From NCBI GenBank assembly GCA_030833665.1, contig JAURGT010000008.1:1-51853 (forward strand): 51,853 nt of DNA, read 5' to 3'. The notes under the pieces are model-generated. The model ran no database searches. It was given only the letters and a program-made list of their open reading frames with translations, and was not told the DNA's origin. This DNA comes from Miltoncostaeales bacterium (GTDB lineage Bacteria; Actinomycetota; Thermoleophilia; Miltoncostaeales; Miltoncostaeaceae). This document shows, piece by piece, positions 1-51,853 of this stretch; within the stretch, counting starts at the first letter, position 1; every line of letters begins with the position of its first letter. Both the position numbers and the translations under genes were made by a program.

Positions 1-61
1 GGCAGCAGGATGTGCGGCGCTTCAGCTCGGCGATCTGACCTTACTGGCAAACACGCTTCCC

Positions 62-472
62 TCAAACGGGCTCCGTTGCGCGTCCCGAAAAAAAGGGCAG
101 CCTGCCGAAGCGGTCGCGCTCCGCCACGCGGTACTCGTCCCACCGGGCGAGCAGGTAGAAGGCGCTGGCCACGATGTCGCCGGGCACCACGCCGCCCTCC
201 GCCACGGGCGGGAACAGAAGGGTGAGCCCAGCGGTCCGGTGCACCGCCACGCCGGGGAAGGCCTCCTGCCCCTCGAAGAACTCCTGTGCCTCGGGCTGGG
301 CGGGGATCCACAGGCCCGACGCCGGGGCGCTGGGCGCGTACACCAGGTCGGCGTCCGCGAGGGTGAACTCCGCGGTGCGCCCGAGGCCCTCGGCCAGGGT
401 GCGCAGCACCCACTCGGCCCGCGGGCGGAACTGCTCGCGGCAGCCCTCGATGCGGATGCGCAGCGCGCTCAT
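62..472 (-). CDS. Polysaccharide deacetylase-like protein, DUF7033 N-terminal part only (truncated)
   Basis: The 136 readable residues resemble the DUF7033 region that precedes a NodB-type deacetylase in surface-polysaccharide proteins; the best block is FYLLARWDEYRVAERDRFGR. The family continues for another 200-300 residues with the catalytic domain, but here the frame stops at 62 after a run of seven T on the coding strand (99-105). Either a frameshift or a genuine truncation ended it, and neither other frame restores a clear family match before the window edge. ATG 472 is preceded by AGGTGG; GTG 481 is the alternative. It follows the ATP-grasp gene by 13 bases, so it is the last readable gene of the polysaccharide operon. 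Family assignment is moderate; the deacetylase activity is not encoded in what is visible. Confidence 0.55.
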   Translation of the reverse strand: MSALRIRIEGCREQFRPRAEWVLRTLAEGLGRTAEFTLADADLVYAPSAPASGLWIPAQPEAQEFFEGQEAFPGVAVHRTAGLTLLFPPVAEGGVVPGDIVASAFYLLARWDEYRVAERDRFGRLPFFSGRATEPV

Positions 473-485
473 GCGGCCCACCTGC

Positions 486-1655
486 TCATGAGGCCTTCCT
501 CCTGATGATGCGGCCCACGTGGCCGAGGCCGGGCCCCGGGTCGCTCACCGACAGCACGCCGTCCACCACGGGCGGGCGCAGGCTGCGCGTGGCGGCGCCA
601 CGGCCCCAGCGCCCGCGGCGCACCTCGCTCGCGCTCGCCGGCAGGTGCTTGGCGGACAGCACCCAGCGCATGTCGCTTCGGTGCCCCTCCGGCCACGTGC
701 AGGGGCGCCCGATGGCGTCGAGGTACGCGGCGAGGGGGATGTTCACGCCGGCCTCGGTGGCGAGGGAGATCCATAGCCATGAGCGCGGGTTGACCTCGAT
801 GAGGTAGTCCCGGCCGTCGCGCGGATCGCGCTTGACCTCCACCTGCGAGATGCCGTGGAAGCCCATCTCGTCGAGCAGTGCATGGCAGCGTCGCGCCAGG
901 CCGGGGTCCCACCATGCCTCGGCCGCGCGCGCGGTGCCGAAGCGCGGCGGCCACTGGCGCAGCTTGCGACCGGTGAACGACGCCAGCGGGCGCCCCTCGG
1001 CATCGCGGTACGAGCCCAGCGTCCAGAGCCGGTCGTCGCCCCCGGGGATCACCTCGCACACTTGCGGAAGATGGGCGGCTGAGCGGTCCCACTGCGCGCG
1101 CAGTTCCTCGGCGCCCGCCGCCTCAAGGACCTGCCGACCGAACTCCCGCTTGAAGCCCGCCGGGTCGACGCGGGGCTTGAGGATGACCGGGAAGCGCATG
1201 ACGGGGATGGCCGCGGCCAGGTCTCCCTCGTCCGCGGGCTCCACTGTGAGGGGCACCGGGAATCCGATGCGCCGAGCCGCAGCATGCTGGGCGGACTTGT
1301 CGAGGTAGGGCTCCAGGTGCGACCACGGCGACCACGGCATGTCGAACCACTCGGCCAGGCGCTGTTCGTGCGGACCGATGGCCTCGATGGCCTCGTCGTG
1401 GGTGGGGAACAGCACGCCACGCATTCCAAGTGTGCGACCGAGCACCTCGAGCTCGTCGACGAACGCCGACGGGTCGTCCACGGGGTCGGGGAGCACCACC
1501 TTGCGCGCGTGGCGCGAACGCAGGCCCATGGCCCGGGGGTCGCGGTCGGTGGCCATCACCCGCACGCCCTCGGCGCCGAGGGAGCGGATGATGCCGAGCG
1601 CGTTCGGGCCGGATGCCTGGAGCACCACGGCGACCGCGTCGCCGTGGCCGCTCAT
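486..1655 (-). CDS. ATP-grasp domain enzyme in polysaccharide operon
   Basis: A 389-residue cytoplasmic protein with a pre-ATP-grasp Rossmann-like part at the N terminus (VAVVLQASGPNALGIIRSLG) followed by an ATP-grasp fold. VILKPRVDPAGFK supplies the nucleotide-binding lysine region and EVKRDPRDGRDYLIEVNPR the metal-binding Glu/Asn strand typical of carbamoyl-phosphate-synthase-like ligases. Such enzymes join a carboxylate to an amine or thiol through an acyl phosphate; the substrate cannot be read from sequence. Its ATG overlaps the stop of the upstream glycosyltransferase (ATGA), so the two are translationally coupled, and its place among sugar genes suggests decoration of a glycan or its precursor. 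That last step is inference. Confidence 0.8.
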   Translation of the reverse strand: MSGHGDAVAVVLQASGPNALGIIRSLGAEGVRVMATDRDPRAMGLRSRHARKVVLPDPVDDPSAFVDELEVLGRTLGMRGVLFPTHDEAIEAIGPHEQRLAEWFDMPWSPWSHLEPYLDKSAQHAAARRIGFPVPLTVEPADEGDLAAAIPVMRFPVILKPRVDPAGFKREFGRQVLEAAGAEELRAQWDRSAAHLPQVCEVIPGGDDRLWTLGSYRDAEGRPLASFTGRKLRQWPPRFGTARAAEAWWDPGLARRCHALLDEMGFHGISQVEVKRDPRDGRDYLIEVNPRSWLWISLATEAGVNIPLAAYLDAIGRPCTWPEGHRSDMRWVLSAKHLPASASEVRRGRWGRGAATRSLRPPVVDGVLSVSDPGPGLGHVGRIIRRKAS

Positions 1656-2848
1656 CCGGCGATCACCGCTTCGTAGACATCCTCCATGCGAGCCGCGTTG
1701 GCCGCCCAGGTGTAGTCGGCCTCCGAGCGGCGAAGCGCCTCGGTGCCCATCGCTGCGCGCAGGGGGGCGTCCCCCAGCACGCGCGCCAGCGCGTCTGCCA
1801 GCCCCTCGGCATCGTGCGGGCGCACCAGCAGGCCGGTTGCCGGGTCGTCAACGATCTCCGGAGTGCCATCCACGGCGGTGGCCACCACCGGAAGCCCGCA
1901 GGCCATGGCCTCGCACACCACGGTGGGCAGGCCCTCCGACAGCGAGGGCAGCACGAAGACATCCCCCGTGGACATCACCCAGCCCACCTCGTCGTGCGGC
2001 ACCTTTCCGAGCCACGTGATGCGATCGGCGATTCCCAGCTCGGCGGCGCGCTGTTCGAGCGGCTCGCGCAGCCCGCCGATGCCGGCCATCACGAGCCGCG
2101 GCGCCCCGCCCTCGCGCGCGCTGAGCAGGCCCATGCTCTCGATGAGCGTGTCCACGCCCTTGCGGGGCACGAGCTTGCCCACGTACGACACCACCGGCCC
2201 GTCATCGGGGAGGCCGAAGCGCTGGCGCGCCTCCGCGGCATCGCGCGGAAGGAACACCTCGGCGTCCGCCCCATTGGGAACCACGGTGATGGGCCGCCGG
2301 GGACGGGCGATGGCATCCGCGGCATCACCGATGGCGCGGCTGACCGTGACCACGGCGTCGAGATCCTGGATGGCCTCGGCCACGCGCATGCGCGACTGCC
2401 GGCCGACTGCCGGGATGTCCAGCACGTCCGCCCGGTGGGCGGTCCCCACCGCGGGCACGCCGAGCTCGCGGCCCATGCGCGCCGCGGCCCAGCCGTCGGG
2501 AACCATCATGTGCGCGTGGATGACGTCGAAGGGCCAGTCGCGGTGGATGCGACGCATGGTGCGCCTGATGCCCGCGAGGAACGCGTCGGCGTTGCGGTGC
2601 CCGAGCCGCGCCCCGGGCAGCGTGAGCTTGCGCGGGTAGTGCACCACCACGCCGTCCACGGTGTCCTCGGGCACCACGTCGCGGTATGCCCGCCACCGCC
2701 CGAGGCCGGGGGGCGCCCAGCCCTTGGGCGATACCACGCGCACTTCATGGCCGCGTGCGATGAGCGCCTTCACCTGCTCGTGCACGAAGATGCCGCCGGT
2801 CGGGTTGACCGGGCTGGGGTACATGTGGCTGAGCATGAGGATCCTCAT
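1652..2848 (-). CDS. Glycosyltransferase family 4 (GT-B)
   Basis: About 398 residues. The start MRILMLSHMYPSPVNPTGGI is the canonical GT4 opening, so ATG 2848 was chosen over the longer frame that runs back into the upstream gene. The N-terminal acceptor domain carries DVIHAHMMVPDG, and the C-terminal donor domain carries VPNGADAEVF, VSYVGKLVPRKG and the E-x7-E region SLSEGLPTVVCEAMACGLPV. It should transfer a sugar from a nucleotide donor onto a growing lipid-linked glycan at the inner membrane face; the sugar is unknown. Its start overlaps the stop of the O-antigen-ligase-like gene (ATGA at 2845-2848). Confidence 0.9.
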   Translation of the reverse strand: MRILMLSHMYPSPVNPTGGIFVHEQVKALIARGHEVRVVSPKGWAPPGLGRWRAYRDVVPEDTVDGVVVHYPRKLTLPGARLGHRNADAFLAGIRRTMRRIHRDWPFDVIHAHMMVPDGWAAARMGRELGVPAVGTAHRADVLDIPAVGRQSRMRVAEAIQDLDAVVTVSRAIGDAADAIARPRRPITVVPNGADAEVFLPRDAAEARQRFGLPDDGPVVSYVGKLVPRKGVDTLIESMGLLSAREGGAPRLVMAGIGGLREPLEQRAAELGIADRITWLGKVPHDEVGWVMSTGDVFVLPSLSEGLPTVVCEAMACGLPVVATAVDGTPEIVDDPATGLLVRPHDAEGLADALARVLGDAPLRAAMGTEALRRSEADYTWAANAARMEDVYEAVIAG

Positions 2849-4302
2849 GGGGCCATCCCGTCTGGCCCGGCGCGGCGCGCGAGCACGATGGTGGTGAGGC
2901 AGAGCCCGAAGGTGATCCACATCGGCGCGAAGTGGATGGCCGACGATGGCCCGAGGCTGCCGGTGATGAACCCGAGGAGCGCCAGCGATCCGGCGAGCCC
3001 CATGTAGCGCAGCCATGGGTCATGGGTGCGCCGGGCGATGCGCAGGTTGCCCACCAGCATGTACACGTAGAGCAGGAGGAAGAGCACGAGGCCGATCACG
3101 CCGGTGTCCACCAGCACCTCGAGGGTCCAGTTGTGCAGGTTGGCCACCCCCTCATACCCCTGCTTCTCACGCACGGCCACCTCTGCATTCCCGGCGCCCA
3201 CCCCGGCCCCACCACTCTGCGCGACCAGGTCGGCGCCCGTGCCGAGCAGCGACGTCCGCACCGCCCCGGATCCGGAGCCGCTCTCCACCTGGGCCCGGAG
3301 AGTGCCGAAGTCGAGCTTGGCCACGGCCTGCTCGGGCAGCGGCACGATGCCCGCCCCGAAGAGCGAGGGGATGATCAGCACCAGGGCCACGCCCACCACG
3401 GTGAGTGCCGCGATGAACGCGCGCCGCATGGCGGGCTCGGTGGCCATCACCACGAGCAAGCCGATGAGGATGATGCCGGTCGCGATGAGGTTGGCCTTCG
3501 ACCCGCTGAACAGGATGAGGGCGATCGCCACGACCGCGCCGGCTGCGCCCAGCAGGCGAAGGCGCACATCGCGGGCGATGACCGGCAGCACCACGAGATA
3601 GGGCAGCGTGAGCGCGAGATATGTGGCGAAGTTGTTCTGGTTGCCGAAGAACGACGTGGCCGCGAAGGCGCCTACGCGCTCGGCCAGCGCGCTGGTGGGA
3701 AGCCGCACGCCGGTGGCGATCTCGGCGAACGCCACGAGCACGGCGAGCACGAACGTGATGCCGAGCGCCCCCAGGAACCACACGAGCCGGCGCTTGGTGG
3801 ATGCCGCCACCGGGATGGCCAGCATGAGCCCGGTCATCATGAAGAGGAAGATGGTCCAGCGAATGGCATCCGCGGACGAGATGGCCCAGAGGGTCGTGAC
3901 CAGTGCCCAGCCCACCCAGGCGGCGGCGATGGCCACCGGCCAGCCGAGGCCGTCCGGCACCGGCAGGCCACGGCCCATCACGAGCCACACGCCTATTCCG
4001 ACGATGATCAGCCCCGCGACGAACCGGAAGGCGAAAGCCTCCTGGGCGCCCGGCACCGCAAGGTTGGGCCCGATGATGGCGGCCACCATGGCCACCAGCA
4101 CCGCGATGCGCCCCAGCGCGGGCAGAGACGTGTTGCCGAGCAGCACGGCGGCCACGAGCACCACGGCCAGCACCACCCCGGGAACGGGCGCAAATACGGC
4201 GAGGGCGCCGGCGGCAAGCGCGGCGACGAGCACGAGGATCCCGGCGCGCAGGCCGAGGCCCCCCGAGGCCCCGCTCGGCCGGGTGGCGGAACCAAGCGAC
4301 AT
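2845..4302 (-). CDS. O-antigen ligase / Wzy-like polytopic membrane protein
   Basis: About 485 residues with roughly 12 hydrophobic segments and the Wzy_C/O-antigen-ligase layout: many helices, a large extracytoplasmic loop in the C-terminal half, and a short motif after it (LHNWTLEVLVDTGVIGLVLF), where the H-x-x-x-L-x-x-x-x-x-x-G pattern is typical of the family. Family members polymerise or ligate lipid-linked oligosaccharides on the outer side of the membrane. ATG 4302 was preferred to the upstream TTG/GTG codons because a TACCGT box ends 8 bases before it. Gram-positive-type cells lack LPS, so polymerase or transfer to another carrier is more likely than LPS ligation (inference). Confidence 0.85.
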   Translation of the reverse strand: MSLGSATRPSGASGGLGLRAGILVLVAALAAGALAVFAPVPGVVLAVVLVAAVLLGNTSLPALGRIAVLVAMVAAIIGPNLAVPGAQEAFAFRFVAGLIIVGIGVWLVMGRGLPVPDGLGWPVAIAAAWVGWALVTTLWAISSADAIRWTIFLFMMTGLMLAIPVAASTKRRLVWFLGALGITFVLAVLVAFAEIATGVRLPTSALAERVGAFAATSFFGNQNNFATYLALTLPYLVVLPVIARDVRLRLLGAAGAVVAIALILFSGSKANLIATGIILIGLLVVMATEPAMRRAFIAALTVVGVALVLIIPSLFGAGIVPLPEQAVAKLDFGTLRAQVESGSGSGAVRTSLLGTGADLVAQSGGAGVGAGNAEVAVREKQGYEGVANLHNWTLEVLVDTGVIGLVLFLLLYVYMLVGNLRIARRTHDPWLRYMGLAGSLALLGFITGSLGPSSAIHFAPMWITFGLCLTTIVLARRAGPDGMAP

Positions 4303-4310
4303 CTGGCCCC

Positions 4311-4316
4311 ACGGTA
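4311..4316 (-). promoter_or_regulatory. Putative -10 box TACCGT, leaderless start of the 4302 gene
   Basis: TACCGT read on the minus strand, 8 bases before ATG 4302, matching the TANNNT spacing seen before other operon-leading genes here. No Shine-Dalgarno sequence is needed if transcription starts at the ATG. Confidence 0.4.
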
Positions 4317-4347
4317 GCAACACCCCGCCGTGACCCGCGTCAGGGGG

Positions 4348-5421
4348 TTACCTGCGGGCGGCGGTTGCCAGCACGCCCAGCACGCGATCCGTCTCGACGT
4401 CGAGCGAGTGGACGAGGGCCGCGTCGCGGCACATCATGGGGTCGGGCGGTGCGGAGATCATCCGCGCGAGGCCTGCGGCGATGGCCGCATCGTCGCCCGG
4501 ATCGACGATCACCCCCGCCACGCCGTCGGGCACGACCTCTCTCAGGCCGCCCACCTCGGTGCCGACCACCGGCCTGCCGCTGGCCATGGCCTCGAGCGCT
4601 GCCACGCCGAGGGGCTCCACCAGGCTCACCAGCGCCGCGACATCGCAGGCGGTCATCCAGTCGGTCACCGCGGAGTTGGGCACGAGCCCCGTGCGGATGA
4701 TCACGTCGTCAAGCCCCATGGCCCGTGCCTGCGCGTCGACGGCGCCCGCGAGCGGGCCGGACCCCACGAGCGCCAGGCGGGCATCGGGCACCTGCTCGCG
4801 CAGCATGCCGAACGCGCGCATGAGGCCCAGTGGGTTCTTGCGCTCGCTGAGGCCCCCGACCGCCACCACCAGCGGTGCGTCGGGAGGAAGGCCCAGGCGC
4901 GCGCGTGCCCCGGCGCGGTCGCCCACCGCGAAGCGCCGGGCATCCACCCCCATGCTCGCGATCTCCACCCGCTCGGGGCGCAGCCCCTCGGCATACATGC
5001 GGCCGGCGAGCCACTCGCTCACGGCGATCACCGCCGCCGCCGAATGCGCCGGCGCGCTGCTCAGGCGACGCACCACGCCGTTGGAGAGGTTCACGACGTC
5101 CCCGCCGTGGGCGGTGACCACCCACGGGGTGCGCCCGAGCCCGCCCGCGATTGCCGCGATGAGGCCGGTGGGGAACAGGTAATGCGCCCAGATCACATCC
5201 GCCCGCTGGCTCGCCGCGAGGGCCCTGGCCGTGAGCCCGGCGTACTTGAGCGGCGTGCGCAGCCGACCGGACGATCGCGTGCGGATGACCACGCGATCCA
5301 CCTCCACGCCGCGTTGCTCCATCGCATCGCACATGCGCTCGATGAACGCGCCGTAGTCCGGCGCCCCGGGACCCGGGTACATGTTGGAGAGGCACATGAC
5401 GCGAAGCGGGCGGGCACTCAC
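4348..5421 (-). CDS. Glycosyltransferase family 4 (GT-B), second copy
   Basis: About 357 residues. GTG 5421 was chosen because GGAGGA lies six bases upstream and the protein then begins VSARPLRVMCLSNMYPGPGA, a normal GT4 opening. Motifs include IWAHYLFPTGLIAA, VTAHGGDVVNL, ASMGVDARRF, VVAVGGLSERKN and the E-x7-E-type segment LVEPLGVAALEAMASGRPVV. It is similar in type to the 1652-2848 transferase but not a close duplicate. Function as for other GT4 enzymes: adding a sugar to a lipid-linked acceptor at the cytoplasmic membrane face. It sits 34 bases after the next O-antigen-ligase-like gene and ends 45 bases before the other one. Confidence 0.9.
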   Translation of the reverse strand: MSARPLRVMCLSNMYPGPGAPDYGAFIERMCDAMEQRGVEVDRVVIRTRSSGRLRTPLKYAGLTARALAASQRADVIWAHYLFPTGLIAAIAGGLGRTPWVVTAHGGDVVNLSNGVVRRLSSAPAHSAAAVIAVSEWLAGRMYAEGLRPERVEIASMGVDARRFAVGDRAGARARLGLPPDAPLVVAVGGLSERKNPLGLMRAFGMLREQVPDARLALVGSGPLAGAVDAQARAMGLDDVIIRTGLVPNSAVTDWMTACDVAALVSLVEPLGVAALEAMASGRPVVGTEVGGLREVVPDGVAGVIVDPGDDAAIAAGLARMISAPPDPMMCRDAALVHSLDVETDRVLGVLATAARR

Positions 5422-5455
5422 GGGTGTCCTCCGCCGCGCAAGCGTGCCGGGATGG

Positions 5456-7015
5456 TCATGTCCCTGTCGCCGGGCTCTGGTCAGCCCGGGCCCCGCCCGC
5501 GGTGGCAGCTCGCGCGGCGATGGCGGCCGATGCCACCAGTCCCGCCGCGAGCACCCATGTATACGGATCCTCGAACATCGCCGAGTAGAGGAGGGCGTGC
5601 ACAAAGATGCCCACGAGCGCTGCCAGCATTGTGGCCGAGGGTATGCCGACGTCCTCGTCGCGATCACGCGTGGCGCGGATCCCGATGATCACGGCGATCA
5701 CGCACAGCCACACGAAGAGCGCGAACCCGATTGCCCCCTCCTCGCTCAGGATCGTCACGGGCGCGTTGTGCGAGATGACCACGCGCGTCTTGCGCAGCTC
5801 CTTCTCGGAGAGCAGGCTGGCGTAGTCGGTGGCGAACGACCCCAGGCCTCCACCGGCCACGGGGTGCTCCTGGAAGATGTCCAGGCCCCCGCCCACGAGG
5901 TCGAAGCGACCCTCGCTCACCTTGTCCAGGCGTTCGGTCGATGTGAGCGCCGCCCGCACCTGGCTCGATGAGGCGATCGCGACCGCGCTGCCGGCGACGA
6001 CCATGATCACCGCCACCAGCACGGTGCGACGCCAGCCGAACATGCGCAGCGCCATGATGAGCAGGCCGATCATGAGCATGAGCGCGCTGCTTCGCGAGAA
6101 CGTGACGATGAGGGCGCCCGAGTAGATGGCGGCCACCGCTCCGCAGGCCACGAGGGTGCGCGTGCTGTCGCGCTTCATCCACGCCACGGCGACCGTGATG
6201 AGCAGGGCGAGCGCCAGGTACCGGCCCAGGATATTGGGGTCGTAGAAGATCGAGTTGACGCGGAAGAACCGGCTGTAGACGTTCGACTGCATGAGCCGGT
6301 GGTTCCAGAGGATGTCCCCCGTGGCGTACTGGCCGAGGGCGAGCACCGCCACCGGCACCGCCATGGCCATCGTGGTGACGGCCAGCGTCACCAGCGCCTT
6401 CCCCTGGCGCCAGATCGCCACCACGATGAGGTAGAGCAGCACGAACGGGATCCAGAAGAAGGTGGCCTTCACCGCGCCCTCGGGCACATCGGACGACCAG
6501 ATGAGCGAGATGAGGGTGAAGCCCACGAAGAGCATGAGCGGCAGGTCGAGCATCGAGGACGGCCACGCACGCTCGCGCGTGCCCTGGCGCTCCATCCACC
6601 AGAGGACGGCCAGCCCGAGCACGATCACCGCGTAGAGCGGCAGCAGCAGGTTGGCGCTCTCCCCGCCGAGGGTGATGGGGATGCGCACCGGCAGCGAGAG
6701 GCCAAGCAGCAGGAACCACACCCACGGGCGCTTGGCGACGAGCCAGCCCAGGGCCATGAGCCCGGCGAGCGCCACGAATACGCCGACGATCCCGCCCACG
6801 AGGCCGACGGGGGTGGAGAGGCGGTCGGAGACGCCGTCGGGCATGAGCGTGCCCGCCATCACGACCCATCCGATCATCAGCACGGCGAGCCCCGCGAGGC
6901 GGCGACCCCGGTCGGGCAGCCCCACGGCCGCGGCCAGGGGCGTGGGCGTGAGCATCAGCACCAGGCCGATCGCGGCGATGATGGCCGCGGCGTAGCGGAT
7001 GGCCTCGGTGCTCAT
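5456..7015 (-). CDS. O-antigen ligase / Wzy-like polytopic membrane protein, second copy
   Basis: 519 residues with about 13 hydrophobic segments. The family region is visible from MQSNVYSRFFRVNSIFYDPN through the arginine-containing helix SGALIVTFSRSSALMLMIGL, and after the long loop the motif VVISHNAPVTILSEEGAIGF. This protein and the 2845-4302 protein are distinct members of the same superfamily, separated only by a GT4 gene. That could mean one polymerase and one transferase, or two glycans. The ATG overlaps the stop of the FlgD-Ig-like gene (ATGA, 7012-7015). Confidence 0.85.
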   Translation of the reverse strand: MSTEAIRYAAAIIAAIGLVLMLTPTPLAAAVGLPDRGRRLAGLAVLMIGWVVMAGTLMPDGVSDRLSTPVGLVGGIVGVFVALAGLMALGWLVAKRPWVWFLLLGLSLPVRIPITLGGESANLLLPLYAVIVLGLAVLWWMERQGTRERAWPSSMLDLPLMLFVGFTLISLIWSSDVPEGAVKATFFWIPFVLLYLIVVAIWRQGKALVTLAVTTMAMAVPVAVLALGQYATGDILWNHRLMQSNVYSRFFRVNSIFYDPNILGRYLALALLITVAVAWMKRDSTRTLVACGAVAAIYSGALIVTFSRSSALMLMIGLLIMALRMFGWRRTVLVAVIMVVAGSAVAIASSSQVRAALTSTERLDKVSEGRFDLVGGGLDIFQEHPVAGGGLGSFATDYASLLSEKELRKTRVVISHNAPVTILSEEGAIGFALFVWLCVIAVIIGIRATRDRDEDVGIPSATMLAALVGIFVHALLYSAMFEDPYTWVLAAGLVASAAIAARAATAGGARADQSPATGT

Positions 7016-8004
7016 CCCTGCGCCTTGAAGCCGATGAGGGCCTGGTGGACGTCGTCGGTGGCGGCGAGCAGCCAGAGGCGTGCCGGGGCCACGCCCTCGG
7101 GCAACGTGATGCGGGCGGTCGACGCCGGCCCGGTGACCGTCGCGCCCATCTGATCGCCCAGCACCTGCACGCCGGCGCGGTCACCGGGGGTGCCGAGGCG
7201 CTCCCGCAGGGTGAGAGTCACCTCCGGATCACGCTGCCCCGTGACCACCACGCCCACCTGTCCACCCGCCGCCGGCCGGCCGGGCACTGCCCGGGCCCCC
7301 AGATGCGAAACCCAGCATGTGCGCGCCACCGCGTCGCGGTTGCCCCGGTCGTCCTCGGAGACCACGCGGATCACCTGCAGACCCGGGGGCACCAGCTGCC
7401 CCCCGCGATCACGCCCGTTCCACGTCCAGGTGGTGCTGCCACGCGGCCCGAGCGAGCGGGGCTTCGCCTCGACGCCGGCATTCGGTGCTGAGAAGGTCAC
7501 GTCTGCAGCCTCGCCGGGGGCGCTCACCTCGGTCACGCAGGCCGCGGGCGTGGAGGCGACCGTCACCTCGGGCGACGGCGCGGTGGTGTCCACCACCACC
7601 TTGCGGCTCTTGGAGAACTTCTTCTCGCCGGCGCGCGCGTCGAGGTCGATCGCGTAGGTGCCGTCGGGCACGCGCCGGCCGTCGAGGTCGTTGCCGTCCC
7701 AGCGCACTGCGAGGGTCCTCGTGCGCACGATGTCGCGGCCGTCGGCCAGTCGGGCGACGATCGTGCCCGTCTTCGGGTCCTTGATCGTGATCGAGACATT
7801 GCTGGGCTCGCTGAGGCGGATCGCCACGGTGCCCAGCGCGCGGCCGGTCTCGGTGCCGGGGCTGAAGGCGCGCGTGGCCACGAACCGCGTGACGATCGGC
7901 GGCGGCGTGGTGAACGCGAACGGCAGCACGAACACCGAGAACGCCACGAGCACCAGCGCCACGATGCCCCCCGCGATGATGCCGCGGCGCCCCCGTTCGG
8001 GCAT
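7012..8004 (-). CDS. Membrane-anchored protein with FlgD-Ig-like domain
   Basis: 330 residues. Residues 9-32 form one membrane anchor (IIAGGIVALVLVAFSVFVLP), and the rest is extracytoplasmic and beta-rich. The block VRWDGNDLDGRRVPDGTYAI is the hallmark of FlgD Ig-like folds, which also occur in many non-flagellar secreted proteins. A second, weaker WNGRDRGGQLVPPGLQVIRV suggests two tandem Ig repeats. No catalytic motif is seen. Cys residues around 151 and 221 could form a disulfide. Overlaps on both sides place it in the glycan operon, where it may bind or scaffold the assembly machinery at the surface; this role is inferred from context only. Confidence 0.65.
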   Translation of the reverse strand: MPERGRRGIIAGGIVALVLVAFSVFVLPFAFTTPPPIVTRFVATRAFSPGTETGRALGTVAIRLSEPSNVSITIKDPKTGTIVARLADGRDIVRTRTLAVRWDGNDLDGRRVPDGTYAIDLDARAGEKKFSKSRKVVVDTTAPSPEVTVASTPAACVTEVSAPGEAADVTFSAPNAGVEAKPRSLGPRGSTTWTWNGRDRGGQLVPPGLQVIRVVSEDDRGNRDAVARTCWVSHLGARAVPGRPAAGGQVGVVVTGQRDPEVTLTLRERLGTPGDRAGVQVLGDQMGATVTGPASTARITLPEGVAPARLWLLAATDDVHQALIGFKAQG

Positions 8005-8777
8005 CAGGGCAGCGGCCGGAAGCCCAGGACGATGTAGAAGCCGAACCGCCCGAGCGGGGTCCCTGATGCCCGCCGCTCGAGGTCGCGCACCCGGTCATAG
8101 CGGTACACGCGTCCGATCTGCGATCCAACCTTGCCGCCCGGGCGGAAGAAGATCCCGCGCTTGCTCACGGGCACCATGCCCGCGGCGGCGGCATGCGACT
8201 CCAGGTCGATCCACGTCTGCCAGTTGTCGATGGGGGCGAGGCTCAGGTGGATGCCCGGCACGCCCCGCTCGGCGAGCCACCGCCGTGCACCGGGGAGGCT
8301 GCGCCGGTTCGGGGTGGAGATCACGAGCAGCGCGCCGGGCGCCATCTGCTCGCGCAGCGCGCGCAGGCATCCGCGCGGGTCCTCGAGGTGCTCGAGCACG
8401 TCGGTGAGGCACACGAGGTCGAAGGGACCCTCGGGTGGCTCGTAGGCACTGCCCACCTCGGCCCGCAGCTGGTCACCCGCGCCGATGTCCGCGAGCCGCG
8501 TGTTGGCGATCTCCACGGACTCGGGCGAGAGGTCGATGCCGACGCCGGTGTACCCGCGCCGCGCGAGCTCCTCGAGCAGGAAGCCCCCGCCGCAACCGAC
8601 ATCGAGCACGCGTCCGCCGGGCCCGGGCCCGTGGTGGTCGATGGTGGCGAGCACGCACGACATGCGGCTCTGCAGGTGCCAGTTCTCCTGCTCCACGGCG
8701 CGCAGTCGCGGGGCGATGCGGTCGTAGTACGCGCGGACGTCGTCCAGCTTGTCGTCGCTGCGGCCGTCTCCGGTCAT
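8004..8777 (-). CDS. Class I SAM-dependent methyltransferase
   Basis: 257 residues. ATG 8777 overlaps the stop of the upstream hydrolase gene (ATGA) and gives a normal-length protein. The SAM-binding motif I is VLDVGCGGGFLLEEL at about residues 58-72, followed by the acidic end of strand 2 (GVGIDLSPESVEIAN) and motif IV DLVCLTDVLEHLEDPRG. The overall pattern resembles UbiG/Coq3-type small-molecule methyltransferases, but similar enzymes methylate sugars in O-antigen and capsule clusters. Given its place between glycan genes, O-methylation of a sugar residue is the likeliest role; the acceptor is unknown. Confidence 0.85.
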   Translation of the reverse strand: MTGDGRSDDKLDDVRAYYDRIAPRLRAVEQENWHLQSRMSCVLATIDHHGPGPGGRVLDVGCGGGFLLEELARRGYTGVGIDLSPESVEIANTRLADIGAGDQLRAEVGSAYEPPEGPFDLVCLTDVLEHLEDPRGCLRALREQMAPGALLVISTPNRRSLPGARRWLAERGVPGIHLSLAPIDNWQTWIDLESHAAAAGMVPVSKRGIFFRPGGKVGSQIGRVYRYDRVRDLERRASGTPLGRFGFYIVLGFRPLP

Positions 8778-9895
8778 GGTGCCCAGGTCGCAGGGCGCGG
8801 GGTGGCGCCCACCTGAGAGGTGAACTGCGCCCAGGCCGGCTTCTTCGTGCCGTTCATGCGCATCAGTCCCCCGGTCCAGAAGGGGTTGTCCTGGAGGTTG
8901 AACCAGACGGCCACCTCGACGCGCGGGTATCGGCTGGCGGCCTGCATGGTCTCGCCGACCCACGCGGCCTGCTGCGCCTCGCTGACGAAGTAGCGGTGAT
9001 AGCGGTTGTACGACGTGTGATAGCCGGTCTCCGTCACGTAGATGGGCGCGCCGGGCTTCAGCCTATCCACCAGCCGCGTGATCTGCGGGATGGTCTTCCA
9101 CGACGGCACGAAGTACGCCTTCTGCGGCGAGCCGATCGGGTAGAGGTGCATGCTCCAGGCGTCGATCGGCACCTTCTGCCGGATCATCTCCTTGGCGAAG
9201 GTGATCGTGCCCACCGAGGAATCGGTTTTCTCGCAGACCGACCCGCCGACGGGGCCAGTGACGCCACCTGTGACGATCGAGCTGGGGCTCACGGCCTTGA
9301 TCTGCGGGTAGGCGGCGGCCACCAGGGCGGAGTACTGGCGCGCGGACTCCATCACGTAGCGCCCCCTCTGCCTGCGGCACTGCGGCGACCAGAAGGTGCC
9401 GATGTTGGGCTCGTTCCAGATCTCGAGGCGCTCGACCAGCGGCAGCGTGCCGCCGGAGCCATCAGGCCACGTGCCGTTGTAACGGCGCGCGATGGCGGCT
9501 GCGAAATGCGAGGCGTCGGCCACGCGGGGCGCGGCGTTCGACTTGCCGGTGCGCGACGCCCACTCCGGCGTCCAGTAGAAGGTCATCATCGGCGTGATGT
9601 CGCGCGCGATGAGCCCCTTCAGCATTTGGTCGTAGCGCGCCCAGTCATATGCCGGGTCGGCCGGGTCGGTGGGCTCCGCAGGGCGTGTCTTCGCGACCGA
9701 GCGCCAGATGATGTCCACGCGCGACACCTTGGTGCCGGTCGACTGCAGCAGGTCGAGCCTCTGGTCGAGTGCCGGACCCGAGAGGTTGTGCAGCTGGTCG
9801 TCCTGCAGGGCCAGCTGGGCCCCCGAGGCGGGCATGGCCAGCGCGGCCGCCACGGCCATGCCTGCGATTCCCGCGATCATGCGCCGGGTCCTCAT
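8774..9895 (-). CDS. Secreted glycoside hydrolase of clan GH-A (GH39/GH5-like TIM barrel)
   Basis: 373 residues with a signal peptide (MRTRRMIAGIAGMAVAAALA, cleavage probably after ASGA near residue 26). The barrel shows the clan GH-A signature: acid/base Glu162 in RLEIWNEPN and nucleophile Glu289 in IYVTETGYHT. IDIIWR-like and YDQMLKGLIARDI segments match early barrel strands. It should hydrolyse or trim a beta-linked glycan outside the membrane; glycan operons often carry such an enzyme (compare PslG), so trimming or release of the polymer made by this locus is plausible. ATG 9895 overlaps the upstream stop (ATGA). Confidence 0.8.
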   Translation of the reverse strand: MRTRRMIAGIAGMAVAAALAMPASGAQLALQDDQLHNLSGPALDQRLDLLQSTGTKVSRVDIIWRSVAKTRPAEPTDPADPAYDWARYDQMLKGLIARDITPMMTFYWTPEWASRTGKSNAAPRVADASHFAAAIARRYNGTWPDGSGGTLPLVERLEIWNEPNIGTFWSPQCRRQRGRYVMESARQYSALVAAAYPQIKAVSPSSIVTGGVTGPVGGSVCEKTDSSVGTITFAKEMIRQKVPIDAWSMHLYPIGSPQKAYFVPSWKTIPQITRLVDRLKPGAPIYVTETGYHTSYNRYHRYFVSEAQQAAWVGETMQAASRYPRVEVAVWFNLQDNPFWTGGLMRMNGTKKPAWAQFTSQVGATPRPATWAP

Positions 9896-10968
9896 CGCAC
9901 CCTCCCCACGATGCGCACCGCGGTGGTGCGCACCGTCCTCGTGGCCTTGCCGACCTTCGCCTTGCGTGACACGCGCTCGAACACCGCCACGCGCGATCCA
10001 TCCGTGGCGATCGCCGCGATCGGGCCGTTGGCGTTGCCGATCTTCCTCGCCGCGCCTCCGCGGCTCGTGAGCACCACGCGCCCCGCGCCGATGGCGATGG
10101 CCCTTCCCCCCGCGCCGATCTGCGGTCGGGCAGCGCCCTTCCACACCACGGCGACCGCTCCCGTGGCAGCGTCGGTCCGCGTCACGCGCCATCCGCCCGC
10201 GCGCACCACGGATACCACGTAGCCGGGCATGGCGCGCACCTGCGCCACGCGCCCGCCCTGCGCCACCTCGCGGATGTCCGCCACGCCGGCGTCCGACGGG
10301 ATCCCGAGGCGGATCGATGATCCTCCCTTGTCGGCCCACGCCGCGATGCCCTGGGCAATCGAGGCCAGGCGGGGACCGGGGTTGCCCGGGATCGCGGCCG
10401 AGGTGACCCGCTCGGCGTTCTCCACCGCGTCACCCGAGCCGAGGAATGCCCCGCTCGGCCCGCCGGCGATCCACCGCACCCGCGTGCCGTCCATGCCGGC
10501 GCCGAACGGATGCGGTGCCGCGCCATCGCTGTCGCTCGACACCACCACCTCGAGGTCCTCGGCGGTGCAGCACCAGATCACCGGTCCGGCGAACGCATTG
10601 CCCGACGCCGTGAGCGCGAAGGCGCGCCGCGGACCCGCCATGCGGATGTCCACGCCGGTAAGCGGTCCGGCGCTCGTGCGCACCACCACGGGCTTGGTGT
10701 CGCCCGTGATGCGGTTGCCGCGCACGCGGGCGTGAGAGGCGTCCACCCGCCAGTAGGTGAAGGCCTTGGTCTTCGCGGGTTGGGCATCGGTCCACGCGAT
10801 GGCGCCGCCGCCCATGTCGGCGTAGATCTGGCCCCATCCGCCGATGGTCACGGCACCCGACGCGCTGCCGGCGGTGATGGCGAGGCACCCCGCCGCGACC
10901 GCCCCGGCCACCACCGCGCCGCGGATCGCGCGCGCGCGCGGCAACGAGGCATCGGCGAGGGGAGTCAT
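9892..10968 (-). CDS. Secreted protein of unknown function, probably beta-propeller or beta-solenoid
   Basis: With ATG 10968 the product has 358 residues: a signal peptide or anchor at about 17-40 (GAVVAGAVAAGCLAITAGSA), then a long Gly/Ala/Val-rich beta region with recurring short strands separated by Gly-Asp turns, as in repeat folds. I recognise no family. Adjacent Cys-Cys occurs in VIWCCTAEDL. An alternative ATG at 11052 lies ten bases after a TAGCCT box but would put about 28 residues before the signal sequence, so the shorter start is preferred. It is the first gene of the operon that continues into the GH-A hydrolase, with which it may act outside the cell. Confidence 0.55.
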   Translation of the reverse strand: MTPLADASLPRARAIRGAVVAGAVAAGCLAITAGSASGAVTIGGWGQIYADMGGGAIAWTDAQPAKTKAFTYWRVDASHARVRGNRITGDTKPVVVRTSAGPLTGVDIRMAGPRRAFALTASGNAFAGPVIWCCTAEDLEVVVSSDSDGAAPHPFGAGMDGTRVRWIAGGPSGAFLGSGDAVENAERVTSAAIPGNPGPRLASIAQGIAAWADKGGSSIRLGIPSDAGVADIREVAQGGRVAQVRAMPGYVVSVVRAGGWRVTRTDAATGAVAVVWKGAARPQIGAGGRAIAIGAGRVVLTSRGGAARKIGNANGPIAAIATDGSRVAVFERVSRKAKVGKATRTVRTTAVRIVGRVR

Positions 10969-11127
10969 GTCAGTCGGCTGCACGTGCTCTGCTCCGTCGA
11001 AGTGGATGGATGGGACCGCGACCGATGACGGGATCCGGACGGGTCGACCCATGGCGGCGACGAGGCTAGCGGAGCCCCGGGGAGCGGGGGTGGGGACCCG
11101 GTCCGTGGCCACGCCGCCCGGCGACGG

Positions 11128-12609
11128 TCACCCTCCCGCGTCGGGCGGGAGCACCGCACGCCCGCGGATCTGCTCGATGTCCGCCACCTGGGCCTGCAGC
11201 CACCGGGCGATGTCGTTCTCGTTGATCACCTGGCGGGTGGCGTCGCCGCGGGCGCGTCGCTCGGCGCGGGGCATGGTGAGGGCCTGGTGCAGCGCCTCGG
11301 CCTGCGCCTCGACGTCGAAGGGGTTGACCACCAGCGAGTAGGCCCCGATCTCCTCCACCGCGCCGACGTTCTCGGACAGGATCAGCACTCCATCGCGCTC
11401 GTTCACCAGCATGGACTCCTTCGCGACGAGGTTCATGCCGTCGAAGATCGAGTTCACGAGCATCACGTCGAAGTGCTTGTAGGCCGTGACGGCCAGCGGC
11501 AGGTTGCTCTCGAACCGCAGGTCGATGGGCATCCAGTCGGTGTTGCCGTGCTTCGTGTTGATGCGGCTCACCAGCTCGGTGATGCGCTCCACGTACTCGA
11601 CGTACTCCGGCACGTCCTGGCGCGAGGGCTGCAGCATGGCGAAGAAGGTGATGTCCTCGTGGAACTCCGGATGGCGGTCGAGGAAGATGTCGAACGCCGT
11701 GAAGCCGCGCAGGATGTTCTTCGACAGGTCGGTGCGGTCGACGCGGGCGATGAGGTGCCTGCGGCGGCGGCGAAGGAAGGTGGCCTCCTCGGCGGCTACC
11801 GGCCCCGACGTGGCCATCTCGGTGAACCCATCGGCGTCGATGGAGATCGGGTAGTGGCGCACGGCGACGGTGCGGTCGCGGTAGCGCACGGTGAGCGCCG
11901 CGTAGTCCACCTCGAGGTCGAGGAGGTCCTCGCACGAGAGCAGGAAGTTGCGTGCGTATCGCTGCGTGTGGAACGCCACGACATCGCATGAGAGCAGCCC
12001 GGCGATGATGGCGTCGCGGACGTGGGGAGGCAGCACCCGCCAGTAGTCCGGCTGCGGCCACGGGACGTGCACGAAGAAGTGCAGGAAGGCGTCGGGCACC
12101 CGAGCGCGCACCGACGCCGGGGCGGTGTAGAGGTGGTAGTCGTGGATCATCACCACGGCGTCGGGGCTCGCCGCGAGGGCATCCACCACGGCGTCGGCGA
12201 AGAGCCCATTGGCCTCGAGGTAGCCATCGCTCCACGCCAGGAGCTCCTCGTTGCGGATGTCCGGGACGTTCGAGAGGTCCCAGAGGTAGTGCTGGATGAA
12301 CCACAGCATCGGGTTGGCGACCACGTTGTAGTAGCGCTCATACACGTCCGGGTCCATCACCACGAAGCGGCCCGTGGTATCGCGTCCCGCTGAGGAGATG
12401 GGAAACGGGCCCTCGGCCTGCTCCGCGACGACGAAGTCACCCGGCTCGATCGCGGCGGATATCCACAGAGCGGGCACCAGGTCGATGAGCCCCGTCAGGG
12501 CCGTGACCAGTCCACCGCCGGATCGGACGGCCCGCATTCCCCCCTCACCATCGTCGATGAAGCCGACTGGACCGCGGTTTGACACCAGGATGAGGGGGCT
12601 GCCCTCCAT
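11128..12609 (-). CDS. otsA: Trehalose-6-phosphate synthase-like GT20 glycosyltransferase
   Basis: 493 residues, the usual OtsA length. Motifs in order: LILVSNRGPVGF at the N terminus, the sugar-phosphate loop RSGGGLVTAL, VMIHDYHLYTAP, FFVHVPWPQPDYWRVLPP, DVVAFHTQRYARNFL, ARVDRTDLSKNILRGFTAF and the nucleotide-sugar site IFDGMNLVAKE. The reaction expected is UDP-glucose plus glucose-6-phosphate giving trehalose-6-phosphate; some GT20 members instead use glycerol-3-phosphate, and no separate phosphatase gene is visible here, so the product is not certain. ATG 12609 was chosen because TACAGT ends six bases upstream. It is divergent from the M28-like operon. An osmolyte role is likely. Confidence 0.88.
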   Translation of the reverse strand: MEGSPLILVSNRGPVGFIDDGEGGMRAVRSGGGLVTALTGLIDLVPALWISAAIEPGDFVVAEQAEGPFPISSAGRDTTGRFVVMDPDVYERYYNVVANPMLWFIQHYLWDLSNVPDIRNEELLAWSDGYLEANGLFADAVVDALAASPDAVVMIHDYHLYTAPASVRARVPDAFLHFFVHVPWPQPDYWRVLPPHVRDAIIAGLLSCDVVAFHTQRYARNFLLSCEDLLDLEVDYAALTVRYRDRTVAVRHYPISIDADGFTEMATSGPVAAEEATFLRRRRRHLIARVDRTDLSKNILRGFTAFDIFLDRHPEFHEDITFFAMLQPSRQDVPEYVEYVERITELVSRINTKHGNTDWMPIDLRFESNLPLAVTAYKHFDVMLVNSIFDGMNLVAKESMLVNERDGVLILSENVGAVEEIGAYSLVVNPFDVEAQAEALHQALTMPRAERRARGDATRQVINENDIARWLQAQVADIEQIRGRAVLPPDAGG

Positions 12610-12615
12610 GCCCCT

Positions 12616-12621
12616 ACTGTA
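12616..12621 (-). promoter_or_regulatory. Putative -10 box TACAGT of otsA, leaderless
   Basis: TACAGT on the minus strand, then AGGGGC, then ATG 12609. The six-base spacing predicts a transcript that starts at or next to the start codon. Confidence 0.45.
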
Positions 12622-12622
12622 A

Positions 12623-12640
12623 TCCCCGATTTCACGGGGA
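12623..12640. promoter_or_regulatory. Dyad TCCCCG-N6-CGGGGA between divergent promoters
   Basis: A perfect 6-bp inverted repeat with a 6-base centre lies in the 60-base gap between otsA and the M28-like gene, immediately upstream of the otsA -10 box and in the -35 zone for the rightward promoter. It could be an operator acting on both genes. No regulator can be assigned. Confidence 0.35.
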
Positions 12641-12655
12641 CCGCGGCCTCGGTGC

Positions 12656-12661
12656 GATACT
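12656..12661 (+). promoter_or_regulatory. Putative -10 box GATACT of the M28-like operon
   Basis: GATACT ends eight bases before ATG 12670, the spacing seen for other operon-leading genes here. The first base departs from TANNNT, so it is weaker than the others. Confidence 0.3.
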
Positions 12662-12669
12662 GCGCCCAC

Positions 12670-14475
12670 ATGCTGAACGGGCGCCTCTACTGGCTCTCAT
12701 GGCTCGTGGCGGCGCTCGCGCTGCTCGTGGCCCTGTTGACGCTTGAAACACCCGGCGGCACTCCCGACCCGCCGCTGCCGCCCGCGTTCGACGCGATGGC
12801 CGCGCGCGGCATCGCCGCGGACATGGCCACGGTGGCCCCGGAGCGCGTGCCGGGCACCGCGGGCGATCTCACGTCGGCCAACTGGATGGTGGAGCAGATG
12901 AATGCCGTGCCGGGCGCCACCCCGGTGCGCCGCCAGCGGTTCTCGGTGATGACGCCAGGTGGCCGCGTGGTGACCGAGAACGTGTTCGTGGCGCTCCCGG
13001 CGCGCAGCGGGTCGTCCACGCAGGGTGCCCTCGTCATCTCGGCACCGCGCGACACGCCACCCGGCGTGCGCGGTGGCGAGAGCGGATCCGCGGTGCTGCT
13101 GCAGCTCGCCCGGTCGCTCGGCACGGTCGCGCGCAATCGCCCGGTGTTCATCGTCTCCACCGGTGCCTCCACCCAGGGCAATGCCGGGGCCCGCTGGTTC
13201 GCGAGCCGCTTCTCTGCCACGCCGGTGAGCGCCGCCCTGTCGCTGGATGACCCGGCGGGCACCACCGACGGCATCCACGTGTGGGATGACGCCCAGGATG
13301 GCCGCAGATCAATCCCCATGGCCGCCGCCGTGGAGCAGGCCGCCCAGCGCGCCGATGCGCCCCTCGCCGGCTATCCCGGGCCGTTCCCCCAGATGGCGGG
13401 CATGGCGGTGCCGCAGACGTCCGGCGACCAGTCGGCGTACATCGCATCGGGAATCCCGGCGGCCTCGCTCGCCGCCCGCCCGCAGGGCCCTCTCACGAGC
13501 AACGTCGCGCTTGCGAAGGAGGATTCCCTCGGCGACGCCGGGCGCACCGCCGAGACCCTTGTGGCGTCCCTGGACGAGGCCGATGCCCTTCCCGGCCCGG
13601 CCGCCGGGGTGGTGATCAACGGGCGCGAACTGCGTCCGGTGATGAGCCGCATCGTCATCCTGCTGCTGGCCCTGCCGATCCTCGTGGCGTCAATTGACCT
13701 TGCCGTGCGCCTGCGGCGCGCTGGAGTGCGGCTCGTGCCCTTCATGGCCGCCCTCCTCTGGCGCCTGCTGCCGGTGGTCGCCGCGCTGCTCGTCGGCCAC
13801 CTGCTCGTGACCGCCGGGATGCTGGCGGGGGTCGCCGGCGGATGGCCGCCGCTCGCCGAGGCCGTGCCCTTCGACCTGCCGGCGGTCGTGGCGATCCTGC
13901 TCTCGGTGGGCGCGGCCGTGCTCACGTGGGTCGCGGTGCGCCATCGGGCCATGCGCCGCGACGCCGAGGTGGCATCCCGCGCGGCCGCCGGGGTGATCGC
14001 ACTCGGGGTGTTGTGCCTGCTTCTGTGGCTCGCGAGCCCGTTCGCCCTGCTCATCGCCCTGCCCGCCGCCCACTGCGCGCTCATCGCCACCCGGGCCACC
14101 CGGCCATGGCAGGTGGTGGGGCTGGGCCTCATCGCGGTGGCACCCGCGGTGCTGCTGGTCTGGTGGGTGGCCGGCCGCATCGATCGTGGAATTCCCTACT
14201 CGGCGTGGTACCTGATCGAGACCACCGTCGCAGGCGGGCGGGGCATCCTCGGGCCGATCCTCGCGGCGGCGATGCTCGTGGCCGTGTGGAGCCTGGGCTC
14301 GCTGGTGATGTCGCGCGTGCGCCGCGGGCTCGTGGCCGCCGGCCCCTACCGCCCCGTGCCCACCGAGGACGAGCGCCTCGCGCGGCGCGGCCGTCGCCCG
14401 ATGCCATCCCTCACGCGCCGCGGGCGCAAGCGCGACGCGGCACGCGATGGCGCCGTGGGCGGCGGGCGCTCCTGA
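12670..14475 (+). CDS. M28-peptidase-like membrane protein lacking the zinc site (probable pseudoenzyme)
   Basis: 601 residues. One membrane anchor (about 10-24), an extracytoplasmic M28/Zn-exopeptidase-like domain (about 40-310), then some seven membrane helices (about 320-560) and a basic tail. The M28 fold is recognisable from spacing: VISAPRD (123-128), GGESGSAVLLQLAR (135-148), FIVSTGASTQGNAGA, LSLDD (190-194) and GDQSAYIASGIPA (252-264). At the metal positions the usual His is Pro126, the bridging Asp is Gly135, the Glu-Glu pair is Ser167-Thr168 and the last His is Gln254; only Asp128 and Asp193 remain. Catalysis by the normal mechanism is therefore unlikely. It heads a six-gene operon of glycan and membrane genes, so a binding or scaffold role outside the membrane is plausible. 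Confidence 0.75.
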   Translation: MLNGRLYWLSWLVAALALLVALLTLETPGGTPDPPLPPAFDAMAARGIAADMATVAPERVPGTAGDLTSANWMVEQMNAVPGATPVRRQRFSVMTPGGRVVTENVFVALPARSGSSTQGALVISAPRDTPPGVRGGESGSAVLLQLARSLGTVARNRPVFIVSTGASTQGNAGARWFASRFSATPVSAALSLDDPAGTTDGIHVWDDAQDGRRSIPMAAAVEQAAQRADAPLAGYPGPFPQMAGMAVPQTSGDQSAYIASGIPAASLAARPQGPLTSNVALAKEDSLGDAGRTAETLVASLDEADALPGPAAGVVINGRELRPVMSRIVILLLALPILVASIDLAVRLRRAGVRLVPFMAALLWRLLPVVAALLVGHLLVTAGMLAGVAGGWPPLAEAVPFDLPAVVAILLSVGAAVLTWVAVRHRAMRRDAEVASRAAAGVIALGVLCLLLWLASPFALLIALPAAHCALIATRATRPWQVVGLGLIAVAPAVLLVWWVAGRIDRGIPYSAWYLIETTVAGGRGILGPILAAAMLVAVWSLGSLVMSRVRRGLVAAGPYRPVPTEDERLARRGRRPMPSLTRRGRKRDAARDGAVGGGRS

Positions 14476-15425
14476 TGGGCGGGTGGCGCATGCTCTCGGT
14501 GGTGGTACCGGTGTTCGACGAGCGCGACTCGCTCGCTGCGCTCGCCGACGAGCTGCTCCCGGTGATGACGGGTATCGGAGCACCGTTCGAGGTGATCTTC
14601 GTGGACGACGGATCGCGCGACGGCGGCGACGTGGTGCTCGCGGGGCTCGCGCGCGACCATGAGTCGATCCGCGTTGTGCGCCTGCGCAGCAACTTCGGCA
14701 AGGGCGCCGCGCTCACCGCCGGGTTCCGCGAGGCGCGCGGCGACGTCGTGATCACGCTTGACGCCGACCTGCAGGACGACCCCACGGAGATCCCCCGGCT
14801 GCTCGCCGCGCTCGACGAGGGCGCCGACCTGGTGTCCGGGTGGAAGCAGAAGCGCAACGACCCGTGGAACAAGACCATGCCGTCGCGCGTGTTCAACAGC
14901 GTGGCGCGCAAGGCCAGCGGGGTGGAGCTGCATGACCTCAACTGCGGCTTCAAGGCGTATCGCATCGACGTGGTGCGCGCGCTGGCCATCCCGGGCGAGA
15001 TGTACCGGTTCATCCCGGTCATCGCCGCGTCCGAGGGCTTCCGGGTGGCCGAGGTGCCCGTGAACCACCGGGCGCGCCAGCACGGCTCGTCGAAGTATGG
15101 GTTCGAGCGCTACCTGCGTGGCCTCCTCGACCTCATCACGATCTCGTTCGTGGGGCGCTACCGCCACCGACCCATGCACTTCTTCGGCGGCCTCGGCCTG
15201 CTGCTGTTCCTCGCGGGCGTGGGCATCTCGATCTACCTCACCATCGTCAAGCTCCTCGGGGAGGCCATCGGGGGCCGCCCCTTGCTCATCCTCGGCGTGC
15301 TGCTCATCGTCGTGGGCATCCAGCTCTTCACCATCGGGCTGGTGAGCGAGCTCATCCAGCGCGGGCGCATGCGATCCGAGGAGGACGAGGCGGCCTCGCG
15401 CATCGAGCGCGTCATCGAGGGGTGA
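14475..15425 (+). CDS. GT2 family glycosyltransferase, dolichol-phosphate-mannose-synthase/DpsC type
   Basis: 316 residues. The GT-A core shows LSVVVPVFDERDSLAAL, VIFVDDGSRDGG, ALTAGFREARGDVVITLDAD with the DxD metal site (LDADLQDDP), and the acceptor-side DLNCGFKAYRIDVVRAL. Two C-terminal helices (FFGGLGLLLFLAGVGISIYL and LLILGVLLIVVGIQLFTIGL) place it in the GT2 group that loads a sugar onto polyprenyl phosphate. The expected reaction is NDP-sugar plus undecaprenyl/decaprenyl phosphate giving the lipid-phosphate sugar used by outer-face transferases. ATG 14475 overlaps the preceding TGA by one base. Confidence 0.88.
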   Translation: MGGWRMLSVVVPVFDERDSLAALADELLPVMTGIGAPFEVIFVDDGSRDGGDVVLAGLARDHESIRVVRLRSNFGKGAALTAGFREARGDVVITLDADLQDDPTEIPRLLAALDEGADLVSGWKQKRNDPWNKTMPSRVFNSVARKASGVELHDLNCGFKAYRIDVVRALAIPGEMYRFIPVIAASEGFRVAEVPVNHRARQHGSSKYGFERYLRGLLDLITISFVGRYRHRPMHFFGGLGLLLFLAGVGISIYLTIVKLLGEAIGGRPLLILGVLLIVVGIQLFTIGLVSELIQRGRMRSEEDEAASRIERVIEG

Positions 15426-16549
15426 GCCGCCCGCTGCACGTCGAGTGGGTCGGCACCTACGAGCGCTCCTATCCCCGCACGCGGGTGCTCGTGGATGGCC
15501 TGCGGGCACATGGCGCACGGGTGACGGAGCACCACCGTCCCGTGTGGGAGCGCACGCGCCACAAGGCGGGGGGCTTCCTGTCGGCCGGGCGCCTCGCGGG
15601 CGCCGGGGCGTCGTGGGCCGGCGCCTGGGCGGCGCTCGCGGTGGCCGAGCCCCGAATGCCCGGGCCCGTGGACGCCGTGGTGGCGGGCTACCCCGCGCAG
15701 CCCGACGTGGTGCCTGCGTGGGTGGTGGCACGCGCCCGCGGCGCCCTGCTGGTTGTGGACATGATGGTGTCGCTGGCCGACACCCTCGGGGATGACCGCG
15801 GGCGCACCGGGGCGGCTGCAACGAGGGCGCTTGCCGGCGCGGACCGCACCGCCCTCGCCCTCGCCGACATCGTGCTCGTGGACACCGCCGCCAACGGGGA
15901 GTTCCTCGTGCGGCGCTTCGGCGTGCGCCGCGGTTCGATCGTGGTGGCGCGGGTGGGCGCCGAGCCGGAGGCCTTCCCCGCGAGCCCGGTGCCGCGGGGC
16001 GCGTTCCATGCCCTCTGGTACGGAAAGCTCTCGCCGATGCACGGGCTCGACGTCATCCTCGATGCCGCGCGCGTCCCCGGGGCCCCGCCGATCCGGCTCG
16101 TGGGCGAGGGGCAGCTGGACGACTGGCTCGCCGGCGAGCTGCGCAGGGATCCCCCCGTCGCGCTCGAGCACGTGCCCTGGGTGCCATATGAGCGCCTTCG
16201 CGACGAGGTGGCTTCGTGCGGGGTGGTGCTGGGCATCTTCGGGCGCAGCGAGAAGGCCTCGCGGGTGGTGCCCAACAAGGTGTTCCAGGCGCTGGCCGCC
16301 GGACGCCCGGTGATCACCGCCGACACCGCAGGCATCCGCGAGGTGCTCGAGCACGGCAGGAATGCCGTGCTCGTGCCGCCGGGCGAGCCGGCTGCCCTCG
16401 CCGCCGCCCTCATCTCGATGGCCGCCGATGCCGATGCCCGCGAGCGGCTCGGCGCTGCAGCGCGGGATGCCTACGAGCGCACCGGCACGCCCGAGCGAGC
16501 GGCCGCGCCGCTGGTGGAGGCGCTGCAGCGCCGCAGGGGGAACGCATGA
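15422..16549 (+). CDS. Glycosyltransferase family 4
   Basis: 375 residues; starts at GTG 15422 inside the stop of the GT2 gene (GTGA). The GT-B C-terminal half is clear: FHALWYGKLSPMHGLDVILD, IRLVGEGQLDDWL, the K-V-F-Q nucleotide region SRVVPNKVFQALAAGRPVIT and the ADTAGIREVLEHGRNAVLVP tail. The N-terminal half (VEWVGTYERSYPRTRVLVDG) is that of GT4 enzymes acting in surface glycan synthesis. Donor and acceptor are unknown. Its partners in the operon suggest a polyprenyl-linked glycan assembled at the membrane. Confidence 0.85.
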   Translation: MSRPLHVEWVGTYERSYPRTRVLVDGLRAHGARVTEHHRPVWERTRHKAGGFLSAGRLAGAGASWAGAWAALAVAEPRMPGPVDAVVAGYPAQPDVVPAWVVARARGALLVVDMMVSLADTLGDDRGRTGAAATRALAGADRTALALADIVLVDTAANGEFLVRRFGVRRGSIVVARVGAEPEAFPASPVPRGAFHALWYGKLSPMHGLDVILDAARVPGAPPIRLVGEGQLDDWLAGELRRDPPVALEHVPWVPYERLRDEVASCGVVLGIFGRSEKASRVVPNKVFQALAAGRPVITADTAGIREVLEHGRNAVLVPPGEPAALAAALISMAADADARERLGAAARDAYERTGTPERAAAPLVEALQRRRGNA

Positions 16550-17466
16550 GCAACCGCCGCGCATGGGTGCGGTGGGGCGGCCTGGTGGCCGGGCTGGTGA
16601 TCATCGGCGCGCTGGCGTGGACGGTGGTCGATGCCTGGGATGTGGTCACGTCGTTCGACTGGCAGCCCTCGGCTGGGTGGCTGGTGCTCTCGGTGGTGCT
16701 GGCCCTGGCCTCGCTCACGCTGTCCGCGCTGGCGTACGAGGCGATCCTCGGTGGCCTGCACCGCCCCGCCCCGCCGGTGCTGGCCACGGTCTCCGCGTGG
16801 GCACGGTCGCTGCTGGGCAGGTACGTCCCGGGCAACGTGCTGATGGTCGTGGGGCGCGCCGTGATGGCCGAGGCACATGGGGTGCCGAAGCGCGTGACCG
16901 TCGCGGCCACCACGTATGAGCAGGTCATCGCCCTGGTGGCGGCGTCTCTCCTGGCGGTCGTCGCGCTCCTCGAGATCGGCTCGGGCAGCGCCGTGGGGCC
17001 CGCGGCATGGCTGGTCCTGGCCGTGCCGCTGTCGGCCGCGCTGCTGCATCCCCGGGTGTTCGGGCCGCTGTCATCGTGGGCGCTCCGGCGCGTGCGGCGC
17101 GAGCCCCTCGGCGCGCTGCTGCCCTTCGGCCGAGTGGTGCTGATGATCGGCTGGTACCTGGTCACCTCGGCGCTGCTGGGCTTCGCCGTGTGGGCCTTCA
17201 TGCGGGGCATCGGCGGCCCGGATGTGGGTGATCCCGTGGGCGTGGCCTCGGGCTTCCTGCTCGCCTTCGTGGTGTCGATGCTGGTGTTCATCGTGCCGTC
17301 GGGACTCGGCGTGCGCGACGCCATCCTGGCCCTGGTGCTCGCGCGCCAGGTGCCCGGTGGGGTGGCCGTGGCCCTGAGCGTGAGCTCGCGGCTGTTCCTC
17401 ATCGCCGTGGAGTTGGTGTTCGTGGCACTCGCCGCCGCGGCGGGACGCCGCCGGGGTGGCTCATGA
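16546..17466 (+). CDS. Lysylphosphatidylglycerol-synthase-TM-like (UPF0104) integral membrane protein
   Basis: 306 residues with about seven to eight helices, beginning at ATG 16546 within the stop of the GT4 gene. The pattern of the LPG_synthase_TM family is present: an RYVPGNVLMVVGRAVMAEA block after the second helix and the C-terminal FIVPSGLGVRDAILALVLAR, in which P-x-G-x-G-x-R/x-E is the family signature. No aminoacyl-transferase domain is attached, so it is not an MprF enzyme. Stand-alone members are often paired with glycosyltransferases and are thought to move or shield lipid-linked intermediates; here that is an inference from context. Confidence 0.8.
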   Translation: MSNRRAWVRWGGLVAGLVIIGALAWTVVDAWDVVTSFDWQPSAGWLVLSVVLALASLTLSALAYEAILGGLHRPAPPVLATVSAWARSLLGRYVPGNVLMVVGRAVMAEAHGVPKRVTVAATTYEQVIALVAASLLAVVALLEIGSGSAVGPAAWLVLAVPLSAALLHPRVFGPLSSWALRRVRREPLGALLPFGRVVLMIGWYLVTSALLGFAVWAFMRGIGGPDVGDPVGVASGFLLAFVVSMLVFIVPSGLGVRDAILALVLARQVPGGVAVALSVSSRLFLIAVELVFVALAAAAGRRRGGS

Positions 17467-18992
17467 GCACCGATCCGCGCACCCGTGCCCCGGGTGGCGC
17501 ACGCGCGGCCGGGTGGCGCGAGTGGCGGATCGCGCGCGACCTGCCGCTCGCCCTGGTGCTGCTGCTCGCGGCCATCTGGGCAGCGGTGTTCTCGTATCTC
17601 TCGGTCGCGCGCCACGACGCCTGGTGGACCGGCCGGTTCGATCTGGGGAACATGGTGCAGGCCATCTGGAGCACCGCCCACGGCGACCTGCTCATGGCCA
17701 CCAACGCGGCGGGCGACCAGGTGTCACGGCTGGGCTCGCACGTGGATCCCCTGCTGCTCGTGCTCGTGCCCTTCCAGTGGGTCACCGACTCGGCCGTGCC
17801 GCTGCTGGTGGCCCAGTCGGTCGCCGTTGCCGCGGGGGCGATTCCGGCCTTCCTGCTCGGGCGCAGGTGGCTGGGCGACGACCGCCTGGCCGTCGCGGCC
17901 GCCATGGCCTGGCTGCTCTACGCCCCGCTGCAGTGGGCCGTGGTAACCGACCTTCACGCGGTCACCCTGGCGGCGCCGTTGATCATGCTGGCCATCTGGG
18001 CGGCGGAGGCCCGGCGCGACTGGGTGCTCGGAATCGCGGTGGGCCTGGCGCTGCTCGGCAAGGAGCAGGTGGGCCTCGCGATGGCGATTCTTGGCATCTG
18101 GATCATCGTGCGCCAGCGGCGGTACATCACGGGGGCCATCGTGTCGGTGGTGTCCGTGGCGTGGACCGCAGTCTGCGTGCTGGTGATCATCCCGGCGATG
18201 GGCAGTGGGGTGCCGGAGCCATTCGGGCGTCGCTTCGGGCGCTTCGGCGACACGCCGTCCGACGCCCTCGTGGGCGCCCTCACGAACCCGCTCGAGGTGA
18301 TCACCACCGTCGGCGGGTGGTCGCGCCTCTCGTACCTGCTCGCGCTCCTTCTGCCGTTGCTCCTCCTGCCGTTCTTCGCCCCGCTGCTCGCGGCCGCGGC
18401 ACTGCCCGACCTGCTGCTGAACATGCTCGCCGACTGGTGGCCGAACTACTCCATCGAGTTCCACTACGCGGCCGTGGTGAGCCCGTTCCTCATCGCCGCC
18501 GCGATCCTCGGCCTCGCGGGCCTTCGCCGCCGCGCGCGCCCGGACTGGCTTGCACGCATGCTGAAGCCCGCCGGTGCCGTGGCGATCGTGCTCGTCGCGG
18601 CGGGACTGCTCGGCACCCTCATCATGGGACCCGTTCCATTCGGGGGTCCCTTGTCGCGCGCCACGCCGTCACGCATCGACCAGTACCAGCCGATGGCCCA
18701 CGCCGTGGCGCTCGCCGAGGCCGCGACGCTGATCCCCGACGATGCGGTGGTGTCGGCGGGCAACAATGCGGGCGGTCACCTGTCGGCGCGCCGCCGGGTG
18801 ATGGTCTTCCCGGTCATCCGCGACGCGGAGTGGGTCATGGTGGATCGCACGCGCCCGAACGTGCTCGACCGCCTCGACCCCCTGGGTTTCCAGCTGGCCC
18901 TCGACGATCTGCAGGCGCGCCCGGACTTCCGCCTGGTCTACGAGCGCGACGGCGTCATGGTGTTCCGTCGCGCCCCGGGATCCACGTCGTGA
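17463..18992 (+). CDS. DUF2079 polytopic membrane protein
   Basis: 509 residues, around ten helices. The DUF2079 hallmark follows the first helix: WWTGRFDLGNMVQAIWSTAH, then GSHVDPLLLVLVPFQW and DLHAVTLAAPLIMLAIWAAE. The fold resembles GT-C enzymes with a first-loop acidic site, and this family sits among polyprenyl-phosphate-sugar-dependent transferases, but no activity is established as far as I know. Acidic residues in the first large loop (RFDLGN, SHVDP) may be functional. It overlaps both neighbours by four bases, so a role in the same glycan pathway is likely. Confidence 0.8.
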   Translation: MSTDPRTRAPGGARAAGWREWRIARDLPLALVLLLAAIWAAVFSYLSVARHDAWWTGRFDLGNMVQAIWSTAHGDLLMATNAAGDQVSRLGSHVDPLLLVLVPFQWVTDSAVPLLVAQSVAVAAGAIPAFLLGRRWLGDDRLAVAAAMAWLLYAPLQWAVVTDLHAVTLAAPLIMLAIWAAEARRDWVLGIAVGLALLGKEQVGLAMAILGIWIIVRQRRYITGAIVSVVSVAWTAVCVLVIIPAMGSGVPEPFGRRFGRFGDTPSDALVGALTNPLEVITTVGGWSRLSYLLALLLPLLLLPFFAPLLAAAALPDLLLNMLADWWPNYSIEFHYAAVVSPFLIAAAILGLAGLRRRARPDWLARMLKPAGAVAIVLVAAGLLGTLIMGPVPFGGPLSRATPSRIDQYQPMAHAVALAEAATLIPDDAVVSAGNNAGGHLSARRRVMVFPVIRDAEWVMVDRTRPNVLDRLDPLGFQLALDDLQARPDFRLVYERDGVMVFRRAPGSTS

Positions 18993-19483
18993 GCGGCCGC
19001 ACCCGGGCGATCGGCATCGCCATCGTGGCGTGCGGCGCGCTGATGATGGCCCTGCCGGCGCTGCCCTGGTACGGCGCATCGCTTCCCACCGGCAACGCGT
19101 CTCTCACCGGCTACGGCGCCGGCGGCGCCTCCTGGATCCTGCCGGTCATCGGCGTCGCCCTGGTGGTGACCGGGGTGCTCGCCGTGTGGTGGTCTATGCG
19201 GCCGGGAACCCGGGGCGCGCGCGTGATCGGCGGGCTGGTGATCCTCTGGGCCGTGCTCGGCGTGGCGTGGTCGGCGCTCGTGGCCCTCGCACCGCGCGTC
19301 GAGGTGGTGGCCGAGCGAGCCGGGCTTCCCGAGGCCACCCTCGCGGGTGAGTGGGCGGTGAACGTGTTGCCCGCGGCCTGGGCCTGCCTCGCGGCTGCCG
19401 CCGTGGCCGGGATGTCCGGGATCCTCTTGATGACCCCCCGGCCCGGTGACGTGCCGGCAGACGAGGCGGTTGAGGCCCCCTAG
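18989..19483 (+). CDS. Small four-helix membrane protein, unknown function
   Basis: 164 residues, starting at GTG 18989 within the stop of the DUF2079 gene. Four hydrophobic segments are visible (about 7-24, 48-67, 78-97 and 128-147) with a Trp-containing loop after the first (LPWYGASLPTGNASLTGYGA). The overall layout recalls Trp-rich small membrane proteins of Actinobacteria, but I cannot name a family. It is the last gene of the operon. Its TAG shares the palindrome CTAG at 19480-19483 with the stop of the convergent penicillin-binding protein gene. Confidence 0.6.
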   Translation: MSGRTRAIGIAIVACGALMMALPALPWYGASLPTGNASLTGYGAGGASWILPVIGVALVVTGVLAVWWSMRPGTRGARVIGGLVILWAVLGVAWSALVALAPRVEVVAERAGLPEATLAGEWAVNVLPAAWACLAAAAVAGMSGILLMTPRPGDVPADEAVEAP

Positions 19484-21684
19484 GGGGTGGTGGGGGTCGT
19501 CGGCGGCGGTGCCGGCGGCGGCTCAGGCGGCGGTGCAGGTGCAGGTGCAGGTGCAGGTGCAGGTGCAGGCGCGGGCGCGGGCGCCGGTGCAGGTGCAGGC
19601 GCAGGCGCAGGCGCCGGCGTGATCGTGGTGGGGCCCGTGGTCGGGGCGGGCCGCGGCACGGTCGTGGTCGTGCCCGGCTTGGTCTTGGTCGTGGTGGTCT
19701 TGGCGGTGCTGGTGCTCTTCGCCGAGCTCACCATGTAGGAGCCGGCCGACTCGGTGAAGTCGGACGAGAACGCCGACCATTCGACGGGATCCTTCGGCAG
19801 CGGGAACTCGAGGCCGGCGTCCTTCTTCGCGGCGACCTTCATGAAGTCGGCCCAGATCCGCGCGGGGAACGTGCCGCCGGCCACCGTGATGCCGTGCACG
19901 CTCGTCATCGAGCGGCGCACGCCGTCGTCGTTGGGATACCCCACCCACACGGCGCACACGTAGCGCGGCGTGTAGCCCACGAACCACGCGTCGGTGTAAT
20001 CGTCGGTCGTGCCGGTCTTGCCCGCGACGTTCGGCGCGATGTTCGCCGCCGTGCCGGTCCCGCTGGTGACGTTGTCGCGGAGGATTCGCGTGACCTCGTA
20101 GGCCACGCCATCCTGGAACACCCGGGTGCGCTTCGGCGTGGCGAGGTCGCCCTTGGGGATTCCCTGCCCGAGGTCGGTCATGGCGATGGGCTTCACACGG
20201 AACCCGCCGTTGGCCAGCGGCGCGTAGGCCGCGGCCATCTCGAGCGGGCTCACCTCACCCGAGCCAAGGCCGATCGACGGCACCACGGGAAGCTCGCTCT
20301 GCACGCCCATGTCATTGGCCATCTGCACCACGCGGTCGGGCCCGACGTCGAGCGTCATCTGCATGTACACGGTGTTGTCGGACGCCAGCGTGGCGGTCGA
20401 GATCGGCACGGCGCCACGGTATGAGTTGGAGTAGGTGGCCACCTTGACCGGTCCCCACTTGGGGTCGTTGATGTCGATGGGCCGGCTGTCGTAGACCGTG
20501 GAGTACGGGTTGATGCCGTCTGCGATGGCGCGGGTGAGAACGAAGGTCTTGAAGGTCGATCCGGGCTGGCGACGGGCCTGCGCGGCGTAGTTGAACTGGC
20601 TGTCCTTGCCGTACTCGCGGCTGGTGGCCATGGCGCGGATGTAGCCGGTGCGGGCATCGATGAGCACCACGGCTGCCGCGGGGTCGCCCTCCTGCCCGAG
20701 GTTGCTCGCGATGGCCTGCTCGGCCGCGCGCTGCAGCTTGGGATCGATGGTGGTGCGCACGGCGAGGCCGCCGTTCTGCACGCGCTCGTCGCCGAAGCGG
20801 TCGATGAGCTCCTGCCGTACGTAGTCGAAGAAGTAGCCCTCACGCTTGCGCTCGTAGGTCTTGCCGCGCTTCAGCTGAAGGTCGGATGCCTTGGCCTCAT
20901 CGGCCTCGGACTGCGTGATGTAGCCCTGGTTCGCCATCTCCTGCAGCACCACGTTGCGACGGGCCGTGGCGTCCTCCGGGTTGACGAAGGGGTTGTACGC
21001 CGAGGGCGCCTGCGGCAGGCCCGCCAGCAGGGCGGCCTGCGGCAGCGTGATGGCCCACACCGGCTTGTCGAAGTACGTCAGCGATGCGGCCTGCACCCCC
21101 ACGGAATTCTGGCCGTAGAACACGCCGTTCAGATACTTCGCGAGGATCTGGTCCTTGGTGTACCGGCTCTCGACCTCCCGCGCGAGGTGGGCCTCCTTGA
21201 TCTTCTGCGCGAAGTCGCGCGGCGCGTCGGGGTCGTAGAGGTTCTTGACCAGCTGCATGGTGATGGTGCTGCCGCCCTGGCGGAGGCCGTCGTTGTCCAT
21301 GGCGTTGCGAACCGCGGCGCCGACGATTCGCACCCAGTCGACCCCGTCGTGCTCGTAGAACCGCTTGTCCTCGATGGCCACGGTTGCCTCGCGCAGGCTG
21401 AGGGGGATGCGCGCAAGCGGGATCTCCGTGCGATTGGTGACACCGGCGATGTACCCGAGCAGCTTGCCGTTGCGGTCGTAGATACGCGAGTTCTGGCCGA
21501 GGCCGACAGGATTCATCTCATCGATGTCGGGCAGGTTGGCCGTCACCGATTGGTAGCTGGTGGCGAGCGCAACTCCCAGCGCCGTGCCCAAGACGAGGAG
21601 CGCCATGAGGATCACCCGGCCGAGGCCGATGCGCCCGTGGCGCGCGCGGTCCTCGCGCCGCCGCCGGAGACGGCCGATCTTCAT
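19480..21684 (-). CDS. Class A penicillin-binding protein (GT51 transglycosylase + transpeptidase)
   Basis: About 734 residues with ATG 21684. A cytoplasmic basic stretch, one membrane helix (about 23-43), then GT51: catalytic Glu105 in TVAIEDKRFYEHDGVDW and GGSTITMQLVKNLY. The transpeptidase has Ser376 in PGSTFK, SDN at 435-437 and KTG at 556-558. It builds and cross-links peptidoglycan outside the membrane. The C-terminal 50 or so residues are a Pro-Ala/Pro-Pro low-complexity tail encoded by GGTGCA-type hexanucleotide repeats. The start overlaps the stop of the small upstream membrane gene (ATGA). Confidence 0.93.
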   Translation of the reverse strand: MKIGRLRRRREDRARHGRIGLGRVILMALLVLGTALGVALATSYQSVTANLPDIDEMNPVGLGQNSRIYDRNGKLLGYIAGVTNRTEIPLARIPLSLREATVAIEDKRFYEHDGVDWVRIVGAAVRNAMDNDGLRQGGSTITMQLVKNLYDPDAPRDFAQKIKEAHLAREVESRYTKDQILAKYLNGVFYGQNSVGVQAASLTYFDKPVWAITLPQAALLAGLPQAPSAYNPFVNPEDATARRNVVLQEMANQGYITQSEADEAKASDLQLKRGKTYERKREGYFFDYVRQELIDRFGDERVQNGGLAVRTTIDPKLQRAAEQAIASNLGQEGDPAAAVVLIDARTGYIRAMATSREYGKDSQFNYAAQARRQPGSTFKTFVLTRAIADGINPYSTVYDSRPIDINDPKWGPVKVATYSNSYRGAVPISTATLASDNTVYMQMTLDVGPDRVVQMANDMGVQSELPVVPSIGLGSGEVSPLEMAAAYAPLANGGFRVKPIAMTDLGQGIPKGDLATPKRTRVFQDGVAYEVTRILRDNVTSGTGTAANIAPNVAGKTGTTDDYTDAWFVGYTPRYVCAVWVGYPNDDGVRRSMTSVHGITVAGGTFPARIWADFMKVAAKKDAGLEFPLPKDPVEWSAFSSDFTESAGSYMVSSAKSTSTAKTTTTKTKPGTTTTVPRPAPTTGPTTITPAPAPAPAPAPAPAPAPAPAPAPAPAPAPPPEPPPAPPPTTPTTP
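19532..19616. repeat. Hexanucleotide tandem repeat (GGTGCA/GGCGCA) encoding a Pro-Ala tail
   Basis: Imperfect six-base repeats, purest at 19532-19567 (six near-identical GGTGCA units), translate on the minus strand to alternating Pro-Ala at the end of the penicillin-binding protein. Six-base units keep the frame when they expand or contract, so tail length may vary between strains. Confidence 0.85.
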
Positions 21685-22196
21685 CGCACGGCTCCGGTCA
21701 GGGGGCGGATGTCCCACTCCACGCGGCCGGTGCGGTAGTCGAGCAGGCCGATCACCTGCTCGGGACCGCCCATCACCCGCCCGGACACCACCCAGTTCAA
21801 CTCCTCATCGGGCCGGGCGTCGGCACGCGCCGGCGCGGGAGCGGTGCCGCCGGCGGGCACGGGTACCGCCCACTCTTCGGGGATCGACCTCAGCGATACG
21901 CCCGACGCCACCGCGGGCGCCCCCGCCCATACCTGCGAGGCCTGCCCCATCGCGGCGTCCGCAGTGCCCAGGCGCGGGTTGCGCGAGGCCGTTACCGCCT
22001 CCCAGAGGAATGCCCAGCCCTCGGCCGGATTCGCCAGGTAGTCCGACGCCGGCTCCTCCGCATAGGCCGTGGCGATGAACGACGGAATCCACGCGACCAC
22101 CACGACGCCCGCGGCGATGAGCGCGATGCGCGCTGAACGGGGCATGCGGGATGGACGCTTGGCGGAGTGGGTGGTCATGGCGGCAGCAGCGGGCAC
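21681..22196 (-). CDS. Small single-pass membrane protein upstream of the PBP gene
   Basis: 171 residues if GTG 22196 is used: a TATACT box ends eight bases before it, while ATG 22178 lacks a ribosome-binding site. One helix (about 28-47, IALIAAGVVVVAWIPSFIAT) is followed by an Ala/Pro-rich linker and a short C-terminal globular part (NWVVSGRVMGGPEQVIGLLD, ending VEWDIRPLTGAVR). I know no family. The four-base overlap with the PBP gene suggests co-translation, and a partner or regulator of the PBP outside the membrane is a reasonable guess. Confidence 0.55.
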   Translation of the reverse strand: MPAAAAMTTHSAKRPSRMPRSARIALIAAGVVVVAWIPSFIATAYAEEPASDYLANPAEGWAFLWEAVTASRNPRLGTADAAMGQASQVWAGAPAVASGVSLRSIPEEWAVPVPAGGTAPAPARADARPDEELNWVVSGRVMGGPEQVIGLLDYRTGRVEWDIRPLTGAVR

Positions 22197-22204
22197 GGCC
22201 GCCG

Positions 22205-22210
22205 AGTATA
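22205..22210 (-). promoter_or_regulatory. Putative -10 box TATACT of the PBP operon
   Basis: TATACT on the minus strand, eight bases before GTG 22196. It supports that GTG as the start and predicts a leaderless transcript. Confidence 0.45.
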
Positions 22211-22250
22211 GGACCGCCCCGCAGGCGGTCCCTTCGCCCCGGTTGCCCCT

Positions 22251-22256
22251 TACCCT
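22251..22256 (+). promoter_or_regulatory. Putative -10 box TACCCT of the HAD gene
   Basis: TACCCT, eight bases, then ATG 22265; same leaderless-type spacing. Divergent from the TATACT box 40 bases away. Confidence 0.4.
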
Positions 22257-22264
22257 GCCCAGCC

Positions 22265-22945
22265 ATGGCGCCATCACCGCCCGATCTCGTGCTGCTCGAC
22301 GCCTTCGGCACCCTCGTGGCGATGGACCCTCCCGCGCCGGTGCTGCGTGCCCAGCTGGCCGCGGCGGGATACGCATTCAGTGCGCGCGCCGTGGAGGACG
22401 CCCTCGCACGCGAGATCGGCCACTACCGCTCGCGCATGCACGTGGCGCGCGACCGCGCGGGCCTGGATTCCCTGCGCGCGGAGTGCGGCGAGGTGCTTGC
22501 GGATGCCCTCGGCCCGGGTGCCCCCCCGCCGCCGGAGGCCACGCGGATGCTCGTGGCATCGCTGCGGTTCCGGTTGCACGACGACGCCCTGGCCGCCATG
22601 GATGCCCTCGAGGCGCGCGGCATCCGCCTCGGCGTGGTGAGCAACTGGGATTGTGCGCTGCCCGATCACCTGGCCGCCCTGGGCGTGGCCGAGCGCTTCG
22701 AGGTGATCGCCGTGAGTGCGCCGGTGGGGGCAGCCAAGCCCGATCCGGCGATCTTCCTGCACGCCACCAACGCGGTGGGCGTGGACCCCTCGCGTGCCCT
22801 CCACGTGGGTGACCGGCGCGCAGAGGACTACGCGGGAGCCCGCGCCGCAGGCCTGCGGGCCCTGCTGCTCGATCGTGCCGGCACCGAACGGGGTCCGGAC
22901 GTGATCACGACCCTCGCAGCGATTCCTGAGATCATCGCGGGGTGA
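22265..22945 (+). CDS. HAD-superfamily hydrolase (phosphatase-like)
   Basis: 226 residues. Motif I is LLDAFGTLV with nucleophile Asp11 but Ala-Phe in place of the common Phe-Asp/Asp-Gly following residues, a variant seen in subfamily I HADs with an alpha-helical cap. Motif II is VVSNWD, motif III the Lys of GAAKPDPAIF, motif IV HVGDRRAEDYAGARAAG. Because motif I lacks the second Asp used as acid/base by phosphatases (it is Phe13), activity may be of dehalogenase-like or unknown type; the substrate cannot be told. It stands alone between a divergent operon and a membrane-protein gene 81 bases downstream. Confidence 0.8.
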   Translation: MAPSPPDLVLLDAFGTLVAMDPPAPVLRAQLAAAGYAFSARAVEDALAREIGHYRSRMHVARDRAGLDSLRAECGEVLADALGPGAPPPPEATRMLVASLRFRLHDDALAAMDALEARGIRLGVVSNWDCALPDHLAALGVAERFEVIAVSAPVGAAKPDPAIFLHATNAVGVDPSRALHVGDRRAEDYAGARAAGLRALLLDRAGTERGPDVITTLAAIPEIIAG

Positions 22946-23026
22946 GGCGCACCCTCTTGACCTACGCCCTCGCGGCACTCACGTTGGCGGCGCCATCGTG
23001 ATGCACGTCGTCACCTTCGCGCCGGC

Positions 23027-24025
23027 ATGAGGCTCACCGCGGGCATGCTGGTGCTCGCCGCCGCGATGTTCGTGGCCACGGCGGCGGTGTACGTCACGTC
23101 CTTCACGCTTGCCCCGAACATGTGGATGCGGGTTGCCGCCGTCCTCCTCGGCGCGTTCGCCGCGGCGGGGATGTGGCTCGCGGTGGCCTCGTCGCGGCCC
23201 CTCGCCCGGGTGCGGACCGTGGACATCGCGTGCTCCCTTCTCGCGACGCTGGCGACGTTCTTCCTCTCGCGTGACCTCGGGGTGCAGCCGGTGGTCGCGG
23301 CCTCGCTGGTGCTCATCACCTTCGGCGTCGCGGTCCAGCCGCTCGGGCTGGTCGACGGGCGCGCGGCGCGCGCGGGATTCGCCGGCGTGTTCGTCGGTCT
23401 CATCGGCCCGAGCATCACCGTGCCCTGGTACTGGGTGGCGCTGTCGGGTGCCCTCGCAGGCGTCCTGTGGAGCCGTGTCGGCCCGTCGATCATGCCCGGG
23501 TTCGGCGGCCGCATCGGGCTCGTTGCGTTCATGAGCTCGGTCGTTGCCTATGGGATCGCCGACTTCCTGGGCGGGAAGGGCGATGTCACCCTGCTGCCGC
23601 CCACCGACGGCCTGCCCACCTGGACGGTGGTGCCGGTGGGGGTGGCCGCTGCGCTCGTCACGTGGACGCTCTACAACCGCACCAGCCTCCACTACCTCGC
23701 GTGCATCGGCATCCCCGCGCTCGTGGTGAGCTCGGGCATTGCGCTGGCGCCGAACCTCGGCGCGCAGGGGGCGGTGCTCGCCACGGCATGGCTCGGCGGC
23801 GCCGCACTTGCCGGCACGACCAGCGCGCGCCTTCCCAACGCGGCATGGATCTTCGTGGCCGGGCTGCTGTATGCGGGGCTGATGGTGCGCTTCACCGGCC
23901 CGTATCAGGGCCATGCCGGGGTGATCGGCGTGCTCGCATTGATCGGCGAGCTCGGTACCTTCGCGCTGCGGCGCGCGCTGCAGCGGGTGGCGCCGTGGCT
24001 ACCGGGACAGCCGCGTGTGGCGTAG
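23027..24025 (+). CDS. Polytopic membrane protein, unknown function
   Basis: 332 residues with about ten predicted helices and short loops throughout; glycine-rich turns such as GFGGRIGLVAFMSSVVAYGI. Nothing resembling a catalytic or transporter signature is visible. The repeated halves (roughly 1-165 and 166-332, each about five helices) may reflect internal duplication, but sequence similarity between them is not evident by eye. The last 27 bases overlap the end of the convergent CsoR-like gene. Confidence 0.6.
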   Translation: MRLTAGMLVLAAAMFVATAAVYVTSFTLAPNMWMRVAAVLLGAFAAAGMWLAVASSRPLARVRTVDIACSLLATLATFFLSRDLGVQPVVAASLVLITFGVAVQPLGLVDGRAARAGFAGVFVGLIGPSITVPWYWVALSGALAGVLWSRVGPSIMPGFGGRIGLVAFMSSVVAYGIADFLGGKGDVTLLPPTDGLPTWTVVPVGVAAALVTWTLYNRTSLHYLACIGIPALVVSSGIALAPNLGAQGAVLATAWLGGAALAGTTSARLPNAAWIFVAGLLYAGLMVRFTGPYQGHAGVIGVLALIGELGTFALRRALQRVAPWLPGQPRVA

Positions 24026-24283
24026 GAGCGTCGCGAGCCCCTGCTCGAGCTCCTGCGAGCACATCGTGCCGTCGGCCTGCTGGCACTGGCGCAGGCGCTC
24101 GCCGATGAGGTGCAGCCCCACCTGGTCGAGTGCGGCGGTCACCGCCGCCAGCTGTACGAGGACGTCCTCGCACGCGGCGTCTTCGTCGAGCATGCGCTGC
24201 ACGCCGCGCAGCTGGCCCTCGGCCCGCCGCAGGCGCACCATGATCTGTTCGCGCGTGGGCGGGGTGGACGCGGTCGTGGCCAC
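23999..24283 (-). CDS. CsoR/FrmR-family regulator without the copper His ligand (CstR-like)
   Basis: 94 residues, all helical DUF156 fold, GTG start. Ungapped alignment with the known copper sensor CsoR of M. tuberculosis puts Cys38 (DEDAACEDV) at Cys36, Cys67 (ERLRQC) at Cys65, and Arg63 at the essential His61. Loss of that His with both Cys kept is the pattern of CstR, the persulfide/sulfane-sulfur sensor, so this is more likely a thiol-redox than a Cu(I) sensor. Cys75 is extra. It is the last gene of a trxB-trxA-FmdB operon; candidate C-tract operators lie upstream of trxB and of the MFS gene at 26522. The CstR reading is inference from three positions. Confidence 0.8.
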   Translation of the reverse strand: MATTASTPPTREQIMVRLRRAEGQLRGVQRMLDEDAACEDVLVQLAAVTAALDQVGLHLIGERLRQCQQADGTMCSQELEQGLATLLRHTRLSR

Positions 24284-24286
24284 GGC

Positions 24287-24535
24287 CTAGTGGCCCCCGC
24301 AGCCGCAGCCGCCATGCCCGCAGCCCCCGGACGGCGGCGCGGGAGCGGCCGACGCGCCACCCGCCACCGCACCCGCCATCTGGGTGCTCGAGCGCGCGGC
24401 AACGAACCCGGTGAACAGCTGCTCGGCGGGCTGCCCGCACGACGGGCATGCGCGGTCGTCGTCGCGCAGGAAGCCCTGCCGGAACACCTCGAACCCGGTG
24501 CCGCACCCGCCGCACCTCAGGTCGTAGGTCGGCAC
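24287..24535 (-). CDS. FmdB-family zinc-ribbon protein with Cys/His/Gly tail
   Basis: 82 residues, GTG start just after the trxA stop. The N-terminal half is the FmdB/CxxC regulatory zinc ribbon: MPTYDLRCGGCGTGFEVFRQ then ACPSCGQPAEQLF, four Cys ligands for one zinc. The last 14 residues (GGCGHGGCGCGGH) add three Cys and two His in a glycine context, an obvious soft-metal or thiol-reactive tail. FmdB proteins are poorly characterised. It lies between thioredoxin and the CsoR-like regulator with only 3-4 base gaps, so it is probably co-expressed with them. Confidence 0.85.
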   Translation of the reverse strand: MPTYDLRCGGCGTGFEVFRQGFLRDDDRACPSCGQPAEQLFTGFVAARSSTQMAGAVAGGASAAPAPPSGGCGHGGCGCGGH

Positions 24536-24539
24536 GCGG

Positions 24540-24860
24540 TCAGCCGCCCAGGCCGAGCGCCTGCTCGATGCCGGCGCGCGGCATGGCGCCCACCGCGTTG
24601 CGCACCAGCTGGCCGTTCTCGAACAGCCCGATGAACGGGATGCCCTGGATGCCGTAGCGCTGCGCGATGTCCGGCGCGTCGTCCACGTTGACCTTGCCCA
24701 CCACGATGTCCTCGCGGTCGGCGGCGATCTCGTCGATCACCGGGGCGATCATGCGGCATGGGCCGCACCACGGCGCCCAGAAATCCACCACCACCGGCTT
24801 CTCGCTCTCGAGCACGAGCCCCTGGAAGGTGTCGCTTGTGATCTCGATGACCTCGCCCAT
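24540..24860 (-). CDS. trxA: Thioredoxin
   Basis: 106 residues, normal length. Active site WCGPC with Cys32 and Cys35, the buried FWAPWCGPCRMIAPVIDEIA block, and the cis-Pro loop YGIQGIPFIGLF. It is a cytoplasmic disulfide reductase for ribonucleotide reductase, peroxiredoxins and other targets, recharged by the TrxB encoded immediately upstream (12-base gap). The ribosome-binding site GAGGAG precedes ATG 24860. Thioredoxins also reduce protein persulfides, which fits the His-less CsoR-type regulator in the same operon. Confidence 0.96.
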   Translation of the reverse strand: MGEVIEITSDTFQGLVLESEKPVVVDFWAPWCGPCRMIAPVIDEIAADREDIVVGKVNVDDAPDIAQRYGIQGIPFIGLFENGQLVRNAVGAMPRAGIEQALGLGG

Positions 24861-24872
24861 CTCGTCTCCTCG

Positions 24873-25841
24873 TCAGTCGGCGGACGCGCCCGCGCCCGCG
24901 TGGTCCCCGGCCCCGGCCTCCTCGGCCTCGAGCCATCTCTCGGCGTCGATCGCCGCCATGCAGCCGCTGCCCGCGGCGGTGACTGCCTGGCGGTAGACGG
25001 TGTCCTGGACGTCGCCGCACGCGAAGACGCCCTCGATGTTGGTGTAGGTGCCACCCGGCGTCGTGCGCAGGTAGCCCTCGTCGTCCATGTCGAGGAGCCC
25101 CTCGAACAGCGACGTGTTGGGCTGGTGGCCGATGGCCACGAACATCGCCGCTGCCGGGATGACGTCCTCTTCGCCGGTCTCCACGTCGCGCACCTTCACG
25201 CCGGTCACCACGGCGTCGCCCTCGACGTCCTCCACCACGGCGTTCCAGCGCACGGTGATCTTCGGGTTCTCGAGCACGCGCTTCGCCATGATCGCGGACG
25301 CGCGGAACTCGTCGCGCCGATGCACGATGGTGACGCTCTCACACATGCGGGTGAGGAACAGGGCCTCCTCCATGGCGGTGTCGCCGCCGCCCACCACGAC
25401 CACCGCCTTGTCCTTGAAGAAGAACCCATCGCAGGTGGCGCAGGCGCTCACCCCGCGGCCCATCATGCGGGTCTCGCCCTCGATGCCGAGCCAGCGCGCG
25501 GAAGCCCCGGTGGACACGATCACCGAGTTGGCCACGTACTCGTCGCCTCCCACCCACATGCGGAAGGGGCGCCCCGAGAAGTCCACGCGGCTGACATCGG
25601 CCGTGATGAACCGGGTGCCGAACCTCTCGGCCTGCGACCGGAACATCTGCATCATCTCCGGGCCCTGCACGCCATCCGGGAACCCCGGGTAGTTCTCGAC
25701 GTCTGTGGTGATCATGAGCTGCCCGCCGGCGCCGTAGCCCTCGATCACGAGCGGCTCGAGCCCGGCACGAGCGGCATAGATCGCGGCCGTGAGCCCGGCC
25801 GGCCCGCTGCCGATGATGACCACCTCGTTCACATCGCCCAC
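24873..25841 (-). CDS. trxB: Thioredoxin-disulfide reductase
   Basis: 322 residues. FAD-binding GSGPAGLTAAIYAAR (11-25), redox pair CATC (Cys134, Cys137), NADPH-binding VVVVGGGDTAMEEALFL followed by HRRDEFRAS, and the C-terminal FAD motif GVFACGDVQDTVYRQAVTAA. It passes electrons from NADPH to thioredoxin. The C terminus ends in an Ala/Gly/Asp tail beyond the usual length. Start GTG 25841; GTG 25832 is an alternative. The candidate operator ends one base upstream of GTG 25841 and its G-run may double as the ribosome-binding site, so repressor binding could also block the promoter closely. Confidence 0.96.
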   Translation of the reverse strand: MGDVNEVVIIGSGPAGLTAAIYAARAGLEPLVIEGYGAGGQLMITTDVENYPGFPDGVQGPEMMQMFRSQAERFGTRFITADVSRVDFSGRPFRMWVGGDEYVANSVIVSTGASARWLGIEGETRMMGRGVSACATCDGFFFKDKAVVVVGGGDTAMEEALFLTRMCESVTIVHRRDEFRASAIMAKRVLENPKITVRWNAVVEDVEGDAVVTGVKVRDVETGEEDVIPAAAMFVAIGHQPNTSLFEGLLDMDDEGYLRTTPGGTYTNIEGVFACGDVQDTVYRQAVTAAGSGCMAAIDAERWLEAEEAGAGDHAGAGASAD

Positions 25842-25842
25842 C

Positions 25843-25861
25843 TATACCCCCCCTCCGTATA
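25843..25861. promoter_or_regulatory. C-tract operator-like site upstream of trxB
   Basis: TATA, then CCCCCCCTCCG, then TATA: a C/G-tract flanked by TATA halves, the architecture of CsoR/RcnR/CstR-family operators. It directly abuts the trxB start. The regulator of that family is encoded at the end of the same operon, so autoregulation is the simplest reading. Based on pattern only. Confidence 0.5.
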
Positions 25862-25874
25862 CCGGCCCAAGGTA

Positions 25875-26471
25875 TCAGGTGCGGGAGACGGTGAACACCA
25901 GGCGGTTGCCGGCGCCCCAGGGGCGGCGGGCGGCGGCCCAGTACATGCGCTTCTGCTCGAGCTGGGTGCGCGCGATGCGCCGGGCGTCCTCGAGGGTGAC
26001 GAAGCCCCAGGCGAGAAGCACGCCGATGACCACGCCCTCGGCGGTGCCGCCGCGGCCGAGCACCGCGACGAGGAACAGCAGGGTGGCGCCGGCCGAGACG
26101 AAGAGAAGGATGGCCACGATCGCGGCGAAGCTGCGCCAGTCGCCGGGCGCTGCGGCGAGCATGCGTCGGCCTTCGGCGGGCTGGGCGTCGGGCAGGCGGA
26201 TCGAGGGCAGGCCGCCCTTGCGCAGCCACACCCGGAGGATCGGGAAGAACACCAGGCCGGTGATGCCCGTCATCGCGATGAGCGTGCCGAGCCACCACCA
26301 CGACCAGCCATCTTCCGACGTGGCCTCCAGGATGATCGAGACCGCCACCAGCGCCACCGACACCCCGAGCAGCTGGATGCCGTACATGCGCGCCAGGCGG
26401 GCGTAGTCCCACAGCAGGTCGCGATCGCCCACGCGGACGGCTTTCGGGGTCTTGCGGGTCTTCCTCGCCAC
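25875..26471 (-). CDS. Four-helix membrane protein, unknown function
   Basis: 198 residues, GTG start supported by a TAGCCT box ending eight bases upstream. Basic N terminus (MARKTRKTPKAVRVGDRD), two helices (about 33-48 and 58-80), a cytoplasmic loop, two more helices (about 112-140 and 143-158), and a basic C terminus. I recognise no family. It is divergent from the MFS gene at 26522 with 50 bases between, and a C-tract operator-like site lies in that gap, so both may share a regulator. Confidence 0.55.
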   Translation of the reverse strand: MARKTRKTPKAVRVGDRDLLWDYARLARMYGIQLLGVSVALVAVSIILEATSEDGWSWWWLGTLIAMTGITGLVFFPILRVWLRKGGLPSIRLPDAQPAEGRRMLAAAPGDWRSFAAIVAILLFVSAGATLLFLVAVLGRGGTAEGVVIGVLLAWGFVTLEDARRIARTQLEQKRMYWAAARRPWGAGNRLVFTVSRT

Positions 26472-26479
26472 GGCGGGGA

Positions 26480-26485
26480 AGGCTA
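26480..26485 (-). promoter_or_regulatory. Putative -10 box TAGCCT of the 26471 gene
   Basis: TAGCCT on the minus strand ends eight bases before GTG 26471; leaderless-type spacing. Confidence 0.4.
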
Positions 26486-26492
26486 GCCCCCC

Positions 26493-26510
26493 TGACCCCC
26501 CCGGGGTATA
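26493..26510. promoter_or_regulatory. CsoR/CstR-type operator candidate in a divergent promoter
   Basis: TGACCCCCCCGGGGTATA holds the dyad ACCCC-CCC-GGGGT, close to CsoR-family operators of the TACCC-N3-GGGGGTA kind. It overlaps the TATACC -10 box of the rightward MFS gene and is eight bases from the leftward -10 box, so one bound tetramer could shut both. Confidence 0.55.
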
Positions 26511-26512
26511 CC
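26507..26512 (+). promoter_or_regulatory. Putative -10 box TATACC of the MFS gene
   Basis: TATACC ends nine bases before GTG 26522 and overlaps the operator candidate. Confidence 0.4.
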
Positions 26513-26521
26513 CTCGGCGAC

Positions 26522-28045
26522 GTGCGGGAGACCTTGCTGCCAGCGCGCCTGCGCGCGATCCGCGCTCGCCTCAGGGCGAGCCCGCGGTGGCGCTGGATGG
26601 CCATGACCGTCGTGGCGGGCGGGATGATGCTCTCGGTGCTGAACATCAGCATCGTCAACATCGCGCTCCCGGACATCTCGCGCGACTTCGACGCCGACAT
26701 CTCGGCGGCCGGCTGGGTGGTGACGGGCTTCCTCGTGACGCAGGCGGTGCTCCTGCCCATCGCGGGGCGCGCGGGCGATCTCTACGGGCGCCGGCGCATC
26801 TTCGTGCTCGGGGTGCTCGTGATGGTGGGCGCATCGGTGCTCTGCGCCCTGGCCTGGGATGAGCCCTCGCTGGTGGTGTTCCGCGTCCTGCAGGGAGTGG
26901 GCGCATCGGCCATGGCCCCCACGGCGTATGCCTACGCGGCCATCCTCTTCCCGCCCAACCAGCGCGGACTGGCCATCGGGATCCTCACGGCGATCATCAC
27001 GGTGGCGCCCGTGGTGTCACTCAACATCGCGGGCGTGCTGGTGGGGATCTGGGGCTGGCGCAGCGTGTTCTGGTTCACCCCGGTGGTGGGCGCGCTCGTG
27101 CTGATCGGCGCTGCCCTCGTGATGCACCGGCGCCCGCCCGGCCCGAAGAGACCCTTCGACCTCACCGGGGCCGCTCTCGCAGCGCTCGGGTTGTTCCCCC
27201 TGCTCACGGCCCTCACCAGCGCGTCGAGCTGGGGGTGGACGTCGGGCAAGACGCTCGCGATGGCCGCGCTCGGCGTGCTCGGCCTGGCGCTGTTCGCGTG
27301 GCGCGAGACCCGCGCGCCCGACCCGATGCTCGACCTCGGCCTGTTCCGCCTGCGCACCGTGCGCAACCCCAACATCGCGGGGTTCTGCGTGGGGGCCACG
27401 ATGTTCGGCACGCTCCTGCTGCTGCCGTTCTACTTCACGGCCGTGCTCGGCTACAGCAACGTGATGCTCTCCCTGGCCATCACCCCGGTGGCGCTCTCGT
27501 TCATGGTCGGATCGCCGATGTCGGGGCGGCTGCTCACCCGCGTCGGGAGCGACCGCATGATGAGGGTGTCGCTCGTCCTCGCCGTCTCGGGCGCGCTCGT
27601 GCTGGCGTGGGGCTTCGGGTTCGAGGCCTACTACGCGGTGCTGCCCGGCATGGTGCTGCTGGCGCTCGGCCTCGCCACCTCTACCGCCCCGGTGACCACC
27701 ACCGTCATCCACGAGGTACCCGAGGATCGCCTTGGCGTGGCGTCATCGCTCCCCAACGTCTCCCGCTACTCGGGAGGTGCGCTGGGCGGCGCGTTGCTCA
27801 GCACGGTGGTCGCGATGACGATCCCCGCCACCGTCACCGCCGAGGACGGCCTGGTGAGCGCCCCGCTTCGCGCGCTCGTGTCGGATGGCATGCGCAACGC
27901 CCTGCTCGTGGGCGCGGTGATCCTTGCGCTCGGCGCGATCGCCGCCTTCCGCGTGCCGCGCGTCATCGGTCCCGGCGCCACTATCGCGGCGCGCGTGTCG
28001 GGCACGGGGACCGGGCCGGATCCGCGCGGCGGTGGACCACGGTGA
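26522..28045 (+). CDS. MFS transporter, DHA2 (14-helix, EmrB/QacA-like)
   Basis: 507 residues, about 14 helices. MFS signatures: motif A-like GRAGDLYGRRRIFVLGVLV after helix 2, motif B-like RVLQGVGASAMAPTAYAY, and the drug/H+ antiporter motif C region GILTAIITVAPVVSLNIAGV. The N-terminal NISIVNIALPDISRDFDADI is the DHA2 motif D1. It should export small hydrophobic or cationic compounds using the proton gradient; the substrate is unknown. The promoter carries a CsoR/CstR-type operator candidate, hinting at metal- or sulfur-stress control. Confidence 0.88.
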   Translation: MRETLLPARLRAIRARLRASPRWRWMAMTVVAGGMMLSVLNISIVNIALPDISRDFDADISAAGWVVTGFLVTQAVLLPIAGRAGDLYGRRRIFVLGVLVMVGASVLCALAWDEPSLVVFRVLQGVGASAMAPTAYAYAAILFPPNQRGLAIGILTAIITVAPVVSLNIAGVLVGIWGWRSVFWFTPVVGALVLIGAALVMHRRPPGPKRPFDLTGAALAALGLFPLLTALTSASSWGWTSGKTLAMAALGVLGLALFAWRETRAPDPMLDLGLFRLRTVRNPNIAGFCVGATMFGTLLLLPFYFTAVLGYSNVMLSLAITPVALSFMVGSPMSGRLLTRVGSDRMMRVSLVLAVSGALVLAWGFGFEAYYAVLPGMVLLALGLATSTAPVTTTVIHEVPEDRLGVASSLPNVSRYSGGALGGALLSTVVAMTIPATVTAEDGLVSAPLRALVSDGMRNALLVGAVILALGAIAAFRVPRVIGPGATIAARVSGTGTGPDPRGGGPR

Positions 28046-29241
28046 CGCGCGGGTCGTACCTCGCGCTGGTCGCCCTCCTGGTGTTCACGATGGGCACCAG
28101 CATCATCACCCCGCTGCTGCCGCTCTACCAGGGCACTTATCAGCTGTCGAACGGCGTGCTCATGCTGCTGTTCGCCACCTACACGGCCACCGTCGTGCCC
28201 ACCATGCTCCTGGCCGGCAACGCCGCCGACCGCCTCGGTCGCAAGCGGCTGGCCATCCCGGCAATGCTCGTGATGACGGCTGCGTCGCTGGTGTTCTCGT
28301 TCACCGATTCGGTTCCGCTGCTGTTCACCGGCCGCGTGCTGCAGGGGCTGGCGATCGGCATGTACCTCGGGGTGGGCACGGCCTTCATCATCGATCACGC
28401 GCGGCCGGCATCCAAGGCGCTGGCATCGATGACGGCGGGCGCGGCCTTTCGCATCGGCTTCGGGCTCGGGCCCCTGATGGGCGGACTCATCGCGCAGTAC
28501 TGGGGCAACCCCCTGCACCGGCCATTCGAGGTGCATGTGGTGCTCATGGTAGTGGGGCTCGCGTGCGTGCTCATCGCGCGCGAGACGGTTCCGCGGCGCC
28601 GATACAAGTTCGAGATGCGCGTGGGAATCCCCAAGGGGCAGGGACTCGGCTTCGCGGGCTTCATCGGTCCCGCGGCATTCACCATGTCGTTCATGGAGGG
28701 CACCGTGCTCTCGCTCGTGCCGCTCTTCCTTTACAACACGCTGGGCGCCACCAACGTGGCCATTGCCGGGCTCTGCGGCTTCCTCGTGCTCGGCCTCGGC
28801 GGGCTCACGCCGATCCTCACAAGGAATGTCGAGCCACGGCGCGCGGTGATGATCGGCGTCGCGGTGTCGGCCGTCGTCACCTGGCTCATCGCCGCCGCGG
28901 CCTTCGCGGGGAGCGCTGCGCTCGTGGTGGTTGCCGCGGCCCTCCTCGGCTTCGTGAACGGGCTGATCCTCCAGGGCGGCACGGTGATCTGCGGCACGAT
29001 CGTGCCGCTCGAGGAGCGCGGCAAGCTCATGTCGGCGCTCTACATGTGCGCGTACGCGGGCACGATCCCCACGGTGGGGCTCGGATACCTGTCGCAGGCC
29101 ATCGGGCTCACCAACGCGCTCATCGTGTTCAGCTGCATCGCCTGCGTGCTCGCCGCATGGATCGTGCTCTTCGGCCGCCGGCTGTTCCCCCGGGTCATTC
29201 CGTACCGCGAGCCGATCACGATAGGTTCCCCGGCCGCATGA
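28042..29241 (+). CDS. MFS transporter, 12-helix (DHA1/sugar-efflux-like)
   Basis: 399 residues beginning at GTG 28042 inside the stop of the preceding MFS gene (GTGA). Twelve helices; motif A is GNAADRLGRKRLAIPAMLV, with a second copy degenerate. The central loop (ARETVPRRRYKFEMRVGIPK) is basic. Two MFS genes of different types translated together may share a substrate range or act on one compound in sequence; neither substrate can be read. Confidence 0.85.
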   Translation: MTRGSYLALVALLVFTMGTSIITPLLPLYQGTYQLSNGVLMLLFATYTATVVPTMLLAGNAADRLGRKRLAIPAMLVMTAASLVFSFTDSVPLLFTGRVLQGLAIGMYLGVGTAFIIDHARPASKALASMTAGAAFRIGFGLGPLMGGLIAQYWGNPLHRPFEVHVVLMVVGLACVLIARETVPRRRYKFEMRVGIPKGQGLGFAGFIGPAAFTMSFMEGTVLSLVPLFLYNTLGATNVAIAGLCGFLVLGLGGLTPILTRNVEPRRAVMIGVAVSAVVTWLIAAAAFAGSAALVVVAAALLGFVNGLILQGGTVICGTIVPLEERGKLMSALYMCAYAGTIPTVGLGYLSQAIGLTNALIVFSCIACVLAAWIVLFGRRLFPRVIPYREPITIGSPAA

Positions 29242-30242
29242 CCGACCAGATCGCATCCATCCTCAAGTCGTGGGGAGAGCCCGCCTACCGCCTCAAGCAG
29301 GTGGACGACGCCCGGCGCGCCGGCGCCCGCGACTGGGATGACGTGACCACCCTGCCCAAGGACCTTCGCGCGCGGCTCGCCGAGGTGGCCCCGCTGTGGA
29401 CCGTCACCCCTGATGCCCTTGCCGAGAGCCGCGACGGCACGATCAAGTGGCGCCTGCGCACCGTCGATGGCCTTGCGATCGAAAGCGTGCTCATCAAGCA
29501 TGCGCGCGGCCGCCGCACCCTGTGCGTGTCGAGCCAGGCCGGGTGCGCACTCGGCTGCCGCTTCTGCGCCACCGGGGCAATGGGCCCCGGTCGTGATCTC
29601 ACCGCACGCGAGATCGCCGATCAGGCGTTCCTCGCCGCCGATGTGGCGCGCGAGGCGGACGCGCGCCTCAGCAACGTCGTGTTCATGGGCATGGGCGAGC
29701 CGCTCCAGAACACCTCCGCGGTCTTCGGCGCCATCCGCGAGATGCACTCGCCCGAGGGCCTCGGCATCTCCGCCCGCTCCATCGCCGTCTCCACCGCCGG
29801 GTGGGTGCCCGGCATCGAGGAGATGGTCGCCTTCGACGTGCCCGTGCGACTCGCCCTCTCCCTCCACGCCGCAGACGACGACACCCGCACGGCGCTCATG
29901 CCCATCAACAACCGCTGGCCGATCGCCAACGTCCTCGCCGCCTGCCGTCGCTATGCCGACCGCACGGGTCGCCGCGTGTTCATCGAGTACCTCCTCCTCG
30001 ACGGCGTCAACGACTCCGTCGCCGACGCCAGCCGCCTCGCCTCCCAGCTGCGCGATGGCCGCTTTCACGTGAACCTCATCGAGTACAACGCCACCACCGG
30101 CCAGTACCGGGGCTCGCCCCCCGAGCGCGCCAAGCGCTTCGCCGAGGCCCTCCAGGACGCCGGGCTGCATCCCTCGTTCCGCCGCTCGCGAGGGGCCGAC
30201 ATCGCCGCGGCCTGCGGGCAGCTCGCGAACACCGCCGTCTAG
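29238..30242 (+). CDS. rlmN: Dual-specificity 23S rRNA/tRNA adenine C2-methyltransferase
   Basis: 334 residues. Radical-SAM cluster Cys103, Cys107 and Cys110 in CALGCRFCATG; the methyl-carrying Cys pair corresponds to Cys96 (RTLCVSSQAG) and Cys326 (AAACGQLA), with the same spacing (seven) between Cys96 and Cys103 as in E. coli RlmN. GMGEPLQN and SIAVSTAGWVPGI are further family blocks. It methylates C2 of A2503 in 23S rRNA and A37 of some tRNAs. ATG 29238 overlaps the MFS stop. The N-terminal region is slightly shorter than in E. coli. Confidence 0.95.
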   Translation: MTDQIASILKSWGEPAYRLKQVDDARRAGARDWDDVTTLPKDLRARLAEVAPLWTVTPDALAESRDGTIKWRLRTVDGLAIESVLIKHARGRRTLCVSSQAGCALGCRFCATGAMGPGRDLTAREIADQAFLAADVAREADARLSNVVFMGMGEPLQNTSAVFGAIREMHSPEGLGISARSIAVSTAGWVPGIEEMVAFDVPVRLALSLHAADDDTRTALMPINNRWPIANVLAACRRYADRTGRRVFIEYLLLDGVNDSVADASRLASQLRDGRFHVNLIEYNATTGQYRGSPPERAKRFAEALQDAGLHPSFRRSRGADIAAACGQLANTAV

Positions 30243-30268
30243 TTCCGGGGACAGGACCCCCGGGGGTC

Positions 30269-30384
30269 GGGCAGGTCGCACATCGGGGTTGCGGGCACTC
30301 GCCGAAGCGGGATCGGCATTTGCGGGGGCCGCAAATGCATCATCCCCGGCTGCGATCCCCGCAACCCCGATGTGCGACCTGCCC
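30269..30384. repeat. Perfect 27-bp inverted repeat with nested 10-bp hairpin
   Basis: Arms at 30269-30295 and 30358-30384 are exact reverse complements (begin GGGCAGGTCGCACATC). The 62-base spacer contains another perfect hairpin, GCATTTGCGG / CCGCAAATGC at 30316-30325 and 30329-30338 with a GGG loop. It fills the gap between the convergent rlmN and YciI genes. No T-tract follows either arm, and the stem is far longer than a typical terminator. Confidence 0.95.
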
Positions 30385-30409
30385 TCCCGGGATGGGCCGC
30401 CGTCTTACG

Positions 30410-30697
30410 TCAGGCCTGCAGGGCCTCGGCTCCCGGGGCCGCGAGCACGACGTCGTACTCGCGCACGTCGTATTCGGCCACGCCCTCGGTCACGTAGGGA
30501 TCGGCGGCGATCATGGCGTCCACCTCGTCGCGGGTGACGCCCGTCGCGACCAGGAGGCCTCCCTGCAGGGGGACCTCCCGGCCGGCGGCGATGAAGCGTC
30601 CTGCCTCGGCGTTCTCGCGCACCCAGGCGCGGTGGGCGTCGAGGTGCACCTCCACCTCGTCCACGGGCTTCAGGTAGCGGCCGAGCAGCAGGAACAT
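30410..30697 (-). CDS. YciI-like protein
   Basis: 95 residues, ferredoxin-like YCII fold: FLLLGRYLKPVDEVEVHLDA at the start, HRAWVRENAEAGRFIAAGRE, and the PYVTEGVAEYDVREYDVVLA end strand. The His/Asp pair expected in the cleft is present as H-x-A-W and DPYV. Members are small cytoplasmic enzymes or lyases of mostly unknown substrate. ATG 30697 lies seven bases after the peroxiredoxin stop, so the two are cotranscribed. Confidence 0.85.
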   Translation of the reverse strand: MFLLLGRYLKPVDEVEVHLDAHRAWVRENAEAGRFIAAGREVPLQGGLLVATGVTRDEVDAMIAADPYVTEGVAEYDVREYDVVLAAPGAEALQA

Positions 30698-30704
30698 CGG
30701 TGCG

Positions 30705-31163
30705 CTACGCCTTGCAGGTGGCCAGCGACGCGATGAGGCGGTCAGCGTCCGGGGTCTCAAGCGGCTGCACCTGGTCGACGTCGACGATCACGCCGTTGGC
30801 GTCGATGACGTAGGTGCAGCGGCCGGAGATCCCGGCCTGGTCGAGGTAGACGTCGTACGCCTGCGCGACCGCGCCCTTCGGGTGGAAGTCGGCGAGGAAG
30901 TGCACGTTGTTGGCCTTCATCTGCTCCTTGAAGGCCGCGAGGGTCCACTTGCTGTCGATGCTCACGCCGATGACCACGGCGCCCTCGTAGGGCGTGCCGT
31001 CGGCCGCGATCGCCGTGAACCAGTCGCTGCACACCGGCGAGAAGGCGACGGGGTAGAAGTTGAGGTACACGGGCTGGCCGCGGAACTGCGAGAGGGTCAC
31101 CTCGTCGCCGTTGCTGTCGGACAGGGTGAAGTCGGGTGCCTCGGTGCCGATCTCGAGAGCCAT
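30705..31163 (-). CDS. Peroxiredoxin, AhpE/BCP-type
   Basis: 152 residues. Active-site block FYPVAFSPVCSDWF with peroxidatic Cys45; the usual Thr at P-x3-T-x2-C is Ser42, a known tolerated variant. Additional Cys in GRCTYVID and LATCKA could act as resolving residues or be reduced by thioredoxin. It reduces H2O2, alkyl hydroperoxides or peroxynitrite in the cytoplasm. A good ribosome-binding site AGGAG lies six bases before ATG 31163, in contrast with the leaderless genes here, and a TACGAT box lies about 43 bases upstream. Confidence 0.9.
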   Translation of the reverse strand: MALEIGTEAPDFTLSDSNGDEVTLSQFRGQPVYLNFYPVAFSPVCSDWFTAIAADGTPYEGAVVIGVSIDSKWTLAAFKEQMKANNVHFLADFHPKGAVAQAYDVYLDQAGISGRCTYVIDANGVIVDVDQVQPLETPDADRLIASLATCKA

Positions 31164-31205
31164 GGTTACTCCTGCGGATTCGCGTCTTTGCGGGGAACGT
31201 CGGCG

Positions 31206-31211
31206 ATCGTA
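31206..31211 (-). promoter_or_regulatory. Putative -10 box TACGAT of the peroxiredoxin operon
   Basis: TACGAT on the minus strand, leaving a roughly 35-base leader with an AGGAG ribosome-binding site before ATG 31163. Confidence 0.35.
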
Positions 31212-31339
31212 CCGGGTCCGTCGTCGCGGGTAGCAGGGAAGCGGCAGCCCGCGGCGAATCGGACGGCAAACCTTCGCGCGGGCCGCTCCTGGATGTCTGT
31301 CCGCGCGCAGGCGGGTGTAATCGTCACTGGAGTCGACAG

Positions 31340-31816
31340 GTGGACCAGAAACGCGCTTCAGGGGTCCTCATGGGCCTCACCTACGCATCGGGCACCGCGG
31401 GCGTGGTCTGGGGCATGGGCGTGGCCTTCACAGCGAATCCGGACCTGCGCTGGCCATGCTTCCTGGCGGTGGGCATCTCGGGGATCCTCTCGTGGGTGCG
31501 CCACTCGGTCCTGCATCGGGGCGACGCCCTGCGCATGGGCTGGGACACCGGCACAACCAACCCGTTCCAGATCGAGGTCGGCCTGGCCAACCTCGCCTGG
31601 GGCCTCTTCGCGATCCTCGCCGTGCTGTTCTCGTGGGGACTCGCCGCCTATGCCGCGGCATTCCTCGTGAACGGCTTCTACATGGCGGCGGTCGGTATCT
31701 ACAAGGCGATCAGGTCAGCCAATGGGCAGCAGGAATGGCGCACCGTGTTCGCGGCGGCCTCATGGGGCGTCATCATGATCATCATCGGCGCCGCAGGGAT
31801 GGCCGCCCTGCCGTAG
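31340..31816 (+). CDS. Small membrane protein (possibly DUF6790 family)
   Basis: 158 residues, four helices. GTG 31340 has GGAG seven bases upstream; ATG 31370 is an alternative. The segment GTTNPFQIEVGLANLAWGLF between helices two and three is the recognisable part and recalls the DUF6790 group of small bacterial membrane proteins; I am only moderately sure of that name. No catalytic motif is seen. Divergent from the peroxiredoxin and convergent with lon. Confidence 0.6.
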   Translation: MDQKRASGVLMGLTYASGTAGVVWGMGVAFTANPDLRWPCFLAVGISGILSWVRHSVLHRGDALRMGWDTGTTNPFQIEVGLANLAWGLFAILAVLFSWGLAAYAAAFLVNGFYMAAVGIYKAIRSANGQQEWRTVFAAASWGVIMIIIGAAGMAALP

Positions 31817-31842
31817 GTGGCGAAACCGTCCAGAGGGCACGT

Positions 31843-31879
31843 GCTTCCCGCGCGGGGTGCGCGCACCGTGCGCGGGAGC
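31843..31879. terminator. Probable bidirectional terminator hairpin
   Basis: TCCCGCGC (31846-31853) pairs with GCGCGGGA (31870-31877), extended by an outer GC/GC pair, and the loop holds the perfect palindrome GGTGCGCGCACC (31856-31867). It lies between the convergent 31816 and lon ends. No T-run follows, as is common at high GC. Confidence 0.5.
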
Positions 31880-31891
31880 AGGGCTGGCGGG

Positions 31892-34311
<2,420 letters not shown>

Positions 34312-34315
<4 letters not shown>

Positions 34316-34761
34316 GCGTCACCCCGCACGTTCACGCGCACGGTCTCCGGCCCGCGCCGCGGGGCCAGCGGCAGCGTGATGGTGAGCATGCCCTTGTCGT
34401 AGTCGGCCGTCGCGGCGTCCACGTCGACCGGCGCGCCCACGCGCAGGCGCCTCTCGAACCGGCCCCACTCGATCTCGGCGTGCTGGTACACGCGGCGCTC
34501 GCCCGTGGGCCGACGGCGCTCGCCCCGCACCACGAGCAGGTCGTCCTCGAGCTCCACGCTGATCATTCCCGGGTCCACGCCCGCGACGTCCAACTGCACC
34601 ACCACGCGCGGCGGGTCGTCGGCCAGCCACACGTCGGCCATGGCGCGCATGCCGGCAGCCCGCGGCGGCCTGCCGCCACCGGCCAGCTCGGCGAACATCC
34701 GGTCGAGCTCGTGCTCGAGGCGCCGGTACTGCACGAGCAGGTCTTCCTCAGCCCTTCCCAT
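34312..34761 (-). CDS. Hsp20/alpha-crystallin small heat-shock protein
   Basis: 149 residues. Alpha-crystallin domain from ADVWLADDPPRVVVQLDVAG to GMLTITLPLAPRRG, with the A-x-x-x-G-v-L-like A-DYDKGMLTITLP strand and an EWGRFERRLR motif. It holds unfolding proteins for refolding or, here, probably for Lon, whose gene follows with a four-base overlap. A TACCCT box six bases before ATG 34761 suggests leaderless transcription. I see neither a CIRCE element nor an HspR-type repeat in the short divergent gap. Confidence 0.92.
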
Positions 34762-34767
34762 GCCGTA

Positions 34768-34773
34768 AGGGTA
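34768..34773 (-). promoter_or_regulatory. Putative -10 box TACCCT of hsp20-lon
   Basis: TACCCT on the minus strand, six bases before ATG 34761. Confidence 0.4.
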
Positions 34774-34805
34774 CCGGGGCCACGGGCAGCGGCGGCACCC
34801 CCGGG

Positions 34806-34811
34806 TAGGGT
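34806..34811 (+). promoter_or_regulatory. Putative -10 box TAGGGT of the 34819 gene
   Basis: TAGGGT ends seven bases before ATG 34819; a second overlapping TAGGAC follows. Leaderless-type layout. Confidence 0.45.
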
Positions 34812-34818
34812 AGGACTC

Positions 34819-35034
34819 ATGAGCGACCCCGACCGCACCCGCCGGCGCAATCCCGCCACGCCGCCCGTCGGCGGCTGGGGATTCGGCGCAGCAGGAATCC
34901 CCACGGGATTCTGGGTGGGCCTGTCCGTGGTGCTCGTGGTGGTGGCCATCGTGCTCCTGGCCGTCGACTACACCGGGTACGGCGCGCTGCTGCTGGTGCT
35001 CGGCCTGGCCGCAGCGGTCAACCTGATTCCATGA
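34819..35034 (+). CDS. Small membrane protein, 71 residues
   Basis: A polar, Arg/Pro-rich N-terminal third (MSDPDRTRRRNPATPPVGGW) and two closely spaced hydrophobic stretches (about 30-48 and 52-69) that would form one long or two short helices. I know no family. It has its own promoter box and is translationally coupled to the next tiny gene. Confidence 0.6.
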   Translation: MSDPDRTRRRNPATPPVGGWGFGAAGIPTGFWVGLSVVLVVVAIVLLAVDYTGYGALLLVLGLAAAVNLIP

Positions 35035-35204
35035 TCGACGCCGGGGCGCTGGCCGACGCCCTGCGCACGGCGCGGCCCGACGCCGAGCCGTCGGAGGTAT
35101 CCCCCGATGAGCTCGACGCGCTGGTGCGCGAGGCCGGCGGTGACCCCGACGACCACGACCTCGTGGGCCGGGCGCTCGTCGAGTGGGAGCGCATGCTGCC
35201 CTAG
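35031..35204 (+). CDS. Small acidic soluble protein, 57 residues
   Basis: ATG 35031 overlaps the stop of the membrane protein gene (ATGA), and the frame runs 57 codons to TAG 35202-35204. The product starts MIDAGALADALRTARPDAEP and ends LVGRALVEWERMLP: strongly acidic, with no cysteine. Codon use and GC at third positions match the neighbours, and the overlap is the local signature of real genes. Function unknown; a partner of the preceding membrane protein is possible. Confidence 0.55.
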   Translation: MIDAGALADALRTARPDAEPSEVSPDELDALVREAGGDPDDHDLVGRALVEWERMLP

Positions 35205-35225
35205 GGCCGGGTCACCCGTTGCGGG

Positions 35226-35918
35226 TCAGCGCACGAGGCCGGGCGTGGCCTCGAATGCCAGATCGAGGCGCCTGGCGAGTGCCGCCGCCAGTGCGTGCTC
35301 CGCGGCCCGGCGGTCTGCCGTGCCGCCCTCGGCGGCGATTGATGTGGCCGGTACATCCGGCGCGCCGCATGCGCTCATGCGAGCCGACCATGCGGGGTCG
35401 GGGTTGACGTTCAGCCCGATTCCGTGCATCGAGACCCCCTCCGCCACCCTTATCCCGACGCTGCCGATCTTGCGGCCGTCGACGTAGGTGCCCATGGCCT
35501 CGTGGTCGCTCGTCGCGCCGGGCACCCCGCACGCATGGCAGGCATCCGTCATGGCGTCGACCAGTGCCGCGACGAACCGGCGCACGCCCGGGCCGCGGCG
35601 GAGGTCCATGATCACGTAGCCGGTCACCTGCCCGGGGCCGTGCCACGTCATCTGCCCGCCGCGGTCGGTGGCCAGGCAGGTGGTGCCGAGCGCGGCCAGC
35701 GCCCCGTCGTCGATGAAGAGGTCATCGCGCGTGCCGTGGCGGCCATAGGTGTACACCGGGTCGTGCTCCAGCAGCCACACCACTGCGGGGCTGTCGCCGG
35801 TGCGCACCAGGTCGGCCAGGCGGCGCTGCTCGTCCCAGGCCGGGATGTACCCGATGCGCTCCGTGCGGGCCAGCACCGCCGGCCGGGGCGCGCGAACGCG
35901 CTCGCCCGCGCCGCGCAT
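35226..35918 (-). CDS. lipB: Octanoyl-[acyl carrier protein]:protein N-octanoyltransferase
   Basis: 230 residues. LipB signatures: RGGQMTWHGPGQVTGYVIMD, the Lys in GRKIGSVGIRV, the SMHGIGLNVNPD block and catalytic Cys in MSACGAPDVPATS. It moves octanoate from ACP to the lipoyl-domain lysine of E2 subunits, the step before LipA. It directly follows the E2 gene, whose lipoyl domain is the expected substrate; stop and ATG share one base (GTG 35921 is an alternative). LipA is not in the window. Confidence 0.95.
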   Translation of the reverse strand: MRGAGERVRAPRPAVLARTERIGYIPAWDEQRRLADLVRTGDSPAVVWLLEHDPVYTYGRHGTRDDLFIDDGALAALGTTCLATDRGGQMTWHGPGQVTGYVIMDLRRGPGVRRFVAALVDAMTDACHACGVPGATSDHEAMGTYVDGRKIGSVGIRVAEGVSMHGIGLNVNPDPAWSARMSACGAPDVPATSIAAEGGTADRRAAEHALAAALARRLDLAFEATPGLVR

Positions 35919-37300
35919 CACACCAGCAGGGCGGCGGGGTGCTCCAGCAGCTCGGCCACGCGCCCGAGGAAGGTCGCGGCCTCCGCGCCGTAGGCCACCC
36001 GGTGGTCCACCGACAACGACAGGGTCATGACGTCGCGCACCACCACGTGGCCGTCCACCACGACGGGCTTGGGCACCGCGCGTCCCACGGCGAGGATCGC
36101 CGCCTCGCCCGGGTTGATCACCGCGTGGAAGCGGTCGATGCCGAACATGCCGAGGTTGGTCACGGTGATCACCGACCCCTCGAGCTCATCGGGGCGCAGC
36201 TCGCCGGCGCGGCCCCGGCCCGCCAGGTTGCGCACCTCGGCGGCGATCGCGGGCACGCCCTTGGAGTCGGCGTCGCGGATGACCGGCACGATGAGGCCGC
36301 CGGGCACCGATACGGCCACCCCCACGTCCACGCCATCCGGTACCACGAACTCCTGGCCCTCGAGGCGCGACACCATATCGGGGCGCTCCCGGGCGGCCAT
36401 GGCCACTGCGCGGATCACGAAGTCGTTCACGCTCGGGCGGTTCTGCTCGGGAAGCGCCACGCGCAGGTCGGCGCGCGCCGCTGCGAGCGCGGTGGTGTCA
36501 ACGTCTCGCTCGAGTGTGAAGTCGGGGATCGCGTTGGCCTGGTCCATGCGCGTGCTGATGGTGCGCTGCAGGCGCGTGAGCGGCGTGCGGCGACCCGCCG
36601 GCCAGGCCTCGAGCGGAACGGCGGAGGGCGGAGGCGGAGGGGCTGGGGCGGCGACAGGCATCGCGGGCGACGGAACAGCGGATGGCGCGGGGGATGCTGC
36701 CGCCGGTGCCACGCCCGGCGCCCCGGCGATGGCGGCCTCGACGTCGGCCTTCACGATGCGTCCGCCGGGACCCGTGCCCCGGATGGTCGCGAGGTCGAGG
36801 CCCGCCCGTGCGGCGATGGTGCGGGCGAGCGGCGACGCGGCCACCTGCGGGGAGGTGGCGCCGACGTCGGCCGGCGTGAAGGCGGCGGCGATCGACGAGG
36901 CGGTGCCGTCCTCGGCCGTCGGGATGCCCTGCGCTTCGTCCTGCGTCTCCTGTGGCGCCGGCCCTGCCCCTTGCCGTGCGCCTGGCTCTGCTGCCTCCGC
37001 CGCAGCCTGGGTGACCGCCTCGATCTCCTGCGTGGGCGCGTCGGGAACCTCGATCACGCCCGTCGCGCCGGCGTCGCCAATGGCGGCGATGGGCGCACCG
37101 ACATCGCGCACGTCGCCCTCCGCGGCGATGATGCGCAGTGTCCCCGATTCCGGGGCATCGACCGTCATCGTGGCCTTGTCGGTCTCGATCTCCACGAGCG
37201 GCTCGCCCTTGGCGACGGCCTCGCCGTCGGCCTTGAGCCACTTGAGCACGGTGCCCTCCTCCATGGTGTCGGAGAGCTTGGGCATGAGCATGTCGCTCAC
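35918..37300 (-). CDS. pdhC: Dihydrolipoamide acyltransferase (E2) of a 2-oxoacid dehydrogenase complex
   Basis: 460 residues; GTG 37300 lies in the stop of the E1-beta gene (GTGA). One N-terminal lipoyl domain (LVEIETDKATM, Lys about 42), a long Ala/Pro linker, the E3/E1-binding domain (SPLARTIAARAGLDLATIRG), a second Pro/Ala linker and the catalytic domain ending SLSVDHRVAYGAEAATFLGR. The usual DHRVxDG is DHRVAYG, with Tyr in place of Asp, as in plastid-type pyruvate dehydrogenase E2; the catalytic His is kept. It transfers the acyl group to CoA. With E1 subunits upstream and lipB downstream, the set is probably pyruvate dehydrogenase, though branched-chain substrates are not excluded. Confidence 0.92.
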   Translation of the reverse strand: MSDMLMPKLSDTMEEGTVLKWLKADGEAVAKGEPLVEIETDKATMTVDAPESGTLRIIAAEGDVRDVGAPIAAIGDAGATGVIEVPDAPTQEIEAVTQAAAEAAEPGARQGAGPAPQETQDEAQGIPTAEDGTASSIAAAFTPADVGATSPQVAASPLARTIAARAGLDLATIRGTGPGGRIVKADVEAAIAGAPGVAPAAASPAPSAVPSPAMPVAAPAPPPPPSAVPLEAWPAGRRTPLTRLQRTISTRMDQANAIPDFTLERDVDTTALAAARADLRVALPEQNRPSVNDFVIRAVAMAARERPDMVSRLEGQEFVVPDGVDVGVAVSVPGGLIVPVIRDADSKGVPAIAAEVRNLAGRGRAGELRPDELEGSVITVTNLGMFGIDRFHAVINPGEAAILAVGRAVPKPVVVDGHVVVRDVMTLSLSVDHRVAYGAEAATFLGRVAELLEHPAALLV

Positions 37301-38298
37301 CGGGGCACCTCCCGTGCCAGGGTCGCCATGACGGCCGCCACCACATCGGCGGGCTGCGGAATCGCCGCCTGCTCGAGGTTCTTCGCGTACGGCATCGGCA
37401 CGTCGGCCGAGTTCACGCGCCCGACCGGCGCATCGAGCCAGTCGAAGCACGACTCATAGAGATGGGCGGCCAGGTTGGCGGCGATCCCGCACTCGGGCCA
37501 GCCCTCGTCCACCACCACCGCGCGCGAGGTGCGACGCACGCTCTCGGCGAGGGTGTCGAGGTCAAGCGGGCGGTACGTGCGCGGGTCGATCACCTCGGCC
37601 TCCACGCCCTGCGCGGCGAGTTGCTCGGCGGCGGCCAGCGCCACCCACACCATGCGCGAGGTGGCCACGATCGTGCAGTCGCGCCCGGGGCGCCGCACCA
37701 CCGCCTGCCCGAAGGGGATGAGGTGGTCCTCCCCGCCCACCGGGCCCTTCTTGCCGTAGAGGCCCTCGCTTTCGAGCATGATCACGGGGTCGGCGTCGCG
37801 GATGGCGGTCTTCAGGAGCCCCTTGGCGTCCTCGGGCGTGGAGGGAACGCACACCTTGAGGCCGGGCACGTGGGTGAACATGGCGTCGAGCGAGTGCGAG
37901 TGCTGGGCGGAGAGCTGGTGCCCGGCGCCGCCCGGCATGCGGATGACCATTGGCACGTCCACCTGGCCACCGAACATGTAGTGGATCTTCGATGCGTTGC
38001 TCACGATCTGGTCCATCGCCACCAGCGCGAAGTTCACCGTCATGATCTCCACTACGGGGCGCAGGCCGGCCATCGCCGCGCCGATGCACAGCCCCGTGAA
38101 GCCCGCCTCGGTGATGGGGGTGTCCACCACGCGCTTCTCGCCGAACTCCGCGAGGAGCCCTTTGGTCACCTTGAAGGCGCCCTCGAAGTGCCCGATGTCC
38201 TCTCCCATGAGGAACACCGACTCGTCGCGGATCATCTCCTCGCGCAGGGCCTGGTTGATGGCCTCGCGGTACGTGACGTCCTTGACCTCGGTGCTCAT
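37297..38298 (-). CDS. pdhB: 2-oxoacid dehydrogenase E1 component, beta subunit
   Basis: 333 residues, standard length. MTEVKDVTYREAINQALREE-like N terminus, GEDIGHFEGAFKVTKGL for TPP contacts, RVVDTPITEAGFTGLCIGAA, and the C-terminal transketolase domain (VEAEVIDPRTYRPLDLDTLA). It pairs with E1-alpha to decarboxylate a 2-oxoacid and reductively acylate the E2 lipoyl arm. The ATG overlaps the E1-alpha stop, which favours equal subunit synthesis. Confidence 0.95.
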   Translation of the reverse strand: MSTEVKDVTYREAINQALREEMIRDESVFLMGEDIGHFEGAFKVTKGLLAEFGEKRVVDTPITEAGFTGLCIGAAMAGLRPVVEIMTVNFALVAMDQIVSNASKIHYMFGGQVDVPMVIRMPGGAGHQLSAQHSHSLDAMFTHVPGLKVCVPSTPEDAKGLLKTAIRDADPVIMLESEGLYGKKGPVGGEDHLIPFGQAVVRRPGRDCTIVATSRMVWVALAAAEQLAAQGVEAEVIDPRTYRPLDLDTLAESVRRTSRAVVVDEGWPECGIAANLAAHLYESCFDWLDAPVGRVNSADVPMPYAKNLEQAAIPQPADVVAAVMATLAREVPR

Positions 38299-39317
38299 GG
38301 CCGCACCAGGGCGCTGCCGTGCGCGGCGTCATTCCACGGCTCGGCATAGACGTAGTCGGCAAGGTCCGCGATGGGCACCTCAGGGCTCTCCCGGGCGAAG
38401 GCCGTGGCGTCGTCAACCACCCTGTCCACCTCGGCCCGCATCGCGGCCACGCCCTCGGCGTCAATGATGCCCTCGCCCAGCAGCACGCGCTCGAAGGTGA
38501 TGAGGGGATCGCGTGCCTTCCAGCGCTCCTTCTCCTCGGCCGCGCGCACGGTGTCGGGGTCGCTCATCGAATGGCCCCGGTAGCGGTAGGCCAGGAGCTC
38601 CACGCACGCCGGTCGCCGCTCCTCACGCGCCAGCCGCGCTGCCTCCGACAGTGCCGCGCGCACGGCCAGCACGTCCATGCCGTCCACCTTCCACGACTCG
38701 ATGTCGTAGGCCGCCGCCCGCGGGAAGAAGTCGTCCATCGCGGCGGCGCGCTCCACGGGCGTGCCCATTCCGTACTGGTTGTTGAGGATGAGGAACACCA
38801 TCGGCAGGTCCCAGAGGCCGGCCATGTTGAAGCACTCCGAGACCACGCCCTGGTTGGCCGCGCCCTCCCCGAACATCGTCACCGACACCTGCTCGGTCTC
38901 GCGGTAGCGGGCGGCCCACGCCAGGCCCAGCGCGAGCGGCACCGCACCGCCGACGATGCCGTAGCCCCCGTAGAACGCGCGCTGCACGTCCATGAGGTGC
39001 ATCGAGCCGCCCCGGCCCCGGCAGATGCCCGTGTCCCGGCCGAGCAGCTCGGCCATGATCGCCCGGGGGTCGGTGCCCCGCGCGAGGGCCTGGCCGTGTT
39101 CGCGGTAGGTGGAGGTGAGCGGGTCGTCGGGTCGCAGCGCGGAGATGGTTCCGACGATCGCGGCCTCCTCGCCGATGGCGAGGTGCAGGAAGCCCCCGAT
39201 GCGCCCCGCCATGTACTCCTCGGCGGCGCGCTCCTCGAAGCGGCGGATGAGGGTCATGGTGCGGAATATGTCCCGCATCTCATCGGGCGGCGGGACCGGC
39301 GGCGGCGAGGTGGTCAT
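38295..39317 (-). CDS. pdhA: 2-oxoacid dehydrogenase E1 component, alpha subunit
   Basis: 340 residues. The TPP motif is FGEGAANQGVVSECFNMAGL through LILNNQYGMGT (G-x-G-x25-N-N pattern), the phosphorylation-loop-like RYRGHSMSDPDTVR is present, and GRGGSMHLMDVQRAFYGGYG is the PDH-type substrate-loop region. It is closer in feel to pyruvate than to branched-chain dehydrogenases. ATG 39317 overlaps the acetyltransferase stop. No E3 (dihydrolipoamide dehydrogenase) gene is present in the window. Confidence 0.95.
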   Translation of the reverse strand: MTTSPPPVPPPDEMRDIFRTMTLIRRFEERAAEEYMAGRIGGFLHLAIGEEAAIVGTISALRPDDPLTSTYREHGQALARGTDPRAIMAELLGRDTGICRGRGGSMHLMDVQRAFYGGYGIVGGAVPLALGLAWAARYRETEQVSVTMFGEGAANQGVVSECFNMAGLWDLPMVFLILNNQYGMGTPVERAAAMDDFFPRAAAYDIESWKVDGMDVLAVRAALSEAARLAREERRPACVELLAYRYRGHSMSDPDTVRAAEEKERWKARDPLITFERVLLGEGIIDAEGVAAMRAEVDRVVDDATAFARESPEVPIADLADYVYAEPWNDAAHGSALVRP

Positions 39318-39838
39318 CGTGACTTCTCCAGGTGCAACTCGACCACGGTCACGTCGCGCCAGGCGCCGTCGACGTGGCCGTGCGCATGGTGGGTTCCCAC
39401 TTCGCGGAAGCCCCGCCCGCGCGCGAGCGCCAGGCCTGCCGCGTTGCCTTCGAGGATCATCCCCACGAGCTTCCAGTATCCGAGCCCGGGGGCCGTGTCG
39501 ATGAGGTGGTCGAGCATCTGCCCGCCCGCCCCGGTGCCCTGCACTCCGGCCGAGACGTACACGGTGTACTCGGCTACCCCGTCGTACCACTCGCGGTGCG
39601 AGAACGGGGCCAGGGCCGCCCACGCGATCACGTCGCCAGACGCATCGAGCACCCACACCGGCGCGCGATCACCGCGCGCGGCGAGCCACGCCATGCGCTC
39701 CGCCTGGTCGTGCGGGCCGGCCGCAAAGGTGGCCACCCGCGTGGCGATGGCCTCGTCATAGATCGAGCCGATGGCACCGGCGTCGCCGGGTTCGGCCCTG
39801 CGGATGAGGCGCTGACGCGTCGGCACGAGACCCAGCAT
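39314..39838 (-). CDS. GNAT-family N-acetyltransferase (phosphinothricin-acetyltransferase-like)
   Basis: 174 residues from ATG 39838; GTG 39871 is an alternative that overlaps the htrA stop by one base. GNAT features: RLIRRAEPGDAGAIGSIYDE, EYTVYVSAGVQGTGAGGQML with the acetyl-CoA pyrophosphate loop Q-G-T-G-A-G, and GFREVGTHHAHGHVDGAWRD near the C terminus. The substrate is unknown; members acetylate phosphinothricin, methionine sulfoximine or other small amines. It is an odd insertion between htrA and the PDH genes but is translationally coupled to pdhA. Confidence 0.88.
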   Translation of the reverse strand: MLGLVPTRQRLIRRAEPGDAGAIGSIYDEAIATRVATFAAGPHDQAERMAWLAARGDRAPVWVLDASGDVIAWAALAPFSHREWYDGVAEYTVYVSAGVQGTGAGGQMLDHLIDTAPGLGYWKLVGMILEGNAAGLALARGRGFREVGTHHAHGHVDGAWRDVTVVELHLEKSR

Positions 39839-39870
39839 AGAACGGCCTGACCCGGTGCTGGCGCCGCTCA

Positions 39871-41082
39871 CTAGCCCCGCCCGATGCGCGCGGGACGGTC
39901 CTCCAGCCGCAGCGTCACCGTCTTCTCCTGTCCGTCGCGAAGCACGGTGACGGTGACCGACTCGCCGACCCGGCGGCTCGCGATGGCGCGGCTGACGTCC
40001 GCCATGTCGTGCACGGCCCCGCCATTGATGGCGATGATGAGGTCGCCGCCACGCGGCACCACCGCGTCGGCGTTCCCCGCCGCCTTGAGCTCCGCCTTCG
40101 CGGCGGGGCCGTCCTTCTCCACTCCGGCGATGACCACGCCACGCCTGCCGTCGAGGTCGAGCGCCTTCGCCATGGCGGGCGTGAGGTCGCGTCCGGTGAT
40201 GCCGATCCACGCGTGCTCCGGCTCCCCGCCGTCGATCACCGAGCGCGCGATGGGCTTGATGGTGTCGATGGGGACGGCGAACCCGAGGCCCACGTTGCCG
40301 CCGTCACGGCTGGCGATCTGCGAGTTCATCCCGATCACGCGTCCGGCACGGTCGAAGAGCGGACCGCCGGAGTTGCCCTGGTTGATCGCCGCGTCGGTCT
40401 GGATGGTGTTCTGGATCGTGAAGCCGTTGGGCGACTCGATGGTGCGCTCGAGGGCCGAGACGATGCCGGTGGTGGCCGTGCGCTCGAGCCCGTAGGGGTT
40501 GCCGATAGCCACGACTTCCTGCCCCACCACGAGCCCGCCGCTCGAGCCGAGCGGCACGGGCCGGACGCCCTCCGGTACGGAGCCGATCTTGAGCACCGCG
40601 AGGTCCGTCGACTTGTCGAGACCGAGGATGCTGGCCTCCTCCTCGGTGCCGTCCGAGAACGTCACGGTGATGTCTTCGCTGTCGTCCACCACGTGCGCGT
40701 TGGTGAGGATGTGGCCGTCGCGGTCGATGAGGAAGCCCGATCCGAGCCCGCCGGACGATCCCGACCCCGCCTCGATCAGCACCACGGCCGGCGATTCACG
40801 CCGAACGATCTCGGCCACCGAGAGGGCGCCGTCGCCGCGCTGCACGGCCTCCTCGGCCACCACTGCGGCATCGGATGGCGACGCCGCGCCGGTGGTGATG
40901 GGCGCGGTCTCGCGGATGACGGTGACGTCGCCATCTCCCAGCTCGCCGGTGGCGGCCAGCACGCCCAGCGTGACGGCCGCGCCGACCAGCGCGGGGATCA
41001 CCAGGGCGGCCGCCCGGCGGGCGCCGGAGGGGCGCTTCGGGGCCGCCTCGCGGGGTGGCTCGTTCGGGCTCATGTCGTTCAT
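39871..41082 (-). CDS. HtrA/DegP-family membrane-anchored serine protease with PDZ domain
   Basis: 403 residues. One helix (about 24-44) anchors an extracytoplasmic trypsin-like domain with His130 (LTNAHVV), Asp160 (KSTDLAVLKI) and Ser238 (GNSGGPL), then a PDZ domain (about 295-390: GRRGVVIAGVEKDGPAAKAE). It degrades or refolds damaged envelope proteins. Divergent from an OmpR-type two-component system across a 57-base gap, the same arrangement as known envelope-stress pairs such as MprAB-PepD. The operon continues into GNAT, pdhABC and lipB. Promoter box TACAAC lies seven bases before ATG 41082. Confidence 0.93.
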   Translation of the reverse strand: MNDMSPNEPPREAAPKRPSGARRAAALVIPALVGAAVTLGVLAATGELGDGDVTVIRETAPITTGAASPSDAAVVAEEAVQRGDGALSVAEIVRRESPAVVLIEAGSGSSGGLGSGFLIDRDGHILTNAHVVDDSEDITVTFSDGTEEEASILGLDKSTDLAVLKIGSVPEGVRPVPLGSSGGLVVGQEVVAIGNPYGLERTATTGIVSALERTIESPNGFTIQNTIQTDAAINQGNSGGPLFDRAGRVIGMNSQIASRDGGNVGLGFAVPIDTIKPIARSVIDGGEPEHAWIGITGRDLTPAMAKALDLDGRRGVVIAGVEKDGPAAKAELKAAGNADAVVPRGGDLIIAINGGAVHDMADVSRAIASRRVGESVTVTVLRDGQEKTVTLRLEDRPARIGRG

Positions 41083-41089
41083 GGACAGG

Positions 41090-41095
41090 GTTGTA
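41090..41095 (-). promoter_or_regulatory. Putative -10 box TACAAC of htrA
   Basis: TACAAC on the minus strand, seven bases before ATG 41082; the last base departs from TANNNT. Confidence 0.3.
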
Positions 41096-41105
41096 CCGCG
41101 CGAGC

Positions 41106-41131
41106 GTTAGCGGCGGGTTAGGACCGGTAGC
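41106..41131. promoter_or_regulatory. Three direct repeats, possible OmpR-type operator
   Basis: GTTAG at 41106, GTTAG at 41117 and GTAGC at 41127 repeat at 11 and 10 bases, one helical turn apart, between htrA and the response-regulator gene. OmpR/PhoB regulators bind such in-phase direct repeats, so the encoded regulator may control both its own operon and htrA. Confidence 0.35.
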
Positions 41132-41133
41132 AT
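41128..41133 (+). promoter_or_regulatory. Putative -10 box TAGCAT of the two-component operon
   Basis: TAGCAT ends six bases before ATG 41140; leaderless-type layout. Confidence 0.45.
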
Positions 41134-41139
41134 CGCGGC

Positions 41140-41838
41140 ATGGCCGACCGGGTGCTCGTGGTGGACGACGAGAAGTCCATCCGCAAGGTGGTGGAATACG
41201 CCCTCACGGAGGGCGGCTTCGAGGTGCTGTCTGCCGGTCGTGGCGACGATGCCCTCGAGATCATCGAGAGGGAACCCGTTGACCTCGTGGTGCTCGACCT
41301 CATGCTGCCGGGGCTCGACGGCATCGAGGTGTGCCGCCGCATCCGCTCCACGCGCAACGTGCCGATCATCATGCTCTCGGCGCGCGATGACGAGGTGGAC
41401 AAGGTGCTCGGGCTCGAGATGGGCGCCGACGACTACGTGACGAAGCCCTTCTCGCCGCGCGAGCTGGTGTCGCGGGTCAAGGCCAACCTGCGTCGTGCAC
41501 GCGTGGTGCCCGTACAGGAGGACCCCATCCGCGTGGGCGACATCGAGGTGGATCCGGCGGCGCGCACCGTGATCCGCGACTCCGAGGACATCCCGCTCAC
41601 GTTCTCGGAGTTCGAGATCCTCCTCAAGCTCATGAAGTCGCCGCGCCGGGTGTTCACCCGCGAGGAGCTGATGGACCACCTGTGGGACGGCTCCTTCTAT
41701 GGCGACCTCCGCAGCGTGGACGTCCATGTGCGCCACCTGCGCCAGAAGATCGAACGCGACCCCGCGAACCCGGTGATCATCCGGACGGTACGGGGTGTCG
41801 GGTACGCGCTCGGCCGGGAGGACGGGCCGGCGGAGTGA
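41140..41838 (+). CDS. OmpR/PhoB-family response regulator
   Basis: 232 residues. Receiver domain with the acidic pair Asp9-Asp10, phosphoacceptor Asp53 (VVLDLMLPGLDG), Ser in IIMLSARDD and Lys in DDYVTKPFSP. The winged-helix output domain has LTFSEFEILLKLMKSPRRVF and the recognition/wing end VDVHVRHLRQKIERDPANP to IRTVRGVGYAL. Cytoplasmic DNA-binding regulator, phosphorylated by the kinase encoded four bases downstream (GTGA overlap). Likely targets are its own operon and the divergent htrA. Confidence 0.95.
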   Translation: MADRVLVVDDEKSIRKVVEYALTEGGFEVLSAGRGDDALEIIEREPVDLVVLDLMLPGLDGIEVCRRIRSTRNVPIIMLSARDDEVDKVLGLEMGADDYVTKPFSPRELVSRVKANLRRARVVPVQEDPIRVGDIEVDPAARTVIRDSEDIPLTFSEFEILLKLMKSPRRVFTREELMDHLWDGSFYGDLRSVDVHVRHLRQKIERDPANPVIIRTVRGVGYALGREDGPAE

Positions 41839-43631
41839 GTCGGCCCCGGGGACGTACCGGGCTCCAGACCTGGCTCATCGGGTCGTTCATCACGCTCGGC
41901 ATCGCCGCGAGCCTCCTCATGTTCCTCGTGCTGCTGCCCACGCTCGAGGGCAGCGTGGTGTCGGGGGCGACCGAGCGCACCTCGCAGTCCACCGTCCGCG
42001 TACTGGAGGGCCTCTCGGAGGCCCCGGGCGAGGGGTACGGGCTCACGAGTGAGGAGGGCGACGCCTACGTGGCGCGCCTGGCGTCGGAGGTGCGCGGCTC
42101 GGCGCGGTACTTCGACATCGCCACGGGGTGGCACGCGGCCAACCTCGCAGCGGTTCCCGGTGCCTTCCCCGATGATGCACTCACGCAGGAGGGCGACCTC
42201 GCCGACAAGTCCGTGTCGCCCGCGCCCGTGCGCACGCGCGTGGCCGAGGGGCCCGGGGACGCCCGGACGGTCTTCTCGGCCGTGCGCGTGACCCAGGGCG
42301 GGAACGTCGTGGGCATCGCTGAGGTCGCGGTGCCGGTGCCGCCGCCGACTGCCGAGATCGGCGCGCTCCAGCGCCGCGTGCTCTTCGCGATCATCGCCGT
42401 GCTGCTGCTCGCGACAATCGCGGGCGTCGTGCTCTCCCGCGTGCTCGGCCGGCGCATCGCGCGCGTGGCCGATACCGCCGCGACGCTCTCCGGCGGCGAC
42501 CTCTCCGCCCGCGCGCCGGCGTCGTCGCCGCGTGAGGTCGCCACGCTGGCGGACGGGCTCAATCGCATGGCCGATCGCGTGGAGGACCTCATCGGCACGG
42601 TCACCGGGGAGCGCGACCGCGCCCGCACCCTCGTGGCGGGCCTCGCCGAGGGCGTGCTGATGATCGACCCCGACGATGAGCTGGTGGTCACGAACGACGC
42701 GGCCATCCGCATGCTCGGGCTCGCGCCCGGTGGCGATGCCCGGGCCGCCGACCTCGACCCGGGCCTCATGGAGATGGTGAGCCGGGCACGTGCGGAGGCC
42801 GGGCCGGTGGACGGCCCCGAGGTGACCACGCCCGAGGGCGGCGCCCTCGCCGTCGAGGCGGTGCCGCTCTCGAAGCCCGCCGGCACGGTGATTCTCACGA
42901 TCCGTGATGTCACGCAGGAGCGCGCGCTCGCGCGCACGCGGCGCGAGCTGGTGGCCAACGTCTCGCACGAGTTGAAGACCCCGGTCGCGGCCATCCGCGG
43001 CCTCCTCGAGCTGATGGAGGACGACTCCATGCCGGCGGAGGACCGGCGGGAGTTCGTGCGTCTCATGAGCGCCGAGTCGGCTCGCCTGCAGCGCCTCGTG
43101 GAGGAGCAGCTGCAACTCGCGCGTCTCGACTCCGGCGGGCTTCCCCTCGAACGGCAGCCCATGGACCTGGCCGCCACCATCCGGGCTGCTGCCCGCCCCC
43201 GCGCGCTCCTCGCCGAGCGCGAGGGGGTGACCATGCGCATCGAGGCGGCCTCGCCCGTGCCGATGGAGGGTGACCCCGACCGCCTCGAGCAGGTCCTGCT
43301 CATCCTCCTCGACAACGCCGCGCGCCACACGTCCGCCGGGGACACCATCACGGTGGATGCCCACGTGCAGGGCGGGGATGCCCTGATGTCCGTGTCCGAC
43401 ACAGGCGAGGGCATCGCGCCGGATGCCATCGACAGCGTGTTCGACCGCTTCTACCGGGCCGACGCCTCGCGCGAGCGCGCGGACCAGCAGGGCGCGGGCC
43501 TCGGGCTGGCCATCGCCCGCGGCATCGTGCGCGCCCATGGCGGCGAGATCACCGTGCGATCAGAGCCCGGGCGCGGCAGCGTGTTCACCGTGCGGCTCCC
43601 GCGTGACGCCCGGGTAGTCTCCTCCGCGTGA
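41835..43631 (+). CDS. Membrane sensor histidine kinase
   Basis: 598 residues, GTG start. Two helices (about 14-36 and 180-205) flank an extracytoplasmic sensor of about 145 residues; then HAMP (ARVADTAATLSGGDLSARAP), a PAS-like domain (about 270-350: LAEGVLMIDPDDELVVTNDA), the dimerisation domain with His378 in NVSHELKTPV, and the ATPase with N-box LLDNAARHTSAG, G1 DTGEGIAP and G2 GAGLGLAIARGIV. This is the PhoR/VicK-like architecture. Stimulus unknown; the divergent htrA hints at envelope stress. Confidence 0.95.
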   Translation: MSRPRGRTGLQTWLIGSFITLGIAASLLMFLVLLPTLEGSVVSGATERTSQSTVRVLEGLSEAPGEGYGLTSEEGDAYVARLASEVRGSARYFDIATGWHAANLAAVPGAFPDDALTQEGDLADKSVSPAPVRTRVAEGPGDARTVFSAVRVTQGGNVVGIAEVAVPVPPPTAEIGALQRRVLFAIIAVLLLATIAGVVLSRVLGRRIARVADTAATLSGGDLSARAPASSPREVATLADGLNRMADRVEDLIGTVTGERDRARTLVAGLAEGVLMIDPDDELVVTNDAAIRMLGLAPGGDARAADLDPGLMEMVSRARAEAGPVDGPEVTTPEGGALAVEAVPLSKPAGTVILTIRDVTQERALARTRRELVANVSHELKTPVAAIRGLLELMEDDSMPAEDRREFVRLMSAESARLQRLVEEQLQLARLDSGGLPLERQPMDLAATIRAAARPRALLAEREGVTMRIEAASPVPMEGDPDRLEQVLLILLDNAARHTSAGDTITVDAHVQGGDALMSVSDTGEGIAPDAIDSVFDRFYRADASRERADQQGAGLGLAIARGIVRAHGGEITVRSEPGRGSVFTVRLPRDARVVSSA

Positions 43632-44500
43632 GCACACCGGTCGCACTGGTCACCGGCGCCGGCCGCGGCGTCGGCCGCGCTACCGCCGAGCGCATGGCGC
43701 GGGGGGGCTACGCCGTGGTGGCCGGAGTGCGCGACCTCGCGCGGGCGCATGAGGAGTACGACGATCCGTCAGCGCTCACGCTCGTGGAGCTCGACGTCAC
43801 CCGGCCCGAGCAGATCGCCGCCGCCGCAGCCACGGCCACGGACCTGGCGGGCGGCGGGGCGATCGACGTGCTCGTGAACAACGCCGCCTACGCGATGATG
43901 GGCCCGCAGGAGAGCGGCGACCTCGAGGTGGCCCGCGAGATGTTCGAGACCAATGTGTGGGGCGCTGCCGCAGTGGTGCAGGCGGTGGCTCCCGCCATGC
44001 GCGAGGCGCGCCGCGGCATGATCGTCAGCGTGTCGTCCATCGGCGCGCGGCTCACCAACCCCCTCGTGGGCTTCTACCACGCGTCGAAGTACGCCCTCAA
44101 CGCGCTCTCGGAGGCGCTGTCGGTGGAGATGGGCCCGTTCGGCGTGCGGGTCATCATGATCGAGCCCGGCATGATCGACACCGATTTCCCCAGCGCCACG
44201 CGCATCAGCGGCGGCGTGACCGATCCTGATTCGCCCTACGCGCCGTTGTTCGGCGACCTGCGCGCGGGCTTCGGGAAGTGGCGCGAGCGACCCGACTCCA
44301 GCACGGCCGACTCCTGCGCCGAGGCCATTTGGGATGCCATCCACGCCCACCCGCCGCCTATCCGCGTGGTGGTGGGCGACGACGCCGCCGAGCTCGACGA
44401 GGCCATCCGGACGTCGGCGGATGACGTCGAGTTCCAGGAGCGCCTGCGCGGGTTCCTCGACCTCGACTGGGCGCCGCAGCCCCCGACGCCCCGGGACTGA
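43628..44500 (+). CDS. Short-chain dehydrogenase/reductase
   Basis: 290 residues. Cofactor loop TGAGRGVG, NNAAYAMMGP after strand 4, catalytic Ser in VSVSSIGAR and Tyr-x-x-x-Lys in FYHASKYALN; the P-G motif is MIEPGMIDTDF. Classical SDR, NADP(H)-type by the Arg after the second strand. The substrate is unknown. GTG 43628 overlaps the histidine-kinase stop, so a metabolic enzyme is tied directly to a sensory operon; together with the glycerate kinase that follows, it may belong to a hydroxy-acid pathway. Confidence 0.9.
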   Translation: MSTPVALVTGAGRGVGRATAERMARGGYAVVAGVRDLARAHEEYDDPSALTLVELDVTRPEQIAAAAATATDLAGGGAIDVLVNNAAYAMMGPQESGDLEVAREMFETNVWGAAAVVQAVAPAMREARRGMIVSVSSIGARLTNPLVGFYHASKYALNALSEALSVEMGPFGVRVIMIEPGMIDTDFPSATRISGGVTDPDSPYAPLFGDLRAGFGKWRERPDSSTADSCAEAIWDAIHAHPPPIRVVVGDDAAELDEAIRTSADDVEFQERLRGFLDLDWAPQPPTPRD

Positions 44501-45615
44501 TGCGGGTCGTCGCGGCCCCCGCGCCCTTCAAGGCGGCGCTGGGCCCCGCCGATGCCGCCGAGGCAATCGCGGTCGGGGCCAGGCTGGCCGGGGCCGAGGT
44601 GGTGGAGGTTCCGGTGGCCGACGGTGGCGAGGGCACGCTCGATGCCCTCGTGGCCGCGGGTGGCGGGCGCATCATCGAGGCACCGGCGCACGATCCGCTC
44701 GGGCGCCCCATCACCGCCGCCTTCGGGATGCTGCCCGACGGCACCGCCGTGGTGGAGCTCGCGCAGGCATCGGGGTACGAGCGCCTCGCCGACCATGAGC
44801 GCGACCCGGAGGCCACCACCACCGCGGGCACGGGCGACCTCATCCGCGCCGCGCTCGACGCCGGCTGCGCGCGCGTCATCGTGGGGGTGGGCGGCAGCGC
44901 CACCACCGATGGCGGACTGGGCCTTGCCATCGCGCTCGGCGCCCGCGCGCTCGACGACAACGATGAGCCCCTCGCGGGAATCGGAGGCGCGCTGTCGCGG
45001 GTGAGGCGCGTCGACCTCTCGGGGCTCGATGCCCGGCTGGCCGCGGTGCCGATCGATATCGCCTGTGACGTGACCAGCCCGCTCACGGGACCGGAGGGCT
45101 CCGCCGCGGTGTTCGGGCCGCAGAAGGGCGCCACCCCCGAGGGCGTGGAGCGCCTCGAGGAGGGCCTCACGAACCTCGCGGCCGTGCTCGCCGCCCAGGG
45201 GCTCCCCGACATCGCGGACATGCCCCGGGCGGGCGCTGCGGGAGGCGCTGCCGGCGGCATGCTCGCCATGCTCGGGGCCGCGCTCACCGATGGCGGCGCG
45301 CTGGTCACACGGGCGGCGGGGCTGTCCGCAGCCCTGGAGGGCGCCGACGTGTGCATCACCGGCGAGGGCCGGCTCGACATGCAGACCCTCACCGGCAAGG
45401 CCCCCGCCGCGGTCGCGGCGGCCTGCGCCGAGGCGGGGGTGCCCTGCGTGGGGCTGTTCGGCCAGGTGGATGTGCCCCCGGGAATCGCCCGGCGCATGGG
45501 CCTCGTGGCGGCGCTGCCCATCGGCCGGGGCCCCCGCCCGCTGCCCGAGGCACTGGCGGCCACGGCCGACGACCTGGCGGCCGCCGCAGCCGCGGTGGTG
45601 GCGCTGCGCGGCTAG
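44500..45615 (+). CDS. Glycerate kinase (GlxK/GarK family)
   Basis: 371 residues. Begins MRVVAAPAPFKAALGPADAA, with the conserved VADGGEGTLDALVAAGGGRI block, GGSATTDGGLGLAIALGARA and the ITGEGRLDMQTLTGKAPAAV nucleotide region of the family. It phosphorylates D-glycerate, usually to 2-phosphoglycerate, feeding glycolysis. Starts with a one-base overlap on the SDR stop; an SDR acting as tartronate-semialdehyde or hydroxypyruvate reductase would make its substrate, but sequence alone does not show that. Confidence 0.92.
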   Translation: MRVVAAPAPFKAALGPADAAEAIAVGARLAGAEVVEVPVADGGEGTLDALVAAGGGRIIEAPAHDPLGRPITAAFGMLPDGTAVVELAQASGYERLADHERDPEATTTAGTGDLIRAALDAGCARVIVGVGGSATTDGGLGLAIALGARALDDNDEPLAGIGGALSRVRRVDLSGLDARLAAVPIDIACDVTSPLTGPEGSAAVFGPQKGATPEGVERLEEGLTNLAAVLAAQGLPDIADMPRAGAAGGAAGGMLAMLGAALTDGGALVTRAAGLSAALEGADVCITGEGRLDMQTLTGKAPAAVAAACAEAGVPCVGLFGQVDVPPGIARRMGLVAALPIGRGPRPLPEALAATADDLAAAAAAVVALRG

Positions 45616-45659
45616 GTCCCGGGCAGCGCCCCCGCGTCCTGTGAAATCGGCCCCGCTGC

Positions 45660-45665
45660 TAGGGT
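45660..45665 (+). promoter_or_regulatory. Putative -10 box TAGGGT of the rml operon
   Basis: TAGGGT ends eight bases before GTG 45674. It shares the upstream word GTGAAATCGG (here 45651-45660) with the otsA promoter region, where the same word lies on the minus strand. Confidence 0.45.
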
Positions 45666-45673
45666 CGCCCGCT

Positions 45674-46747
45674 GTGATCACGGAACTCAAGGGACTGGTG
45701 CTCTCGGGCGGCGCCGGAACGCGGCTCCGGCCCATCACGCACACCTCGGCCAAGCAGCTCGTGCCGGTGGCCAACAAGCCCGTGCTCTTCTACGGGCTCG
45801 AGGCCCTGCGCGACGCCGGAATCACGGACATCGGCATCATCATCGGCGATACCGGGGATGAGATCCGCGAAGCCCTGGGCGATGGCTCATCACTCGGCGT
45901 GCGGATCACGTTCATCCCCCAGTCGGCGCCGCTCGGCCTGGCCCATGCGGTGCTCACGGCCGAGGCCTTCCTGGGCGACAGCCCGTTCGTGATGTACCTG
46001 GGCGACAACCTGCTGCGCGACGGCATCACGCCGCTCGTGGAGGAGTTCCGCGCCTCGGACCCCGACGCGATGATCCTGCTGCAGCACGTGCCCAACCCGT
46101 CGTCGTACGGCGTGGCCGTGCTCGAAGGCGATCGCGTGGTGAACCTCGAGGAGAAGCCGGCACAGCCCAGGAGCGACCTCGCGCTGGTGGGCGTGTCCAT
46201 GTTCACGCCGGCGATCCTGGACGCCGCCAAGTCGATCCAGCCCTCCGCCCGTGGCGAGCTCGAGATCACCGACGCCATCCAGTACCTCATCGACCAGGGC
46301 CGCCGCGTGGAGCCCCACGTCGTCACCGGCTGGTGGAAGGACACCGGCCAGGTGGAGGACATGCTCGAGGCCAACCGGCTGATCCTCGACGTCATCGAGC
46401 CCCGCGTGGATGGCGAGATCATCGACAGCGACATCGAGGGGCGGGTGGTGATCGAGGCCGGCGCGCGCCTCGTGAACAGCCATGTGCGCGGGCCGGCGGT
46501 GATCGGCCGCGACGCCGTGGTGGAGAACGCCTACATCGGGCCGTACTCCTCGATCTCCACCGGGTGCGTGGTGCGCCGGGCGGAGATCGAGCACTCGATC
46601 CTGCTCGAGCGCGTGCACGTGGAGGACCTCGATGCCCGGGTCGAGAGCAGCCTCATCGGGCGCGACGTCACCATCACCCGCACCGACGCCAAGCCACGGG
46701 CCTACCGGTTCGTGCTCGGCGACTCGTCGGTGATCGGCCTCACCTAG
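45674..46747 (+). CDS. rmlA: Glucose-1-phosphate thymidylyltransferase, long form
   Basis: 357 residues, GTG start supported by the TAGGGT box. Nucleotidyltransferase core with LVLSGGAGTRLRPITHTSAK, KQLVPVANKPVLFYGLEALR and MYLGDNLLRDGI; the C-terminal 110 residues add left-handed beta-helix turns (VIEAGARLVNSHVRGPAVIG, VVENAYIGPYSSI), as in the StrD-like long RmlA group. It makes dTDP-glucose from dTTP and glucose-1-phosphate, the first step to dTDP-rhamnose. The next two genes encode RmlD and RmlB; RmlC is missing from the window. Confidence 0.92.
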   Translation: MITELKGLVLSGGAGTRLRPITHTSAKQLVPVANKPVLFYGLEALRDAGITDIGIIIGDTGDEIREALGDGSSLGVRITFIPQSAPLGLAHAVLTAEAFLGDSPFVMYLGDNLLRDGITPLVEEFRASDPDAMILLQHVPNPSSYGVAVLEGDRVVNLEEKPAQPRSDLALVGVSMFTPAILDAAKSIQPSARGELEITDAIQYLIDQGRRVEPHVVTGWWKDTGQVEDMLEANRLILDVIEPRVDGEIIDSDIEGRVVIEAGARLVNSHVRGPAVIGRDAVVENAYIGPYSSISTGCVVRRAEIEHSILLERVHVEDLDARVESSLIGRDVTITRTDAKPRAYRFVLGDSSVIGLT

Positions 46748-46756
46748 GCGATCGGG

Positions 46757-47593
46757 ATGCGTGCGCTGGTCATCGGGCACCGGGGCATGCTGGGCACCGA
46801 CCTCATGGACCACCTGGCGGTGGGGGGGCACGAGGCGGTGGGCCTCGACCTGCCCGAGCTCGACATCACCGACCGGCGGCGCGTGGTGCGCATGGTGTCC
46901 GAGGCGGCGCCCGACGCCGTGTTCCACCTCGCGGCCTGGACCGACGTGGACGGCGCGGAGGAGCACGAGGAGCAGGCCCTCCTGGTGAATGGCGAGGGCT
47001 CGCGCAACGTGGCCATCGGGGCGCGCGAGGCAGGCGCCGCGCTGGTGGCCGTGAGCACCGACTACGTGTTCCCGGGGACCGGCGGTCCGTATGCCGAGGA
47101 CGACGCCACCGACCCCATCCAGGCCTACGGCCGCACCAAGCTCGCGGGCGAGCGGCTGGCCGAGCTGGAGTATCCGGAGGGCACGCGCATCGGCCGCACG
47201 GCCTGGCTCTACGGCGCGCATGGGCGCAACTTCGTGGACACCATGATCGCGCTGGGGTCCGATCCCGCGCGCGATCACGTGGACGTGGTGGCCGACCAGG
47301 TGGGGTGCCCCACCTGGACCCGCGACCTCTGCCCGGCCCTGGTGGCGCTTGTCGATGAGCCCGCGGGCATCTACCACGTGGCCGGCGGCGGCAGCACCAG
47401 CTGGGCGGACCTCGCCCGCGAGGCCTACCGGCTCGCCGGGGTGGAGTGCGAGGTGCGCGACACCACGACGGAGGCCTTCGCCCGCCCGGCGCCGCGACCC
47501 GCGGTGAGCGTGCTCGAGGTCACCCACCAGGGTGCTCCGCGCCTGCGCGCGTGGGAGGATGCCCTTGCCGACTACGTCAGGGAGCGTTCGTGA
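46757..47593 (+). CDS. rmlD: dTDP-4-dehydrorhamnose reductase
   Basis: 278 residues. NAD(P)-binding loop VIGHRGMLGTDLMDHL, VSTDYVFPGTGGPYAEDDAT, catalytic Tyr/Lys in AYGRTKLAGERLAEL, and the GRTAWLYGAHGRNFVDTMIA substrate region. It catalyses the last step of dTDP-L-rhamnose synthesis. It starts nine bases after rmlA and its stop overlaps the rmlB GTG. Confidence 0.92.
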   Translation: MRALVIGHRGMLGTDLMDHLAVGGHEAVGLDLPELDITDRRRVVRMVSEAAPDAVFHLAAWTDVDGAEEHEEQALLVNGEGSRNVAIGAREAGAALVAVSTDYVFPGTGGPYAEDDATDPIQAYGRTKLAGERLAELEYPEGTRIGRTAWLYGAHGRNFVDTMIALGSDPARDHVDVVADQVGCPTWTRDLCPALVALVDEPAGIYHVAGGGSTSWADLAREAYRLAGVECEVRDTTTEAFARPAPRPAVSVLEVTHQGAPRLRAWEDALADYVRERS

Positions 47594-48582
47594 AGGTCCT
47601 CATCACCGGCGGGTGCGGGTTCATCGGCTCGGAGGTCATCCGGGTCGCCATCGAGCAGGGCCACGAGGTCGTCAATCTCGACAAGCTCACCTACGCGGGC
47701 AACCCCGCGAACGTGGCCGAGCTCATGGGTAACCCGCTGTACTCGTTCATCCACGGCGACATCGCCGATCCGGAGGTGGCGGCGACCGCGGTGGAGGGCT
47801 GCGAGGTGGTCATCAACCTCGCGGCCGAGAGCCATGTGGACCGCTCGCTGCACGACCCCACGGAGTTCATCCAGACCGACGTCGTGGGCACCGCGACGCT
47901 CATCATGACCGCGCGCGATGCCGGCGTGCGGCGCTTCGTGCAGGTGAGCACCGATGAGGTGTACGGCTCCATTCCCGCCGGCGCCTTCCGCGAGATCGAT
48001 CCGATCCAGCCGTCCTCGCCCTACTCGGCCAGCAAGGCCGGCGGCGACCTCCAGGCCCTGGCGATCCACCACACCTTCGGATACGACATCGTCATCACGC
48101 GTGGCTCGAACACCTATGGCCCCCGGCAGTACCCCGAGAAGCTCGTGCCGCTGTTCATCACCAATGCGCTCGATGGCCTGCCGCTGCCCGTCTACGGCGA
48201 CGGCCAGCAGGTGCGCGACTGGATCCACGTGCGCGACCACGCCGAGGGCATCTGGTTCGCCATGGAGCACGGCGAGGCCGGGCAGGTCTACAACGTGGGT
48301 GGCGGAAACGAGTGGCCCAACCTGGAGATCACGCGGCGCATCCTCGCCCACACCGGTGCGTCCGACGATCTCATCACCTACGTGGAGGACCGCCCCGGCC
48401 ACGACCGCCGCTACGCCCTCGACACATCGAAGATGCGCGCCATGGGCTGGGCGCCCCAGGTGGACTTCGATGAGGGGCTCGCGGCGACGGTGGAGTGGTA
48501 TCGCGACGGCCGCCCCTGGTGGGAGCCGATCAAGAGCGGCGAGTACGCCGAGTGGTACGCGAAGAACTACGCCTCCCGCTGA
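47590..48582 (+). CDS. rmlB: dTDP-glucose 4,6-dehydratase
   Basis: 330 residues, GTG 47590. Begins VKVLITGGCGFIGSEVIRVA, with NLAAESHVDRSLHDPTEFIQ, STDEVYGSI, the catalytic YSASKAGGD and NTYGPRQYPEKLVPLFITNA, all characteristic of RmlB, and DWIHVRDHAEGI and NVGGGNEWPNLEI toward the end. It converts dTDP-glucose to the 4-keto-6-deoxy sugar. The usual RmlC epimerase gene is not present here and must lie elsewhere, or another 6-deoxy sugar is made. Confidence 0.93.
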   Translation: MKVLITGGCGFIGSEVIRVAIEQGHEVVNLDKLTYAGNPANVAELMGNPLYSFIHGDIADPEVAATAVEGCEVVINLAAESHVDRSLHDPTEFIQTDVVGTATLIMTARDAGVRRFVQVSTDEVYGSIPAGAFREIDPIQPSSPYSASKAGGDLQALAIHHTFGYDIVITRGSNTYGPRQYPEKLVPLFITNALDGLPLPVYGDGQQVRDWIHVRDHAEGIWFAMEHGEAGQVYNVGGGNEWPNLEITRRILAHTGASDDLITYVEDRPGHDRRYALDTSKMRAMGWAPQVDFDEGLAATVEWYRDGRPWWEPIKSGEYAEWYAKNYASR

Positions 48583-48584
48583 CC

Positions 48585-48602
48585 GCCCTGGCCGCGCAGG
48601 GC
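48585..48602. terminator. Short hairpin between convergent rmlB and S1 protease genes
   Basis: GCCCTG (48585-48590) pairs with CAGGGC (48597-48602) across a six-base loop, in a 30-base convergent gap. Suited to bidirectional termination; no T-run. Confidence 0.4.
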
Positions 48603-48612
48603 GCGCCGTGCG

Positions 48613-49701
48613 TCACCTGATCCGCACCCTCACCGGATAGGTGCTCCAGTAGCGCATGCCCGTGGTCGCATCGCGCACGTCGGCGAACACCGTGAGCACC
48701 TGGCCAGTGCGGTGTGCATGCCGGTGCTTCACCGACCATGCCCCGCATCTGGTGCGCATGGTGCGCGACGTGGCCCGGGTGTAGTGCCAGGCCTCACCGG
48801 GGTGCGCGGCCCGGAAGCGCGTGATGATGCGATGCCCTATGCCACCCGATTGGCACCAGCGCATGGTGAGATCCGTTGAGCGCATGCCGGGCACCTGTCG
48901 CGCCGAGATCGCGGTGACCTCCGGCAGGCTCACGCGCCCATCGCCACCGGAGCGCACCCAGTCGATCCACGTGCTGTAGGTGCCCACGTGGGTGTAGGCC
49001 GTGGGAGACGTGTAGTCGCAGCCCTCGGGACCGAAGGAGACGATGCCGATCAGCACGCCCTCGTGCTCGAGCGGCCCACCGCTGTCACCCCAGCACGCGG
49101 AGGCCTCGGTGGAGAAGGGTGTCGTGCCGCAGATGGTTCCCCACGGCGCGCCAACCGCGAGGCACTGCGCGGGCGTGGATACCGAGATCTGCCCGGTGAG
49201 CAGCTGGTCGCTTCCGCTCGGTGCCTCGGCGGTGGCGCCCCATCCCGACACCCACCCGCTGGCCGCGTACGACGCCCGCGGGCCTCGCTGGTAGCGCTCG
49301 GTGGCTGGGCTGATGGACTCCGGCACCGGCTGGGCCAGGTGCACCATCGCGATGTCGTGGCCCCAGCGCCGCAGGTCGTACAGCGGGTACTGCGTGATGG
49401 CATCCACGGCGTGGCGGTTGCCATCCGTCACCAGCGACAGCACCGGCTGCCCCACGGCCACCACGAGCTCCTCTGGGCGCAGGCCAGCGGTGCAGTGCCC
49501 GGCCGTCACCACCCACTGTGCGTCGAGCAGGGTGCCGGTGCAGAACTGGCCCGCGCGCGCCGTCGGCTGGGCGGGGTCGATGAGGGCCACCACGTGGTCG
49601 CCGGTGCTCGGATCCGCAGGCGTGCCGCCCAGCACCCCGAGCGCGGCGGGGGCCGTGCAGAGGGCCAGCATCGCCATGGTGATCGCCAGCACCCTCCCCA
49701 T
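48613..49701 (-). CDS. Secreted chymotrypsin-family (S1) serine protease
   Basis: 362 residues from ATG 49701, six bases after a TACGGT box. A signal peptide (LAITMAMLALCTAPAALG) precedes the protease domain: His69 (TAGHC), Asp116 (GHDIAMVHL) and Ser207 (CWGDSGGPL). The residue at the S1 specificity position is Ser201, the chymotrypsin-like rather than Asp/trypsin-like state. After about residue 250 a roughly 110-residue, Arg/Thr-rich C-terminal domain with Cys pairs follows (QVLTVFADVRDATTGMRYWS), perhaps an adhesion or binding module. Extracellular or periplasm-like location; role unknown. It is transcribed alone. Confidence 0.88.
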   Translation of the reverse strand: MGRVLAITMAMLALCTAPAALGVLGGTPADPSTGDHVVALIDPAQPTARAGQFCTGTLLDAQWVVTAGHCTAGLRPEELVVAVGQPVLSLVTDGNRHAVDAITQYPLYDLRRWGHDIAMVHLAQPVPESISPATERYQRGPRASYAASGWVSGWGATAEAPSGSDQLLTGQISVSTPAQCLAVGAPWGTICGTTPFSTEASACWGDSGGPLEHEGVLIGIVSFGPEGCDYTSPTAYTHVGTYSTWIDWVRSGGDGRVSLPEVTAISARQVPGMRSTDLTMRWCQSGGIGHRIITRFRAAHPGEAWHYTRATSRTMRTRCGAWSVKHRHAHRTGQVLTVFADVRDATTGMRYWSTYPVRVRIR

Positions 49702-49707
49702 CACCCG

Positions 49708-49713
49708 ACCGTA
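49708..49713 (-). promoter_or_regulatory. Putative -10 box TACGGT of the S1 protease
   Basis: TACGGT on the minus strand ends six bases before ATG 49701, favouring this ATG over the GTG three bases upstream. Confidence 0.4.
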
Positions 49714-49873
49714 TCAGCGGGTCAGTCGGCCACGGGCGGGCCCGGGTGAGAACCGTCCGTTCGGGTAGCCCGCATCGGTCAGTACCAGCCGATGGCCCCC
49801 AGACGAGCACCCCGTGCTGACACCGGTCGTGCACCGCGAAGTCGTGTGCCTCGTTCACCGCGTGCGCATCTCT

Positions 49874-49909
49874 GCTCGACCGTCGACCGTCGACCGTGGA
49901 TCGTCGAGC
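49874..49909. repeat. Three tandem TCGACCG heptads inside an inverted repeat
   Basis: TCGACCG at 49876, 49883 and 49890, bounded by GCTCGAC (49874-49880) and GTCGAGC (49903-49909). Purpose unknown; operator or attachment-like site are possibilities. Confidence 0.8.
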
Positions 49910-50027
49910 GGAGGTCTCCCCCACCCCAAGGCGGGCGTCACGGCCGGAGCCCGGGGGCTCGTCGTCGGGACCGGTGACGTGGGCGCGAGACTCCCCTTGG
50001 CGGCGCGGGTGGTACTGCGCCGCGGCG

Positions 50028-50723
50028 CTACTGGTTGTTGAGCAGCTCCTCGTCGGGCACGTCGCGCCACACCCGGGCGGGAAGGCCCGCCACCAGCTTG
50101 CCGGCGGGGATGTCCTTGGTGACCAGGGCGCCCGCCGCCACGAAGGCCTCCTCGCCGATCTCGATGCCGGGGAGGATCACCACGCCGCCGCCGATGCGCG
50201 CGGCGCGGCGGATGGTGGCGCCCTCCAGCAGTTCGTGCCGCGCCTCGGTGCGGCCCATGAAGTTGTCGTTCGTGGTGGTGACGCACGGCGCGATGAAGAC
50301 GTCATCCTCGAGCACGCAGAGGCGCGTGATGTAGGAGTTGCTCTGGATGTTGCAGCGATTGCCGATGGTGGTCTGGTTCTCCACGCACACCGCCCGGCCG
50401 ATGCCGCAGTCGCTGCCGATCTGCACGTTCTCGCGCACGAAGGCCTGATCGCCGATGACGGTGTTGTCGCCGATGCTGCTGCCGGCGAACACGACTGCCC
50501 CGGAGCAGATCGACACGCCCGAGCCGATGACCAGCGGCGGCAGTGGCTCGCGCTTGGTGGTGGATCGGCGCGCGAGCTTGGGCTGCTTGCCCAGCACCAC
50601 GTTGTCCTGGATCACGCAGCCGGCGCCGATGACCGTGCCGTCGTGGATCACCACGTTGGCCCCGATCTCGACGTCGTCGGCGATCTGCACGCCCTCTCCC
50701 AGCACGAGGTTCTCGCGGCTCAT
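50028..50723 (-). CDS. Left-handed beta-helix (hexapeptide) acyltransferase, WbpD-like
   Basis: 231 residues, almost entirely hexapeptide turns (VQIADDVEIGANVVIHDGTV, then SIGDNTVIGDQAFV and TIGNRCNIQSNSYI) with a loop holding KLARRSTTKREPLPPLVIGS. The family forms trimers that acetylate amino sugars from acetyl-CoA. The upstream oxidoreductase and dehydrogenase genes match the WbpA-WbpB-WbpE-WbpD route to UDP-2,3-diacetamido-uronic acids, so 3-N-acetylation is the probable step. No WbpE-like aminotransferase is visible in the window. Confidence 0.82.
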   Translation of the reverse strand: MSRENLVLGEGVQIADDVEIGANVVIHDGTVIGAGCVIQDNVVLGKQPKLARRSTTKREPLPPLVIGSGVSICSGAVVFAGSSIGDNTVIGDQAFVRENVQIGSDCGIGRAVCVENQTTIGNRCNIQSNSYITRLCVLEDDVFIAPCVTTTNDNFMGRTEARHELLEGATIRRAARIGGGVVILPGIEIGEEAFVAAGALVTKDIPAGKLVAGLPARVWRDVPDEELLNNQ

Positions 50724-51748
50724 CGGGATGCCCCCTCCAGGGTGATCGGTCGGCCGCCCTCGGCCAGTGATGTGTCCATGGCCTCGAGCACCTCGACGGT
50801 GGCGAGGCCTGCCCAGCCGTCGGCCACGGGGGCGGTGCCCGCGCGGATGCTGTCGAGGAAGTGCTGGCAGACCAGGCGCAGCGGCTCCGCGCTGTCGATC
50901 TTCGGGCTGAAGATGTCGCCGGATCGCACCTGGATGTATTCGCCGTAGTCACCAGTGCGCGGCACGGGGCCCTTGTCGTAGACGGTGATCTTGCGCTCGC
51001 TCTCCATGTCGTCGAATACCACCATGCGCTCGGAGCCGATGACGGTCATGCGGCGCATCTTGTGGGGGTCGAGCCACGAGAGGTGCAGGTGCCCGATGAC
51101 GCCGCTCTCGAAGAGGATGCGCCCGAACACGACGTCCTCCACGCCCTCCTGCAGGTAGCACGCGCCCGTGGCCGACACCTCGACGGCCCGCTGGCCCACG
51201 AGGTGCAGCATCACGCTGATGTCGTGGGGGCCGAGGCTCCAGAGTGCGTTCTCGTCCTTGCGCACGATGCCCAGGTTGAGCCTGTTGCCGTAGAGGTAGT
51301 GCACGTCGCCCAGGTGCCCGGAGTCCACGAGCTCCTTCACCTTTGTGACGCCCGGGTGCAGCACCAGCAGGTGGTCCACCATGAGGGTGACGCCCGCGGC
51401 CTCGGCTGCCTCCGCCACCGCGCGGGCATCGGCAGTGGTGAGAGCCAGGGGCTTCTCCACGAACACGTGCTTACCGGCCGCGATGGCCTTGAGCGCCAGC
51501 GCCGCGTGCGTGGGCACCGGGGTGGCGATCACCACGGCATCCGTGTCCGGGTCGGCCAGCACCTCGTCGAGGTCGGTGGTGAACTCCGTGCGCGGAAACG
51601 CCGCGCGGTGGCGGTCGAGCAGCGACGCATCGAGGTCGCAGGCCCAGGCGAGCTCGGATCCCTCGAGCCGGTCGAAGTTGCGGGCCAGGTTGGGCCCCCA
51701 GTACGACATGCCCACCACGGCCACGCGAAGCGGCGTCACAGCGTCCAC
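50720..51748 (-). CDS. Gfo/Idh/MocA-family oxidoreductase, WbpB-like
   Basis: 342 residues, GTG start. N-terminal NAD-binding fold (LRVAVVGMSYWGPNLARNFD), the EKP signature in HVFVEKPLALT, LYGNRLNLGIVRKDENALWS and the catalytic His region SLGPHDISVMLHLVG. Sits between a UDP-sugar 6-dehydrogenase (end visible only) and the hexapeptide acyltransferase, exactly the context of WbpB/WlbA, which oxidise C3 of UDP-GlcNAcA. The start overlaps the preceding stop by 13 bases; its own stop overlaps the next start (ATGA). Confidence 0.88.
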   Translation of the reverse strand: MDAVTPLRVAVVGMSYWGPNLARNFDRLEGSELAWACDLDASLLDRHRAAFPRTEFTTDLDEVLADPDTDAVVIATPVPTHAALALKAIAAGKHVFVEKPLALTTADARAVAEAAEAAGVTLMVDHLLVLHPGVTKVKELVDSGHLGDVHYLYGNRLNLGIVRKDENALWSLGPHDISVMLHLVGQRAVEVSATGACYLQEGVEDVVFGRILFESGVIGHLHLSWLDPHKMRRMTVIGSERMVVFDDMESERKITVYDKGPVPRTGDYGEYIQVRSGDIFSPKIDSAEPLRLVCQHFLDSIRAGTAPVADGWAGLATVEVLEAMDTSLAEGGRPITLEGASR

Positions 51749-51853
51749 ACGTTCTCCCCCCTGGGAACCGCGTTGCGGAAGTCCACGACCAGCCGGCTCC
51801 GGTCGGCCACCCGCTGCCAGTCGATGCCCGAGTGCGCGGTGACCACCACCACG
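51736..51853 (-). CDS. Nucleotide-sugar dehydrogenase C-terminal end (WbpA-like), partial
   Basis: Only the last 38 residues are in the window: VVVVTAHSGIDW, then RSRLVVDFRNAVP. This is the C-terminal UDP-binding part of UDP-glucose/GDP-mannose-type dehydrogenases (usual pattern V-x-D-x-R-N). With the WbpB- and WbpD-like genes downstream, a UDP-N-acetylglucosamine 6-dehydrogenase is most likely. The 5' part lies beyond the right edge. Confidence 0.7.
   Translation of the reverse strand, partial: VVVVTAHSGIDWQRVADRSRLVVDFRNAVPRGENVWTL

Follow-up and report, generated by a model that had tools for sequence, protein, structure and literature searches.

What does a CsoR-like regulator respond to when its gene closes a thioredoxin operon? 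The question is raised by a stretch of 51,853 nucleotides from a Miltoncostaeales bacterium (hereafter the window), whose nearest relatives are Thermoleophilia/Miltoncostaeales MAGs and whose host group consists of freshwater bacteria. Here, the genes follow one another in the order trxB-trxA-fmdB-csoR, with csoR last and gaps of 12, 4 and 3 bp (Table 1). These gaps and the conservation of the order agree with the initial annotation, which had placed the csoR-like gene in one operon with trxB, trxA and an FmdB gene. The same order is kept in every locus of the trx-linked clade that is long enough (about 50 loci in several genera), a recurrence that argues against a chance arrangement, and it persists even where identity in the regulator falls to 53-57%. 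The TrxA of the operon is the sole thioredoxin above cut-off in the source genome (88% complete), and each of the 20 genomes of the window's genus has one PF02583 protein. Taken as a whole, the explanation that we regard as likely is that a CstR-like repressor would autoregulate trxB-trxA-fmdB-csoR in response to sulfane sulfur. This reading draws on synteny, on the absence of the copper His, on an operator that is conserved and co-lost with the regulator, and on the occurrence of that operator at persulfide-handling genes. The membrane-protein-like ORF upstream of trxB, which matched no Pfam or NCBIfam family, may be co-transcribed with trxB.

Table 1. Features of the trx locus and of the region upstream of trxB (positions in the window)
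Feature	Position	Strand	Basis or remark
csoR-like DUF156 gene	24283-23999	minus	GTG start, 94 aa; PF02583 match
FmdB-family zinc ribbon, Cys/His-rich tail GGCGHGGCGCGGH	24535-24287	minus	TIGR02605 and PF09723 above cut-off
trxA, thioredoxin (WCGPC)	24860-24540	minus	TIGR01068 115 bits, above cut-off
trxB, thioredoxin reductase, GTG start	25841-24873	minus	TIGR01292 406 bits, above cut-off
Predicted operator GTATACGGAGGGGGGGTAT	25862-25844	minus	ends 2 nt before the trxB GTG
Overlapping second palindrome ATACCTTGGGCCGGTAT	25859-25875		half-site in common with the operator
Putative extended -10, TGaTACCTT	25869-25877	minus	comparison of upstream regions
Membrane-protein-like ORF upstream of trxB	26471-25875	minus	conserved neighbour position

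In a profile search, the 94-aa regulator matched PF02583 with 75.9 bits (cut-off 22.8). Its AlphaFold2 model (pLDDT 83) comprises three helices (residues 11-33, 38-71 and 76-93), and Foldseek matched the modelled structure to InrS, CsoR, CstR and FrmR with a probability of 1.00. Based on the PF02583 match and the predicted three-helix fold, the protein is a member of the DUF156 / CsoR-RcnR superfamily. Alignment with the PDB chains 4m1p, 4adz and 7mq1 places C38, R63 and C67 at the CsoR/CstR ligand positions. This confirms the initial annotation, which had assigned Cys38 and Cys67 to the two Cys of CsoR and Arg63 to the position of the copper His; a third cysteine, C75, was absent from it. The Cys-His-Cys Cu(I) site of copper CsoR is missing from the regulator, which has C38-R63-C67 instead and so displays the residue pattern of CstR, with both Cys and no copper His. 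Two other identities were rejected. FrmR proteins are recognised by an N-terminal Pro2 and a Cys35, without a second Cys at position 64; the extended N-terminus with Ala2, the presence of Cys67 and a profile score of 40 bits against a cut-off of 133 rule out such an assignment. The Ni/Co sensors RcnR and InrS carry a His at the position of CsoR His61, RcnR having His64 as well, and these were discarded on the basis of Arg63, Cys67 and the profile scores.

Phylogeny points in the same direction as the ligand residues. The initial annotation had left it to a tree to decide whether the protein belongs among true copper sensors, and in our ML tree, based on 89 columns and weak in its deep order, the copper CsoR clade (99/99; including 4m1p and 4adz) excludes the trx-linked proteins. 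These fall on one side of a branch with a support of 94/92 and are likewise excluded from the N63 CstR clade of Firmicutes (99/97), which contains 7mq1. At residue 63, the trx-linked orthologues have R, Q, E, K, G or S, and none has His, so that the copper site is gone throughout the clade. Cys67 is invariant, and Cys75 occurs in all orthologues except one distinct sequence. Cys38 is replaced by Pro or Ala in L061, L062, L063 and L064/G023, where the operon is kept; these regulators form one clade (97/91), and the simplest account is therefore a single loss. In the regulator of G023, Cys67 is the only one of the three cysteines to remain, and both the operon and the operator are retained. The CstR ligand pattern put forward in the initial annotation thus holds for the window protein, and the lack of His holds for all trx-linked orthologues, but the two-Cys chemistry is not general for this regulator, since the subclade with Pro or Ala at position 38 has an unchanged operon. 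A second Thermoleophilia group with R/K63, from families f2, f4 and f6, has a support of 92/93. It includes one His63 protein (L010 / G032) whose genome has an operator before trxA-X-fmdB; as this protein lies inside the R/K63 clade, His there does not necessarily mark descent from the copper CsoRs.

Given the ligand loss and the tree position, a copper sensor was judged an unlikely identity. A broader variant is that a copper (or Zn/Ni) sensor has been re-wired through Cys38, Cys67, Cys75 and other residues, with FmdB as its metal-binding partner, and would serve to shield thioredoxin thiols from soft metals. Membership of the CsoR family, RicR as the closest NCBIfam profile (with a score far below cut-off) and the Cys/His-rich tail of FmdB are what such a sensor would have in its favour. 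Yet all trx-linked orthologues lack the copper His while residue 63 drifts among R/Q/E/K/G/S, some have also lost Cys38 or Cys75, and their clade is outside the copper CsoRs, so we regard a metal sensor as very unlikely.

If the regulator acts on its own operon, its target should be sought upstream of trxB. The predicted operator of the window is the single match in its own genome with up to 3 mismatches allowed, and shuffled window sequences gave 0 matches. The overlapping palindrome is the sole exact ATACC-N6/7-GGTAT match in that genome. Within the window's genus, the usual trxB operator is ATACC-N7-GGTAT, from which the window copy departs by one half-site mismatch. Exact ATACC-N6/7-GGTAT sites were found in 17/20 genomes of the genus, and 16 of the 20 exact sites adjoin the trx operon by their coordinates, compared with one match for the reversed control. 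A chance palindrome was ruled out by the mismatch-scan, shuffle and reversed-motif controls.

In other genera of the family (f1), a palindrome ATACCCNNNNGGGTAT precedes trxB, usually directly following a TGCTAGNAT-like stretch similar to an extended -10 element. Exact ATACCC-N4-GGGTAT occurs at trxB in 16 of these genomes, with near-matches in G142 and G147, and the trxB operator is nearly the sole such site in most of them. TGaTACCTT in the window may be the counterpart of TGCTAGGAT, which stands before the operator in related genera; this -10 assignment comes from comparison alone, since a general sigma-70 consensus scan for a promoter found no match. Across the class, the exact site is present in 56/199 genomes and is concentrated in families f1, f2, f4 and f6, while the reversed control motif was found in four genomes with one match each. 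Families f3, f5 and f8, whose sampled CsoRs are copper-type, have no exact site, which also speaks against a metal sensor in the trx operon.

Could the operon instead be constitutive or otherwise controlled, the palindrome being promoter or ribosome-binding sequence and the csoR-like protein acting elsewhere? The window operator overlaps the ribosome-binding region of trxB, which could account for part of its G-run, and the empty sigma-70 scan would also fit such an arrangement. However, in L042, L043, L045 and L046, the motif is shifted upstream by about 39 nt, clear of the ribosome-binding site, and thus is not merely ribosome-binding sequence. Outside the window's genus, conservation of the palindrome is confined to its half-sites, the centres being free. 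G168 provides a natural control: trxB-trxA and the same flanking genes are kept, whereas fmdB, csoR and the palindrome are all lost, the operator having disappeared together with csoR. These observations make a constitutive or otherwise controlled operon very unlikely, and autorepression by the csoR-like protein is very probable.

The genes that carry this operator elsewhere give an indication of the signal. In total, 86 distinct operator sites were annotated, a set gathered from selected families and not a random sample. The idea that all R/K63 relatives adjoin trx genes proved wrong, their gene being located elsewhere in families f2, f4 and f6; likely operator sites in these families nonetheless precede trxA, TlpA-CcdA or SQR-like genes. 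Apart from those at the trxB operon, the annotated sites stand before trxA-X-fmdB (five in f4), DUF302-trxA (two in f2), TlpA-CcdA (four, two of them divergent from fmdB) and SQR-like genes (three in f1 and three in f6), the SQR-like assignments scoring below NCBIfam cut-offs. The R63-type relatives of f6 have the operator before SQR-like genes and before a rhodanese (L173). Another site (L192) precedes a CoA-disulfide/persulfide reductase-rhodanese fusion, and L187 precedes a gene of the MBL fold that weakly matches a persulfide dioxygenase model. In G097, the operator stands before the CoA-disulfide/persulfide reductase-rhodanese gene (TIGR03385 456 bits, below the cut-off of 579, plus PF00581) together with an SQR-like gene, and in G119 before an SQR-like gene. 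The trx-linked protein is the sole CsoR-family protein detected in G097 and G119, although these genomes are 94% and 86% complete, so that a second CsoR could be missing from view. Since CoA-persulfide reductase-rhodanese and SQR-like genes are typical targets of a persulfide response, the predicted sites in these two genomes support the proposed signal. Many other operator sites precede unrelated or unidentified genes.

Outside the window's family, too, FmdB genes are repeatedly found next to the operator (L166, L155, L211, L215, L216 and L148 in f4; L152 and L167 in f2), which suggests a role for FmdB in the sulfur or thiol response. In many f6 genomes, a divergent DUF5658 gene and a gene read as ROK-like flank the same palindrome (L149, L169-L172, L174, L175 and L229).

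Nor is the operator exclusive to sulfur genes, because it also precedes P-type ATPases, a point in favour of a metal sensor: one site (L214) lies before such a gene in G053, of family f4, and in G134 two tandem palindromes (L202) precede a heavy-metal ATPase, the CsoR detected there being copper-type. G134 and G053 have further operator sites at sulfur or trx genes, and it is possible that copper and sulfur regulons overlap in these genomes.

Returning to autoregulation by sulfane sulfur, the circuit that would best fit the locus runs as follows. The reduced regulator would bind the G/C-tract palindrome ATACC...GGTAT over the trxB promoter and block transcription. Rising levels of reactive sulfane sulfur (persulfide or polysulfide) would lead to modification of Cys67, together with Cys38 in most lineages and perhaps with Cys75 too; the modified repressor would leave the DNA, and the operon would be induced. 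The induced TrxB/TrxA could convert persulfides, both those on proteins and those of low molecular weight, to H2S and would probably reduce the repressor as well, closing a negative feedback loop. We infer the DNA binding, the chemical inducer, the reacting cysteines and the reset by thioredoxin. For the last, there is a parallel in the polysulfide sensor SqrR, which is reset by thioredoxin (PMC10044876). ScCsoR of Streptomyces coelicolor needs both of its cysteines (PMC7533328), yet Cys38 is lost in four orthologues of the window regulator, which counts against the circuit. We consider it probable that sulfane sulfur is the main physiological signal.

The window's own genome has the trx site as its only operator site. 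As no SQR homologue was found in the window's genus (0/20 genomes), the sulfur signal is carried over from its relatives, and since the regulon of this genus seems reduced to the trx operon, a general thiol-stress signal is possible. The regulator would then be a thiol-redox sensor through which disulfide stress (diamide-like oxidants, HOCl, quinones) derepresses the trx operon by way of a Cys38-Cys67' or Cys67-Cys75 disulfide, with sulfane sulfur not being the specific signal. In other Actinobacteria, disulfide-stress control is provided by SigR-RsrA. A search of 31 genomes gave no RsrA above cut-off, which leaves a disulfide-stress role open for the csoR-like protein; its absence from these relatives is also weak evidence against SigR-RsrA control of the trx operon, which was set aside. 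A thioredoxin system as the only target in the window's genus is a generic output of disulfide stress, most orthologues have three Cys, and the disulfide form of TTHA1953 loses its affinity for DNA while showing no response to NaHS (PMC10318464). However, operators at SQR-like, CoA-persulfide reductase-rhodanese, rhodanese and MBL-fold genes point to sulfur, and neither peroxidase nor catalase was noticed among the annotated sites. A general thiol-redox sensor is thus rather unlikely.

The closest counterparts of a sulfane-sulfur repressor of this kind differ from it in various ways. CstR of S. aureus, E. faecalis and S. pneumoniae (7MQ1-7MQ3) has the same DUF156 fold and two Cys without the copper His. 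In E. faecalis, its targets include a CoA-persulfide reductase that carries a rhodanese domain (PMC9405070), and in relatives of the window the operator precedes a CoA-persulfide reductase-rhodanese of the same architecture. Unlike CstR, which has Asn at residue 63 in 7mq1 and the Firmicutes relatives, the window protein has Arg; it also belongs to a separate clade, has the core trxB-trxA operon as its predicted target and an extra Cys75, and not all of its orthologues share Cys38. ScCsoR (SCO0620; C37/C66), which is likewise actinobacterial and has the same Cys spacing of 29, binds the operator ATACC-N6-GGTAT, from which polysulfide releases it (PMC7533328), but it controls PDO, a rhodanese and a sulfite transporter rather than thioredoxin, and the operator spacing in the window's genus is N7.

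Regulation of thioredoxin genes by related or sulfur-responsive proteins has also been described, and the novelty claimed in the initial annotation has to be narrowed accordingly. TTHA1953 of Thermus thermophilus, a member of the CsoR family, represses the thioredoxin gene soxW (PMC10318464) and resembles the window regulator in being a cysteine-based repressor of a thioredoxin gene; in contrast to the window operon, soxW belongs to a Sox oxidation cluster far from the TTHA1953 gene, and TTHA1953 showed no response to NaHS in vitro. In E. coli, sulfane sulfur induces trxC through OxyR (PMC6831875), and in S. coelicolor AdpA is a sulfane-sulfur-responsive regulator of thioredoxin genes (PMC9952706), but both are unrelated global activators and not in-operon repressors. 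An artificial E. coli operon with TrxA and TrxB under CstR lowered sulfane sulfur (PMC6831875); it shares a persulfide-sensing repressor over trxA-trxB, with negative feedback on sulfane sulfur, and differs in being a man-made reporter, of which the window looks like a natural counterpart. No published CsoR-family repressor inside a trxB-trxA operon was found in a literature search that largely excluded subscription papers. A thioredoxin system under its own sulfane-sulfur sensor, as proposed in the initial annotation, is therefore preceded by OxyR-trxC, AdpA and TTHA1953-soxW; the apparent novelty is confined to having a dedicated CstR-like repressor of core trxB-trxA in the operon itself. 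The proposal itself is favoured by the predicted operator at trxB, its loss together with csoR and the sites at persulfide-handling genes.

The locus suggests that a dedicated sulfane-sulfur repressor can directly govern the main thioredoxin system of a cell. Its operator, short and conserved, and its small regulator form a pair that can be tested quickly, and the natural series C38/C67/C75, C67/C75 and C67 only bears on how many cysteines persulfide sensing needs. It also gives a hint as to what FmdB proteins do. A bolder reading, which we put forward as a tentative and rather doubtful one, would extend this to a thioredoxin-centred persulfide regulon in Thermoleophilia, with FmdB as an unrecognised component and the G023 protein as a Cys67-only sensor of CstR type that might exchange directly with its own thioredoxin.

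Several minor observations were made in and around the locus. The 3' end of the csoR-like gene is overlapped tail to tail, by 27 bp, by a membrane-protein-like ORF (23027-24025, plus strand) that matched no Pfam or NCBIfam family. Elsewhere in the window, an apparent penicillin-binding-protein-like ORF (19480-21717, minus strand) contains, close to its end, a long alanine-proline repeat. Three contigs titled as a Bifidobacterium breve MAG (L040, L041 and L046) bear a Miltoncostaeales trx operon, and their titles are probably wrong. Outside the trx clade, a locus of an uncultured bacterium (L065:4957-7820) comprises a CsoR-like gene with C38, S63, C67 and C75, preceded immediately upstream by ATACC-N6-GGTAT and followed by a PIN/TPR gene, trxB and trxA, possibly as an independent instance of the same circuit.
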